The notes under the pieces are model-generated. The model ran no database searches. It saw nothing but the letters and a program-made list of their open reading frames with translations, and was not told the origin of the DNA. The position numbers and the translations under genes are program-made. Shown here in pieces: positions 1 to 52,632 of a DNA stretch of 52,632 nucleotides (position 1 is its first letter; each line of letters begins with the position of its first letter). Source of the stretch: Bifidobacterium breve (lineage in GTDB: Bacteria > Actinomycetota > Actinomycetes > S36-B12); contig CAMCSO010000003.1 in the NCBI GenBank assembly GCA_945877545.1, forward strand, positions 1 through 52,632, given 5' to 3'.

Positions 1-506
1 ACCGTTCGCTCCTTGAACTGGCGCTTGAGTGAGGTGTAGGCACGCTCGCTCTTCGCCACCGCCATGACTCCCGTGGTGCCGACATCGAGGCGGTGCACGA
101 TGCCCTGCCGCTCCTCTGCTCCTGAGGAAGAGATCCGGTATCCGGCGGCAGCCAACCCGCCGACCACGGTCGGGCCCTCGAACCCTTCGCTGGGGTGCGC
201 CGCTACGCCGACAGGCTTGTCGACAACCACGACATCATCATCATCGAACAGGATCGACATCCCGGGGATCGGCTGGGCGACGATCTCACCCATCGGTGGC
301 CGGTCGAGGGCCGACATGTTCACGGTGATGAGTTGGCCCGCCACGAGGCGCTGGCCCTTGTTTACGACGCGACCATCGACCTGAACCCCGCCGCCGTCGA
401 GGAACTCGGCCGTCTTCGTCCGCGACAGCCCGAGCATGCGGGTGAGTGCGATGTCGATGCGTTCGCCCTCGAGACCTTCCGGGACCGGCAGGAGTCGCTC
501 GGTCAT
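1..506 (-). CDS. rluD: RluA/RluD-family 23S rRNA pseudouridine synthase, 3' end outside window
   Basis: Not in the ORF track because it has no stop inside the window; I translated it from the reverse strand. It begins MTERLLPVPEGLEG and reads about 168 codons to the edge. Residues 1-80 form an S4-like RNA-binding domain (LSRTKTAEFLDGGGVQVDGR). The pseudouridine synthase fold follows, with the catalytic-Asp motif HRLDVGTTGVM. Family members isomerise uridines in the large rRNA; the exact target cannot be told. The ATG overlaps the lspA stop (ATGA), so the two are translationally coupled. The lspA-rluD pair is common in bacteria. Confidence 0.9.
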   Translation of the reverse strand, partial: MTERLLPVPEGLEGERIDIALTRMLGLSRTKTAEFLDGGGVQVDGRVVNKGQRLVAGQLITVNMSALDRPPMGEIVAQPIPGMSILFDDDDVVVVDKPVGVAAHPSEGFEGPTVVGGLAAAGYRISSSGAEERQGIVHRLDVGTTGVMAVAKSERAYTSLKRQFKERT

Positions 507-1015
507 GCAGTCGCCGCGCGACCCTTGATCTCGATTCCGCGGATGCTGAGGAGGACCATGAGCGCTGCTGAGCCGACGATGGCCATGTCTGCGACGTTGA
601 AGACCGGAAAATTCGGGAAGGCGATGAAATCCACGACGGATCCCATACCGGGGCTCGGTGGGCGCGTGATGCGATCAAGGAGGTTGCCAAGCAGCCCACC
701 GAGGAGCCCGCCGAAGGCGACCGCCCAGCCGATCGACCCAAGTTGCCGGGAGGTGCGGATGATGACGACGGCCACCACGATCGCGATGATCGAGAAGATC
801 CACGTGTAGCCGGTTCCGAGACTGAAGGCCGCCCCTGTGTTCTCGGTATAGGTCAGTCGTACGAAGGTGCCAATGACGTTGATGGGGCCTTCACCGCCCG
901 ACTGGACTCTAGGGAGCATGACCTCAACTGCCCACGCCTTCGTGAGGCGGTCCAAGATGAGGACGCACACGGCCACCGCAGCGAGTACGAGGATGCATGT
1001 ACGGCGCGAGGTCAC
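503..1015 (-). CDS. lspA: Lipoprotein signal peptidase (signal peptidase II)
   Basis: 170 residues, normal for LspA. It is an aspartyl protease in the membrane that cuts signal peptides from prolipoproteins just before the lipidated Cys. Four hydrophobic segments are visible. The family motifs NTGAAFS, GNLLDRI and VVDFIAF...FNVADMAI are present and carry the two catalytic Asp residues. Candidate substrates inside this window are the DUF3048 protein and the rhodanese lipoprotein. It lies 45 bp downstream of the TraR/DksA-like gene and overlaps rluD by 4 bp. Confidence 0.95.
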   Translation of the reverse strand: MTSRRTCILVLAAVAVCVLILDRLTKAWAVEVMLPRVQSGGEGPINVIGTFVRLTYTENTGAAFSLGTGYTWIFSIIAIVVAVVIIRTSRQLGSIGWAVAFGGLLGGLLGNLLDRITRPPSPGMGSVVDFIAFPNFPVFNVADMAIVGSAALMVLLSIRGIEIKGRAATA

Positions 1016-1060
1016 CCCCCTAGCCTAACGCCGCCGCGAGCCCAGCCTCGCCTCGCAGGA

Positions 1061-1597
1061 TCAGCGCTCCTCAGCCTGCTTGCACGACAGACACAATGTT
1101 GCCCGCGGGAACGCCTGGAGCCTGCCCTTGCCGATGGGCGTTGCGCAAGTCTCGCAGGCGCCATAGGTGCCGTTGGCAAGGCGGCCGAGCGCATGCTCGA
1201 CCTGTTGCAGCATGTCCCGGGCATTGTTGGCGAGGGACATCTCGTGCTCACGCTCGAATGTCTTGCTCCCCGCATCGGCCTGATCATCGCCCGCGCCGTC
1301 ACCCGAATCCCTAATGAGGTCCGCGAGACCCACCTCCGCTGCGACGAGTTCGCCAGCAAGCCGACTGGCGTCCTGTCTCAACTCATGCTCAATATCGCGC
1401 AGTTCCACCGCGGTCCACGCTGACTCATCAGGGCGGACCGCCGGCCGCTGCCCTTTCTTCTCCGGAGCAGACTTCTTTTGCGGGGCAACCTTCTTCTGCG
1501 GAGCAGCCTTCTTCTGCGGAGCAGCCTTCTTCTCCGGAGCCGGAACTGCCTTGCTCGTTGTTGACTTTCTGACCGCCACGGAACCCCCAGACGTCAA
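1061..1597 (-). CDS. TraR/DksA-type C4 zinc-finger protein with a Lys/Ala/Pro-repeat N-terminus
   Basis: 178 residues. The C-terminus (about 145-178) has the DksA/TraR zinc finger, YGACETC...LCLSCKQAEER, with two CxxC pairs. Before it is a helical region (about 65-135) typical of the DksA coiled coil. Residues 15-48 are an imperfect tandem repeat (APEKKAAPQKKAAPQKKVAPQKK), disordered and strongly basic. Family members bind RNA polymerase through the secondary channel; that role here is inferred, and the basic tail could bind nucleic acid. The start could be a few codons downstream at VAVRKS. It is divergent from ileS across about 130 bp. Confidence 0.85.
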   Translation of the reverse strand: MTSGGSVAVRKSTTSKAVPAPEKKAAPQKKAAPQKKVAPQKKSAPEKKGQRPAVRPDESAWTAVELRDIEHELRQDASRLAGELVAAEVGLADLIRDSGDGAGDDQADAGSKTFEREHEMSLANNARDMLQQVEHALGRLANGTYGACETCATPIGKGRLQAFPRATLCLSCKQAEER

Positions 1598-1728
1598 ACT
1601 TCAGATGCGGAATCGTAAACGAGGAATCGTTGGAAAGCGCGCGGACGCGCCGAGCAAGCCCACGTGCACCTGAGAGGTATCCTTCAAGTCTCGCGGGCTC
1701 TGGCACGCCTGCCCTCGAAGGGAGCCCC

Positions 1729-4700
1729 ATGTATCGCGCTGTGCCTGCGCAGATCGACCTGCCGGCAATGGAGCATGACGTCCTCGCGATGTGGGATTCC
1801 GAGGGCGTCTTCGAGGCGTCCGTCGAGCAGAGCAAGGGCAGGCCGCCCTGGGTGTTCTATGAGGGTCCCCCAACCGCGAACGGCATGCCCGGGACCCACC
1901 ACGTTGAGGCTCGCGTCTTCAAGGACGTATTCCCCCGCTATCGGACGATGAAGGGGTTTCACGTACCTCGACAGGCCGGCTGGGACTGCCATGGCCTCCC
2001 CGTTGAGCTCGCTGTGGAGAAGGAACTCGGATTCTCCGGCAAGCAGGACATCGAGCGGTACGGAGTCGCCGCATTCAACGACCGATGCCGCGAGTCGGTG
2101 CTCCGCCACGTCAACGAGTTCACCGACATGAGCCGTCGAATGGGCTACTGGGTCGACTTCGACCGCGCCTACTGGACCATGGACGCCGACTACATCCAGA
2201 GCGTCTGGTGGTCACTCAAGCAGATCTACAGCAAGGGACTCCTCGTCCAAGACCACCGCGTCGCTCCCTACTGCCCCCGCTGCGGAACGGGCCTGTCAGA
2301 TCATGAGTTGGCCCAGGGGTACGAGACCGTCGTCGATCCTTCCGTCTACGTCCGATTTCCCGTCACCGATGCGGCTTTTCTCGAACGATTCCCCGGTGCA
2401 GTTCTCCTCGTGTGGACCACCACCCCGTGGACCCTTGTCTCGAACACCGCGGTCGCCGTCAATCCAGTCGCTGACTATTCGATCGTTCGTACCGGGGACG
2501 GGCAGACGCTCGTCGTCGCATCATCACTCGTCGGCCAACTCCTCGGTGAGGACCTTGAGGAGCTCGGCAGAGTATCCGGTTCCGCACTCGAGCACATGTC
2601 CTATGAACGCCCCTTTGACCTCATCGACATCCCTGAGGCCCACTACGTCATCCTCGCGGACTATGTCACCACCGACGATGGAACCGGGCTTGTCCACCAG
2701 GCCCCGGCGTTTGGCGCCGATGACCTCGCCTCATGTCGAGGCTACGGACTGCCAGTCGTCAATCCAGTGCTGCCGAACGGAACCTTTGCCGACGACGTCC
2801 CGGTCGTGGGTGGCGTGTTCTTCAAGAAGGCGGACGAGACCCTCGTCGCAATGCTCAAGGAGAGCGGTCGCCTGTTTAAGCATGTCGAGTACGAGCACTC
2901 ATACCCGCACTGCTGGCGCTGTCACACACCGCTCATCTACTACGCACAGCCCTCGTGGTACATCAAAACGACGGTGATCAAGGATCAGTTGATCGAGCAG
3001 AACGAGGCCACCAATTGGTTTCCCGGAACAATCAAGTCGGGACGATTTGGCGACTGGCTCAACAACAACGTCGACTGGGCACTCTCACGGAACCGATTCT
3101 GGGGAACGCCACTGCCGATTTGGCGTTGCTCCGAGAACCACCTCACCGTCGTCGAATCTCTGGCCGAGCTCAGCGCTCTCGGGGGAATCGACGTCACCGC
3201 CACTGACCCCCATCGGCCCTACGTCGACGACATCACCATCCCGTGCCAAACCTGCGAAGCGACGGCCACGCGGGTTCCTGAGGTCATTGACTGCTGGTAC
3301 GACTCCGGCGCGATGCCATTCGCCGCCGTCGGTTACCCCCACGTCGATGCCGGCACGTTCGCGGACCAATACCCGGCAGACTTCATCTGCGAGGCAATCG
3401 ACCAGACCCGCGGCTGGTTCTACACGCTCATGGCTATCGGAACCCTCGTCTTCGATCGAACCTCATACCGCAATGTGCTGTGCCTAGGACACATCCTCGA
3501 TGAGGATGGCCGCAAGATGAGCAAGCACATCGGAAATGTGCTCGAGCCGATCGGCCTCATGAACGATCATGGCGCGGATGCTGTCCGCTGGTTCATGCTG
3601 GCCAGCGGATCGCCATGGCAGGCAAGACGGGTCGGCCATGCCGCGATCGGTGACGTCGTCCGCAAAACTCTCCTCACCTATTGGAACACCGTGTCGTTTC
3701 AATCGATGTACGCGCGGCTCGCTGACTGGGAGCCCTCGCATCCCGCTCCGGAGGTCTGCGACCGCCCGGTCATCGACCGCTGGCTCGCAGCGCAGGCAAG
3801 CGAGCTCACTCGAGAGGTTGATATCGCCCTCGAGGCCTTCGACACCCAGCGCGCAGGTCGCCTGCTGTCCACCTTCATCGACGACCTGTCCAACTGGTAC
3901 GTCCGGCGGTCCCGACGACGATTCTGGGATGGTGACCCGGCCGCACTATCAACGTTGCATGAGGCGTTGCGCATCACGACCCTGTGTATGGCGCCATTCA
4001 CCCCGTTCATCACCGAGCGGGTCTGGCAGGACCTTTTCCGGCCCACCGATCCAGGGGCAGCGACCTCCGTCCACCTCGCTGCATGGCCGGAGCCCACTGG
4101 GGATGCGGTTGATCCGGCACTCGCCGAGAGCATGGCGCTCGTTCGCAGGGTCGTCGAACTCGGGCGAGCGGCACGCGCCACGAGCGGCGTCCGAACAAGG
4201 CAACCCCTCGGCCGGGCTCTCGTCTCTGCCAGGGGCTGGGGTCGCCTATCCGATGAATTGCGCGCTGAGATCTGCGAGGAATTGAATGTCGGCGTCATCG
4301 AGGCCCTCGTTGACGACACAGCCGGTTTCGTCGACACGGCGATTAAGGCGAACTTCCGAGCCCTAGGCCAACGCTTCGGCAAGCAGACTCCCCTCGTGGC
4401 GGACGCCATCGCCAATGCAGAACCGGTAAGCCTTCTCTTGCACATCCGCCGCGAGGGGTCGGTCAGCCTGCACGCTGCGGGCGTCGGCGACGTCGAGATT
4501 TTTGAGGCCGACGTCATTGTCAGCGAGACTCCACGAGATGGGTGGGCCGTCGCCGCAGAGGGAGGCGAGAGTCTTGCCCTCGACTTGCACATTACCGACG
4601 AACTCCAGCGCGCTGGCACCGCCCGCGAAATCGTTCGCGCGATTCAGGAGGCCCGCAAACAATCAGGCTTCGACGTGTCAGACCGGATCACCGTCTGGTG

Positions 4701-4878
4701 GGCAAGCGATGATGCCTCGACCATTCTCACCCTCGACGAGCACGCCACGCTCATCGCCAGCGAGGTCCTTGCCACCGCCTTTTGCGAGGGCATCGAGCAT
4801 GCACAACGAGGTTCCGTCACGGTGCGCGTGCCGGAAACCGACCTACAACTCCTCATCGCGAGGGGCAGCGACGGCTGA
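1729..4878 (+). CDS. ileS: Isoleucyl-tRNA synthetase, eukaryotic-like type
   Basis: I place the start at the ATG at 1729 (MYRAVPAQIDLPAMEHDVLAM), preceded by GAAGGGAG, and not at the track's 1630. That gives 1049 residues, normal for the long, eukaryote-like IleS of actinobacteria. It charges tRNA-Ile with isoleucine. The HIGH-like motif lies in GPPTANGMPGTHH and the KMSKS-like motif is GRKMSKHIGN. Editing (CP1) and C-terminal anticodon-binding regions are full length. This IleS class is generally associated with low mupirocin sensitivity. No T-box is visible upstream. Its last 36 bp overlap the 3' end of the convergent divIVA gene. Confidence 0.95.
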   Translation: MYRAVPAQIDLPAMEHDVLAMWDSEGVFEASVEQSKGRPPWVFYEGPPTANGMPGTHHVEARVFKDVFPRYRTMKGFHVPRQAGWDCHGLPVELAVEKELGFSGKQDIERYGVAAFNDRCRESVLRHVNEFTDMSRRMGYWVDFDRAYWTMDADYIQSVWWSLKQIYSKGLLVQDHRVAPYCPRCGTGLSDHELAQGYETVVDPSVYVRFPVTDAAFLERFPGAVLLVWTTTPWTLVSNTAVAVNPVADYSIVRTGDGQTLVVASSLVGQLLGEDLEELGRVSGSALEHMSYERPFDLIDIPEAHYVILADYVTTDDGTGLVHQAPAFGADDLASCRGYGLPVVNPVLPNGTFADDVPVVGGVFFKKADETLVAMLKESGRLFKHVEYEHSYPHCWRCHTPLIYYAQPSWYIKTTVIKDQLIEQNEATNWFPGTIKSGRFGDWLNNNVDWALSRNRFWGTPLPIWRCSENHLTVVESLAELSALGGIDVTATDPHRPYVDDITIPCQTCEATATRVPEVIDCWYDSGAMPFAAVGYPHVDAGTFADQYPADFICEAIDQTRGWFYTLMAIGTLVFDRTSYRNVLCLGHILDEDGRKMSKHIGNVLEPIGLMNDHGADAVRWFMLASGSPWQARRVGHAAIGDVVRKTLLTYWNTVSFQSMYARLADWEPSHPAPEVCDRPVIDRWLAAQASELTREVDIALEAFDTQRAGRLLSTFIDDLSNWYVRRSRRRFWDGDPAALSTLHEALRITTLCMAPFTPFITERVWQDLFRPTDPGAATSVHLAAWPEPTGDAVDPALAESMALVRRVVELGRAARATSGVRTRQPLGRALVSARGWGRLSDELRAEICEELNVGVIEALVDDTAGFVDTAIKANFRALGQRFGKQTPLVADAIANAEPVSLLLHIRREGSVSLHAAGVGDVEIFEADVIVSETPRDGWAVAAEGGESLALDLHITDELQRAGTAREIVRAIQEARKQSGFDVSDRITVWWASDDASTILTLDEHATLIASEVLATAFCEGIEHAQRGSVTVRVPETDLQLLIARGSDG

Positions 4879-5874
4879 CGACTTGATTGCCGCCGCATAC
4901 TCAGTTGCGGCCCTTACGAGTTCAGCAGCGGTCGCCTGTGCAGCACCGAGTACCTCTGCGGGCTCGCCAACAGAGGTTGAATGTCTCTCAAGCATCTCGA
5001 TCCGCTCCTGCAGCGCCTCACATCGCGCCATCAACGCTGACTCCACCTCGCGTGCCCGCTCTGCCTGCGCCTGCGCGCCTGCCGCCGCGAGCTCGGCCGA
5101 GGCCCGCTCGGCCAGCGTGCGCTCCGCAGCCGCCGACAGTTCCAACGCCCGCTGGGCGGTGGACAACTGCTCCTCGAGTAGCATCACGCGGGCCGAAAGC
5201 GCCTCACATCGGGCCGTTAGCGCCGACTCCAACTCACGGGATCGCTCGGACTGCGCGTGTGCACTACTTGCAGCGAGGTCGATCGCAACCTTCTGGCTCG
5301 CGGCAAGCTCCTCCACTACCGCACGGCGGGCCGCGTGATCCTGTGAGGCACGGTTCGCCGCTGCCAGTTCGGATTCCAGCAACGACAAGCGCGCCTGCAG
5401 GGCCTCACATCGAGCGGAGAGCGCCGATTCGACCTCACCGGTGCGTGCCGAAAGCACCTGCGTGTTCCGCGAAGCGATATCGCCAGCGACAGCAAGTTGG
5501 CTCGCAGCACGGGTCGCGGCCGCCAGCTCGCCCTCAAGGGAGTGCACCCGCGACAACAATGACTCACATCGAGCCGCGAGCGCTCCCTCGGTCTCCGAAG
5601 GCGCACGCATAAGCGAGCCCGATTGGTCGCCGAGATCCCGGGCAGTCGAGGCACGATCCTGCTGCTCGAGTACGGCAATGCGTGCTTGGAGCTGCTCACA
5701 ACGCACGAGCAGGACCGACTCTGCCTCACGGTAACGCGCGACATCAACCTCAAGATGCCCTACCGTCTCCTGAACGGCATCGAGAAACTCATCGACCTCG
5801 TCCATGTCGTAACCCGCACGCAGGCGGGTGGCGCGAAAGGCGGCAGCTCGAACGTCGGCCGGTGTGAGCATCAC
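4843..5874 (-). CDS. divIVA: DivIVA/Wag31-type polar coiled-coil protein with five Cys-bearing modules
   Basis: 343 residues from GTG 5874, or one fewer from the adjacent ATG. The N-terminus (LTPADVRAAAFRATRLRAGYD) is the DivIVA membrane-binding domain, followed by FLDAV. The rest is Ala/Glu/Arg-rich coiled coil built from five copies of a module, xxALxARCExLxxRxxxLE, with Cys near residues 59, 103, 156, 223 and 285. DivIVA proteins mark curved membrane and direct polar growth in actinobacteria. It sits at the end of the sepF-yggT run, as wag31 does in related genomes. The ordered Cys repeats are unusual. Its 3' end overlaps ileS on the other strand. Confidence 0.85.
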   Translation of the reverse strand: MMLTPADVRAAAFRATRLRAGYDMDEVDEFLDAVQETVGHLEVDVARYREAESVLLVRCEQLQARIAVLEQQDRASTARDLGDQSGSLMRAPSETEGALAARCESLLSRVHSLEGELAAATRAASQLAVAGDIASRNTQVLSARTGEVESALSARCEALQARLSLLESELAAANRASQDHAARRAVVEELAASQKVAIDLAASSAHAQSERSRELESALTARCEALSARVMLLEEQLSTAQRALELSAAAERTLAERASAELAAAGAQAQAERAREVESALMARCEALQERIEMLERHSTSVGEPAEVLGAAQATAAELVRAATEYAAAIKSSAVAAPRDEEL

Positions 5875-5908
5875 GTTCGGGAGCCAGCGACGGGCGAGCT
5901 GCCTCGCA

Positions 5909-6193
5909 TCAGAGGTTCATCGCCACGCTGATGAGAATCTGGAGGCCGATGAGCACGATCAAGAAGGCGAGGTCAAACTGCATGCCACCGATACGTAACG
6001 GAGGAATAACGCGGCGCAGCAGGCGCAGCGGCGGGTCGGTTACCGTGTAGATCCCTTCTGCGATGAACAGGAGGATCCCTGACGGACGCCACGAGCGAGC
6101 AAACACCTGAACGAAATCGAAGATGAGCCGCCCGATGAAGACCAGCCAGTAAAGCCACAGGATGGTGGCGAGAATCTCGCCTACTGCGCTCAT
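5909..6193 (-). CDS. yggT: YggT-family small membrane protein
   Basis: 94 residues with two hydrophobic segments (about 5-30 and 70-94) around a conserved centre containing DPPLRLLRRVIPP, which identifies the YggT family. Its biochemical role is not settled; it is a standard neighbour of sepF and divIVA in Gram-positives and is linked to cell division or envelope maintenance. The start codon shares one base with the sepF stop (TGATG), so translation is probably coupled. divIVA starts 34 bp downstream. Confidence 0.9.
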   Translation of the reverse strand: MSAVGEILATILWLYWLVFIGRLIFDFVQVFARSWRPSGILLFIAEGIYTVTDPPLRLLRRVIPPLRIGGMQFDLAFLIVLIGLQILISVAMNL

Positions 6194-6774
6194 CAGCTTT
6201 GGTTGTAGAACGGATCTTGGGCGATCTGAGCACGCGCCTCGTCACCAACATCGACATTCGGCGGGGATAGAAGGAAGACCTTGTTCGTCACCCGCTCGAT
6301 CGAACCGCGCAGACCAAAGACCAGACCAGCGGCAAAATCAACGATTCGCTTGGCATCAGCGTCATCAAGTTCAGACAGGTTCATGATGACCGGGACACCC
6401 TCGCGATACTCCTCGCCGATCCGCCGGGCGTCGTTGTAACTGCGCGGGTGCACGGTCTCGATTCGGGTGATCTCGGCGCTCGCCACCGGTTTCCAATCCG
6501 TTTGCGTGGCCACCGACGCACGTCGCTCGGTCGTTGGCTCTGTACGGAATGTTCGCACTGCGCGGGTACCGGACAGGGTGCCCACCCCCCGACTCTCAAT
6601 TCGCTCATCGAGTCGATCATCATCGCGGTCCCCCGCTCCCGATCGTTCGCCGATCCGCGGATCACGGCCACGTACGTCTCGGCGAATGTGCTCGTATTCC
6701 TCGTAGTCCTCCTCGACCTCGTCATCCCCAACGAGTCCGAGATAGACGCCCATCTTGCGCATCGCGCCAGCCAT
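6193..6774 (-). CDS. sepF: SepF, FtsZ membrane anchor
   Basis: 193 residues. The N-terminus MAGAMRKMGVYLGLV is the amphipathic membrane-binding helix. A disordered acidic/arginine linker follows (about 18-100). The C-terminal SepF fold (about 105-185) contains the typical RRIGEEYREGVPVIMNLS and RIVDFAAGLVFGLRG. In actinobacteria, which lack FtsA, SepF tethers and bundles FtsZ at the septum. It belongs with yggT and divIVA in the distal part of the dcw cluster. A short hairpin at 6814-6833 lies just upstream. Confidence 0.95.
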   Translation of the reverse strand: MAGAMRKMGVYLGLVGDDEVEEDYEEYEHIRRDVRGRDPRIGERSGAGDRDDDRLDERIESRGVGTLSGTRAVRTFRTEPTTERRASVATQTDWKPVASAEITRIETVHPRSYNDARRIGEEYREGVPVIMNLSELDDADAKRIVDFAAGLVFGLRGSIERVTNKVFLLSPPNVDVGDEARAQIAQDPFYNQS

Positions 6775-6813
6775 GAACCGCCATCCTTCTTCGGGGGTAG
6801 GAATACTCTCCGT

Positions 6814-6833
6814 TAAAACCTCAGTAGGTTTTA
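6814..6833. terminator. Symmetric A/T-flanked hairpin between yggS and sepF
   Basis: TAAAACCT-cagt-AGGTTTTA is an 8-bp perfect stem with a 4-base loop. Read on the minus strand, the second arm ends in TTTTA, so it resembles a weak intrinsic terminator between yggS and sepF. Because the stem is AT-rich it may work in both directions or only attenuate. It sits 40-60 bp upstream of the sepF start. Confidence 0.45.
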
Positions 6834-6852
6834 CACCTAAGTACCAATGAAC

Positions 6853-7587
6853 CTACCCGACAATTGCGCGTTTCCCGAGTATCGCGCCCCCGATGCGCAC
6901 GTGTGTCGCCCCGTGCCGGACAGCGGCCTCAAGGTCGCCACTCATTCCCGCCGAAATCCTGTCCGCATCGGGAAGCACGGTTCGCAGTTGAAGGCTAGCC
7001 GATTCGAGTAGGTTGAACGCTACATCAGGATCGCCCGGATACGGCGCAATGCCCATGATGCCCCGCACGGTCAAACCCGGGAGTGCAGATACCCGAGCCG
7101 CAAGATCTGGCAACTCAATTGCGCGCACGCCACCTCTGCCGTCGGCATCATCTGGGTCCAGGGAAATTTGGAGAAGGATGTCTAGCCTACGGTTCGCGGT
7201 GACGGCCCCTGCGGAGAGCGCCTCGGCGAGCGACAGTCGATCAACCGACTCGACGACATCGGCCCAGGCCGCCACCGATCGTGCCTTATTGCGCTGAACC
7301 TGCCCAATCATGTGCCAGCACAAGGCGGGCGTGGCATGTGACAATTCGACCGCCTTCAGCCGAGCTTCCTGGTCTTTATTCTCGGCGACGTCTGAGCAAC
7401 CCAAGTGCTGAAGAATACCGATGTCGGTCGTTGGAAATGTCTTCGTCACCACGACAAGAGTGACGCTGTCAGGGGGCCGATCGGCAGCCGCACAGGCCCT
7501 GTCGATACGCGCTCTGACCTCGCTCAGACTCGCGGCAATCTCAGCTGCGCGGTCTAGTTCAGACCTTGAATCAACGGACACCGACAC
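6853..7587 (-). CDS. yggS: YggS/PLPBP-family pyridoxal-phosphate homeostasis protein
   Basis: 244 residues, single TIM-barrel PLP protein. The PLP lysine is K49 in VVVTKTFP. Other family signatures are ENKDQEA, WHMIGQVQRNK and the C-terminal SAGMSGDLEAAVRHGATHVR. These proteins bind PLP without a known catalytic reaction and maintain vitamin B6 and amino-acid balance. The gene lies between pgeF and sepF, its usual place in Gram-positive dcw clusters. Confidence 0.95.
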   Translation of the reverse strand: MSVSVDSRSELDRAAEIAASLSEVRARIDRACAAADRPPDSVTLVVVTKTFPTTDIGILQHLGCSDVAENKDQEARLKAVELSHATPALCWHMIGQVQRNKARSVAAWADVVESVDRLSLAEALSAGAVTANRRLDILLQISLDPDDADGRGGVRAIELPDLAARVSALPGLTVRGIMGIAPYPGDPDVAFNLLESASLQLRTVLPDADRISAGMSGDLEAAVRHGATHVRIGGAILGKRAIVG

Positions 7588-7647
7588 ACCTCTCAGTCTT
7601 CCTCGAAATCCCGCTCCGAATCCAGCCCACGGGCCGATACCTGTTGA

Positions 7648-8394
7648 TCATGTCCTGCAAATAAACATTCCCTGCCGGCCAGTCACGGTGTCACGCCGGT
7701 ATGAAAAGAGATCGGTCGACTCGTTCGTGCAGGCATTCACGTGTTGTACCCCAATGTCGAGGAGCGCTAGTTGCATGGACACCCCCGCTCGAACGTCGAT
7801 GAACGATGCCCCTTCTCGATCGATGCACGCAACGCCACTCACCTCAGTCGGCACGAGTTCTCGCAGATACTCCGTGCGTTCAGGGGGCACCGGGTAGCAC
7901 CGAGCGCAGATCGCCGGGCCGACCACCGCCTCAATGCTCACCGCGCCGAGCTCGCGCATGGTCGCCACGGCGGCAGCCACGACTCCGGCACCAACGCCAC
8001 GCCACCCACAGTGCACCGCAGCGATGACCCCGGCTCGAGCATCCGCGAGGACGAGCGGCACGCAGTCAGCCGCCAGCGCGAGCAGGGCAATTCCCTTGGA
8101 GGTGGTGACGAGAGCATCAACCCCCGCTACGACACCGCCGCAGGACACCACACCAACGTTGGCGTCGTGAACCGCTTCCATGACGGCGAGGCCATCAACC
8201 CCGACCCCCACGAGTCCGACCGCACGTCGCCGGTTCTCGGCAACCGCCCCAGCATCGTCGCCCACGTACTCGGCCAAATTGAGGGACTGGTAAACACCGG
8301 TGCTCGCTCCCCCAGCGCGGCCGGTAGCTGCCCACAGGCAAGTGTCAGCGCCGAACTCATTCGAGCCGAGTGCGCCCGAGGCGAATCCGATCAC
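7648..8394 (-). CDS. pgeF: PgeF/YfiH-family protein (multicopper-oxidoreductase-like fold, LACC1 relative)
   Basis: 248 residues, GTG start 11 bp after the ftsZ stop. The family motif HCGWRGVGAGVV and the later ICARCYPVP are present, along with the His/Cys residues that bind metal. Family members have been described as polyphenol oxidases, as purine-nucleoside phosphorylase/adenosine deaminase enzymes and as peptidoglycan-editing factors. Which applies here is unknown. The position right after ftsZ is conserved across actinobacteria and fits a link to cell-wall or division physiology. Confidence 0.9.
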   Translation of the reverse strand: MIGFASGALGSNEFGADTCLWAATGRAGGASTGVYQSLNLAEYVGDDAGAVAENRRRAVGLVGVGVDGLAVMEAVHDANVGVVSCGGVVAGVDALVTTSKGIALLALAADCVPLVLADARAGVIAAVHCGWRGVGAGVVAAAVATMRELGAVSIEAVVGPAICARCYPVPPERTEYLRELVPTEVSGVACIDREGASFIDVRAGVSMQLALLDIGVQHVNACTNESTDLFSYRRDTVTGRQGMFICRT

Positions 8395-8405
8395 GTTCCC
8401 GGCCG

Positions 8406-9542
8406 CTACTTGAGGAAGTCCGGGATATCGAGTTCATCCTCAGCCTCCTCAAAGAGGACGCTGCGTGGCATCTGGATTGGCGGCTGCGCTACCGGCACCT
8501 CGACGACGGGCCTCGATGGTTGCCGGATCTGCTGCACCGGATCCGGCTCGTCTGCTGCGCGCGAGCCCGCAGTTGAGCTGCGCCGTGCCGACAGATCACC
8601 GCCGTCAAAGCCTGCGGCAATGACGGTGACGCGCACCTCATCGCCCAGCGTGTCGTCGATAACGGCACCGAAGATGATGTTCGCATCCGGGTGCGCTGCA
8701 TCGCTCACGCGTTGTGCCGCCGCATTGATTTCGAAAAGTCCGAGGTCACTTCCGCCGGAGATGGAGAGCAGGACGCCCTGCGCCCCGTCGATGCCCGCCT
8801 CAAGGAGCGGGCTGGAGATCGCCTTCTCAGCCGCCTCTATCGCACGATCCTCACCACGCGCGGTTCCGATGCCCATGAGGGCTGTCCCTGCACCATGCAT
8901 GACACTGCGGACGTCGGCGAAGTCGAGGTTGATGAGTCCCGGAGTCGTAATGAGGTCGGTGATGCCGGAGACGCCCTGGAGGAGCACGTGGTCGGCCTGC
9001 CTGAATGCATCGATGACGCTGATATTGCGGTCCGAGAGCGACAGTAGGCGGTCATTCGGGATAACAATGAGCGTGTCGACCTCAGCCCGAAGGTTCTCGA
9101 TGCCCGACTCGGCTTGCGCCTGACGCCTCCGGCCCTCGAACCCGAACGGGCGGGTGACCACACCAAGGGTTAGTGCGCCAAGGGATCGAGCGATCCGAGC
9201 AACCACCGGTGCTCCACCTGTGCCCGTGCCTCCGCCTTCCCCTGCGGTCACGAACACCATGTCGGCGCCCTTGAGCACCTCTTCAATCTCGTCAGCGTGG
9301 TCCTCTGCTGCCCTCTTGCCTACCTCGGGGTTCGCCCCAGCGCCCAGGCCGCGGGTGATTTCGCGGCCTATGTCGAGCTTGACGTCGGCATCGCTCATGA
9401 GGAGTGCCTGAGCGTCGGTGTTCACCGCGATGAACTCGACCCCCTTGAGACCGACCTCAATCATTCGGTTCACGGCATTCACTCCGCCGCCGCCGATACC
9501 GACGACCTTGATTACTGCCAGATAATTCTGCGGACCCGCCAC
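8406..9542 (-). CDS. ftsZ: Cell-division GTPase FtsZ
   Basis: Tubulin-like GTPase that forms the Z ring. The tubulin signature GGGTGTGG is intact and the C-terminal tail [10 protein letters not shown] is the conserved peptide that binds SepF and other partners. I start at GTG 9542 ([12 protein letters not shown]), 378 residues, because AAAGGA lies 9 bases upstream and this matches usual actinobacterial N-termini. The ATG at 9560 has no ribosome site, and the track start at 9629 adds an Arg-rich stretch unlike FtsZ. A hairpin precedes it at 9618-9648. Confidence 0.96.
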
Positions 9543-9617
9543 GGCTGGTCGTCCTTTCATCGTTGTTGGCCGACGCCGCCAGATCAGCGACCATCGCCTT
9601 CGTATTCGCACCGGACG

Positions 9618-9648
9618 CCTCACCCTCAACCTCTAGTTCAGGGTGAGG
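9618..9648 (-). promoter_or_regulatory. Hairpin in the ftsQ-ftsZ intergenic leader
   Basis: CCTCACCCTCAAC-ctcta-GTTCAGGGTGAGG forms a 13-base-pair stem with one mismatch and a 5-base loop. It lies about 75 bp upstream of the ftsZ GTG, in the only gap of this size (about 210 bp) among the core genes from rsmH to ftsZ. It may be a leader element, an mRNA processing or stability site, or a weak terminator for ftsQ transcripts. There is no U-tract after it, so termination is the less likely choice. Confidence 0.55.
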
Positions 9649-9753
9649 ATTTGACCATCCATCGAGCGGCCGGAGGCTAGACGTTGCGCGCTCATGATGC
9701 AAACGAGCATCCGGCTCTCGCCAACGTGAGGTGCGCTTCGTGCTGAGCATCGA

Positions 9754-10515
9754 CTAGTCCGTCGGCGCCAACGGCTGACCGATTGTTGTTGGCAGTTCTG
9801 GCGACGCGACGTCGTAGACCCGGGCCCTCGTCTTCATGAGCGCCTTCAGGACACGCGCCTTGAGGAGGGGCCGCTCTGCGCTCCCCCACCTGATCACGAT
9901 GCCAGAGTCGAGAATGAGTTCGACGTCATCGCGCGTTGTCGCCGAGGCGAGCGCCACCCGCGAGAGCAGTTCCGGCGGGATGGTCCCGAGGACTCTCATG
10001 GCGGTCACAAGGCCCACCCCGTCGCCTCGCACGGTCGGCAGCCCCGGCTCAAGTGGCTCAGGAGGGACGAACACGGCGCCGCCAGGATCCAATGCCGCCT
10101 GGGAACCCTCCAGAAGGGCGGCCGCCTCCCGCGGCACGACCACGAGGACCACACCTCTGGGCCAGGACCTCACGACCGCCGATGCCCGAACCCACGGAAG
10201 TGTCTCAATCCCCGCCCGCACCTGAGCCGTGTCGAGTCGAGCCATCTGCAGCCCGATTGGTACGTCGGCAGCGTCAAGCACCCGATTGACGAGAATTCCC
10301 GACACGCCGGTAACCTCCACCCTGCTGATTACCAGAACCGACGAAAACCACACGACCCAGACGAGTCCCCCCGCGACAACGATTGCCACGATGAACACGA
10401 ATCGAGACACCCGCCAGCCCCGGCTGCGGGCGGGGTCACGGGCTGGATTTCGCTGCTCCCTGGTACGGCGGGGCCGATCACCTGTCGCCATCAGGCCGGT
10501 CGCATCGGCTGTCAC
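9754..10515 (-). CDS. ftsQ: Divisome protein FtsQ
   Basis: 253 residues. A basic, Arg-rich cytoplasmic segment (1-35) is followed by one membrane helix (FVFIVAIVVAGGLVWVVWF). Then come an extracytoplasmic POTRA domain (VLVISRVEVTGVSGI) and the FtsQ beta-domain (PWVRASAVVRSWPRGVVLVV). FtsQ joins FtsL and FtsB and regulates septal wall synthesis by FtsW-FtsI. Its start overlaps the murC stop by 4 bp. Confidence 0.93.
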   Translation of the reverse strand: MTADATGLMATGDRPRRTREQRNPARDPARSRGWRVSRFVFIVAIVVAGGLVWVVWFSSVLVISRVEVTGVSGILVNRVLDAADVPIGLQMARLDTAQVRAGIETLPWVRASAVVRSWPRGVVLVVVPREAAALLEGSQAALDPGGAVFVPPEPLEPGLPTVRGDGVGLVTAMRVLGTIPPELLSRVALASATTRDDVELILDSGIVIRWGSAERPLLKARVLKALMKTRARVYDVASPELPTTIGQPLAPTD

Positions 10516-11918
10516 GCACCTTCGCGCAGGCGTAGGAGGTCAAGGACTTCGAGGCCGATCATGCCGATGTCTCCGGCACCGAGGGTCATGATGATGTCGC
10601 CACTGCTCGCCCGTTCTACGAGGTGGCCCGCAACGGCCGACCATGAGGGCTCGAACACCACATGTGAGGCGTCCAGCGGCACGTTCGCCGCCATCGTCTG
10701 CCCGCTCGCGCCCGGGATGGCAGTCTCGCCCGGGGCGAATACCTCAAGCACCACGACCTCGTCGGCGAGGCCTAGAGCTGCGCCGAATTCGGTGATGAAC
10801 ATCGCCGTACGGTAGTAGTGGTGAGCCTGAAAGGCCACGACGACGCGGCCCTCACCCGCTACATCGCGTGCCGCGTGCAAGGTCGCCTCAATCTCGGTCG
10901 GGTGATGGGCATAGTCGTCGAAGACCCGCACTCCACCGACTTCACCCTTGAAGTCAAACCTGCGACGGGTGCCGCTAAAGCCCGAGAGCCCCTCGACCAT
11001 CGCTACAGCCGGTTGTCCGAGCCCGACGCCAGTGACGAATGCGGCGAGGGCGTTGAGCGCATTGTGGCGTCCGGGTACCTGGAGCGCGATCCTTCCAAGC
11101 GTCACACCGAGGGGGTCAACGACCCCAAAGGTCCAGCCCCGTCCGGTCCACACGAGATCAGCCATGGTGAAGTCAGCATTCGACGCGCTTGCGTAGGTAC
11201 GGACATCGACTCCGGCCGCACCGGCCCGTTCAGCGAGCCGGGCCGCGCCGGGGTCGTCTGCGCAAACGACGAGGAAACCTGACCTGTCGCGGATTCCGAT
11301 GGCAAACTCCAAGAACGCCGCTTCAATCGCTTCGAAGGTACCCCAGTGATTGAGATGGTCGGCCTCGACATTCGTGACAATCCCAACGAATGGCGCGTAC
11401 TGCAGGAACGCCCCATCGCTCTCATCCGCCTCGACAACGAAGATGTCGCCACTGCCGAGATGCGCATTCGACCCGGATTCGTTGAGTTCACTTCCGATGG
11501 CGAATGACGGGTCTACGCCGCAGTGCTGCAGCGCGATCGTGACCATCGACGTCGTCGTCGTCTTGCCGTGTGTTCCGGCAACGGCGACTGTCAAGTAACC
11601 CTCCATGATCATGGCGAGCGCGTCGGCGCGACTCAGTTCCCGGAGGCCGCGTTCGGCTCCCGCAAGCCGCTCGACATTGGAAGTCGGAATAGCCGTGGAG
11701 ACGACGATCGTCTGCGCACCCTCCACCTGCTCAGGGCGGTGGCCGACGTGAATGTCGACACCGATTGCTCGAAGTGCGTCAAGACGCCGCGAATCCTTCG
11801 CATCGCTCCCCGAGACTGCAACGCCGCGGGCGACGAGGATTCGTGCGATGCCAGACATGCCGGCGCCCCCGATGCCAATGATGTGAACTCGACCAAGCCG
11901 CTCAAGTGCATCACTCAT
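10512..11918 (-). CDS. murC: UDP-N-acetylmuramate--L-alanine ligase
   Basis: 468 residues. Adds L-Ala to UDP-MurNAc, the first amino acid of the stem peptide. The N-terminal Rossmann domain has [14 protein letters not shown], the ATP loop is [14 protein letters not shown], and the central domain has EADESDGAF. It has 4-bp overlaps with murG upstream and ftsQ downstream, showing an operon read as one unit. Confidence 0.97.
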
Positions 11919-13018
11919 GCTCGTGCCCTTCGTCCCAATGCGATCCCCATGACCGTACGGGCGAGCTGTTCGTCGGCGTCGCGCACCCCATGCGAGGCCG
12001 CCGCATCGGCCATCGCATCAAGCCGGGAAGGGTCACCGAGAAGCGGTTCTAGCGCCATGAGCAGCGTTGCGGTAGTGAGGTCGGCATCGTCAATGATGAT
12101 GCCGCCATCGGCCCTCACGACCGGCAGGGCGTTGAGCCGTTGCTCGCCGTTTCCGATCGGCAGCGGTACATAGACGGCGGGCAGCCCGACTGCCGCGAGC
12201 TCCGCACACGTCATGGCTCCCGCCCTCGTCAGAGCGATATCGGCCGCCGCATATGCGAGGTCCATCCGCTCGAGGTAGGGCACGCTCACGTAACCAGCAT
12301 GTGCTGGCGGCTGGGGATTGCGGGTCCCATACGCATGAAGCACCTGCACGCCGCCAGCGGTGAGCTCCGCAATTGCGCCGCTCACCGCCTCGTTGAGGCG
12401 GGTCGCTCCCTGGGATCCGCCGAAGACGAGGAGCACCGGCGCGTCGGGCCTCAAGCCGAAGGCCTCGCGGGCCTGCGCACGAAGGGTCGCCCTGTCGAGG
12501 TGGGAAATTGCCTGACGCAGAGGCAATCCGATGACACTCGCGCCGCGGATCGTCCCGGGCACCGAGGAGAACACATGAGGGGTGAGGCGGGCGCCGACCC
12601 GATTGGCAAGACCAGGACGGGCATTCGCTTCGTGCACCACGAGCGGGACCCCGCGGCGGCGGGCGGCGAGGTAGGTCGGGAGGGCTGCATAACCACCGAA
12701 ACCAACCACAATGTCGGCCCGAAACCCATCAAGCAGCCTGGCGGACTCCTGGGTCGCGCGCCAGGCACCTGGGACCACATGAACGAGATCGAGGGATGGC
12801 CGCCGTGGCATCGGGGCCGACCGCACGGTCGCGATGGCATATCCGCGCGCCGGCACGAGTGAGGTTTCTAGGCCCCTCTCGCCCCCGATGACGATGATCG
12901 ACGTGGCCGGGTCGATTCGGAGCAGTGCGTCTGCCAGATTGAGGGCCGGCTCGATATGCCCGGCCGTTCCACCTGCGGCGAGAACAACGCGAAGTGCGTC
13001 AGACCCTGCGACGCTCAT
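11915..13018 (-). CDS. murG: Undecaprenyldiphospho-muramoylpentapeptide GlcNAc transferase
   Basis: 367 residues, GT28 family. It adds GlcNAc to lipid I to make lipid II on the inner membrane face. Motifs: [19 protein letters not shown] (donor/lipid loop), [18 protein letters not shown] and the acceptor-side [24 protein letters not shown]. Start overlaps the ftsW stop by one base; the end overlaps murC by 4 bp. Confidence 0.97.
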
Positions 13019-14226
13019 CAGCGCCTGCGATTCGTCTGAGTGGTCGACTTACGACGCAGTGCGATTCGGGCGCCTGGTTCCTGGCGGGCGAACGCCAAAA
13101 GCATGCCGATCGCGGCGAGAGTCGGAAGCAGGGAGGAACCTCCGTAGGACACCAGGGGCAGTGGCACACCCGAGATAGGGAGCAGGCCGAGTACCGAACC
13201 GATGTTGAGGATCGCCTGGACCACGATCCAGCATCCAACTCCTGCCGACGCGAGCCGAACGAACGGATCCTTCGTCTTGCGGGTGAGCCGGAAGATCCCA
13301 AATGACAGTACTCCAAAGAGCACGAGGACGATGAACGTGCCGATCAGTCCAAGTTCCTCCCCGATGACCGGAAAGATGAAGTCGGTGTGCGCCTCAGGGA
13401 GCGCCCCCCACTTCTCGCGGCTGGCGCCGAGCCCCACGCCCCAGAGGCCGCCGGTCCCGAGTGCGTACTGCCCCTGCGTCAACTGCCAGCCGGCTCCGAG
13501 CCGGTCGGCGGCCGGATCCATCCACGACATGACGCGAGCCATTCGATAGGGCGCGGCGAGGCTGAGCAGGTAAATGGCCACCAGGCCCACGGCCCCGAGT
13601 ACGGCGAACAGTCGAAGTGGGGCACCGGCAGCGAACAGGATGCCTGCGGTAATGACCGCGATCATGAAAGCATTTCCGAAGTCACCCTCAAGGAGCACGA
13701 GTACAACCATGAGGAAGGACACCGGGAGCAGCGGCACGAGCAGATGAGACCAGGTGTGGATACGGAGATCCTTGCGGGTGAGGAGATCGGCGCCCCAGAC
13801 AATGATCCCGAGCTTGGCGAACTCCGATGGCTGGAGTCGGAAGGGCCCGAACAACTCGATCCAGTTCTGCTGGCCCCTCACCTCCACGCCGATGACGAGA
13901 ACCGCCACCAGAAGCGCAAGGGATCCCAGGAGAAGGATCCAGGCGAGACCCCGCCAGAACTGAATTGCGGTCCGGGCGGCCAAAAACATGACAAAGATGC
14001 CGATGACGGCGAACATTCCCTGTCGCTGGGCGAGCGTGTAGGCGGAACCGAACACCTTGAAGCTCTCAATACTCGATGCGGAGGTGACCATCACCACGCC
14101 GATCACCAGGAGAAGGAGGGTCGAACCGGCGATGATGTAGTAGGTGCTCAGTGGATTGTTGAACGCGACCCTGATCCCGCTCGAAGGGGGACCATCGACC
14201 GTCCGACTTCCATCGGTCATCGTCAT
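13018..14226 (-). CDS. ftsW: SEDS peptidoglycan glycosyltransferase FtsW
   Basis: 402 residues with about ten hydrophobic segments. SEDS-family polymerase that works with FtsI at the septum. The signature [22 protein letters not shown] and the extracellular-loop motif [21 protein letters not shown] are present. It sits between murD and murG, its standard location. The C-terminus ends in a basic tail ([12 protein letters not shown]), probably cytoplasmic. Confidence 0.96.
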
Positions 14227-15668
14227 GATGTCTCACCCCCTCGCGGCGCAGCCCCCAGCATGTCAACGGCCGCCGCGAACTGATCCCCGCGATGACCGTA
14301 GTCGCGGAACATGTCCCAAGAGGCGCAGCCGGGCGCGAGAAGAACCGTGTCGCCGGGAAGTGCCAGAGCCATCGCAGCGGCCACAGCGTCCACCATCGCG
14401 CTCGGATCACCTGAACTAATCACTGTTGTCGGCACGGACGGTGCGTGCCGCCCGAGGGCTTGAGCAATCAACTCCCTGTCGACCCCGAGGAGCACGACTC
14501 CGCGGAGCCGCTCCCCCACCGTCTTGACCAACTCGTCGAAGTCCTGGCCCTTCGCCATTCCCCCTGCGATCCAAACGACGTTCGGGAACGCCTTCATCGA
14601 GGTCAGTGCGGCGTGTGCGTTTGTCGCCTTTGAGTCATCGACGAATGACACCCCGTCAATCGTTGCGACGTGGGCGATCCGATGTGCCGCAGGAACGAAG
14701 GCCCGAAGTCCCTCGCGGATCGCAACCGCGCTCACGCCGTATGCGCGTGCCAGCGCTGCCGCTGCCAGTGCGTTCGCAACATTGTGGGGCGCTGGCGGCC
14801 TGACATCCCCGATGCTTGCAAGTTCCTGCGCCGAGGAGGCCCGGTCTGGAACAAATGCCCGATCGATGAGGAGGTTCTCCACGAGCCCGAGCATGGAAAG
14901 GCCCGGCGCGCCCAGCGTGAACCCGATTGCGCGGCATCCCTCGATGACGTCAGCACCCTCAACCATCGCTCGAGTGCGCTCGTCCTCGACGTTGTAGATG
15001 GCTGCCACCTGAGTCTGCTCATAGATTCGGGCCTTCGCCGCGACATAGGCCTCAGCGCTCCCGAAGTGGTCAATGTGATCGTCCGCAATGTTGAGGCACA
15101 CCGACGCCAGTGGGCTCATTGAAGTAACGAACGGCAGTTGCGGCGCGCCCACCTCGACGGCGATCACATCGACCTCGTCATGCATGACGACACCGACGAG
15201 GGACATCCCGATGTTCCCTGCTGAGCACGTGCGCAACCCAGCGGCGCGAAGCATGGATTCCAGCATGAGGGTCGTTGTGGTCTTGCCGTTCGTCCCGGTT
15301 ATGACGAGCCATGGCGCTGGTGATGCGGCCGGACGCAGCCGCCAGGCAAGCTCGAGTTCACCCCAGACGGGCACCCCTTGGTCACGGGCCTGTTCGATGA
15401 CCGGGCTCGTGGGGGGCAGCCCCGGAGACACAATGAGAACGTCGCATTCGGGGAGCCCTCCGGTGAATCCGAGACGCACATCGACGCCGATTACGTCAAG
15501 GATCTCTGCACGCTCACGCAGCGCGGGCGAGTCCCCCGAGTCGATGAGGACCACTCGAGCGCCGAGTTGTGCGAGTGCGTCGGCACAGGCAAACCCGGCA
15601 ACACCGATCCCCGCGACCACCGCGTTGACGCGGCTCCAGTCGGATGTTCGATGCAGCGAATCGATCAC
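14223..15668 (-). CDS. murD: UDP-N-acetylmuramoyl-L-alanine--D-glutamate ligase
   Basis: 481 residues from GTG 15668, whose GTGA overlaps the mraY stop; the track start at 15734 lies inside mraY and adds an unrelated N-terminus. Adds D-Glu to UDP-MurNAc-L-Ala. ATP loop VITGTNGKTTTTLMLESM, substrate region NIADDHIDHFGS and C-terminal DDSKATNAHAA are typical. Overlaps ftsW by 4 bp downstream. Confidence 0.95.
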   Translation of the reverse strand: MIDSLHRTSDWSRVNAVVAGIGVAGFACADALAQLGARVVLIDSGDSPALRERAEILDVIGVDVRLGFTGGLPECDVLIVSPGLPPTSPVIEQARDQGVPVWGELELAWRLRPAASPAPWLVITGTNGKTTTTLMLESMLRAAGLRTCSAGNIGMSLVGVVMHDEVDVIAVEVGAPQLPFVTSMSPLASVCLNIADDHIDHFGSAEAYVAAKARIYEQTQVAAIYNVEDERTRAMVEGADVIEGCRAIGFTLGAPGLSMLGLVENLLIDRAFVPDRASSAQELASIGDVRPPAPHNVANALAAAALARAYGVSAVAIREGLRAFVPAAHRIAHVATIDGVSFVDDSKATNAHAALTSMKAFPNVVWIAGGMAKGQDFDELVKTVGERLRGVVLLGVDRELIAQALGRHAPSVPTTVISSGDPSAMVDAVAAAMALALPGDTVLLAPGCASWDMFRDYGHRGDQFAAAVDMLGAAPRGGETS

Positions 15669-16735
15669 GCGCGGACCCACTCGGCGTAGAACACCGTGAG
15701 CCCCGCCCCGATGCACAGGCCTTGGATAATCCAAAAGCGCACGACAATCTGAATCTCAGCCCAGCCGAGCATCTCGAAGTGGTGATGCAGTGGCGCCATT
15801 CGCAGGATTCGTCGGCCGGTGAGCTTGAATGATCCGACCTGGCCGATCACTGAAAGGGAGGTGATGAGGAACAGACCCGCGAGCATCGGGAGCAGGAGCT
15901 CGGTTCGACTCAGGATGGCGAGCCCAGCAATCCCGCCACCGAGCGCCAAAGACCCGGTGTCACCCATGAAAATTCGCGCCGGTGCCGTGTTCCACCACAG
16001 GAATCCAAAGCTCGCCCCGGCGGTGGCCGCCGCCACCATCGCGAGGTCGAGCGGATTCACCGTGGAATAACAGGTGCTTGGATCAACATCGAGGAATGAG
16101 CAGTTTTGGCCGTATTGCCAAAGGCAGATGAGCACATATGACAGGAAGGTCATGATCGAGGCGCCGATCGCAAGACCGTCGAGTCCGTCGGTGAGGTTCA
16201 CCCCATTTGTCGTTGCGGTCACGAGGAACCACACCCACAGAAGGAAGAGTGCCACCGGAAGGACGAGCGAAGTATCGCGGACGAAGGAGACGGCCATCGA
16301 CGCAGGCGTAGGACCCCCATCGGTGAAGTGCAACGACAGCCAGGCGAAGCCCAATGCCACCACGGCCTGGCCAATGAGCTTCGTCCGCGCCCGAAGTCCG
16401 GTGCTCCGCTGCTTGAAGATCTTCAGGTAGTCGTCGGCAAAGCCGACGAGGCCGAGGCCGACCATAAGGAAAATGACGAGGAGACCCGAGGGGGTCATGG
16501 GTCGCCAAGCAAGGAGATGGGTCAAGGCGTAGCCCCCGATGACAGCCAGGATGATCGCCGCGCCGCCCATCGAGGGCGTCCCGCGCTTACCCTCGTGGGC
16601 TGGGTAGAGCTCACCCTCCACTGACACTCGAATCGCCTGCGCATAACCACGGCGAGCGAGCAGTTTGATGAGCAATGGCGTTCCGACAAGCGAAATAATG
16701 GTTGCGATGCCAGCCGCCATGACGATGAGTCTCAC
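15665..16735 (-). CDS. mraY: Phospho-MurNAc-pentapeptide translocase (lipid I synthase)
   Basis: 356 residues, about ten membrane helices. Transfers phospho-MurNAc-pentapeptide to undecaprenyl phosphate. Conserved cytoplasmic motifs are seen: FADDYLKIFKQRSTGL (Mg-binding Asp pair), NGVNLTDGLDGLAIG, and HHHFEMLGW near the C-terminus. Overlaps murF by 4 bp at its start and murD at its end. Confidence 0.97.
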   Translation of the reverse strand: MRLIVMAAGIATIISLVGTPLLIKLLARRGYAQAIRVSVEGELYPAHEGKRGTPSMGGAAIILAVIGGYALTHLLAWRPMTPSGLLVIFLMVGLGLVGFADDYLKIFKQRSTGLRARTKLIGQAVVALGFAWLSLHFTDGGPTPASMAVSFVRDTSLVLPVALFLLWVWFLVTATTNGVNLTDGLDGLAIGASIMTFLSYVLICLWQYGQNCSFLDVDPSTCYSTVNPLDLAMVAAATAGASFGFLWWNTAPARIFMGDTGSLALGGGIAGLAILSRTELLLPMLAGLFLITSLSVIGQVGSFKLTGRRILRMAPLHHHFEMLGWAEIQIVVRFWIIQGLCIGAGLTVFYAEWVRA

Positions 16736-18114
16736 GACTGGTCCTTCGACATGAGGGCCGCTGCCAGACGTTCAAGTCCGATGCTCCGGGACGCTTTGAC
16801 GAGCACCACATCACCGGGGCTGAGCTCACTGCGAAGTAGGGTGATTGCCTCATCGGGGGTGGCAACCCACGTCGCTTCCGTGAGAAAAGAGCCCTCGGCC
16901 TTACACGCTCGCTCCATGGGACGTGCGCCCTCGCCGATGCCCACCAACCTGGTAATTCCCAGATCGCCGACCAGCCGGCCGATTGCCTCGTGCTCCGCCT
17001 CCGCGGTCTCGCCAAGCTCCTTCATCTCGCCGAGAACAGCCCAGCTGCGATGACCCGTCGACATCGACGCAAGGACCTCTAGTCCGGCGCGCATCGAGTC
17101 GGGGTTCGCGTTGTACGCGTCATTCACGATGATCCAGCCCTCTTCGGACTCACGCACCTCCATGCGCCACTTGCTCTGGGGCATCGATGCGCCAAGTGCC
17201 GCGGCAATCGACTCGATCGGCACCTTAAGGGTGACGCCCACCGCGGCCGCGGCCAGCGCGTTGTGCGCCGAGTGCTCGCCGCGCAGAAGCAGTGCGACCG
17301 GGACAGCCCTGTCACCGTGGTGGAGGGTGAATGCAGGGCAGGCGCGGTCATCGAGTCGAAGGTCGGTTGCTCGGACGTCGCAGGAGGGGCCAACTCCGAA
17401 CGTCATGACGGTAGCCGCCGTGCGGCTGGCCTGCTCCATCACGGCCGCATCGTCCCCATTGACGATCGCAACCCCATCCGTTGGCAGCCCTTCGAGGATT
17501 TCTCCCTTGGCCCGCGCGATTGCCCCGACCGACCCGAGCATGCCCAGATGGGCCGAGCCTATATTGATGAGGACTCCCACGGATGGAGTGGCAATCTCGC
17601 AGAGGTATCGGATGTGACCCTCCCCCCTCATCCCCATCTCGAGCACGAGGTATTCGGTCGTTTCGTCGGCCCGCAAGATGGTGAGCGGCACTCCGACCTC
17701 GGTGTTGAAGGAGCCTGCTGCGGCAACGGTCCGGCCGCTTCGGCTAAGTACCTGCGCGACGAGATCCTTCGTACTCGTCTTGCCGCTCGAACCGGTGATT
17801 GCCACGACCGTGCATGTCAGCCGGTGGGTGCGAACCCAATGGGCGAGTCGACCGAGTGCGTGGACCGGATCGTCAACGACGAGACATGGGCCGTCAATCA
17901 CCCGAGCAGACAGTGTCACGCAGGCTCCGCTCTTGCGAGCCTGCGAAGCGAAGGCATGGCCATCGGCCCGCTCACCGGCAATCGCCACGAACATCGCTCC
18001 CGGCGCGGCCTCACGCGAGTCGACGACGACATCGGTAACCCAGGTCGCGACATCAACCTCATGGCAGACACCGCCAACGACGGCACATATCTCCCCTACG
18101 GTCATGGGAATCAT
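16732..18114 (-). CDS. murF: UDP-MurNAc-tripeptide--D-alanyl-D-alanine ligase
   Basis: 460 residues. Adds the D-Ala-D-Ala dipeptide, completing the pentapeptide. ATP loop VAITGSSGKTSTKDLVAQ and central EMGMRGEGHIRYL match MurF, as does NDAYNANPDSMRAGLEVL. The start overlaps the murE stop and the end overlaps the mraY start, each by 4 bp. Confidence 0.97.
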   Translation of the reverse strand: MIPMTVGEICAVVGGVCHEVDVATWVTDVVVDSREAAPGAMFVAIAGERADGHAFASQARKSGACVTLSARVIDGPCLVVDDPVHALGRLAHWVRTHRLTCTVVAITGSSGKTSTKDLVAQVLSRSGRTVAAAGSFNTEVGVPLTILRADETTEYLVLEMGMRGEGHIRYLCEIATPSVGVLINIGSAHLGMLGSVGAIARAKGEILEGLPTDGVAIVNGDDAAVMEQASRTAATVMTFGVGPSCDVRATDLRLDDRACPAFTLHHGDRAVPVALLLRGEHSAHNALAAAAVGVTLKVPIESIAAALGASMPQSKWRMEVRESEEGWIIVNDAYNANPDSMRAGLEVLASMSTGHRSWAVLGEMKELGETAEAEHEAIGRLVGDLGITRLVGIGEGARPMERACKAEGSFLTEATWVATPDEAITLLRSELSPGDVVLVKASRSIGLERLAAALMSKDQS

Positions 18115-19652
18115 TGATCACCGTCCGACATCCCCAGAGCCTGTCGAACCTCGTCACGATCGTCGAAGGGCAGGATCGTCCCGGTGATCTCCTGCCCCTG
18201 CTCATGTCCCTTACCGAGTACGAGCACGATGTCACCCGGTTGAGCGAGTGTCACGGCACGTCGAATCGCAAGTCTCCGGTCAGCGACCTCCTCCACATCT
18301 GCTCGGGTGCCGGCATCCAGGGCACCTTGCATGACCGCGGCCCGGATCGTTGCCGGATCCTCGGAGCGTGGATTGTCGTCGGTGACGATGACCACATCTG
18401 CGTGAGCGGCGGCGCGCGCACCCATGATCGGCCGCTTTGCCCGATCGCGGTCACCGCCAGCACCGATAACGACGATGACTCGCCCGGTCGTGTCCAAGCG
18501 GACAGTCGCGATCGCGGCCTCCATGGCGTCGGGTGAATGTGCGTAGTCGACGATCGCGGTCACCGGTCCGCCACGGCCAATCCACTCCATCCTGCCCGGC
18601 ACATGTACCTGCGACAGGCCGAACGCAGCCACGGAGCCCTCAATGCCAATCTGGCGGAGCATGACGAAGGCGCAGAGGGTGTTCGCCCGGTTGAAGGCGC
18701 CAGGGAGAGGCATGTGAAGGAGTGTCCGCTCCCCACCAGGCCCCTCGGCCATCCAGCCACCATCGCGGGGGGACAGGGTCCAATCGGCGCGCTTGGGTGC
18801 GCCCGGCGTTGTCGAGGGATCCGCGCGCGCAGACCAGGTGACCACCGGCACAGTCGCTTGTTCACTTAGGCGCCGACCCCAAGCGTCGTCGATGCCGATC
18901 ACTGCTAGTTCGCAGCGCGACGGGGTGAATAAGGCGGCCTTCGCCTCGAAGTACGCGTCCATCGTCCCGTGATAGTCAAGATGGTCCTGGCTGAGATTCG
19001 TGAATCCGGCGACCGCGAACCTCACGCCGTCGACCCGGCCCTCCTCGAGTGCATGACTTGACACCTCAACCGCGACGGAGTCCACACCCACCTCGCGCAT
19101 GACCCCGATTATCGCGTGAAAGTGAGGGGCTTCGGGTGTGGTGCGCGTCGAGGTGAGGTGCGTGTCGCCAATTCGGATCCCAATCGTTCCGATCACACCA
19201 GCCGTTCTTCCTGCAGCGCGCAGGCCCGCCTCAAGCAGGTATGACACCGTCGTCTTGCCGTTCGTGCCGGTAATGCCGAGGACTGTCATCGCCTCGGCTG
19301 GCCTTCCGTAGATGGTCGATGAGAGTTCTGCGAGACAGGCGCGCGGCGACGTCACCTCGAGTATTGGTACTCGCCTCCGTGCGCCGGCGGGCAGCAGGCT
19401 CAGGCCCTCGCTGTCGGTGAGGATCGCCGCTGCCCCACGGTCGACGGCCTGCTCGGCAAAGACCGCCCCGTGTAACACATGACCCGGCAGCGCCGCGAAG
19501 AGGTCGCCCGGTCGTACCTGCCTGGAATCGAGTTCGACACCTGTGACGAATCCACCCGCACTGCCGTGCACGCAGACAAGGTCGGGGCCGATCACCAATT
19601 CCAACACGCCTATCGACGTCTCTTGGATCGCCGGCCTCGGCAGTCGCTCCAC
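18111..19652 (-). CDS. murE: UDP-MurNAc-L-alanyl-D-glutamate--2,6-diaminopimelate ligase
   Basis: 513 residues. Adds the third stem-peptide residue. ATP loop VLGITGTNGKTTVSYLLEAG. The substrate-selecting motif is DDNPRSEDP; the DNPR form is that of meso-diaminopimelate-adding enzymes, so the wall is probably of the DAP type. GTG start 5 bp after the ftsI stop, with no clear ribosome site, which suggests reinitiation after ftsI. Confidence 0.96.
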   Translation of the reverse strand: MERLPRPAIQETSIGVLELVIGPDLVCVHGSAGGFVTGVELDSRQVRPGDLFAALPGHVLHGAVFAEQAVDRGAAAILTDSEGLSLLPAGARRRVPILEVTSPRACLAELSSTIYGRPAEAMTVLGITGTNGKTTVSYLLEAGLRAAGRTAGVIGTIGIRIGDTHLTSTRTTPEAPHFHAIIGVMREVGVDSVAVEVSSHALEEGRVDGVRFAVAGFTNLSQDHLDYHGTMDAYFEAKAALFTPSRCELAVIGIDDAWGRRLSEQATVPVVTWSARADPSTTPGAPKRADWTLSPRDGGWMAEGPGGERTLLHMPLPGAFNRANTLCAFVMLRQIGIEGSVAAFGLSQVHVPGRMEWIGRGGPVTAIVDYAHSPDAMEAAIATVRLDTTGRVIVVIGAGGDRDRAKRPIMGARAAAHADVVIVTDDNPRSEDPATIRAAVMQGALDAGTRADVEEVADRRLAIRRAVTLAQPGDIVLVLGKGHEQGQEITGTILPFDDRDEVRQALGMSDGDQ

Positions 19653-19657
19653 TTGGA

Positions 19658-21466
19658 CTACGGCTTGCTGTTGACGACGAGTGGGAGGTTCGGAGGTTTC
19701 GTGCCAGTCGGGGGAATCTGGCGCGCCTGAAGGGCATAGGTCATGACCCGCTTGAAGACCGGGCCCGCAAGCCGCCCACCGTAGCGTCCCTTCTTCGGGT
19801 TTACGAGGGCAACTGCGACGACGAGCTGGGGATCATCGATCGGTGCCATCCCGATGAACGAGGCAACCACGCCCTTACCGTAACCGCCATTCAAGGGATC
19901 GAACATCTGGGCGGTTCCCGTCTTCCCCCCCACCCGATAGCCCCGGATTCCGGCCTTTGGAGCCGTTCCACCTTCTCCGACGACCGCCTCCAACATAAGG
20001 CGAATCTGGGCAGCTGTCCCCGGCGACACCACTCGGGTGGTTTTCGGTGCGGGAAGGGGAACCGCCGTGCCGTCCGGTTTCGTGACGGATCCAACGAGCG
20101 AGGGCTCGATACGCACCCCATCGTTGGCGATCGTCGCGAAAATGCTCGCCGCCTGAACACTGTTGAGGCTCAACCCTTGCCCGAAGGCGATAGTCGGGAA
20201 GGTCGTCGGAGACCATTCCGGGTAGGAAGGAACGCTGCCGGACCCCTCACCGGGAAAGTTCAGTCCAGTCTTCTCGCCAATCCCGAATTTCTTCAAGTAG
20301 CCGAGCAGGACGCGCCCGCCGATCCGCTCGGAGGCCATGATCGCCCCAATATTGCTCGACTTCGCCATGATCCCGGTGAGGGTCAGCACCTCGGCTCCGG
20401 GGGCATCGTGGTCACGAAAGAACTTTCCGCCACGCTCCAGCCTGCCGGGCACCTTGAACGTCGCATTGATGTTGGATGCGCCCTCGTTGATGACCGCGGC
20501 GAGGGTCATCACCTTGCTCGTCGAGCCAGGCTCGTAGACATCGCGGAGCGCGCGGTTGCCCCGTTGGTCCGCGGGCGCCTTCGAGACCTCGTTCGGGTTG
20601 AAGGTCGGCTCGGTGGCTAGGGCGAGAATGTGCCCGGTGCGCGGATCCATCACGACGACGGTTCCGCTGTCTGACCGCGAACTTTTCACCTTCTCCGCGA
20701 GGACTTGCTGAGCAATGTATTGAATGTCACGATCGATCGTCAGAGTGATATCCACGCCCGCGGTCGCCTCGACCCGGGTTTTCTCCGCGGTTGGGATGGC
20801 ATTCCCACCCGGACCCCGCTCATACGTCGACTTACCCTCAATCCCAGCGAGTTGCTCGTCGAACGCGAACTCGATGCCTTCCAGACCAGCGCCCTCGGCC
20901 CCAACGAAACCCACGACGTTCGCAGCCAGATCATCCGCTGGGTAGATGCGCCGTGATGAGGATGCGCCGACGAGACCAGGGATCCGAAGGGCCTCGATTC
21001 GTCGCCAGGTCTCCGGCGTGAGGCCCTTCTCGATAACGACGAAGCGTCGATTACCTGTGAGCTTCAAGGCCAGTACCCGAGGATCAACCCCAAGGATCGG
21101 CGCCAGCTCGTCGGCAGCGGAGCGCGGATCCACGATCATCGTTTGGTCGGCAGTGAGATCGCGCGACTCGACCGTCGCCGCCAAGATTTCCCCCTTTGCA
21201 TCCATGATTGACCCACGCAGGGCAGGGAGAGTCACTGTGCGCAGCCGCTGGTCGAGGGCCTCGCCAGCGAGGGCCTGACCCTTGACCGCCTGAAGTTCGA
21301 CGAGCCGCACCGCGAATCCACCGAGCACCAAAAAGGTGATGACCATCAGGGCGATACCGCGCTTCCGGGGGTCGCCAAGGGTGAGGAAGTCCCGACTTAC
21401 TGGTCGGCGATATCCACGTGAATCGCGAAGCGGCTTGGCTCGAACTGGCGCCCGAGTCTGGGTCAC
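19658..21466 (-). CDS. ftsI: Septal transpeptidase (penicillin-binding protein, FtsI/PbpB)
   Basis: 602 residues. A basic cytoplasmic tail and one membrane helix (IALMVITFLVLGGFAVRLV) lead into a dimerisation/pedestal domain and a C-terminal transpeptidase domain. Catalytic motifs: STSK (PGSTSKVMTL), SSN (AKSSNIGAIM) and KTGT (VGGKTGTAQMF). Class B PBP that cross-links septal peptidoglycan with FtsW. The GTG start overlaps the upstream ftsL-like stop by 4 bp. Confidence 0.96.
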   Translation of the reverse strand: MTQTRAPVRAKPLRDSRGYRRPVSRDFLTLGDPRKRGIALMVITFLVLGGFAVRLVELQAVKGQALAGEALDQRLRTVTLPALRGSIMDAKGEILAATVESRDLTADQTMIVDPRSAADELAPILGVDPRVLALKLTGNRRFVVIEKGLTPETWRRIEALRIPGLVGASSSRRIYPADDLAANVVGFVGAEGAGLEGIEFAFDEQLAGIEGKSTYERGPGGNAIPTAEKTRVEATAGVDITLTIDRDIQYIAQQVLAEKVKSSRSDSGTVVVMDPRTGHILALATEPTFNPNEVSKAPADQRGNRALRDVYEPGSTSKVMTLAAVINEGASNINATFKVPGRLERGGKFFRDHDAPGAEVLTLTGIMAKSSNIGAIMASERIGGRVLLGYLKKFGIGEKTGLNFPGEGSGSVPSYPEWSPTTFPTIAFGQGLSLNSVQAASIFATIANDGVRIEPSLVGSVTKPDGTAVPLPAPKTTRVVSPGTAAQIRLMLEAVVGEGGTAPKAGIRGYRVGGKTGTAQMFDPLNGGYGKGVVASFIGMAPIDDPQLVVAVALVNPKKGRYGGRLAGPVFKRVMTYALQARQIPPTGTKPPNLPLVVNSKP

Positions 21467-21993
21467 AGCGTCGGCTCCGTCTCTGCCCCATTGGCTGGCG
21501 TCGACTCCGTCTCTGCAGACTCACCGCCGTTCAACTTCTTGTTCTTTTTCTTCTCTGCGGCGGCCCCGGCAGGGGCAGGCTTACCGATGACCGTGCCCCC
21601 TGGGATGCTCAGGAAGACCGGCGAGTCGGTCGGGATCATGCCAAGGGCGCGCGCCTTGGACTCCAATGCCGTCGGCGCGGAGAGTGCGCCCACTTGTTCA
21701 CGAAGCACCGCCTGCTCTTCGCTGAGCTTGGTCGCGGCCTGCTGTAGGTCACCAATCTGGAATGCGCCTTGCGCCATTGACGTGTTGATGAGGAGGTTCG
21801 CGAGGAATCCGCCCCCCAGCAGCACGATGATGAGGAGGATGAACAAGCCCCGGCCGCCACGCTCCGTGCGAGGTGGCGCGACAACGCGCAACGCTGGCCC
21901 TTGGCCCTTTCGGGCGTGAGCACCGCGAGTGGCGTACTCAGTTGACGTCGGCTTCGGCAGCGGCCTTCGGCCATCGAGGCTCGTGATGCTCAT
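21463..21993 (-). CDS. ftsL: FtsL-like divisome membrane protein
   Basis: 176 residues. Basic cytoplasmic N-terminus (1-48), one membrane helix ([20 protein letters not shown]), a short extracellular coiled coil ([19 protein letters not shown]), then a Lys- and Glu-rich disordered tail with KKKNKKLN. Topology, size and position between rsmH and ftsI fit the poorly conserved actinobacterial FtsL; assignment rests mostly on these. ATGA overlap with rsmH. Confidence 0.8.
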
Positions 21994-22946
21994 GCCGCCA
22001 CTGCCAGACGCTCAGCCGCACGGACCCGAACCGACGCTGATCTCGGGTTCTCGGTCAGCTCGTCGTCCGTCGGGATCTCCGCCCCCCTGGTGAGGAGCTG
22101 CAGCCAGGGCTGCATCGACGCGAGGATGACAGGAAGGCCATGCGGAGCTCTGACCCTTGAACCCTCCGCCAGCGCTCGCTTGACGATCCGGTCTTCAAGG
22201 GACTGGTACGCCATCACGACGATGCGGCCCCCGACTGCAAGGCTGTCGAGTGCGACGGGGATCGCTCGCTCCAGGACGGAGAGCTCTTCGTTGACCTCGA
22301 TTCTCAGCGCCTGGAACGTGCGCTTCGCCGGATTCCCGCCGGTCCTGCGCGTAGCGGCGGGAATGGCATCCCTGACAAGGTCGACCAGTCGACCGGAATT
22401 TGTGAACGGAGCGATGGCGCGCTCCCGGATGATTCTCGAAGCGATTCGCGGTGCGAACCGCTCCTCACCAAAGTCACGAAGGATACGAATGAGCGACGCA
22501 GTGTCGTACGTGTTGAGCACATCTGCAGCCGTGAGGCCTAAGCCCTGGTCCATGCGCATGTCGAGCGGGGCGTCAACGGAGTAGGCGAATCCACGCCCAG
22601 CCTCGTCCAACTGCATCGATGAGACCCCGAGGTCAAAGAGGATGCCGTGAACCTTCGATATTCCCAGCGAAGCAAGCACTTCCGGCAGCTCGTCATAAAC
22701 GGCGTGAATGAGGGTCGCCCGGGCTCCGAAGGGTTCGAGTCGCTCCCGAGACAGGTCAAGCGCCACCTGATCACGATCGATCCCGATGAGGTGGAGGTCA
22801 GGAAATCTCTCGAGGGCGAATTCTGCGTGCCCGCCAAGTCCAAGAGTTGCATCCACGAGTACGGACCCCGGCTGCTGGATCGCAGGAGCCAAGATCGCGA
22901 GGACGCGCTGCCGCATGACCGGCACGTGGCGTTCGATGGGGGGCAT
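21990..22946 (-). CDS. rsmH: 16S rRNA (cytosine1402-N4)-methyltransferase
   Basis: 318 residues, MraW family. Methylates N4 of C1402 in the ribosomal P site. SAM-binding motif [14 protein letters not shown], then [21 protein letters not shown] and the late [12 protein letters not shown], are family signatures. It begins 8 bases after the stop of a 43-codon ORF and overlaps ftsL. Confidence 0.97.
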
Positions 22947-22954
22947 GGGTCAGT

Positions 22955-23086
22955 TCAGCTCCAGGTGCGGACCAGGATCGCAAGGGTCACCATGGTCCCG
23001 CCGGTCAGGGCGAGCGAGGCGAGCAGCACGGCGAGGTCTCGTACCGCCTGTCTGGTTGCGCGTGAGGGTGCCGTGATGATGGCCAT
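22955..23086 (-). CDS. Small single-pass membrane protein between mraZ and rsmH (43 aa, not in ORF track)
   Basis: Found by translating the gap. It starts MAIITAPSRATRQAVRD and ends LAILVRTWS. An AGGAG ribosome site lies 7 bases before the ATG, and the stop is 8 bases before rsmH. The layout is a short basic N-terminus followed by one hydrophobic helix (about 18-39). The 64-codon track ORF at 22950-23144 is the other frame and is His/Arg-rich nonsense. Function unknown; the position suggests a small division-associated membrane peptide or a translational coupler for rsmH. Confidence 0.65.
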   Translation of the reverse strand: MAIITAPSRATRQAVRDLAVLLASLALTGGTMVTLAILVRTWS

Positions 23087-23220
23087 GGCCCATCTCCTGT
23101 TCGTTTCCGGTCGTGCGATCGCGGACGACGCCGAGTCGATTCATGAGGTGATCGTTCTGCCGAATGCGTGCCTGTTCATGTCCTGCTGGCCTGGTGGTCG
23201 TGTCTGATGCCTTGTTTCTG

Positions 23221-23237
23221 CCTCGCTTGTCGCGAGG
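23221..23237 (-). other. Short hairpin in the mraZ-rsmH leader
   Basis: CCTCGC-ttgtc-GCGAGG is a 6-bp perfect stem with a 5-base loop. It directly follows the larger stem at 23240-23322 on the minus strand. Without a U-tract it is not a convincing terminator; it probably belongs to the same folded leader. Confidence 0.4.
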
Positions 23238-23239
23238 TC

Positions 23240-23322
23240 AGGTCCCCGCCCGCTCCTGCACGTTTGGGTCCCTGGCGCCGGGGAAGTGCGTCAGGAACTG
23301 TGCATGGAGCGGGTGGAGACCT
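23240..23322 (-). ncRNA. Candidate structured leader RNA upstream of the rsmH operon (mraW-motif-like)
   Basis: On the minus strand AGGTCTCCACCCGCTCC (23322-23306) pairs with GGAGCGGGCGGGGACCT (23256-23240). All 17 positions match except one G-U and one A-C. Across a bulged A the stem continues as TGCAC/GTGCA, and inside it TTCCTG can pair with CAGGGA. This lies after the mraZ stop and before the small ORF and rsmH. An RNA element called the mraW motif is known upstream of rsmH in actinobacteria; identity with it is my inference from position and structure. Confidence 0.5.
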
Positions 23323-23337
23323 CACCGCGCAACGGGG

Positions 23338-23769
23338 TCACATGAGGCCTGGGATGACCTCCTCATTGATCGATGAATATGCGTCCTCGTTGCTCGCGAG
23401 ATACGCGGACCATGCAGTCGCATCCCAGATCTCTACGGTCTGCCCGTTGCCGACGACGATGACGTCGCGGTCGAGCCCGGCGTACTCGCGAAGGGCTGGC
23501 GGCAACGTGACCCGTCCCTGCTTGTCGGGCTGCTCGTCAAAGGCGCTGGAGAAAAGCACTCGTAGATAAGCGCGGGCCCGTTCGTCAGATCGGGAAGCCT
23601 CGCCGAGACGGGCTGCGTAGGCGGTGAATTCAGCGGCTGGCCACACGACGATTGATCGGTCCTGCCCCTTGGTGAGGACGAGGCCAGGGGCCAGAGCCTC
23701 GCGGAATTTGGCCGGCAGGACGAGTCGGCCCTTGTCGTCGAGGCGCGGGGCATGGGTACCAAGAAACAC
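23338..23769 (-). CDS. mraZ: Transcriptional regulator MraZ
   Basis: 143 residues from GTG 23769 (VFLGTHAPRLDDKGRL), the usual MraZ length; the track start at 23853 lies in the operator. Two AbrB-like SpoVT domains are seen, each with a DxxGR core: LDDKGRLVLPAKFR and PDKQGRVTLPPALR. MraZ binds repeats in front of its own gene and represses the dcw operon in other bacteria. An AGGAGAGGTGG ribosome site precedes the start. First gene of the 19-kb leftward division cluster. Confidence 0.94.
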   Translation of the reverse strand: MFLGTHAPRLDDKGRLVLPAKFREALAPGLVLTKGQDRSIVVWPAAEFTAYAARLGEASRSDERARAYLRVLFSSAFDEQPDKQGRVTLPPALREYAGLDRDVIVVGNGQTVEIWDATAWSAYLASNEDAYSSINEEVIPGLM

Positions 23770-23810
23770 CAGCCTCAACCACCTCTCCTGCCTCGTGGAC
23801 CACTCTGGTC

Positions 23811-23858
23811 CTGCCCAGTTCCGCCACTGTACTCCACTTTCCTCCACCGTCAACCATT
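23811..23858 (-). promoter_or_regulatory. MraZ operator (phased TGG repeats) overlapping the mraZ promoter
   Basis: On the minus strand TGG recurs every 10 bases: aaaTGGTTga, cggTGGAGga, aagTGGAGta, cagTGGCGga, then acTGGGCagg at 9. MraZ sites elsewhere are TGG-type direct repeats with 10-bp period. A possible promoter, TTGACG - 16 bases - TACAGT, lies inside the repeats, so binding would block it. About 50 bases separate this from the mraZ GTG. Confidence 0.7.
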
Positions 23859-24051
23859 TCGTTGGGCATTTTGCAGACTTCCCTCCACACGTTGAGCGCT
23901 ACTGCCCCCGAATGCATCCTGGATCTTCGATCCGAGGACGTGCCGACTGGCGGCGTGGCCCCTCAGGCGTCGCGAAGCGGAAGGCGCCCCTGAACCTGCG
24001 CAATTCCCTCATCACACACGACTGCCAGACCGGCTGGGTTAGGGTCGCGGG

Positions 24052-25200
24052 ATGCGAGCGAGCCGAGTGTCCGTTTCGGCAGTGAGAAACTCCATAATCA
24101 TCATCGCGCTGGTCATCGCGGTCCCGGCGATTGCCACGCTCGCCTCGTGCTCCGGACCGGCAAGCCCGACGGCCACCGAGTCATCGTCCGCAAGCCCAGC
24201 AGCCTCGCCATCTCCGGTCATCACGCCAACCCCAGCGCCGCTCCCTGGATCACCGCTCACCGGACTGCCTGAGGCATCACCTGGACCCGTTCTCATCGTC
24301 AAACTCGACAACACGCGCAATGCGCAACCGCACGCGGGCCTCACGCACGCCGACATCGTCTACATCGAGGAGGTCGAATACGGCATCACCCGGCTTGCAG
24401 CGGTGTTTTCAAGCGCAATCCCCCAGCGCATCGGGCCCGTGAGATCGGCACGCATCACCGATATCGACCTCCTCGCGCAATACGGGAGCCCGGCGTTCGC
24501 CTACTCAGGAGCACAGCACAAACTCCTCCCAAAGTTGGCCGCCGCGCCCTTCATCGACATCTCCCCCAACAGGGGAGCATCGAGCTATAAACGGGACTTC
24601 GACCGGCCGGCACCGTACAACTACTTCCTCAACGGGCGAATCGGTCTCAAGCGCGCCGCCGACGCGACCGTTGACCGTGACATGGGTTTCACCTTCGCGC
24701 AGGAGCCTCCGACCGGTGGCCTTCCTGCAAAGAAGGTGCGCGTGGAATGGAGTTATGCCAGCGCAGGCTTCAACTACGACGAGGTATCCGGCCTTTACCG
24801 AGTGCACCTCAACGGTGAGCGCGCACGGGAGGAGGAGCATGATCGCGGTCAGAACGCCGCCACGGTCGTCGTCCAGTACGTCGACCAGAAACCCTCGGCA
24901 TACTTCGACAAGGACGGCGGCAACACACCGCACGCCCAAACAATCGGCCGCGGGAAGGCCGTCATCCTGCGTGACGGCCGGTCATGGGACGTCACCTGGG
25001 AACGTCCCGATGCAGACTCCGGAACCACCTTCACGAGGGCGGACGGTTCGCCAATGCCCTTTAAGCCAGGGCAGGAGTGGATCGTCCTGCTCGATCGAGA
25101 TCGGACAGCCAAGATCAGCACCCCGTCAACTGCGAGCGCTAGCCCTTCGGTGGAATCTCTTCCGGCACCGAAGGAATCGACATCACCCAGTCGTGGATGA
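24052..25200 (+). CDS. DUF3048 (YerB-like) lipoprotein
   Basis: 382 residues. N-terminal signal sequence with lipobox LASC (Cys33), then a Ser/Pro/Thr-rich linker (34-85). The DUF3048 domain follows, with HAGLTHADIVYIEEVEYGITRLAAVF and IGPVRSARITDIDLL. Its second domain contains VVVQYVDQ and the Asp/Gly-rich end. Exported and membrane-anchored, substrate of LspA. Function unknown. It reads away from mraZ across a 280-bp divergent region, and its 3' end overlaps the convergent RDD gene by 62 bp. Confidence 0.9.
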   Translation: MRASRVSVSAVRNSIIIIALVIAVPAIATLASCSGPASPTATESSSASPAASPSPVITPTPAPLPGSPLTGLPEASPGPVLIVKLDNTRNAQPHAGLTHADIVYIEEVEYGITRLAAVFSSAIPQRIGPVRSARITDIDLLAQYGSPAFAYSGAQHKLLPKLAAAPFIDISPNRGASSYKRDFDRPAPYNYFLNGRIGLKRAADATVDRDMGFTFAQEPPTGGLPAKKVRVEWSYASAGFNYDEVSGLYRVHLNGERAREEEHDRGQNAATVVVQYVDQKPSAYFDKDGGNTPHAQTIGRGKAVILRDGRSWDVTWERPDADSGTTFTRADGSPMPFKPGQEWIVLLDRDRTAKISTPSTASASPSVESLPAPKESTSPSRG

Positions 25201-25687
25201 CGCTCGTTCGCATAAAGGTGTCCTGAAACGACCGGTTGGACCGACTTAGAAGCACCCACAGCAGCCCTATCGGGAAGGCCAAGCAAAACACGGCCCGCAC
25301 CGCGGCCGTTGCCCAGCCCAGAGCATCGCCGGATCGGCTCACTACCCGCAGCCCCATGATGTGGCCACCGAAGGTTCGCCCGGTGACAGCCCAGCCCCAC
25401 GTCCAACTGGACCAGAGTAATCCCGCGCCCAGCACGATCGACCACTGGAGATGCGGGATGTCCAAGCCAGATGTCCGCAAAACAAGGAAACGGATTATCG
25501 CGGCGATGGCATTCAGTGCAATGACCGTCAATGCGACAAGCCCCAAGTCGATGAGCGCCGCAAGCGCACGTGTCACGAGCCCGGCTCGATGGCCTTGAAA
25601 GGGCCGGGCTTGCTTTGGAACCGACGAGTCACCCTCCTCAGTTCTCTGGCCCGAAGCGACGAACGCCTCGTACTCACTGAACTTCAT
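25139..25687 (-). CDS. RDD-family membrane protein
   Basis: 182 residues. The RDD domain begins at GLVTRALAALIDLGLVALTVIALNA, with the Arg and Asp of the family signature, and has three to four hydrophobic segments. RDD proteins are small membrane proteins of mostly unknown role, some acting in ion transport. Its ATG overlaps the stop of the upstream repeat-rich gene by 4 bp, so the two form an operon. Its last 62 bp are antisense to the DUF3048 gene. Confidence 0.88.
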   Translation of the reverse strand: MKFSEYEAFVASGQRTEEGDSSVPKQARPFQGHRAGLVTRALAALIDLGLVALTVIALNAIAAIIRFLVLRTSGLDIPHLQWSIVLGAGLLWSSWTWGWAVTGRTFGGHIMGLRVVSRSGDALGWATAAVRAVFCLAFPIGLLWVLLSRSNRSFQDTFMRTSVIHDWVMSIPSVPEEIPPKG

Positions 25688-26277
25688 GAGGCTTCATCCT
25701 CCTGAACGACACCTGATTGGTCGGTCTCGCCAGGAACAGTCGTCACCCGCGCCTTCCGTCTCAACAGCATTGCATCGGTGATTCGCGTCATCATCTGATC
25801 AACCCCGATCGACTGAATACGCACAGCGTTCATCGCGTCGGTCGCAATGCCACCGGTCGACTCGCGAATAATCCGAGGAAGGTCGACTTCATCGACGATG
25901 TAGTTGGCTAGGTCAACGAGCGGTAGTCGGTCGATTATCCGCTCAAGGTCCGCCTTATCGACAATGCGGTCAACGTCGACTCGATCGAGGACGAGTTGCG
26001 TGAGATCCATCTGATCCAACGTGGCCTGCACGACTCTGGTGAGATCAACCCGCTCGATCACCAACCGAGTGAGGTCAAGGCGATCTAGGACGGCGGCGAG
26101 AACCGGGGGTACCACGCGGTCGAGTGTCTCGTTCACTGTCCCGGACACCACCTGGTCCACCCTCAGTGCCACTGTCGACGCCACTCCTATCACCGCCGAC
26201 CGAAGCATCTCCAGCGGGCCGGGCGTCCGACGAGGCCGCTGCTTCACTACGACCACGAGTTCCGTACTCCCTGACAT
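25684..26277 (-). CDS. Unknown protein with DLTRLV-type repeats
   Basis: 197 residues from ATG 26277 (MSGSTELVVVVKQRPRR); the longer track start runs into the divergent lipase promoter. Residues about 65-150 are a chain of 11-to-12-residue units: LDRLDLTRLVIER, VDLTRVVQATLDQ, MDLTQLVLDR, VDVDRIVDK, ADLERIIDR, VDLANYIVDE, VDLPRIIRE. A regular amphipathic solenoid or helix hairpin is plausible. No membrane segment is obvious. Coupled by ATGA to an RDD gene, a pairing also seen in other actinobacteria. Function unknown. Confidence 0.75.
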   Translation of the reverse strand: MSGSTELVVVVKQRPRRTPGPLEMLRSAVIGVASTVALRVDQVVSGTVNETLDRVVPPVLAAVLDRLDLTRLVIERVDLTRVVQATLDQMDLTQLVLDRVDVDRIVDKADLERIIDRLPLVDLANYIVDEVDLPRIIRESTGGIATDAMNAVRIQSIGVDQMMTRITDAMLLRRKARVTTVPGETDQSGVVQEDEAS

Positions 26278-26323
26278 GACCCCATCATGGGCCACGGGGA
26301 GTCGGGGGGCTACCGTCGCCACC

Positions 26324-27562
26324 ATGCGAGCCCTGAAGTGGATTCTTCTGGTCATGGCACTGCTCGCCGCTTCCGTCGTCATCGGCACCCTCATATTCGT
26401 CGATGAATCTGAGAGCACAACGGCCAAGCGACAAGACGCCCTCGCGCAGTTCTACGAGGCGCCATCGCCGATCCCGCAAGAACTCGGCACCGTCGTTCGC
26501 ATGGAGCCACTGGGAGTCGACGTCCCGGGCGGTACCGGATACCGCATGCTCTACGTCTCGCAGCGACCCGACAGTGAAAGGGCTGTCTCCGGTGGCATGC
26601 TCTTCATCCCATCGACCCCTGCGCCCGCTGGGGGCCGACCCGTAGTCGCCTGGGCCCATGGCACCCTCGGCATGGGCGATGCCTGCACCCCCTCCCGCTC
26701 GACGAATCCCCTGCAAGACACCGACAACTGGCTGGGCGAGATGATGAATCTCGGATGGATTGTCGTGTCGACCGACTACGTAGGGATGGGCACTCCCGGG
26801 CCGAACCTCTATCTCGTCGCTCAGGCCGAGGCCCGCGACGTTGTGAACTCGGTGCGGGCCGCACGAAACGTGCCCGAGGCACATGCCGGCAACCGGTTTA
26901 TCGCATGGGGCCACTCTCAAGGCGGGCACTCGTCGCTGTGGACCGGGCACCTCGCGAAATCCCTGGCACCAGAGCTCGACCTGATCGCGGTCGCGGCCGC
27001 AGCTCCCGCCGCTGAACTCAACAGCATCATCGGGGCACAGTGGAACACCCCGGTCGGATGGGTCATCGGCCCGGAGGTCGAGCAGTCATGGCCGGTCGTC
27101 TATCCGAACCTGCCCCTTGAAGGTGTCGTCACTGCACGCGGACTGGCGAACAGCGAGCGGCTCGCGAATGAGTGCATCACAGTAGCCGGGATTGAGGGAC
27201 TAGCCCGAACAGACCTTGGTCAGGACTACTTCGTCGCCGACCCGTTGACGAACAAGGCGTGGGCTGGGGCCGGTCAGGATCAAACGCCTTTGCCCCTTCC
27301 AGCCGACATGCCGGTGATGATTGCTCAGAGCACTGCTGATGAGGTCGTTCTCGCTTGGCCCAATGCGCTGCTTCAGCTGGCGTGGTGCTCCGCTGGCTCG
27401 ACAATTTCGATGCTGTGGCTCGGCGAGGTCACCCATCAGGCGACCGCGGTCGTCGCAGGACCTGCTGTTGTGGCATGGATCGCCGATCGATTCGCAGGTC
27501 GGCCGGCCGGACGCACCTGCGACGTGCCTCCGCCGGTACGTGCTCCAGCCCAGTCGGGCTAG
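26324..27562 (+). CDS. Secretory lipase-family (LIP) alpha/beta hydrolase
   Basis: 412 residues from ATG 26324 (MRALKWILLVMALLAASVVI). The track ORF begins 101 codons earlier inside the divergent gene. An N-terminal hydrophobic helix acts as signal or anchor. The oxyanion region is VVAWAHGTLGMGDACTPS, the nucleophile is Ser198 in WGHSQGG, and a late Asp (STADEVVLAW) and His (VTHQATAV) complete the triad. The family hydrolyses triacylglycerols and other esters; the substrate here is unknown. 46 bp from the divergent neighbour. Confidence 0.88.
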   Translation: MRALKWILLVMALLAASVVIGTLIFVDESESTTAKRQDALAQFYEAPSPIPQELGTVVRMEPLGVDVPGGTGYRMLYVSQRPDSERAVSGGMLFIPSTPAPAGGRPVVAWAHGTLGMGDACTPSRSTNPLQDTDNWLGEMMNLGWIVVSTDYVGMGTPGPNLYLVAQAEARDVVNSVRAARNVPEAHAGNRFIAWGHSQGGHSSLWTGHLAKSLAPELDLIAVAAAAPAAELNSIIGAQWNTPVGWVIGPEVEQSWPVVYPNLPLEGVVTARGLANSERLANECITVAGIEGLARTDLGQDYFVADPLTNKAWAGAGQDQTPLPLPADMPVMIAQSTADEVVLAWPNALLQLAWCSAGSTISMLWLGEVTHQATAVVAGPAVVAWIADRFAGRPAGRTCDVPPPVRAPAQSG

Positions 27563-27954
27563 AGGCCGCCTTCTTCGTTGCGCTTACGCCACCGGTCCTC
27601 GAGACGGTCCATGAATCCACTGGACTTTGGTTCCCGGCGCTGATCGGCAGAAGCCTGAGCCCCGGGCTCCTGCTCAACAGTGGCCGATGGAACGCGGAAC
27701 GCGGAGTAGGCGATGACCGCGCCAATAAGCATGAGGGCGAAGCCGCCGACGCCGAGTGCGATCATGGTGCTGCTAACGCCCGCCAAAATGAGCCCGAGCC
27801 CGACAAGAACACCAAGGACACCGAGGGCAGCACGGCCACGTGACGCACGCACCCCGTTTGCCGATCGCAGGCTCGTCGCGAACTTCGGATCCTCCGCGTA
27901 GAGAGCGCGCTCCATTTGGTCGAGCAGGCGCTGCTCATGCTCAGATAGCGGCAT
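27559..27954 (-). CDS. DUF3040 membrane protein
   Basis: 131 residues from ATG 27954 (MPLSEHEQRLLDQMERALY), the usual N-terminus of this actinobacterial family; the track start at 28020 adds a foreign leader. After the acidic N-terminus (AEDPKFATSLR) come two membrane helices (about 50-95) and a charged tail. Function unknown. The 225 bp between it and dinB hold no other gene I can see. Its end overlaps the convergent lipase by 4 bp. Confidence 0.9.
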   Translation of the reverse strand: MPLSEHEQRLLDQMERALYAEDPKFATSLRSANGVRASRGRAALGVLGVLVGLGLILAGVSSTMIALGVGGFALMLIGAVIAYSAFRVPSATVEQEPGAQASADQRREPKSSGFMDRLEDRWRKRNEEGGL

Positions 27955-28179
27955 GGCCAAACCCCTTCCGTGGTGGAACGGCACAAACATTACGCCCTGT
28001 GAGAGCGCTACAAGGCCCAAGGATATGCCTGAGCACCGTCGAGCGAAACCTGAGTTGTCGAATCTGGTGTGTCATAGCCACATTCGTCTCCGAGTCATCG
28101 GCACTTACTCCCCCATTCCAGCACGATTTCAACCAAATTGTCGGCGATTTCAATCGAACGATCACTGGCGCCTGCCTCC

Positions 28180-29433
28180 TCATCGCGAATATTCCTCGCC
28201 CGGCGGTAGTTCGACGAGTCGCGCGGGCCGCACCGATGTTGATCCAAATCGGGCCCGAATGGAGTCCACTGCTATCTCAGCCTCGCGGCGACCTTGCTCA
28301 GGCGCTCCGAGCGTGAGCTGGCGCGCGGCACCCTGCGCCGGCTGAAGGCCCTCAACGCGGATACCGACGAGGCGGATTCTCGCCCGCTGGAGCCCGAGTG
28401 CATCGAAGAGTCCTCGTGCTGTGTCATAGAGGTCCTGCGTCACGTCGATCGGACCGGGCATCGTCTTGGATCTCGTGATGGTCGTGAAGTCGGCGAATCG
28501 AACCTTGAGCTGGACCGTGCGACCCACCTGCTCTGTCGAGCGCAGTCGTGCTCCCACCTGGTCGGCGAGCTTCAGCAGATGTGCGTGAATGGCGATGGCG
28601 TCGTCAATATCGTCGTCGAAGGTCTCCTCGGCGCCGATGCTCTTCTCCGGCTCGCCAGGGCTCACCCGCCGGGAATCCCTACCCCAGGACAGCTCATGAA
28701 GATGCCGACCGGTCGCCTGACCCAGCGCTCGCTGAAGGGTCGCCACCGGGGTACTCGCGATGTCGCCCACCGTGCGCAGGCCGAGCCGTTCAAGTTGCTC
28801 CTCGGTCTTCTCTCCGACCCCCCAGAGCGCCCCTACCGGCAGGGGATGCAGGAACTCGATGACCTGCTCGGCCGGAACGACGAGAATGCCGTCCGGCTTG
28901 CTGCGGGTCGAGGCCAATTTCGCGACAAACTTCGTCGATGCCACACCAACCGAGCAGGTGATGCGCTGCTCGTCAAAGACTCGGGAGCGAATGAGCTCGC
29001 CGATCGCCGTCGGTGAGCCGAGTCGGCGCAGGGCTCCTGCTATGTCAAGAAAGGCCTCATCGAGACTCAGCGGCTCAACGAGTGGAGTGACAGAGTGGAA
29101 GAGCGACATGACGCCCCGACTGACCTCGGCGTAGGCCCGGTGGTCTGGGGGGATGATGACGGCGTCGGGCGCGAGCCGGCGAGCCCTTGAGATAGGCATA
29201 GCCGAGTGCACACCCATGGCCCGTGCCTCGTATGTGGCCGAAAGCACGACGCCGCGCCCACCAGCACCACCGACGATAACGGGCGTACCGTGCAGCTCCG
29301 GCCTGCTGCGTAGTTCGACGGATGCGTAGAAGGCGTCCATGTCGACATGAAGAATCGTGCAGCCGCCATCGTCAACACCGAGGCCCATGGGCCCACTCGA
29401 CCGCCGAACCTGGCTTCGACTCACAGTTGCCAT
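28180..29433 (-). CDS. dinB: Y-family DNA polymerase IV (DinB)
   Basis: 417 residues. Palm residues are intact: HVDMDAFYASVE (first Asp) and PLSLDEAFLDI (Asp-Glu pair), so it should be an active translesion polymerase rather than an inactive ImuB-type partner. The helix-hairpin-helix region LWGVGEKTEEQLERLGL and a little-finger domain follow. It is the last gene of the LexA-box operon, downstream of dnaE2. Its ATG lies directly beside a tandem 18-bp repeat, and no good ribosome site is visible. Confidence 0.93.
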   Translation of the reverse strand: MATVSRSQVRRSSGPMGLGVDDGGCTILHVDMDAFYASVELRSRPELHGTPVIVGGAGGRGVVLSATYEARAMGVHSAMPISRARRLAPDAVIIPPDHRAYAEVSRGVMSLFHSVTPLVEPLSLDEAFLDIAGALRRLGSPTAIGELIRSRVFDEQRITCSVGVASTKFVAKLASTRSKPDGILVVPAEQVIEFLHPLPVGALWGVGEKTEEQLERLGLRTVGDIASTPVATLQRALGQATGRHLHELSWGRDSRRVSPGEPEKSIGAEETFDDDIDDAIAIHAHLLKLADQVGARLRSTEQVGRTVQLKVRFADFTTITRSKTMPGPIDVTQDLYDTARGLFDALGLQRARIRLVGIRVEGLQPAQGAARQLTLGAPEQGRREAEIAVDSIRARFGSTSVRPARLVELPPGEEYSR

Positions 29434-29434
29434 C

Positions 29435-29488
29435 TTCTACCAGCCATTGCGGTTCTACCAGCCATTGCGGTTCTACCATCCACTGCTG
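29435..29488. repeat. Tandem 18-bp repeat at the dnaE2-dinB junction (2 exact + 1 diverged copy)
   Basis: TTCTACCAGCCATTGCGG occurs twice in a row (29435-29452, 29453-29470), and a third copy (TTCTACCATCCACTGCTG) holds the end and stop of dnaE2. The repeat fills the whole gap between dnaE2 and the dinB ATG. Each unit carries a TAG on the minus strand. The duplication likely pushed dinB away from the original dnaE2 stop. Confidence 0.9.
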
Positions 29489-32400
29489 CTCCCAGGGCTC
29501 GCGTGCCACAGTCTCCTGTCGGGAAGGCTCGCCCCTCTCACCGGAAGCGGGGAACTGCCCAGCTCTGGCCCGGCCGGCCGCACATCCGCGTACGGCGACT
29601 GGCGGAAGCCGCTCGCATGGACGAGTACTCGTTTGCTCATCGGGCCGTCGTCAACGAAGCGGTCGGCGTCGAGGATCCCAAGGAGTGCCTCGGCCCCGTT
29701 CGAGAGCCATAGATCGCGCACCCACCCCAACTCCCAGGCACCGGTCGCCCGGACCGACACACCTCGTGGGCCGGTCCGGCGGACCTCGCCCCGCACGAGG
29801 AGCAGCCATGATCCGAATACCGTTCGCGCGTACGGGCCCTGGGCATCCTCGAAGAAGGTGGCGTCGATTGGCCCGGTGGAGTCGTCGAGGGTCAGGAATA
29901 CGACACGCCGGCCCGAGCGGATCGGCGGGGTCTGCGTGGCAACCTTTACGCCAGCGATGAGCACCTCCTGGTGTGATCGGCAGGAGAGCATCCGGTTGGC
30001 CCGTGTCACGCCGAGTTGCCGGAGCAGTTCCGAATGGAAGTCCATGACATGGTGGCTGACATCAAGTCCGAGAACATCAAGTTCAGCACGGACAAGTTCA
30101 GACGCGCTCATCTCTGGAAGCCCTGACGGCTTCAACTCATCGTCACCGAGCGCAAATGACAACTGCGCCGTGCAGTCATTCGTGCTTCGGCTACTCCGCG
30201 CTAGGTCTGAGATCTGTAGGAGCAGGTCACGCCGGGTGATGCGGCCACGCTGACGAACCTTGCGGTCAGTGTTGAATCCGTAGACCGTGTCGAATGCTCC
30301 GGCGATGACGAGCCGCTCGATGGTCGGGCGGGCTAGGCCCGCACGGTGCCAGGCATCGACGAGCGACGAGTACGGCTGGCCGATCGCGATACTCGTCACC
30401 TCCTCATCGGAGATGCCCTTCACATCGGCGAATGGGAGTCGAATCCCCCAGGTAGCGTCCGGCCCGGACTCGACCCGGTAGGCCTCGGATGACCGATTGA
30501 TGTCCAGACCAAGAATCCGCACGCCGTGATTGCGGGCATCGTCAAGGATGAGCCGTTTTGGATACATGCCGGGATCGTGTGTGAGGATCCCGGCATAGAA
30601 GGGGGCCGGGTGATGAGCCTTCAACCATGCCGACTGATAGGTCGGCATGGCGAAAGCTGCGGCATGCGCCTTGCAGAAGCCGAATGAGGCGAACGACCGA
30701 AGCACATCCCATACCTTCTCGACTACGCCGAGCGCATAGCCCCGGCGAATCGCGGCAGGGTAAAACCAGACCCGGACCTCGTCAATGCCTGCTGGCGAGT
30801 TCATCGAACGCCTGCTTTCATCGGCCTCTGCCAATGAGCACCCGGTCATGATCTCGACGATGCGCATGACCTGCTCATGGAAGACCACAACACCGTAGGT
30901 TTCTTCGAGCACCTGCCGCAGGTCCTGATGGAGGTACTGCGGCGCGTTCCAGCCCTGGCGCGCCCGCAGGAACGGCGTGATCATGTCTGACTTCACCGGC
31001 CCGGGACGGAACAGCGAGATGTCGATGATGAGGTCGGCGAAGGTCTCCGGCGCGAACTTACCGATGAGTTCCCGCTGGCCCGGCGACTCGATCTGAAAAC
31101 AGCCGAGCGTACGGGTGGATCGGATGAGGTCAAAGGTCCGCTCATCGTCAAGTGCCGATGTGTCGAGTTCGATTCGCTCCCCCGTGGTCCTCTCGATCTC
31201 ATCGATCGCGTGGGCCATCGACGATTGCATTCGTACACCGAGCACATCAAGTTTGAGCAGGCCCATCTCTTCGACATCGACCTTGTCGAACTGGCTCATC
31301 GGATAGCCTGCGGCGCTCGGCTCGACCGGTGTCCGGTTGAGCAGCGAGGCATCCGAGAGCAGCACCCCGCACGGATGCAGGGCGACGTGTCGAGGCAGCC
31401 CATCAAGGGACTCGACGAGACTGAGGAATGAATCGAGGTCGCCCCGCGCAGCGAGCCTGCCGAAGCTGGAGTTGCGCAGTTCGGGCAGATCAGCGAGTGC
31501 TGCGCGGGCATCGCGCGCGCGGATATGCGGAAAGGCTTTGGCAAATAACCCGATATCACCGGGTGGCATGCCTAACGCTGCGCCCACATCGCGGACCGCA
31601 TGCCGCACCCGATATGTCTCCATCATCGACACACACGCCACACGTTCGGCCCCGAAGCGCTCGAAGATGAGGTCGTAGGCCTCAAGACGGCGGGCGGCCT
31701 CCACGTCAATATCAATGTCGGGCAGCACTCGGCGCAATGGCGACAAAAAGCGCTCCATAAGCAATCCGTGCCTGATCGGATCAACGCCCGAAATACCGAG
31801 GAGGTGATTGACGAGACTTCCCGCTCCTGATCCGCGGGCCGCAACCCTGATCCCCCGAGCCCTGATCAGCCTGACGACCTCGGCGACGGTGAGGAAGTAC
31901 CCGGCGAAGCCCAGCTTCGTGATGGTCTGCAGTTCATCGGTGAGCCTGACACGCGCAGCACCGCGGTCGACAGCACTCGGATAGGCCCCATTGATTGCAT
32001 GGGCACACTGCCGCTGCAGGATCCGGTCGGCTTCGCGGATCGACGAGGCTGTATCACTCGACACCTGCCGGTTCAGCAGCACATCGAGTTCGGGGACGAA
32101 GACCTCGCCAAGCCCGAGGTCGCCAGCCGGGTCGATCACGCACTCCTGCGCCAGATCGAGCGTGCTGCGTAGCAGGTCACTCGGATCACACCCAGCAACC
32201 GCCGAGATCTCAGCGGCCACCACTGCGAGTTCAGCGGGCGACTTCAGATGCGCCTCGCCATTGTTGAGCGAGAAGCGGTGCGAGCCGAGTGGCACGAGAA
32301 GTCGCGCCGAATCGAGTACATCGGCAACTCGTGCATCACTTCGGTCAAGGTGCCGCACAGCGTTCGTGAGCACGACCGGGATCCGCCATCCGTTCGCCCA

Positions 32401-33060
32401 CTGCCACATCCGGGCGTCCGACACGGTCGACGCTGGATGGCCTGCTGCGGTTCGGTGACTGGTGAGCGCGACCCGAAGGTCAAGAGCAGCGATCGAGCGC
32501 AGGGCCCGTAGCGAATCATCGGCGCGGTTCGCCCGGCCACTCGCGAGATGCAAAGCGAACTCCGATGTCCATCCGAGCAGTACGACCAGTCCTTCGCCGT
32601 GCTCCTCGAGCGCTTTCCATGGCAGCCACGGCATCCCCCGCTCGGTATGCGCGCCACCGTGGGCGATCGACACGACTCGGCACAGGGAGGCCCACCCGCG
32701 CCGGCCCTTCGCGAGAAGAACGACCCTCGGCCGATGCTCATCAATCCACTGCCCGCCACGGGCCGGGGTACGGCGGCTGGTGCTCAGCTTGGTATCCGGG
32801 ACCAGCTTGGTATCCGGGACCAGCTTGGTATCTGGAAGTAGCGACTCGACGGCAAGGTCGACACCGAGCACTGTCGCGATTGACCCTCGCTCACATGCCC
32901 GGACCCATTGCACCGCGCCATACAACCCATCACGGTCCGCGAGGCCGATGATGTTGTGCCCATCGGCGACCGCCCTGTCGATGAGCCGCTGGGGCGTCGA
33001 CGTTCCGTACTGCAGCGAGTAGCTCGATGCCACCTGCAGATGCGGCCATGCGTATGCCAT
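29473..33060 (-). CDS. dnaE2: Error-prone DNA polymerase III alpha subunit (DnaE2/ImuC type)
   Basis: 1195 residues. C-family polymerase used in induced mutagenesis. The N-terminal PHP-like domain keeps the fold (SSYSLQYGTSTPQRLIDRA, GLADRDGLYGAVQW) but the HxH and DH metal motifs are changed, so it is probably not a nuclease. The palm has RGSGAGSLVNHLLG and the catalytic PDIDIDVEAARR. A tandem finger region and a C-terminal OB fold follow. Residues 75-92 are a triplicated PDTKLV unit in the PHP domain. Member of the DUF6504-HEPN-dnaE2-dinB SOS operon; start at ATG 33060. Confidence 0.92.
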   Translation of the reverse strand: MAYAWPHLQVASSYSLQYGTSTPQRLIDRAVADGHNIIGLADRDGLYGAVQWVRACERGSIATVLGVDLAVESLLPDTKLVPDTKLVPDTKLSTSRRTPARGGQWIDEHRPRVVLLAKGRRGWASLCRVVSIAHGGAHTERGMPWLPWKALEEHGEGLVVLLGWTSEFALHLASGRANRADDSLRALRSIAALDLRVALTSHRTAAGHPASTVSDARMWQWANGWRIPVVLTNAVRHLDRSDARVADVLDSARLLVPLGSHRFSLNNGEAHLKSPAELAVVAAEISAVAGCDPSDLLRSTLDLAQECVIDPAGDLGLGEVFVPELDVLLNRQVSSDTASSIREADRILQRQCAHAINGAYPSAVDRGAARVRLTDELQTITKLGFAGYFLTVAEVVRLIRARGIRVAARGSGAGSLVNHLLGISGVDPIRHGLLMERFLSPLRRVLPDIDIDVEAARRLEAYDLIFERFGAERVACVSMMETYRVRHAVRDVGAALGMPPGDIGLFAKAFPHIRARDARAALADLPELRNSSFGRLAARGDLDSFLSLVESLDGLPRHVALHPCGVLLSDASLLNRTPVEPSAAGYPMSQFDKVDVEEMGLLKLDVLGVRMQSSMAHAIDEIERTTGERIELDTSALDDERTFDLIRSTRTLGCFQIESPGQRELIGKFAPETFADLIIDISLFRPGPVKSDMITPFLRARQGWNAPQYLHQDLRQVLEETYGVVVFHEQVMRIVEIMTGCSLAEADESRRSMNSPAGIDEVRVWFYPAAIRRGYALGVVEKVWDVLRSFASFGFCKAHAAAFAMPTYQSAWLKAHHPAPFYAGILTHDPGMYPKRLILDDARNHGVRILGLDINRSSEAYRVESGPDATWGIRLPFADVKGISDEEVTSIAIGQPYSSLVDAWHRAGLARPTIERLVIAGAFDTVYGFNTDRKVRQRGRITRRDLLLQISDLARSSRSTNDCTAQLSFALGDDELKPSGLPEMSASELVRAELDVLGLDVSHHVMDFHSELLRQLGVTRANRMLSCRSHQEVLIAGVKVATQTPPIRSGRRVVFLTLDDSTGPIDATFFEDAQGPYARTVFGSWLLLVRGEVRRTGPRGVSVRATGAWELGWVRDLWLSNGAEALLGILDADRFVDDGPMSKRVLVHASGFRQSPYADVRPAGPELGSSPLPVRGASLPDRRLWHASPGSSSGW
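32786..32839. repeat. In-frame tandem 18-bp repeat inside dnaE2
   Basis: AGCTTGGTATCCGGGACC occurs twice exactly and once diverged (AGCTTGGTATCTGGAAGT). It encodes three copies of a PDTKLV-like hexapeptide at residues 75-92. The frame is kept. The unit length is the same as the repeat at the other end of the gene, but the sequence is unrelated. Confidence 0.9.
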
Positions 33061-33130
33061 AAGTGATCAAATCCTTCGTGCATCGCCTCGGCTGAACCAC
33101 GAGACGTCATGGGAAGTCAGATGAGAAGGG

Positions 33131-33185
33131 GCAGTGGTCGCCAGTTCAACAAGACACGGGGGGTCGCCGAACTGGCGACCACTGC
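33131..33185 (-). promoter_or_regulatory. Perfect 17-bp inverted repeat with a nested competing hairpin before dnaE2
   Basis: GCAGTGGTCGCCAGTTC (33131-33147) and GAACTGGCGACCACTGC (33169-33185) match perfectly around a 21-base loop. GGTCGCC recurs just before the right arm, so GGTCGCC-gaact-GGCGACC can form instead. Two mutually exclusive folds with a shared arm resemble an attenuator. It lies between the HEPN stop and the dnaE2 start. No U-tract follows on either strand, so simple intrinsic termination is doubtful. Confidence 0.7.
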
Positions 33186-33224
33186 TGACCGGCTGCCGGG
33201 GGAACCAGCCGGGTCACAGGCCGA

Positions 33225-33710
33225 TCAGCCGGTATGTCGGAGACCGGCGATCAGCATGGTCTGATGGGGCAGGCCGAGCGCCCCGGTGACACGGGCCAAG
33301 AATGCATCGGCATCCCGGACAAGATCATCTGCCTCGCGGGCGGTGACGCATGGCACGCCCGCCTCCGCCGCGGAACGCTTGCGTGCACTGGCGGCAAAGA
33401 AGGCAGCCCATTCCGTGAACTCAATTGCCACCTCAGGCAGCACCACCCAAACGCTGCGGACCTGCCGCCGACGCTTGCCGTTTGGCTGGCTCCGAGTTGC
33501 GAGTACGGCCGCCGCCGCGCGCAGTGCGGCCAGATGCGCAGCCGCGTAACGCTCACAGGGCGTGCTCGCGATCACGGCCTCGGTCAGGCTCCTGCGCGCA
33601 GAAGCCACGAGATCTCGGGCCGATGCGGGCAGCGGCGCACGTGCAGGCGACCCGGTGCTGGCCGCACGCGGCAGGCAAACCGTCGCTACGGTGCTCGTCA
33701 GGGTGGTCAT
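33225..33710 (-). CDS. SAV_6107-family HEPN-domain protein
   Basis: 161 residues, all-helical. The region LVASARRSLTEAVIASTPCERYAAAHLAALRAAAAVLATR matches the actinobacterial SAV_6107-type HEPN family, and VWVVLPEVAIEFTEWAAFFAASA is its second conserved block. These genes are regular neighbours of dnaE2-type polymerases in actinobacteria; a molecular role has not been settled. I do not see the usual RxxxxH RNase motif clearly. GGAG ribosome site 6 bases before the ATG. Second gene of the SOS operon. Confidence 0.8.
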   Translation of the reverse strand: MTTLTSTVATVCLPRAASTGSPARAPLPASARDLVASARRSLTEAVIASTPCERYAAAHLAALRAAAAVLATRSQPNGKRRRQVRSVWVVLPEVAIEFTEWAAFFAASARKRSAAEAGVPCVTAREADDLVRDADAFLARVTGALGLPHQTMLIAGLRHTG

Positions 33711-33746
33711 GTCGCTCTCCTCGTCAATGCTGGATGTTCGACCCGG

Positions 33747-34040
33747 CTAATCACTGATCCTGAGGAGTTGCCATGCATCGGCAACCACCGCCAGGTCATA
33801 CACACCAGAGGTTCCGGTGCGCGATACCGCTTCGACCCGCCAGACATCGCGATGCGCTGCCCGACCATTCGACCCTGCTGAACCCAGTTCCCGCCACCAC
33901 AATGTCGCCTCGACCCAGCATGCAAGCACTTCCTGCACCTCGTAGCGCCGACCCTTCCAGCGAAACCCCGACGGAGCCCCGCTCTCATGCACGGTCACCC
34001 GAACCGCCTGGACGGTGGGTGACCTAAAACGGCGACTCAC
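33747..34040 (-). CDS. DUF6504-family protein, first gene of the SOS operon
   Basis: 97 residues from GTG 34040 (MSRRFRSPTVQAVRV), with AAAGG 9-10 bases before it. The track start at 34199 lies upstream of the LexA box and cannot be right. Family features: SGFRWKGRRYEVQEVLACW, ATLWWRE, DVWRVEA, and a C-terminal VYDLAVV...WQLLRI. Small beta-rich proteins of this family accompany dnaE2/dinB genes in actinobacteria. Function unknown; co-regulation suggests a role in translesion synthesis. Confidence 0.78.
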   Translation of the reverse strand: MSRRFRSPTVQAVRVTVHESGAPSGFRWKGRRYEVQEVLACWVEATLWWRELGSAGSNGRAAHRDVWRVEAVSRTGTSGVYDLAVVADAWQLLRISD

Positions 34041-34145
34041 CGGTGTCGGCCTTTCAGGTCGACCCGTCTGCCGGGCTCGGGGTCGAGGCGAGCTCGGCAG
34101 ACGGGTACGTGACCATTCGACCTCAGCCGCGAATCCGAGATCGAA

Positions 34146-34173
34146 CCGTATTCGAACATTTGTTCGAATACGG
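34146..34173. promoter_or_regulatory. LexA (SOS) box in a perfect 28-bp palindrome
   Basis: CCGTATTCGAACA-TT-TGTTCGAATACGG. The core TCGAAC-N4-GTTCGA is the actinobacterial SOS-box consensus with no mismatch. It lies 105 bp upstream of the DUF6504 start and 117 bp upstream of the divergent 34291 gene, so it could act on either. The match beyond the core on both sides is unusually long. Confidence 0.88.
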
Positions 34174-34290
34174 GATACGCTAGCCCCCGCCCCTGACATC
34201 CGTCAATCCCTGTGTTTTTTGATTCGGTTTCGATATGGGTGCCGAGCGATGGATACTAGGAGCACCATCGAGAGTGTCGAAGGAGTCGCC

Positions 34291-34686
34291 ATGAGTGAGA
34301 AGGACAGCCAAGCCGACTGGCGAGGGGTCGGCGACTCAATCAAGGACCTCGGAAAGAAGCTCAAAGCGCACGCTGACGACGCGCAGGATGCCATCAAGTC
34401 CAGCAGCGCTCCGCTCACTGGTGTCGCAGAGCAGGTCGGTGCAGTGTTCAAGACCGGGATCGCAAAACTCGATGAGGCAGCGACCGATCCTGCCGTTGGC
34501 GCAGCAGCGCGTGGCGCAACCGGCAAGTTCCTCGACGCGCTTAAGGCGCAGCTCGGTGCTGACAAACCCAGCGCCGACAAACCGGCGCCAGTAACCGGAG
34601 AGGACGCAGCGCGCGACACGACCGAGCCAGCAACTGAGCAGCCCACCGACCCGCAACCCGATCCCAAGGCACCGTCTGGGACGTGA
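34291..34686 (+). CDS. Small helical acidic-tail protein, unknown
   Basis: 131 residues from ATG 34291 (MSEKDSQADWRGVGDSIKDLGKKL), with GAAGGAG 5 bases upstream; the track ORF extends back through the LexA region. Residues 10-105 are predicted helical and alternate charged and Ala-rich stretches (LKAHADDAQDAIKSS). Residues 105-131 are a Pro/Asp/Glu/Thr tail. No membrane segment and no catalytic motif. It looks like a small actinobacterial cytoplasmic protein family of unknown role. It may share the LexA-box intergenic region. Confidence 0.72.
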   Translation: MSEKDSQADWRGVGDSIKDLGKKLKAHADDAQDAIKSSSAPLTGVAEQVGAVFKTGIAKLDEAATDPAVGAAARGATGKFLDALKAQLGADKPSADKPAPVTGEDAARDTTEPATEQPTDPQPDPKAPSGT

Positions 34687-34741
34687 CCGTGTTCGGCTCG
34701 CCAAGGACCCGATCACCTTCGGTCCCGCCGCCGGCGCCATC

Positions 34742-35038
34742 GTGTCACGTCCCCTGCAGGCAATGCTGATGCGTTATCGAATGCTCTCGTCATCCCGGTT
34801 GACGCTCTCCGTCGCCATTCTCGCAACGGCTTTTCTCACCCTTCGGCTCTCCCTTGAGGACTCACAGGTGACGATGCTCGTCGGACTCCTGCAGCCGGTA
34901 ACTCTCATCATCGGACTGGCCCTGTCCGTCATCGCAACGGTGAGTTCGATCGCATCCTTTCCGCTCTCAGCCCTGTCCACTCCGGCGGACAACGACACGC
35001 CGAAGGAAGAATTTATGTCTACTTCTGGACAATTTTAA
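34742..35038 (+). CDS. Putative small two-helix membrane protein
   Basis: 98 residues from GTG 34742, or shorter from an internal ATG at residue 8. Two hydrophobic stretches are seen: LTLSVAILATAFLTLRLSL and TLIIGLALSVIATVSSIASF. A short acidic tail ends DTPKEEFMSTSGQF. No ribosome site stands out before either start, and I recognise no family. It ends in an AT-rich stretch just before a palindrome. Treat as a plausible but unproven gene. Confidence 0.45.
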   Translation: MSRPLQAMLMRYRMLSSSRLTLSVAILATAFLTLRLSLEDSQVTMLVGLLQPVTLIIGLALSVIATVSSIASFPLSALSTPADNDTPKEEFMSTSGQF

Positions 35039-35040
35039 CT

Positions 35041-35054
35041 GTCTATGCATAGAC
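35041..35054. promoter_or_regulatory. 14-bp perfect palindrome before the 35083 gene
   Basis: GTCTATGCATAGAC is a perfect palindrome in an AT-rich stretch, 29 bp upstream of an ATG with a strong AGGAGG ribosome site. The size and place suit a dimeric repressor operator. No cognate regulator is identified, though the HTH protein at 35546 is a nearby candidate. Confidence 0.5.
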
Positions 35055-35082
35055 TAGTGACTTCAATATTTAGGAGGTCATT

Positions 35083-35310
35083 ATGAACATCAGGTTCTCC
35101 GCGCGCGGTGGTCACGGCCAGCCGCAGATACCGGTCAGCAGGCTACTGCCGTCACACCATGTGACGTCAGGCTTCTCCTATGCCTTGTGCCGATTCACCC
35201 TCGACTGCAGCTGTGGAGCGCACACTGACACCACTTACATCGATGAAGCCCTCGAGTGGGGCGAGATGCATGAGCTTCTCGCCCCACTCGCTGACGAGTT
35301 AGGAACCTGA
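35083..35310 (+). CDS. Small Cys-rich protein, unknown
   Basis: 75 residues, ATG with AGGAGG 5 bases upstream, among the strongest ribosome sites in the window. The centre holds CRFTLDCSCGAHTDT, a Cys/His cluster that may bind zinc or iron. The C-terminus is acidic and ends LADELGT. Its last codons (CGAGTTAGGAACCTGAGC) are repeated ahead of the third gene of this run and mark a duplication junction. No family recognised. Confidence 0.65.
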   Translation: MNIRFSARGGHGQPQIPVSRLLPSHHVTSGFSYALCRFTLDCSCGAHTDTTYIDEALEWGEMHELLAPLADELGT

Positions 35311-35760
35311 GCATGTCCAAACCGAATCGCTCAAAGAGTTCGACCACCAAGACCCTCAAGAAGACCACCAAGACCCTCAAGAAGGCCACGAAGACCCTCA
35401 AGAAGGCCACGAAGGACTGGCGCTCGGCCAAGAAGCGTAAGCGGGCCGCTCGCAATGCACTCGCCGCGCTCGTGAATAAGGCCGTGGGCCGTGGGGTCAT
35501 GTCGGAGAACAAGGTCGCCGCCACCGCCGAGTTAGGAACCTGAGCATGTCCAAACCGAATCACTCAAAGAGTTCGACCACCAAGGCCCTCGAGAAGGCCA
35601 CGAAGACCCTTGAGAAGGCCACGAAGGACTGGCGCTCGGCCAAGAAGCGTGAGCGGGCCGCTCGCAATGCACTCGCCGCGATCGTGAATGAGGCCGTGGG
35701 CAGTGGGGTCATGTCGGAGAACAAGGTCGCCTCCATCACAGCCATTCCCCGGATGACGAT
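35295..35760. repeat. Tandem duplication, unit 233 bp
   Basis: The segment starting CGAGTTAGGAACCTGAGC at 35295 recurs at 35528, and similarity runs through the shared AACAAGGTCGCC. Copy 1 ends where copy 2 begins, so the duplication joined the 5' part of the HTH gene to the end of the upstream gene. Copies differ by a 21-bp heptad unit and several substitutions, so the event is not very recent. Confidence 0.85.
35313..35543 (+). CDS. Truncated duplicate of the basic HTH protein
   Basis: 76 residues, 2 bases after the previous stop. It begins MSKPNRSKSSTTKTLKK and has three TKTLKKA-like heptads, then DWRSAKKRKRAARNALAALVNKAVG and MSENKVA. It then jumps into TAELGT, the end of the upstream gene. 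Compared with the next gene it has one more heptad but has lost the second half of the helix-turn-helix and the acidic tail. It is clearly a tandem-duplication product; whether the basic fragment is made or useful is unknown. Confidence 0.65.
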   Translation: MSKPNRSKSSTTKTLKKTTKTLKKATKTLKKATKDWRSAKKRKRAARNALAALVNKAVGRGVMSENKVAATAELGT

Positions 35761-36070
35761 ACGCAAGATGCTCGGCAAGGACGATCTCCCAGCCGAGGCT
35801 GCTGCCACCGACGAGACGACTGTCGACGAACAATCCTCCGTCGAAGGGGACCCAGCGGTCGAGCTTGCCGTGATCGTCACTGACGAGGTGGCAGTAGACG
35901 AGACAGACGACGACGTGACAGACGCGGTCGAGACAGACGCGGACAAGGCGGACGCGGACAAGGCGGACGACGAGCCCGCGGAGACCGGCCCCTCAGTGGC
36001 GGCACCCGTCTTCGCACGTCCGGTCACACCGACCTGGGCCAGCCCACCCTCGTCGACCTTCACGACCTGA
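35546..36070 (+). CDS. Basic helix-turn-helix protein with long acidic tail
   Basis: 174 residues. Residues 1-36 are Lys/Thr-rich with TLEKATK heptads. Residues 37-77 (RAARNALAAIVNEAVG...NKVASITAIPRMTIRKMLG) look like a helix-turn-helix, with TAIPRMTIRKML as the recognition part. Residues 80-155 are very acidic with DADKADADKADDE. A Pro-rich end follows. A basic DNA-binding head with an acidic tail suggests a nucleoid-associated or regulatory protein. I recognise no named family. It is the intact member of the tandem pair. Confidence 0.65.
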   Translation: MSKPNHSKSSTTKALEKATKTLEKATKDWRSAKKRERAARNALAAIVNEAVGSGVMSENKVASITAIPRMTIRKMLGKDDLPAEAAATDETTVDEQSSVEGDPAVELAVIVTDEVAVDETDDDVTDAVETDADKADADKADDEPAETGPSVAAPVFARPVTPTWASPPSSTFTT

Positions 36071-36221
36071 GCGCTCGACCAAGAGCGATTCACCACCGTG
36101 GCTTACCTAGTCGTCAGACCCTGAAGTTCGACATTGGCCTTCGGGTCATCGCAACCCGCGAGCATTCATGAGTGCGAGAACATCGATTGCAGTTTGCATC
36201 CGATTGTAGGCACCACAATGC

Positions 36222-36263
36222 GCCCTATCAGGTTACTCGTAAATACGGGCAACCTGATAGGGC
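36222..36263. terminator. 13-bp inverted repeat, possible terminator
   Basis: GCCCTATCAGGTT and AACCTGATAGGGC form a perfect 13-bp stem with a 16-base loop, followed by TTT on the plus strand. It lies 150 bp beyond the HTH gene and directly before an antitoxin-like fragment. A Rho-independent terminator is one reading; a mobile-element end is another, but there is no transposase nearby. The stretch 36071-36221 holds nothing else I can identify. Confidence 0.45.
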
Positions 36264-36269
36264 TTTGCC

Positions 36270-36392
36270 GTGAAGACCACGATCGAACTACCTGACGACC
36301 TCGCCGCACAAGCTCACCATTGCCCGGTGATTGGATACAGATGTGCGTATCCTGTGAGGCCTACTGACCTCGCAGCACTGTCGCCTCGATGA
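36270..36392 (+). pseudogene. Remnant of a VapB-type antitoxin
   Basis: Reading from GTG 36270 gives VKTTIELPDDLAAQAHH, a close match to the N-terminal strand-and-helix start of VapB-like antitoxins. It then dissolves into unrelated sequence (CPVIGYRCAYPVRPTD) and stops after 40 codons. No toxin gene follows; the next gene is on the other strand. I take it as a leftover of a toxin-antitoxin pair. Confidence 0.45.
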
Positions 36393-37122
36393 CCATCCAG
36401 CTTGCAAGCAGCACGAGGAGACCTGCGAATGCACGTTCAAGAAGTCGTTGCGAAATAGTGAGATTCGCCCGAGAAGCTACCACCGACCCGACGAGACCCC
36501 CCACGATGACGATGAGCGGCACCTGCCATTCGATGTCGTGCCAGGTGTCAGCCCTAAACATGAGGGCGGTCAGGCTGTTCAGCGCGACGATAACGAGCGA
36601 TGTGCCTGCTGCCACACCGAATGGAAATCCGAAAACAAGGACGAGGGCTGGCACGATGAGGAATCCACCGCCAACGCCAAAGACACCCGTCAGCAGCCCG
36701 ATCACGCTGGCAACAAACAGAATTAGCCACCAGCTCGAGGACTTAATGCCCTCCGGTTCAGGTCGAGATCCCTTGCGCCACATAGCGATTGCCGCGCCAA
36801 CCAGCACGAGGGAAAACCCCGCAATCAGAGCAGCCTCGGGGATGACAGGCGCAATTCGCGTGCCTGCGAATGTGCCTGCCAGACCCAGGACCCAGAACAG
36901 CACTGCCGGCCGCGTGCGCACCTGGCCGAGTTGGAACCGCGGAACAGCCCCGAATGCGGCCGATGCGGCTACGACTGCCAAGGAGGCGGTCGTCGCCTGA
37001 AGGGCAGTGAAATTGAAGAGAAAGAGAAACGCCGGTACCGCCAGCACTGCACCACCTGCGCCGACGAGGCCGAGGATCGCCCCGACCCCGAGGCCGACGA
37101 TGAGTGCTTCGATGACGATCAG
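36361..37122 (-). CDS. TSUP (TauE/SafE) sulfite/sulfonate exporter-like permease
   Basis: Track ORF starts at 37047 (GTG), but coding sequence clearly continues upstream: LIVIEALIVGLGVGAILGLVGAGGA is the expected first TSUP helix with its GxGGG-like motif. The only start-like codon in frame at the right place is CTG 37122, with AAGGG about 9 bases before it, giving 253 residues. Seven to eight hydrophobic segments follow, with the second repeat VIGLLTGVFGVGGGFLIVPAL. Probably exports sulfite made by the upstream persulfide dioxygenase. Last gene of the operon. Confidence 0.82.
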   Translation of the reverse strand: MIVIEALIVGLGVGAILGLVGAGGAVLAVPAFLFLFNFTALQATTASLAVVAASAAFGAVPRFQLGQVRTRPAVLFWVLGLAGTFAGTRIAPVIPEAALIAGFSLVLVGAAIAMWRKGSRPEPEGIKSSSWWLILFVASVIGLLTGVFGVGGGFLIVPALVLVFGFPFGVAAGTSLVIVALNSLTALMFRADTWHDIEWQVPLIVIVGGLVGSVVASRANLTISQRLLERAFAGLLVLLASWMVIEATVLRGQ

Positions 37123-37175
37123 GATGGTGATCCCTTCTCTGAGTCCAAGACCGATGGTTGGGTACCGGTCGAGCC

Positions 37176-38603
37176 TCAGTCCGTGTAGACAGCACCAAGT
37201 CGATGCCCGACAGGTGGTCGCACGATCATGAGGCCAGAGGTCTCGGCATTGGAGAAGTCGTCGTCCACGTGCACGACCGGAATGTCGAGTCCATCGAGCA
37301 GCGACGCCCCGACCGACGCCCGGAATCCGCTTCCGCAGTAGGCCCAGACCGGACCATGCTTGGAGGTGTCATCGGCCCATCTCCTCACCTCATCAATGCG
37401 GCCGCGAAGTTCATGGAGGGGAACATGCTTAGCTCCCAACACGTAGCCATTGTCGAACTCGGTGTTACGTCGCAGGTCAAGGACGGGCAGGTTCGGGTCG
37501 TCCGCAAGAGCCTGTGCGAGATCAACATGGGTTACCCGCCGATACCACGATCGGGGCGCGGACGAACTCGCCCAGTCTGCGGATGTCCCAACGGCATAGC
37601 CCACCGGTCGGTCGATGCCGATGCGGACGAGTTCGCGCTGCATCGTCTGCACCTCGACCGCGTCGGCGCCTAGCAATGTGATGGGCGTGCCCCAGTCGAT
37701 CATCCAGCCGAGGTAGGTCACGGCATTGCCGTGGACGTCGAAGGACAGCGCGCCCAACACGTGGTCGGCGGCGAACGCCTGTCGGTGGCGCAGGTCGACG
37801 ACCCATTCGCCGGCGGCGATGCGGCGGGCGATGTCGTCGGCTGTTGCGACCATCGGCAGTGAGAGGTCGATCGGCCCGGCGCCCCGCTGATTCGCTGGAC
37901 CCATGTGGGCGTAGTAGGCCGGGTATGCGTCGAGGCCGGCGATGAGCTCCTCGACGAACGTGTCCTCGTCCACGGAGAATGCCGGGTTGCTCGCAACCTG
38001 CTCGGCGACGGTCGATTCGTTGCCGACCGTGGCCGTAGCGCTGCAGAAGGAACCGAAGCCATGCGTCGGGTACACCTGCGCCGAGGGCGTGATCTCGGCA
38101 CCGATCCGCCTCATCGAGCGCCACTGCGAGCGCGCAAGTGGCTCGGTCAGCTCCGGCCCGAGCAGGTCGGGCCGGCCGACACTGCCGAAGAGTAGCGAGC
38201 CGCCGGTGAAGAGCGCGACATCTGCCCCGCCTACGTTGAGGGCGAACGAGATGTGGTTCGGGGTGTGTCCGGGCGTGTGGATGACGCGGAGCCGTCCGAT
38301 GTCGGATGCGAACTCCGCGGCGTCGCCCACCTGGCGGGCGGCGAAGTCGATCTCCATGCCTTCTGGCACGACGTACTCGGCCTTGGTTCGGCGGGCGAGC
38401 TCGAGGCCCCCGCTCACGTAGTCATTGTGGAAGTGGGTCTCGAGGACGTGAGATGCACTCCACCCGCGCTGGTCCAAGATCTCCTCGACGCGGTCTATGT
38501 CGCGCTGCGGATCGATGACGATCGCGGACGATTTGCTGCCCACGACGTAACTGCGGTCGCCCAAGTTCGGGGTGTCGATAGCGATGACCTCGAGACCGGT
38601 CAC
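37176..38603 (-). CDS. MBL-fold persulfide dioxygenase fused to two rhodanese domains (CstB-like)
   Basis: 475 residues. Residues 1-240 are a metallo-beta-lactamase fold with THFHNDYVSG (His57, His59, Asp61), HTPGHTPNH and PTHGFGSFCS, the pattern of ETHE1-like persulfide dioxygenases. Two rhodanese domains follow. The first (about 265-345) has no catalytic Cys. The second has Cys423 in WAYCGSGFRAS. CstB-type fusions oxidise persulfides to sulfite/thiosulfate. ATGA-type overlap with the upstream rhodanese; TSUP follows. Confidence 0.9.
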   Translation of the reverse strand: MTGLEVIAIDTPNLGDRSYVVGSKSSAIVIDPQRDIDRVEEILDQRGWSASHVLETHFHNDYVSGGLELARRTKAEYVVPEGMEIDFAARQVGDAAEFASDIGRLRVIHTPGHTPNHISFALNVGGADVALFTGGSLLFGSVGRPDLLGPELTEPLARSQWRSMRRIGAEITPSAQVYPTHGFGSFCSATATVGNESTVAEQVASNPAFSVDEDTFVEELIAGLDAYPAYYAHMGPANQRGAGPIDLSLPMVATADDIARRIAAGEWVVDLRHRQAFAADHVLGALSFDVHGNAVTYLGWMIDWGTPITLLGADAVEVQTMQRELVRIGIDRPVGYAVGTSADWASSSAPRSWYRRVTHVDLAQALADDPNLPVLDLRRNTEFDNGYVLGAKHVPLHELRGRIDEVRRWADDTSKHGPVWAYCGSGFRASVGASLLDGLDIPVVHVDDDFSNAETSGLMIVRPPVGHRLGAVYTD

Positions 38604-38995
38604 TGGCTCACCACCGATGCGCCTGAAGCAGCGAGGTCATCGAGTCCGCCGCTGAGGTTGACCAGGCTCGTGAATCCTGCGGTGGCCATCGCATCGGTGG
38701 CGACCGCAGAGCGTCGCCCGCTTCGGCAGTAGACGACGTAGGTGGCCGACTTGTCGAGCGATTCGATCTGGGAGGCGAAGGCCGGGTCCTCGACGTTGAT
38801 GTTCACCGCATTTGGCAGGTGCCCCGCTGCGAACTCATCGGGCGTGCGGACGTCGACGACGACGACTCCCTGCTGGGCGGTTGTCGAGAGGAACGCCTGC
38901 GGATCAACGGTCTGCACGGCACTCGTGCCCGACGCGCACCCGGTGATGGCCAGCGCTGCGAGGATGCCCACTACGGCAATGATTCGTTTCATCAT
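38600..38995 (-). CDS. Rhodanese-domain lipoprotein
   Basis: 131 residues. Signal sequence with lipobox ITGC (Cys20), then one rhodanese domain with DVRTPDEFAAGHLPNAVNI and the catalytic loop VVYCRSGRRSAVA. It should sit on the outer face of the membrane and accept or deliver sulfane sulfur there. It is in the middle of the persulfide operon, between a cytoplasmic rhodanese and the CstB-like fusion. Confidence 0.9.
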   Translation of the reverse strand: MMKRIIAVVGILAALAITGCASGTSAVQTVDPQAFLSTTAQQGVVVVDVRTPDEFAAGHLPNAVNINVEDPAFASQIESLDKSATYVVYCRSGRRSAVATDAMATAGFTSLVNLSGGLDDLAASGASVVSQ

Positions 38996-39017
38996 GCTCC
39001 TTCTCGGTTTTCGTGTA

Positions 39018-39389
39018 CTAGATGATCATTCCGGGGTCGCCGTTGTCGCCGACGACGGTTCTGCCTGCCTGCTGCCACGCACCCATGCCGCCATCGACAC
39101 TGACGGCGCTGAATCCAGCCTTGTGCAGTTGTGCCGCCCCCATGAGGGAGCGATTGCCCGACCGGCAGATGACGAGGACGGGCCTGGCCGGATCGAGTTG
39201 CCCATGGTCCGAGGGCACCCGGGCCATCGGCATGTGCACCGCGACGGGGTCGTGGCCCGCGCTCCACTCGACGAGCTCACGAACATCGAGGAGCACCGCG
39301 CCTGCCTCGAGCATCGGGAGTGCCTCGTCGACGCTGACGTTGAGGTTGAGGTTGAGGTTGAGGTTGCCACCGCTGGCGGTCAGGCCCAC
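39018..39389 (-). CDS. Cytoplasmic single-domain rhodanese with NLNLNLNV repeat
   Basis: 123 residues from GTG 39389, which overlaps the end of the CMD-like gene; the track start at 39458 lies deep in that gene. Rhodanese features: LLDVRELVEWSAGH, and catalytic Cys in VLVICRSGNRS. Residues 9-16 are a run of Asn-Leu pairs encoded by tandem CTCAAC hexamers, a slippage-prone insertion next to the start. No signal peptide. Probable sulfurtransferase. Confidence 0.85.
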   Translation of the reverse strand: MGLTASGGNLNLNLNLNVSVDEALPMLEAGAVLLDVRELVEWSAGHDPVAVHMPMARVPSDHGQLDPARPVLVICRSGNRSLMGAAQLHKAGFSAVSVDGGMGAWQQAGRTVVGDNGDPGMII

Positions 39390-39667
39390 GCCCTTGCCGC
39401 CTTTGCCTCGACGGCAACCGCGAACTTGCAGAAGGCTGCGTAGGCACGTGCCCCGCACATCGTTGCGGGGCCGGCCTTCATAAGGAAGGAAACACCGATG
39501 GCCATCGCGATGTGCTCCTTGGTTCTCGTCTCGCGCACCCCGGGAGCGAGCGCCGCCGAGCTCAGGTCGGCAAAGTCCCTGTAGACCTCAGGAATTGCCT
39601 GACGGTGCTCACGGTGCTGCAGATTCAGGTCATCGACCACCGATTGGTGATGCACGTAAGTGGTCAT
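39380..39667 (-). CDS. Carboxymuconolactone-decarboxylase/AhpD-like protein lacking the catalytic segment
   Basis: 95 residues. The N-terminus (YRDFADLSSAAL...TRTKEHIAMAIGVS) and the C-terminus (FLMKAGPATMCGARAYAAF) match the two ends of CMD/AhpD-fold proteins. The roughly 30 residues between them, with the CxxC...H active site, are missing; the break follows AIGVS, a phrase that typically occurs twice in this family. Likely an in-frame deletion. First gene of the operon, with the ATG close to the promoter. Confidence 0.7.
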   Translation of the reverse strand: MTTYVHHQSVVDDLNLQHREHRQAIPEVYRDFADLSSAALAPGVRETRTKEHIAMAIGVSFLMKAGPATMCGARAYAAFCKFAVAVEAKAARAWA

Positions 39668-39675
39668 GACCGAAT

Positions 39676-39702
39676 ATTATACCCCAGGGGGTATATGTCA
39701 AC
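39676..39702 (-). promoter_or_regulatory. CsoR/CstR-type operator over a near-consensus, leaderless promoter
   Basis: ATACCCC-AG-GGGGTAT (39679-39694) is a near-perfect CsoR-family operator. On the minus strand TTGACA, a spacer holding the operator, and TATAAT/TAATAT can be read. The -10 ends only 8 bases before the CMD-like ATG, so transcription should start at or next to the start codon. CstR, the persulfide sensor, is the expected regulator; no csoR/cstR gene is in the window. Confidence 0.75.
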
Positions 39703-39723
39703 CCACGTCCCGTGCCTCGGGTG

Positions 39724-40935
39724 TCACCTCAGCCGGACGAAGGACCGATCGAGTTCGCCGACTGACGTAACCCCGAGGAGTTGCATCGTGGTCTTGATCT
39801 CCTTCTCGAGGATGCTCACGACCCGCCGTACCCCGTCCTCACCGCCGGCCATGAGCCCGTAGAGGTAGCCGCGGCCGATGAGTGCCCCGGTCGCCCCGAA
39901 GGCAAGTGCCGCGACGATGTCTGCACCGCACGTGATGCCGCCATCCACGTACACCTCGATCCGATCCCCCACCGCGTCGACGACGCTCGGGAGAATCTCG
40001 AGCGGCACATTGCCGCGGTCGATCTGCCGGCCACCGTGGTTCGACAGGATGACTGCATCGACCCCGAGATCGACCGCGATGACGGCATCCTCGACCGACT
40101 GCACTCCCTTGAGCACAAGCTTGCCGGACCAGATACTGCGAAGCCAAGCGATGTCGGCCCCGGTGATACTTGGGTCGAACACATTGGTGAGGAGGTCGCT
40201 CACCGTGCCACCCGTGGACGCCAGCGTCGCGAACTCGAGCGGCCTAGTCGTGAGCAGGTTGCCCCACCACCTCGGGTACATGGCCATACCAGCAAGAGTG
40301 CCGAGGGTGAGCTGCGGAGGAATCGTGAGTCCATTGCGCACATCACGCAACCGAATGCCACCGACCGCTGTGTCGACGGTGAGGATGAGAGTGTCATACC
40401 CCGCAAGCTCTGCGCGCTGGACAAGCGCCTCACTCGCCGCCCGGTCGCGCCATACGTAGAGCTGAAACCACCGCCGAGTATCGGGGAAAGCCTGGGCAAG
40501 GGCCTCGACTGAGGTCGTGCCAAGGGTTGAGAGTGCATACGGGATATCAGCCTCCCCGGCCACCTTCGCCACCGCGGGCTCTCCCACGTGGTGCATCATC
40601 CGCGTGAACCCCGTTGGCCCAAGCGCGAATGGCAGCGCCGAGCGCTTTCCGAGCATCTCGACCGAGAGGTCCACGGACGAGACGTCACGCAGCACTCGCG
40701 GTGTGAATTCGATGCGCGAATACGCCTCGACCGAACGACGAAGGGTCACCTCCGATCCAGCAGCACCATCGGTGTAGTCAAAGACTGGCCTCGGCACCCG
40801 GCGCTTCGCAAGATCGCGGAGATCCCCGATGCTCGCGCACCGCTCAAGGCGCGTCTGGAGTCGCGTCAGTGAGCGATCCCGTCGGCCGATGAGCGGCAGA
40901 ATCTCGCTCGGCCTCGGCAGTCGTCGATCGACCAT
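39724..40935 (-). CDS. lldD: FMN-dependent alpha-hydroxy-acid oxidase, probable L-lactate dehydrogenase
   Basis: 403 residues from ATG 40935, with GGAGG 7 bases upstream; the track start runs into rhaB. TIM-barrel FMN enzyme: FDYTDGAAGSEVTLRRS near the N-terminus, catalytic His in ILSNHGGRQID, and VYVDGGITCGADIV plus IGRGYLYGL at the phosphate site. It would oxidise L-lactate to pyruvate. Position at the end of the rhamnose operon fits, as rhamnose breakdown through lactaldehyde yields L-lactate. Other 2-hydroxyacids remain possible. Confidence 0.82.
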   Translation of the reverse strand: MVDRRLPRPSEILPLIGRRDRSLTRLQTRLERCASIGDLRDLAKRRVPRPVFDYTDGAAGSEVTLRRSVEAYSRIEFTPRVLRDVSSVDLSVEMLGKRSALPFALGPTGFTRMMHHVGEPAVAKVAGEADIPYALSTLGTTSVEALAQAFPDTRRWFQLYVWRDRAASEALVQRAELAGYDTLILTVDTAVGGIRLRDVRNGLTIPPQLTLGTLAGMAMYPRWWGNLLTTRPLEFATLASTGGTVSDLLTNVFDPSITGADIAWLRSIWSGKLVLKGVQSVEDAVIAVDLGVDAVILSNHGGRQIDRGNVPLEILPSVVDAVGDRIEVYVDGGITCGADIVAALAFGATGALIGRGYLYGLMAGGEDGVRRVVSILEKEIKTTMQLLGVTSVGELDRSFVRLR

Positions 40936-40957
40936 GGTGCGTCCTCCTCGTGGATAT

Positions 40958-42379
40958 CTATCGGGCAATGCGATGGGCGAAGTCGAGCCACTGCTGCCGT
41001 GAGCCTGCCGGATAGTACTCCCGGATCTCGGGCATCGCCGCGATGAGCGACCGGGCCTCACGAAGTGAGACGACAGCGCCGGTCGAAATCCATTGGACAA
41101 CCGCGTTGCCGAGCGCAGTCGCCTCCACCGGACCCGCGACCACCCGCTTGCCGGTCGCGTCAGCAAGCCACTGCATGAGGATCTCAATCCGGCTGGCTCC
41201 CCCGACCACGTGAATGACGCTTCGCGGCTCGGTGCTGAGCCCATCAAGTTCCTCAGCACGCTGGGCGAGCCTGACGACGAGCGATTCCAGAATCGTCCGG
41301 ATCACCGCTCCCCTCGACCCGTCCCACTCCCCCGCGAGGACGTGTCCGATCGTCTCGGATGACTGGCCTGGCGCCGCTAAGGATGGGTCATCAATGTCAA
41401 ATCCGGCCACGAATGGTGCGCACTCCATAGCCGCCAAGAGCAACGACTGGACAGAGGGATCAACGCCGTCGGCAGCGGCCCAAGCGCGCCTGCATTCATC
41501 GACAAGCCACATACCCGACACGTTACGAAGGACTCGAATGGTGCCATCGATCCCGAGTTCGTGCGTGACGTTCAAGGCCATCGACTCCGTGCTGGGTACC
41601 GCCGTCTGCGACTCAAAGCCGATGAGCGCCCAGGTGCCGAGCGACAGTATGAGCGCGCGCTCGCGATCGTCAACGGGCGTTCCGGCGAAGGCACTTGCCG
41701 TGTCATGGGTTGCAACGCCGACGAGTCGCAGTCCGCGCAACCGGTCATCGAGGCATGGGCCACGTACCAACCCGGGCTCGTCAAGCGGCAGGAAGGTGCC
41801 TGCCGGAAGTGCCAGCGCGGAAAGGATTTCCGGCGACCAAGCGCGCGTCCGAGGGTCGACGAGGGCGGTGGTCGATGCATTCGTGACGTCGCATGCCCGC
41901 ACTCCGGTCAGCCAAAACGTCAGCAGATCCGGCACGAGGAGGAGCGAGGTACCGTCGCGGAGTCGGTCATCCACGGCAAGCTGGTAGGCGGTATTGAACG
42001 GCAGATGCTGTGTGCCGGTGACCGAATAGTGCCGTTCCCACGGAAGCACCGATCGAGCCCGATCGACCCCGAGGGCGTGACCGCCGTCGCGATAGGCGAC
42101 CACCGGGCCGATGAGTCGGCCCACCACGTCGATGATGCCGTAGTCGATCGCCCATGTGTCGATTCCGCACGATGTTGCCCCCAAGGCCACCGCCTCGGCA
42201 AGGCCGTCGACCACTGATCGATGAAGGGACTCAACGTCCCACGTCCAACGACCTTCAACATGAATCGGGCCATTCGGGAAGCGCGAAACCTCGGTGAGCG
42301 ACGGAACGCCTTCGACAAGATCACACAGGACGACTCGTCCGCTTCCCGCTCCGATATCGACGGCCGCGACCCGGCGCAT
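40958..42379 (-). CDS. rhaB: L-rhamnulokinase
   Basis: 473 residues from ATG 42379 (MRRVAAVDIGAGSGRVVLCD); the track start adds 70 codons of rhaD shadow. FGGY-family sugar kinase. Rhamnulokinase signatures are CGIDTWAIDYGIID, GTQHLPFNTAYQL and SLGTWALIGFES. The C-terminal ATP site is HVVGGASRIEIL. Phosphorylates L-rhamnulose to the 1-phosphate. 5 bp after the rhaD stop. Confidence 0.92.
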   Translation of the reverse strand: MRRVAAVDIGAGSGRVVLCDLVEGVPSLTEVSRFPNGPIHVEGRWTWDVESLHRSVVDGLAEAVALGATSCGIDTWAIDYGIIDVVGRLIGPVVAYRDGGHALGVDRARSVLPWERHYSVTGTQHLPFNTAYQLAVDDRLRDGTSLLLVPDLLTFWLTGVRACDVTNASTTALVDPRTRAWSPEILSALALPAGTFLPLDEPGLVRGPCLDDRLRGLRLVGVATHDTASAFAGTPVDDRERALILSLGTWALIGFESQTAVPSTESMALNVTHELGIDGTIRVLRNVSGMWLVDECRRAWAAADGVDPSVQSLLLAAMECAPFVAGFDIDDPSLAAPGQSSETIGHVLAGEWDGSRGAVIRTILESLVVRLAQRAEELDGLSTEPRSVIHVVGGASRIEILMQWLADATGKRVVAGPVEATALGNAVVQWISTGAVVSLREARSLIAAMPEIREYYPAGSRQQWLDFAHRIAR

Positions 42380-42384
42380 GACTG

Positions 42385-44424
42385 CTACCGCACGAATGCG
42401 GCAGCGACTCCCGAATCGACCGGGATGATCATGCCCGTCGTGCGCGAGAACTCGTCCGACACAATCGCTGCCACCGCGAGCGCGATGTGCTCCGGAAGCA
42501 CCTCTCGCTTGAGGATGGTCCGCTGCGCATAGAACGCTCCGAGGTCCTTCTCCTCGACCCCGTAGACGGCGGCGCGGTTGGCGCCCCACCCACCTGCGAA
42601 GATCCCGGAGCCCTGGACCACGCCGTCGGGGTTGATGCCGTTCACCCGGATGCCGTGCTCGCCGAGTTCGACCGCAAGTAGTCGCACTTGGTGGGCCTGA
42701 TCGGCCTTGGCTGAGCTGTAGGCGATGTTTGACGGGCCAGCGAAGACTGCGTTCTTGCTCGCAATGTAGACGATGTCGCCACCCATCCGCTGCGCAATCA
42801 TCACCCGCGCGGACTCGCGGCTCACGAGGAAGGACCCGCGCGCCATGACATCGTGCTGGAGGTCCCAGTCGTCGACGGTGGTCGAAAGGAGATCCCTGCT
42901 CAGCGAGAGCCCGGCGTTGTTCACGATGAGGTCCACCCCGCCGAAGGCGAGGCAGGCCTCGGCGATCATGGCCTTGATGGCCTCCTCGCTCGTCACATCG
43001 GCCTCGACCGCGATGGCGAAATCAGGCCCGCCCATGGCGAGTGCAATCTCTTGCGCCGCAATGAGATTCCGGTCGGCGATCACGACGGCCGCACCGTCGC
43101 GCACAAGTGCCTCGACGGTCGCCCGGCCGATGCCACTGCCTCCGCCAGTGACGAGTGCCACGCGCGATGCCAGTCGCTTCGGCTTCGGGAGCCGACGCAG
43201 CTTCGCCTCCTCGAGGTCCCAGTACTCGATGCGGAACTTCTCGATCTCTTCGATCGGCTGGTAGGTGGAAATTGCCTCAGCACCGCGCATGACGTTGATC
43301 GCGTTGACGTAAAACTCCCCCGCCACACGAGCTGTCTGCTTGTTGGGTCCGAAGGAGAACATGCCGATGCCGGGGACGAGGACGATCGCCGGATCGGCGC
43401 CCCGCATGGCCGGGCTTTCTGCGGTGGCGTAGCGCTCGTAGTAGGCGGCGTAGTCGAGTCGGTACTGCTCGTGCAACTCGCGCAGCCGCACGACCACCTC
43501 ATCGATCGACGCTGCCGGGGGCAGGTCGAGCACCATCGGGCGCACCTTGGTTCGCAGGAAATGGTCGGGGCATGACGTTCCCAGTGCCGCAAGTTCCGGA
43601 TGCCGCTCGCTCGACAGGAAGTCGAGGACAACATCGCTGTCGTTGAAGTGACCGACCATCGGCCGGTCAGCCGAGGCGAGCCCGCGGATGACGGGGGCCA
43701 GGGTTGCGGCCCGTGCACGGCGCTCGTCGATGGGCAGTCGCTCGTATCCGGTGAGCACCGCGCCGAAGGGGTCAGGCCTACCCCGGTTCGCGATGAACGC
43801 CTCGGCCGTACGGATGATCTCCAGCGAGTTCGCCTCGCACTCCTGCGAGGTTGCACCCCAAGCGGTTATGCCGTGGCCGCCCAGGATGCAGCCGATCGCT
43901 TCCGGATTCGACTCCTTCAGGGCCGCCATGTCGAGCCCGAGAGCAAAGCCCGGGCGACGCCATGGCACCCATGCCACTCGATCGCCGAAGCACTCTCGGG
44001 TCAGCGCCTCACCATCGGCAGAAGTGGCCAGTGCGATGCCCGAATCTGGATGGAGGTGGTCGACGTGCGGCGCATCGACGAGGGCGTGCATCGCGGTGTC
44101 GATGGAAGGGGCCGCGCCCCCGGTGCCGTGCAGGCAGTACATGAAGGCGTCGACCATCTCGTCCTCGCGCTCGACGCCAGGGAACACATCGATGAGTGCC
44201 CTCACCCGGTCGAGTCGCAGGACCGCAAGGCCCGTCTCGGTTAACGTCCCGAGATCCCCGCCCGAGCCCTTGACCCAGATGACCTCGACCGGCGTCTGGG
44301 TCACCGGATCGACAGCCTCACCCTTCGCGGAGGTGTTTCCGCCGGCGAAGTTCGTGTTGCGGGCGTCTGAGCCGAGCCGGTTGGATCGGGCGATCAGGTC
44401 GGATACCGCTGGAACGCTGGGCAT
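42385..44424 (-). CDS. rhaD: Bifunctional rhamnulose-1-phosphate aldolase / lactaldehyde (alcohol) dehydrogenase
   Basis: 679 residues, a known two-domain fusion. N-terminal class II aldolase (1-400) has NTSAKGEAVD, the zinc ligands in HVDHLHPDSG and ILGGHGITAWG. The C-terminal short-chain dehydrogenase (about 425-679) has VALVTGGGSGIGRATVEAL, VNNAGLS and the catalytic YSSAK. It would split rhamnulose-1-phosphate into DHAP and L-lactaldehyde and oxidise the aldehyde to L-lactate. AAGGTG lies about 10 bases before the ATG. Confidence 0.93.
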   Translation of the reverse strand: MPSVPAVSDLIARSNRLGSDARNTNFAGGNTSAKGEAVDPVTQTPVEVIWVKGSGGDLGTLTETGLAVLRLDRVRALIDVFPGVEREDEMVDAFMYCLHGTGGAAPSIDTAMHALVDAPHVDHLHPDSGIALATSADGEALTRECFGDRVAWVPWRRPGFALGLDMAALKESNPEAIGCILGGHGITAWGATSQECEANSLEIIRTAEAFIANRGRPDPFGAVLTGYERLPIDERRARAATLAPVIRGLASADRPMVGHFNDSDVVLDFLSSERHPELAALGTSCPDHFLRTKVRPMVLDLPPAASIDEVVVRLRELHEQYRLDYAAYYERYATAESPAMRGADPAIVLVPGIGMFSFGPNKQTARVAGEFYVNAINVMRGAEAISTYQPIEEIEKFRIEYWDLEEAKLRRLPKPKRLASRVALVTGGGSGIGRATVEALVRDGAAVVIADRNLIAAQEIALAMGGPDFAIAVEADVTSEEAIKAMIAEACLAFGGVDLIVNNAGLSLSRDLLSTTVDDWDLQHDVMARGSFLVSRESARVMIAQRMGGDIVYIASKNAVFAGPSNIAYSSAKADQAHQVRLLAVELGEHGIRVNGINPDGVVQGSGIFAGGWGANRAAVYGVEEKDLGAFYAQRTILKREVLPEHIALAVAAIVSDEFSRTTGMIIPVDSGVAAAFVR

Positions 44425-44447
44425 GTGAACGTGTCACCTTCTGTGAA

Positions 44448-44464
44448 GTCTGACGTTGTCAGAC
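44448..44464. other. Small hairpin in the rhaI-rhaD gap
   Basis: GTCTGAC-gtt-GTCAGAC, 7-bp stem with 3-base loop, followed on the plus strand by a second short stem (GTCGG-agt-CCGAC). It sits 24 bases before the rhaD ATG on the minus strand. May tune rhaD translation or mRNA stability. Confidence 0.4.
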
Positions 44465-44490
44465 GTCGGAGTCCGACATAAGCAGGTGGG

Positions 44491-45654
44491 CTAGGCGCCC
44501 CAGCCCGCCTGCGACCCGCCTACGCGCTCGTCGCTGATCCGCTGAGCGTAACCGGAGGCCGCGTAGGCTTTCATCGGCTCAGGGTCTAGTCCAATCCCGG
44601 CACGCAATTCACGAACCATGTCACGGACATCTGTGTTGTAAGCGTCCATCAGGACACCATTCGCGCCGAGCACGTCGCCACTTAGTTGCGCTGCGGTCAG
44701 CGACGGCTGGTCGACGATGAGTGCCTTAGCGGTCGCCTCCTGCACGTTCATGATCGATCGGATCTGGCCCGGGATTTTCGGCTCGATGTTGTGGCACTGG
44801 TCGAGCATGAACGAGACCCCGGACCCCGCATGGACGACGCCGGCCTTCACCACCTCGTGCATGATCCGAAACAGTTGGAAGGGGTCGGCCGCGCCGGCCA
44901 TGAGGTCATCGTCCGCATAGAACCGCGAATTGAAGTCGAAAGCTCCCAGTTTCCCCTCCCGCAGGAGGAAGGCGACGATGAACTCGATGTTTGTGCCGGG
45001 CGCGTGGTGGCCGGTATCGACGCAGACGACCGCCTTCTCACCCAGTTTGAGGCAGTGCGCAAACGACACGCCCCAGTCGGGGACGTCCATCGTGTAGAAC
45101 GCCGGCTCGAAGAGTTTGTATTCGAGCAGCATTCGCTGATCGGACCCGAGCCTGGCGTACACCTCGGCCAATGCCTCATAGAGCCGGTCCTGGCGGAGTC
45201 GAATGTCATCCTGACCCGGGTAATTCGTGCCGTCGGAGAACCAGAGCTTGAGATCGCTCGATCCGGTCGCGTCCATGATGTCGACGCATTCGAGGAGGTG
45301 GTCAGTCGCCTTCCGGCGGATGCGCGGGTCGGGGTTCGTGACGCTGCCGAGCATGTAGTCGTCGTCCTGGAAGACGTTTGAGTTCACGGTCCCGACGCTC
45401 ACACCCTCGCCGCGTGCGAATTCAGCGAGGTGGCCGAAGTCATCGACCCTGTCCCACGGGATGTGAATGGCAACCGACGGGGCCGACCCGGTGAACCGGT
45501 GAACGATCGCGGCGTCGGCGATCTTCTCGTACGGGTCGCGCGGCACGCCCGCCTGCGCAAAGACCTTGAACCTGGTGCCGGAGTTCCCGTAAGCCCAGGA
45601 AGGGGTCTCGATCTGGAGCTGCCGGAGTGCATCCATGGCAGTTGTGGTGTCCAC
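44491..45654 (-). CDS. rhaI: L-rhamnose isomerase (RhaI type)
   Basis: 387 residues from GTG 45654, with AGAGGA about 10 bases upstream; the GTG at 45681 is an alternative. TIM-barrel isomerase of the Pseudomonas stutzeri type. Metal/catalytic residues lie in LKLWFSDGTNYPGQDD, LLEYKLFEPAFY, VCVDTGHHAPGTNIEF and AFDFNSRFYADDDLMAG. Converts L-rhamnose to L-rhamnulose. Between rhaM and rhaD in the operon. Confidence 0.9.
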   Translation of the reverse strand: MDTTTAMDALRQLQIETPSWAYGNSGTRFKVFAQAGVPRDPYEKIADAAIVHRFTGSAPSVAIHIPWDRVDDFGHLAEFARGEGVSVGTVNSNVFQDDDYMLGSVTNPDPRIRRKATDHLLECVDIMDATGSSDLKLWFSDGTNYPGQDDIRLRQDRLYEALAEVYARLGSDQRMLLEYKLFEPAFYTMDVPDWGVSFAHCLKLGEKAVVCVDTGHHAPGTNIEFIVAFLLREGKLGAFDFNSRFYADDDLMAGAADPFQLFRIMHEVVKAGVVHAGSGVSFMLDQCHNIEPKIPGQIRSIMNVQEATAKALIVDQPSLTAAQLSGDVLGANGVLMDAYNTDVRDMVRELRAGIGLDPEPMKAYAASGYAQRISDERVGGSQAGWGA

Positions 45655-45689
45655 GCTTCTCACGTCCTCTTCATCGATCACGATCGTGC

Positions 45690-46010
45690 TTATTCAAGGT
45701 GAAAGACCTCGGTTAGGGGAACGAAGGCCTCGTCAGGTCTCCTGCCGTCCAGCGCCTCGAAGAATGGTGCCATCTCAGCCTGCCATCGCGCATTGACCTC
45801 AGTGCTTGCCATGCCGTCCAGCGCAGCCTGCAGATCCTCGGTCTCGAAGTAGCCGATGAGCATCCCGTCGGGGCGGATAAACAGCGTGTAGTTCGTCCAG
45901 CCTGTCCCTCTCAGGGCCTCGAGCATGTCCGGCCACACGCGCTCATGTCGAGCTATGTAGTCGTCGAGTCGTTCCTCGCGAACCTTGAGCACGAACAAGA
46001 CCCTCTGCAT
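45690..46010 (-). CDS. rhaM: L-rhamnose mutarotase
   Basis: 106 residues, normal for RhaM/YiiL. It interconverts alpha and beta L-rhamnose to feed the isomerase. Family features: VLKVREERLDDYIARHERVWPDMLEALRGTGWTNYTLF, and PDGMLIGYFETED, with the catalytic His in RHERVWP. Lies between the binding-protein gene (across a hairpin) and rhaI. Confidence 0.94.
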   Translation of the reverse strand: MQRVLFVLKVREERLDDYIARHERVWPDMLEALRGTGWTNYTLFIRPDGMLIGYFETEDLQAALDGMASTEVNARWQAEMAPFFEALDGRRPDEAFVPLTEVFHLE

Positions 46011-46030
46011 GTCGTCTTCCTGCCCCGAGT

Positions 46031-46064
46031 CGATGGTGGTGCGGCCACCGCCGCACCACCATCG
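46031..46064. other. Strong intergenic hairpin after rhaS
   Basis: CGATGGTGGTGCGG-ccaccg-CCGCACCACCATCG, a perfect 14-bp GC-rich stem with 6-base loop, in the gap between rhaS and rhaM. No U-tract follows on the minus strand. Hairpins after binding-protein genes often protect the upstream mRNA end or cut down read-through, which would give more binding protein than enzymes. Confidence 0.65.
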
Positions 46065-46094
46065 CTTCGAACCCGCTCAGGCGAGCGATCGTTC

Positions 46095-47108
46095 CTAGTA
46101 GATCTTCGAGAAGGCCACGATGTTTGAACTGTCGAACTTGTAGGGATCGCCGAGGTAGACGACACCGTTCGCGCCCTGGGTGTAGCTCTTGCCGCCGGCG
46201 GTGAACTTGGCGCCGGTGGCCTGCTTCAGGTTGCCCGAGGCACACTCAGCTGCCGCCATGGTGCCGACGTAGCCGAGGTCGATCGGATTCCACAGGCCGA
46301 ACTCCTTGACGGTGCCGTCGAGAACGTACGGCGCCATCTCGCTCGGGAGACCGAGTCCGGTGATGGCAACCTTTGAGCCCTTCGACTTCTTCTCCTGCGC
46401 GGCGGCCCGGATTCCAACGGTCGTGGGCGAAATGATGCCCGCGATGTCGGGGTGCTCTGTCAGGATCTGGTTGTACTGCTGCGCCGACTTCGTTGCGTCG
46501 TCGTCGCCGTAGTAGACGCCCGCAAGGGTGATGTTCGGGTACTTCGCGGCAAGCTGCCGCTTCATGGCCTCGATCCAGGCGTTCTGGTTCGCTGCCGTTG
46601 CTGCGGCTGAGAGCACCGCAACCTTGCCCTTGTTGCCGATCTGCGCCGCGATCCAGTCGACCTCGGCCGCGCCGATACGCTCGGAGGAGGCAGGAAGCAC
46701 GGCAACCGTTCGTGACTTCGTGTCGGTGATGTCTGCATCAGAGGTGACAATGCAGATCTTCCGGGCGATTGCCTTCTTCAGGGCGGGGGTGATGGCGTTC
46801 TGGTCCGCCGCAGAGATGACGATCGCGTTGTAGCCCTGCTGGATTGCCTGATTGATGAAGGCGACCTGAGCCGGACCGGTGGCCGTTGTCGGGCCCATGT
46901 ACTTACATGTGGCGCTGATCTCCTTGCACGCCTTCTGCGCGCCCTTGTTCCAAGCGGTGAAGTACCCGTTGTTGATCGCCTTCGGAATGATGGCGATCTT
47001 CAGCCCTGACTTCGGTGCTGCCTGCGCAGGCATCGCCGTGAGCCCGGCAATGACCAGCACGCCGAGCGTGACTGCCACCGCCTTCGTGGCGAGTGATGTT
47101 TTGACCAT
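46095..47108 (-). CDS. rhaS: Rhamnose ABC transporter substrate-binding protein
   Basis: 337 residues. Signal peptide MVKTSLATKAVAVTLGVLVIAGLTAMPAQA, then a periplasmic-binding-protein type 1 fold of the CUT2 class (IAIIPKAINNGYFTAWNKGAQ). Sugar-binding stretches include AISAADQNAIT-like VISAADQN and GIISPTTVGIRA. No lipobox Cys is present at the cleavage site, unusual for a single-membrane bacterium where the protein must stay attached. Specificity for rhamnose is from context. Follows the second permease by 2 bp. Confidence 0.88.
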   Translation of the reverse strand: MVKTSLATKAVAVTLGVLVIAGLTAMPAQAAPKSGLKIAIIPKAINNGYFTAWNKGAQKACKEISATCKYMGPTTATGPAQVAFINQAIQQGYNAIVISAADQNAITPALKKAIARKICIVTSDADITDTKSRTVAVLPASSERIGAAEVDWIAAQIGNKGKVAVLSAAATAANQNAWIEAMKRQLAAKYPNITLAGVYYGDDDATKSAQQYNQILTEHPDIAGIISPTTVGIRAAAQEKKSKGSKVAITGLGLPSEMAPYVLDGTVKEFGLWNPIDLGYVGTMAAAECASGNLKQATGAKFTAGGKSYTQGANGVVYLGDPYKFDSSNIVAFSKIY

Positions 47109-47110
47109 CC

Positions 47111-48184
47111 TCAGTTGCTCCCTTGATCATGTCCCGCGCCCGCGGGGCTTGGATGAACAACCTCATTGCCTGAAGGCAGCGAGGCTTCGCCTCGGGTGGG
47201 ATTGCCACCGCGAGGAGACCTGTGGCCGAGTTGCTCGCGCAGGCGCGAGATCAACTGCGGAATTGCGACGGAGACGAGAAGGAGCAGCCCGCTGACGATG
47301 ACGAGCGCGTTGGCATCGAAACCGGCCAGCTGAAGGAGTGACCGGCTCGCGCCCCAGACCAGGACCGCAGCGATGACGCCCCACATCGTTCCGATGCCCC
47401 CGGCAATGGCCACCCCACCGAAGAGAACTGCCGCGATGACGATGAGTTCGTACCCCATCGCGCCGTCGGGTGATGCCGATGCGAAGCGCAGCGTGTAGAC
47501 GAGCCCGGCCAGCCCCGCCATGAAGCCGGTCATGACGAACAGGAGGAGCCGGACTCGATCGACAGGGATCCCGGAGTAGGCGGCCGCCTCCTCGCCCTGT
47601 CCGATCGCGTAGCACCATCGGCCGAATCGGGTGCCGTGAAGCAGGTACCAGAACAGGGCACCAAACAACGCGAGAAGTACGACGGACCACGGCAGGAAGG
47701 TGCTGCCGATCGGGTAGAAAGCGAGGTCGGTCCACTCCATCGGCAAACTCGAGATCGGCATGTCGCCGAGCAGCACGAAGCACAGTCCTCGGTACAGCGC
47801 CAGGGTTCCGATCGTCACCGCCAGGGATGACAGGCCGAGCTTCGTGACGAGCAGACCGTTGACGAGTCCGCAGAGGGATCCGGTGGCGAGACCCGCGACG
47901 ACGGCGATGGGCATCGAGAGCGTCGCCTCATAGGTGATGCCGATGACCGCCGAGGCGAGCGTCAGCGAGGAGGCCACTGACAGGTCGATGTCCCGGACGA
48001 TGATGAGCAGTGCCATAGGGAAGGCGATGAGCAGGACCTCGGAGACGTCCGAGATCACGAAGTTGAGGTTGTCGCCGGTGAGGAACAGCTCGCTCGACAT
48101 GCCGCCGAAGAGGAGGGTGAGGATGAGGAGGAGGACGATCCCTCGGTCCCATGCCGTCAATCGCAACCGTTGCAACGCCATCAT
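47111..48184 (-). CDS. rhaQ: Rhamnose ABC transporter permease (second)
   Basis: 357 residues from ATG 48184, whose ATGA overlaps the stop of the previous permease; the track start at 48610 is inside that gene. Eight to ten membrane helices with the CUT2 permease motif (LIVIAAVLFGGVAIAGGIGTMWGVIAA). The C-terminal 40 residues form a long polar tail (RSPRGGNPTRGEASL), longer than usual. Symbol by analogy with rhizobial rhaP/rhaQ. Confidence 0.88.
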   Translation of the reverse strand: MMALQRLRLTAWDRGIVLLLILTLLFGGMSSELFLTGDNLNFVISDVSEVLLIAFPMALLIIVRDIDLSVASSLTLASAVIGITYEATLSMPIAVVAGLATGSLCGLVNGLLVTKLGLSSLAVTIGTLALYRGLCFVLLGDMPISSLPMEWTDLAFYPIGSTFLPWSVVLLALFGALFWYLLHGTRFGRWCYAIGQGEEAAAYSGIPVDRVRLLLFVMTGFMAGLAGLVYTLRFASASPDGAMGYELIVIAAVLFGGVAIAGGIGTMWGVIAAVLVWGASRSLLQLAGFDANALVIVSGLLLLVSVAIPQLISRLREQLGHRSPRGGNPTRGEASLPSGNEVVHPSPAGAGHDQGSN

Positions 48185-49179
48185 GCGAGAACCTCCACTC
48201 GGCGGACCACGCGACGTGCGCTGCGCACAGCGACAACACGGTCGAAGGTGATCGCCAGTACGAGGAGCGCTCCCGCTACCGCCTGCTGCCAGAACTGCGA
48301 GACGCCAAGCGCTCCGAGGGCGAACGTGATCGTCTGGAGGAGCACAGCGCCGATGAGGGCCCCGACTGCTGTTCCGACCCCGCCCGCAATGGCAACCCCG
48401 CCGATCACGCAAGCGGCGATGACGTAGAGCTCGATGCCCAGGCCGCTGGTTGCGTCGGCGAACGAGAAACGTCCGAGCAGCAGGAGCCCCGCGACTCCGG
48501 TGAAGATCCCGCTCAGTGCGAATGCCACGAAGGTGCGCCTGGCCACCGGTATCCCCACCCGGAGCGCGGCCTCCGGATTGGAGCCGATCGCGTACAGGTC
48601 GCGGCCCCACCGGGAGTAGCGAAGCAGCAGTGTGACCGAGATAGCTCCGATGAGGGCGCAGACAAAGAGGTACGGGACTCCAAAAATGGAGCCTGAGCCG
48701 AGCTCGACCAATGGCGCCGGTACCTGCTCCGCCGTGATGGTCTCGCCGCCAGCGAGGTGGCTGAAGACGCCCCGGACGACATAGAGCATGGCGATGGTGA
48801 CGACCAATGAGGGCAGGCCCAGATAGGCGATAAGGAATCCGTTCACGACCCCCACCACGAGACCGACTGCGAGGCCGACACCGACCGACACGGCGAACGG
48901 CACCCCGATGTTCGCCGCCGCGTTCTGCCCGACGAGGAAGGCGACGAGACCGGTCGTCGATCCGACCGAGAGGTCGATCTGCCGCATGATGATGAGCATC
49001 GACTGCGAAGCCGCGAGCAGGCCGATGACCGAGGACTCGATGAGGATGGCGCTGATGCCCTCGCTCGAGGCGAAGGTGGGATTGACGAGGCCAGTGGTGA
49101 CAACAACCGCCGCGAGGGCGACGAGGATCGGGAACTCGCGAGCCTTCAGCGCCGTCGATGCGACGTTGCGCCCGGTCAT
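48181..49179 (-). CDS. rhaP: Rhamnose ABC transporter permease (first)
   Basis: 332 residues, about nine helices, CUT2 family. The cytoplasmic coupling segment VYVIAACVIGGVAIAGGVGTAVGAL-like region (ELYVIAACVIGGVAIAGG) contacts the ATPase. The start overlaps the ATPase stop by 4 bp and the end overlaps the second permease. Two different permeases imply a heterodimeric channel. Confidence 0.88.
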   Translation of the reverse strand: MTGRNVASTALKAREFPILVALAAVVVTTGLVNPTFASSEGISAILIESSVIGLLAASQSMLIIMRQIDLSVGSTTGLVAFLVGQNAAANIGVPFAVSVGVGLAVGLVVGVVNGFLIAYLGLPSLVVTIAMLYVVRGVFSHLAGGETITAEQVPAPLVELGSGSIFGVPYLFVCALIGAISVTLLLRYSRWGRDLYAIGSNPEAALRVGIPVARRTFVAFALSGIFTGVAGLLLLGRFSFADATSGLGIELYVIAACVIGGVAIAGGVGTAVGALIGAVLLQTITFALGALGVSQFWQQAVAGALLVLAITFDRVVAVRSARRVVRRVEVLA

Positions 49180-50672
49180 GCCAAGGCTCCGGAGATCGTC
49201 GCCGCGGTCATGACCGACTCCTGCGTGGCATCCGCTCTCGCGATCTCGGCCACGAGTCGTCCCTCGCGCATGACGAGAACGCGATCGGCCATGCCGAGCA
49301 CCTCGGGAAGGTCTGACGAGACCATGAGTACGGCAAGGCCGCGAACGGCTTGCTCGGAGAGGAGTCGGTGCACCTCGGCCTTCGTCCCGACGTCGATGCC
49401 ACGCGTCGGCTCATCGACGATAAGCAAAGCGGGATCGGTCGCAAGCCACTTAGCCAGCACCACCTTCTGCTGGTTGCCTCCGGACAACCGCTCGACCGGG
49501 TCCTCGATGTTCGCATACTTCAGTTGGAGCCGGCCCGCCCAGTCGGTCGCCACGCGCCGCTCGGAAATGCCTCGCAGCAGCAGTCGTGACCGGAGTCGCG
49601 CGAGCACGGTCATGGCGATGTTCCGCGAAATCGCAGCGGGCATGAACAGGCCCTGCAGCCGGCGATCCTCCGGGACAAGTGCGACGCCAGCGCTCATGGC
49701 CGCGCTCGGCGACCCGTTTCGGAGCACGCTCCCCGAGACGCTGACGGTCCCGGAGTCATGGTGGTCGATGCCGAATATCGCTCGAACGACCTCCGAGCGG
49801 CCGGCCCCCACGAGACCTGCGAGCGCGACGATCTCGCCCCGGCGAACGTCGAATGAGATGTCGTGAAAGACGCCTGCTCGAGTAAGACCCTTGACCGAAA
49901 GCACGACATCGCCGACTTCCGCGTCGAACTTCGGGAACATCTCGGTGATCTCCCGGCCCACCATCCAGCGCACGATCTGCGTCGTGTCGATCTGCGCCAC
50001 TGCCGCGGTAGCGACGGTCGCGCCGTCGCGCATGACGGTCACCGAGTCGCAGAGTTCCGTGACCTCGTCCAGCCGATGGCTGATGTAGACGACCCCCCTG
50101 CCCTGATCCTTGAGCCTGCGGGCGACAGTCATGAGTTGTGCCACCTCGGCTGCGGAGAGCGCCGCGCTGGGCTCGTCCATAATGATGAGGGATGCATCGA
50201 TCGACAGCGCCTTTACGATCTCGACCATCTGCTGGTCCGCGATCGAGAGCCCGCGGGCCGGTCGCAACGGATTGAGGTCGATGCCAAGTCCGTCGAACAG
50301 ACCCTGCGTCTGCGACACCATGCCCCGCCAGTCGACGCGCCCGCCGGTTGTCGGCTGACGTCCGACGAAGACGTTCTCGGCGAGTGAGAGGTCCGGGAAC
50401 AGCGACGGCTCCTGGTAGATGACGGCGATACCCTGTTCACGGGCGGAACGGGGATTACCCTGGGAGAAGGGTCGTCCCTGAAGGGTGATCGTCCCTGCAT
50501 CGAGGGAGTGCAGGCCTGCAAGGGTCTTGACGAGGGTCGACTTGCCCGCTCCATTTTCCCCGAGGAGACCGACGATCTCGCCCGCACTCACCTCCAGCGA
50601 GGCCCCTGCAAGCGCGTGAACACCGCCGAAGCGCTTGTAGGCGCCCTCGACAGACAGCAGGTTCCCGGCCAA
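49176..50672 (-). CDS. rhaT: Rhamnose ABC transporter ATP-binding protein (two ABC domains)
   Basis: 498 residues, tandem nucleotide-binding domains as in other CUT2 sugar importers. First: GENGAGKSTLVKTLAG and LIIMDEPSAAL. Second: degenerate Walker A GLVGAGRSEVVRAI, signature LSGGNQQKVVLAKWLA and LLIVDEPTRGIDVG. The start is TTG 50672 with no good ribosome site, 14 bp from an operator-like palindrome. First gene of the leftward rha operon. Symbol follows rhizobial usage. Confidence 0.88.
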   Translation of the reverse strand: MAGNLLSVEGAYKRFGGVHALAGASLEVSAGEIVGLLGENGAGKSTLVKTLAGLHSLDAGTITLQGRPFSQGNPRSAREQGIAVIYQEPSLFPDLSLAENVFVGRQPTTGGRVDWRGMVSQTQGLFDGLGIDLNPLRPARGLSIADQQMVEIVKALSIDASLIIMDEPSAALSAAEVAQLMTVARRLKDQGRGVVYISHRLDEVTELCDSVTVMRDGATVATAAVAQIDTTQIVRWMVGREITEMFPKFDAEVGDVVLSVKGLTRAGVFHDISFDVRRGEIVALAGLVGAGRSEVVRAIFGIDHHDSGTVSVSGSVLRNGSPSAAMSAGVALVPEDRRLQGLFMPAAISRNIAMTVLARLRSRLLLRGISERRVATDWAGRLQLKYANIEDPVERLSGGNQQKVVLAKWLATDPALLIVDEPTRGIDVGTKAEVHRLLSEQAVRGLAVLMVSSDLPEVLGMADRVLVMREGRLVAEIARADATQESVMTAATISGALA

Positions 50673-50686
50673 TGCGACCCAATCTG

Positions 50687-50702
50687 ATTGAAAGGTTTCA
50701 AT
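50687..50702. promoter_or_regulatory. LacI-family operator 1, at the start of the rha operon
   Basis: ATTGAAA-GG-TTTCAAT is a perfect 16-bp palindrome of the TGAAA..TTTCA type used by LacI-family regulators. It lies 14 bp from the rhaT start, where a bound repressor would block the early transcript. Confidence 0.7.
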
Positions 50703-50712
50703 TGATGTTCGC

Positions 50713-50724
50713 TGAAACGTATGG
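50713..50724. promoter_or_regulatory. LacI-family operator-like site 2
   Basis: TGAAACGTATGG shares TGAAACGTAT with the reverse complement of site 3 (ATACGTTTCA). It is an imperfect palindrome, 26 bp from site 1, so dimers or tetramers could bridge them. Confidence 0.5.
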
Positions 50725-50773
50725 GGTGGCTGGTCCCCTGTCCATCATTTTCCGAAAATTCATGTCCTGACAC

Positions 50774-50802
50774 TTGATACGTTTCATTTACCACCGTACG
50801 AT
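50774..50802 (+). promoter_or_regulatory. lacI promoter overlapped by operator-like site 3
   Basis: TTGATA - 17 bases - TACGAT fits a -35/-10 pair, with a start near 50809 and a 40-base leader to the GTG of the regulator. TGATACGTTTCA (50775-50786) covers the -35, which suggests autoregulation. Confidence 0.55.
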
Positions 50803-50848
50803 GTGCCCGAGGCGATCAGACACGGGGCGATCCAAGGGCGGTGACATC

Positions 50849-51871
50849 GTGGGGTCGAGCATGAAGGATGTCGCGACCCTCGCATCGGTTTCCCTCGGCA
50901 CCGTCTCGAACGTCCTCAACCACCCGGAGCTCGTCGCCCCCGACACCGCGGCTCGCGTCCACCGTGCGATTCGCGAATTGGAGTTTATTCCGAATGCGCC
51001 TGCCCGGCAGTTGCGGTCGCACCACGCACGCGTCCTCGGACTCGTAGTCCCCGATATCTCCAACCCGTTCTTCACCGAAGTCGCCCGGGGCGTCGAGGAT
51101 GCCGCCCTTGATGCTGGCTATGTCGTGATCCTGTGCAATTCCGATGCTCAGGCGGAGCGGGAGGACCGTTATCTCGCGGTCCTCGAGTCCCAGCGTGTCG
51201 GCGGCATCCTCATCACCCCAGCCCGCAAGAGCCTCAAGCCACTCGGGCGCCTACTGGGCAACGGTGTGGCGGTGACACTGCTCGACAACGAGGCACCCGC
51301 CCAGGATGTGTGCAGCGCCTCGGTGGACGACCGGATGGGCGGAGCCCTCGCCGCCGAGCACGCCCTCAAGCTCGGCCACCGCAGGCTCGTCTGGCTAGCA
51401 GGCCCAACCGATATCCCCCAGGTCGCGGATCGCGAAGTGGGCCTGATGAACGCAGTGCGCAGCGCAGGCGCATCGGTGCAACGGCTCGCGGCCGAGCACA
51501 TGACCACTGCTTCGGGCGAGATGGCCATGGAAGCGGCGCTTTCGCAGGGAATGGAATTCACCGCCCTCGTGTGCGCAAACGACCTCCTCGCGCTCGGGGC
51601 GATTCGGGCGCTCAACCGCGCTGGGCTCCGGATCCCCGACGACATCTCCGTCATCGGCTACGACGACATCGAATTCGCCGCGAGCGCCGCAGTTCCCCTC
51701 ACGTCCGTTCGCCAGCCGAAGTACGAACTCGGACATGCAGCCGCCAGACTCGTCATCAGCGAGTGCGAGGATCCCGCCTCACATGCGCATCAGCGCGTGC
51801 AGTTCCAGCCCCAACTCGTCGCCCGTCAGTCGAGTGCGCCGGTTTCCGCGTCCGAAACCCTCGGCCGATGA
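50849..51871 (+). CDS. LacI-family regulator of the rhamnose operon
   Basis: 340 residues from GTG 50849 (AAGGG about 10 bases upstream), or four fewer from ATG 50861. The HTH is MKDVATLASVSLGTVSNVLNHPE, with the hinge-helix ending NAPARQLRSHHARVLGLVV. The sugar-binding core has VPDISNPFFTEVARGVEDAA and VIGYDDIEFAASAAVPLTSV. Divergent from the rha genes across a region with three operator-like sites, so it most likely represses them until rhamnose or a derivative binds. ATGA overlap with the ybaK pseudogene. Confidence 0.9.
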   Translation: MGSSMKDVATLASVSLGTVSNVLNHPELVAPDTAARVHRAIRELEFIPNAPARQLRSHHARVLGLVVPDISNPFFTEVARGVEDAALDAGYVVILCNSDAQAEREDRYLAVLESQRVGGILITPARKSLKPLGRLLGNGVAVTLLDNEAPAQDVCSASVDDRMGGALAAEHALKLGHRRLVWLAGPTDIPQVADREVGLMNAVRSAGASVQRLAAEHMTTASGEMAMEAALSQGMEFTALVCANDLLALGAIRALNRAGLRIPDDISVIGYDDIEFAASAAVPLTSVRQPKYELGHAAARLVISECEDPASHAHQRVQFQPQLVARQSSAPVSASETLGR

Positions 51872-52350
51872 GCGAGGCGATGGAGCAGCAGTCAGTCATA
51901 AGGATCTGAGAGAGGCTCGCACTCCTTGGAGCACGCGGCGAGGTCCGGCGCCTTGGCAACAACGCCCGCACTGCGAAGGAGGCCACGGACGCACACGGAA
52001 TCGGGGTGGGATAGTTCGCCAGTTCACTCATCTTCCTCGCCGACGGCGAGCCTGTCCTAGGCATCGCATCCCGCGGGCACCGAGTCGATACCCAGGTGCT
52101 CGCCGCGATCCTTAAAGTCGCCGTCATCAGCAAGGCGAGCGCCGATGATGTGCGTGCCAGTATGAGTTTCGTGATCGGGGCCGTCGCGCCGGTGGGTCAC
52201 CCGGAGCCACTTCGCACCATCGTCGACGTAACGCGCTCCCGCTACGACGAAGTGTGGGCTGCTGGTGGGCACCCGCACTACATGTTCCCGACCAGTTACG
52301 GCAACTTGCTTCGGATCACTGGTGGCGAGGCTGCCGAAGTCGGCGCCTGA
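51868..52350 (+). pseudogene. ybaK: YbaK/EbsC-type aminoacyl-tRNA deacylase, broken by two in-frame stops
   Basis: A single frame from ATG 51868 to 52350 (160 codons) reads as a full YbaK-domain protein: MSEAMEQQSVIRI, ERLALLGARGEV, NARTAKEATDAHGIGVG, FASSLIFLADGEPVLGIASR, FVIGAVAPVGHPEPL, YDEVWAAGGHPHYMFP. Two stops interrupt it: TGA at 51907 (codon 14) and TAG at 52012 (codon 49). No frameshift. The family hydrolyses mischarged tRNA. The track shows only the last 84 codons. It overlaps the regulator stop (ATGA), as an operon partner would. Confidence 0.85.
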
Positions 52351-52360
52351 TCACATCGGC

Positions 52361-52632
52361 TCAGCTGGACCTGTCGCTTGGCCCGAAGGTCATGACATCT
52401 ATGAGCTTAAGCCTGTTCCTCGACCAGTCGCCTTGCCTGCGGACCCGCGCTAGTGCAGCCGCCGTATGGGGCGAGACGTCGCTACCAGCCGCCATGAGTT
52501 GCGCGAGGGCGGCGACATCGCCCACCGCGAATTCGCGCCCAGTCTCGTCCTCGATGATCCACCACTCATTGCCGGGGTTCGCAGACGCCGCAACGGGTAT
52601 TCCACAGGACATCGCCTGGAGCAGGGTCACTG
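52361..52632 (-). CDS. Glycosyltransferase family 4, C-terminal end only
   Basis: The visible 89 or so residues include LLQAMSCGIPVAASANPGNEWWI, the acidic/Gly phosphate-binding region of GT4 enzymes, and TGREFAVGDVAALAQLM. The gene starts outside the window, so the in-window Met is internal. It converges on the ybaK pseudogene with 10 bp between. Substrate unknown. Confidence 0.75.
   Translation of the reverse strand, partial: VTLLQAMSCGIPVAASANPGNEWWIIEDETGREFAVGDVAALAQLMAAGSDVSPHTAAALARVRRQGDWSRNRLKLIDVMTFGPSDRSS

Follow-up and report, generated by a model that had tools for sequence, protein, structure and literature searches.

The window analysed here, a stretch of 52,632 nucleotides, is contig C3 of a 2.97-Mb genome that is 90.5% complete. 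Its minus strand carries, in this order, an exact LexA box, a gene for a DUF6504 protein, a gene for a HEPN_SAV_6107 protein, a DnaE-type polymerase gene, dinB and, further on, a gene of the DUF3040 (SCO2097) family. The DUF6504 gene (33747..34040, minus strand) encodes 97 amino acids from a GTG start codon (PF20114, 4.9e-14), and the HEPN gene (33225..33710, minus strand) encodes an all-helical protein of 161 amino acids (PF18726, 5.4e-33). The C-family polymerase (29473..33060, minus strand; 1195 amino acids) is a DnaE2 of the DnaE2B type according to Pfam and a tree, and DinB (28180..29433, minus strand; 417 amino acids) is a Y-family polymerase of the Pol IV type. An earlier note on this DNA had given the same gene order and families and had read the locus as a mutagenesis operon, a reading that our analysis supports.

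The gaps between the genes measure 36 nt (DUF6504-HEPN), 164 nt (HEPN-dnaE2) and 39 nt (dnaE2-dinB). Within the 164-nt gap lies a strong RNA hairpin (33131..33185, minus strand) with 17-bp perfect arms and a folding z of -5.6, which is single-copy in the genome and kept in three close relatives; two of these have a paired T-A to C-G change and the third has a T-G wobble. The hairpin could be a terminator, an attenuator or a processing site. Two sets of 18-bp tandem repeats were also seen, one at 32785-32832, encoding PDTKLV repeats in the N-terminal region of DnaE2, and one at 29435-29486, at the 3' end of dnaE2 beside dinB. On the plus strand, a small divergent gene (34294-34686) that has no Pfam match starts from the same intergenic region as the operon, where the LexA box lies, and could be under LexA control too. 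In many loci of other actinomycetes (for example, L099:8652-9554), the stretch from DnaE2 to DinB, or that from HEPN to DinB/DUF3040, repeatedly holds a gene for a SAM-dependent methyltransferase; this is not so in the window. The host is a freshwater actinobacterium whose nearest credibly named relatives are Nanopelagicales. Four GenBank MAG contigs titled 'Bifidobacterium breve' (L079, L080, L081 and L110) carry the Nanopelagicales-type operon, and these labels look wrong; the HEPN proteins of the first three are 86-96% identical to that of the window.

The LexA (SOS) box, TCGAACATTTGTTCGA (34152..34167, unstranded), is free of mismatches to the actinobacterial consensus, as the earlier note had stated; the start codon of DUF6504 follows ~112 nt downstream. 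We placed this start by homology at the GTG at 34040; a 150-aa version of DUF6504 from the ATG at 34199 was rejected, since it would read through the box and the homologues begin near 34040. The box is the centre of a dyad (34146..34173, unstranded) that had been described as a 28-bp perfect palindrome. The extent is right, but the dyad is not fully paired, because two 13-nt arms that are 100% complementary (34146-34158 and 34161-34173) flank a 2-nt TT centre.

Exact copies of the 16-mer consensus are found at four sites in the genome. Three are in promoters, namely those of this operon, of recA (contig C5) and of lexA (contig C208), and the fourth (contig C82) falls within an ORF; the recA and lexA boxes served as positive controls. 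At 113 homologous HEPN loci, the 184 kb lying up to 1.6 kb upstream of HEPN contain 90 exact boxes, while 1,062 kb elsewhere contain four, so that the density near HEPN is ~130 times higher. This enrichment and the two controls led us to reject a chance match. The box in the operon promoter is kept in relatives, upstream of the homologous operons. Since three of the four exact boxes in the genome are in promoters and boxes are enriched at the HEPN loci, the sequence evidence makes a strong case that the operon is under LexA regulation, as the earlier note had proposed. The lexA gene itself is apparently split between two contig ends, C208 (4811-4893) and C265 (2-17), which have the box TCGAACATATGTTTGA in common, and its promoter holds two boxes.

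DUF6504 had been described, together with the HEPN protein, as a small protein of unknown role, which for DUF6504 no longer applies. Judged by profile comparisons, DUF6504 is the detached C-terminal domain of ImuB (ImuB-C), encoded as a separate protein. PF20114 also matches the C-terminal 75 residues of a Caulobacter-plasmid ImuB (1.4e-7, above the Pfam gathering cut-off) and, more weakly, the C-termini of Rhizobium and Agrobacterium ImuB, and hhalign matched DUF6504 to the Caulobacter/Rhizobium/Agrobacterium ImuB C-termini at 87.8% with an E-value of 3.3e-6. The actinobacterial ImuB2-C gave no PF20114 match and its hhalign match to DUF6504 was weak. The AF2 model of DUF6504 (pLDDT 83) is predicted to be all beta, with six strands, and has no structural match in the PDB; for ImuB-C, a beta barrel that lacks close relatives in the PDB has been reported (PMC12926913). 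PDB sequence searches with DUF6504 and HEPN returned nothing useful. The name ImuB-C goes back to PMC3765255, where the domain was described as occurring alone, too, beside DinB and DnaE2. The PF20114 matches on ImuB C-termini and the hhalign result led us to reject the idea that DUF6504 is a novel sort of accessory protein. The literature searched holds no mention of DUF6504 by name; its identity is new here, as is its link with DnaE2B across a sample of the class.

This link was quantified with Fisher odds ratios in 198 Actinomycetes genomes. DnaE2B is present in 75 of the 87 genomes that have DUF6504, giving an odds ratio of 28 (94 without Streptomyces); these ratios ignore kinship and overstate certainty because related genomes are not independent. 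DUF6504 adjoins DnaE2B (within 3 kb) in 66 of the 75 genomes, and in eight of the remaining nine the two genes are on separate contigs of draft genomes. At the HEPN loci, DUF6504 is found in 38/38 cases with DnaE2B vs 0/12 with DnaE2A or ImuB. The complete DUF6504-HEPN-DnaE2B-DinB operon is present, for example, in the type strains of Streptacidiphilus pinicola (L142) and Yinghuangia soli (L107), which are culturable and non-pathogenic. Eight relatives (L084, L095, L096, L098, L106, L112, L131 and L156) have the LexA box directly ahead of HEPN-DnaE2B and no DUF6504, and in such relatives DinB lies downstream wherever the contig extends that far. A hidden DUF6504 in the tblastn-negative loci was considered, and an HMM built from alignment A3 found none there either. 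Likewise, four genomes of the window's own family (G301, G311, G320 and G328) contain DnaE2B and gave no PF20114 match. ImuB-C is thus not indispensable in this group, because box-HEPN-DnaE2B-DinB persists in some close relatives from which DUF6504 has been lost.

DnaE2 retains the polymerase aspartates (PDIDID, LKLD) and has lost the PHP metal-site histidines, which the genome's own DnaE1 has. Its C-terminus, ending in WHASPGSSSGW, lacks the SRDF[HR] motif, and in our tree it falls in a clade with 100/100 support with the DnaE2 of the Arthrobacter DnaE2-ImuB-C row, apart from the DnaE2A rows that have ImuB loci. The DinB motifs MDMDAFY and SLDEA are present, in agreement with the earlier description of a catalytically intact enzyme. 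The DinB tail contains RQLTLG (28306..28323, minus strand), a candidate beta-clamp-binding motif of the Q[LM]xL type, and a motif of this type occupies the same place in most complete DinB tails. Farther along the tail is a RecA-NT-like motif, EAEIAVDSIRARFGSTSVRPARL (28216..28284, minus strand), recognised by family consensus comparison. When compared with the N-terminus of the genome's own RecA, the family consensus beat 1999 of 2000 shuffles; for the window DinB sequence alone, 335 of 2000 shuffles reached its score. In the 90.5%-complete genome, no Y-family protein other than the operon DinB was found, and a search for full-length ImuB with an actinobacterial query matches DinB alone. The earlier statement that no ImuB is recognisable therefore holds for full-length ImuB and not for its C-terminal domain, which is present as DUF6504. 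A known ImuA has no Pfam match, so Pfam cannot probe the genome for ImuA, and PF00154 is no test for it.

The HEPN protein was modelled by AF2 with a pLDDT of 84, and the best PDB matches of the model are HEPN structures. Alignment A4 has ten invariant residues (Y55, A56, A58, H59, R64, W88, W101, R112, D128 and R132). HEPN is present in 143 of the 198 genomes, its odds ratio with DnaE2B is 1.04, and 23 genomes have DUF6504 and DnaE2B without HEPN; this odds ratio led us to reject HEPN as a DnaE2B-specific subunit. The earlier proposal that both small proteins are accessory parts of a mutasome accordingly stands for DUF6504 and is unsupported by co-occurrence for HEPN.

The distribution of LexA boxes gives a different view of HEPN. 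We sampled 113 HEPN loci from 32 families and searched for a box with at most one mismatch before HEPN or its operon, and such a box precedes 105 of them. By neighbour, the box is present at 38/38 loci with DnaE2B, 12/12 with DnaE2A/ImuB and 24/24 with DinB only, and at 31 of the 39 loci with no polymerase in the region covered (~6 kb). The eight box-less loci comprise five from Streptomyces, two from family f4 and one on a cut-off contig. In three families (f92, f90 and f86), HEPN has a LexA box to itself and polymerases are absent from its vicinity. The Streptomyces HEPN gene lies beside a methyltransferase and DUF3040, with neither box nor polymerases; six Streptomyces HEPN promoters (L089, L097, L099, L100, L134 and L146) contain a degenerate, asymmetric box-like element, CGAACnnnnGATCGA, ~215-256 nt upstream, which is perhaps a decayed LexA box. 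The order HEPN-ImuB-DnaE2A-DinB occurs in L167-L169. At ten loci (L167-L172, L192, L230, L234 and L235), HEPN is clustered with ImuB and DnaE2A, and sometimes with a methyltransferase, DinB and DUF3040, which makes up an extensive SOS cluster close to the mraZ region of cell division.

Corynebacterium glutamicum also encodes a PF18726 protein. In this species, cg2381 is a LexA-regulon gene with M = 3.86 upon ciprofloxacin treatment, equal to recA (PMC5055667). It is three locus numbers from mraZ (cg2378), and related loci are ordered HEPN-DUF3040-mraZ; from this position, cg2381 is a probable HEPN_SAV_6107 member. The occurrence and box data fit HEPN_SAV_6107 best as a core SOS gene of Actinomycetes and not as a subunit specific to this mutasome. 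Our search, mostly of openly accessible literature, found no prior description of HEPN as a class-wide LexA-box gene; that HEPN has this box across Actinomycetes, whatever mutasome adjoins, is new here.

Among known systems, the operon most closely resembles the DnaE2B-[ImuB-C]-PolY-RecA module, exemplified by Tessaracoccus lapidicaptus (PMC12926913), with which it has in common a DnaE2B-type polymerase, a stand-alone ImuB-C and an apparently active Y-family polymerase; in the 90.5%-complete genome there is also no full-length ImuB and no recognised ImuA. It differs from this module in its HEPN gene, which the text of PMC12926913 does not mention. Part of the earlier suggestion of an alternative actinobacterial mutasome is thus already in that paper, where the DnaE2/ImuB-C/PolY arrangement is described. 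The DnaE2-[ImuB-C] module of Arthrobacter alpinus (PMC12926913) is represented here by a plasmid of Arthrobacter sp. YA7-1 (L161), on which an annotated DUF6504 gene directly precedes dnaE2; the window, too, has DUF6504 ahead of dnaE2, but the plasmid locus lacks DinB and HEPN. The ImuA'-ImuB-DnaE2 mutasome of the Mycobacterium tuberculosis type resembles the operon in its LexA control, DnaE2, ImuB-C domain and Y-family partner, and HEPN adjoins this cassette in other actinomycetes. However, the genome has no full, catalytically dead ImuB or recognised ImuA', the operon DinB is intact, and its DnaE2 lies outside the DnaE2A clade and lacks the C-terminal SRDF[HR] motif. In Streptomyces, the DnaE2B-iPolY-RecA system (scDinB2) also combines DnaE2B with a Y-family partner, and LexA targets the dnaE2-dinP pair of S. 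venezuelae (PMC9380542), but in Streptomyces the Y-family partner is inactive (PMC12926913) and DnaE2B occurs without DUF6504. The probable HEPN family member cg2381 is SOS-induced, yet no polymerase operon is known to contain it. HEPN RNases and HEPN-MNT toxin-antitoxins have in common with the window protein the HEPN fold predicted by its model; unlike in HEPN-MNT pairs, the neighbours of HEPN in the window are DUF6504 and DnaE2, with no nucleotidyltransferase.

Because the DUF6504 Pfam model matches the proteobacterial ImuB C-terminal domain, we assign the operon to the DnaE2B-[ImuB-C]-PolY-RecA type. Probably, it is a LexA-repressed, damage-induced translesion module of this type with an added HEPN gene, which would be a co-expressed core SOS gene. 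LexA bound to the dyad would repress the operon, as the conserved box suggests. At damaged DNA, RecA forms filaments that set off the cleavage of LexA, upon which DUF6504, HEPN, DnaE2 and DinB would be made. DinB may contact the clamp via RQLTLG and RecA via its C-terminal RecA-NT-like segment, and DUF6504 may tie DnaE2 to the DinB-RecA assembly by touching the PHP region of DnaE2, a contact that has been modelled for ImuB-C (PMC12926913). Error-prone synthesis would then be the work of DnaE2, whose PHP proofreading site is dead, and of the active DinB. HEPN would be co-expressed with the mutasome and, by co-occurrence, would not be a dedicated subunit of this mutasome type. Several findings count against the module: the hairpin between HEPN and dnaE2 might cut the transcript, DUF6504 is lost in some relatives, the RecA-NT score of the single sequence is within the range of shuffles, and the profile match to ImuB2-C is weak.

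The two polymerases might instead be merely co-regulated and act singly, with no multi-protein mutasome. An intact DinB is able to work alone, HEPN and DinB occur without DnaE2 in 24 loci, and the RecA-NT match is weak for the window DinB by itself, all of which would fit independent enzymes; nevertheless, the tight tracking of DnaE2B by DUF6504 and published AlphaFold modelling that supports complexes for this module type (PMC12926913) make this alternative improbable. A further question is whether HEPN belongs to the mutasome after all, as a true accessory subunit that contacts DnaE2, DinB or the clamp and controls error-prone synthesis in every type of actinobacterial mutasome. In 74 of the 113 loci its gene neighbours that of DnaE2B, DnaE2A/ImuB or DinB, and it is the sole accessory gene kept with DnaE2B and DinB in relatives lacking ImuB-C. 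On the other hand, its genome-level association with DnaE2B is nil, DUF6504 and DnaE2B dispense with it in the 23 genomes noted above, three families retain it with a separate box and no neighbouring polymerase, Streptomyces retains it without either, and the DnaE2 literature examined, including the text of PMC12926913, makes no mention of it. We therefore regard a subunit role as a possible but doubtful explanation.

HEPN could also be an SOS-induced RNase or growth-checkpoint effector that acts on RNA during damage. The HEPN fold of the model and the SOS control are compatible with such an activity, as is a weak PADLOC match to PDC-M05B, and the R54-x4-H59 pair, nearly invariant in the alignment, resembles the Rx4-6H pattern. 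However, both residues sit in the second helix of the model, and the HEPN survey in PMC3710099 lists the SAV_6107 family as lacking the RNase motif. Moreover, DUF6504, the methyltransferase, DUF3040 and the polymerases are the only genes seen repeatedly around HEPN, in loci where not every ORF is annotated, so that a nucleotidyltransferase or antitoxin partner did not emerge. An RNase function thus seems unlikely. As a first guess, HEPN would serve the SOS response as an adaptor or regulator that has no catalytic activity. On balance we favour HEPN_SAV_6107 as an uncharacterised core SOS effector of Actinomycetes, found beside every mutasome type seen and also alone. It might regulate translesion polymerases in general, or it might form a branch of the SOS response in its own right, directed at RNA or protein.

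In actinobacteria, mutasomes are drivers of damage-induced mutation, and in mycobacteria this includes mutation to drug resistance. The operon described here would give its host error-prone polymerases under damage control, in a module whose kind was published recently (PMC12926913, 2026). Reading DUF6504 as a stand-alone ImuB-C would turn a large set of 'unknown' genes into mutasome parts. HEPN, in turn, would be a testable, unstudied SOS gene common to most of the class, and it is probably visible in C. glutamicum as a strongly induced unknown.
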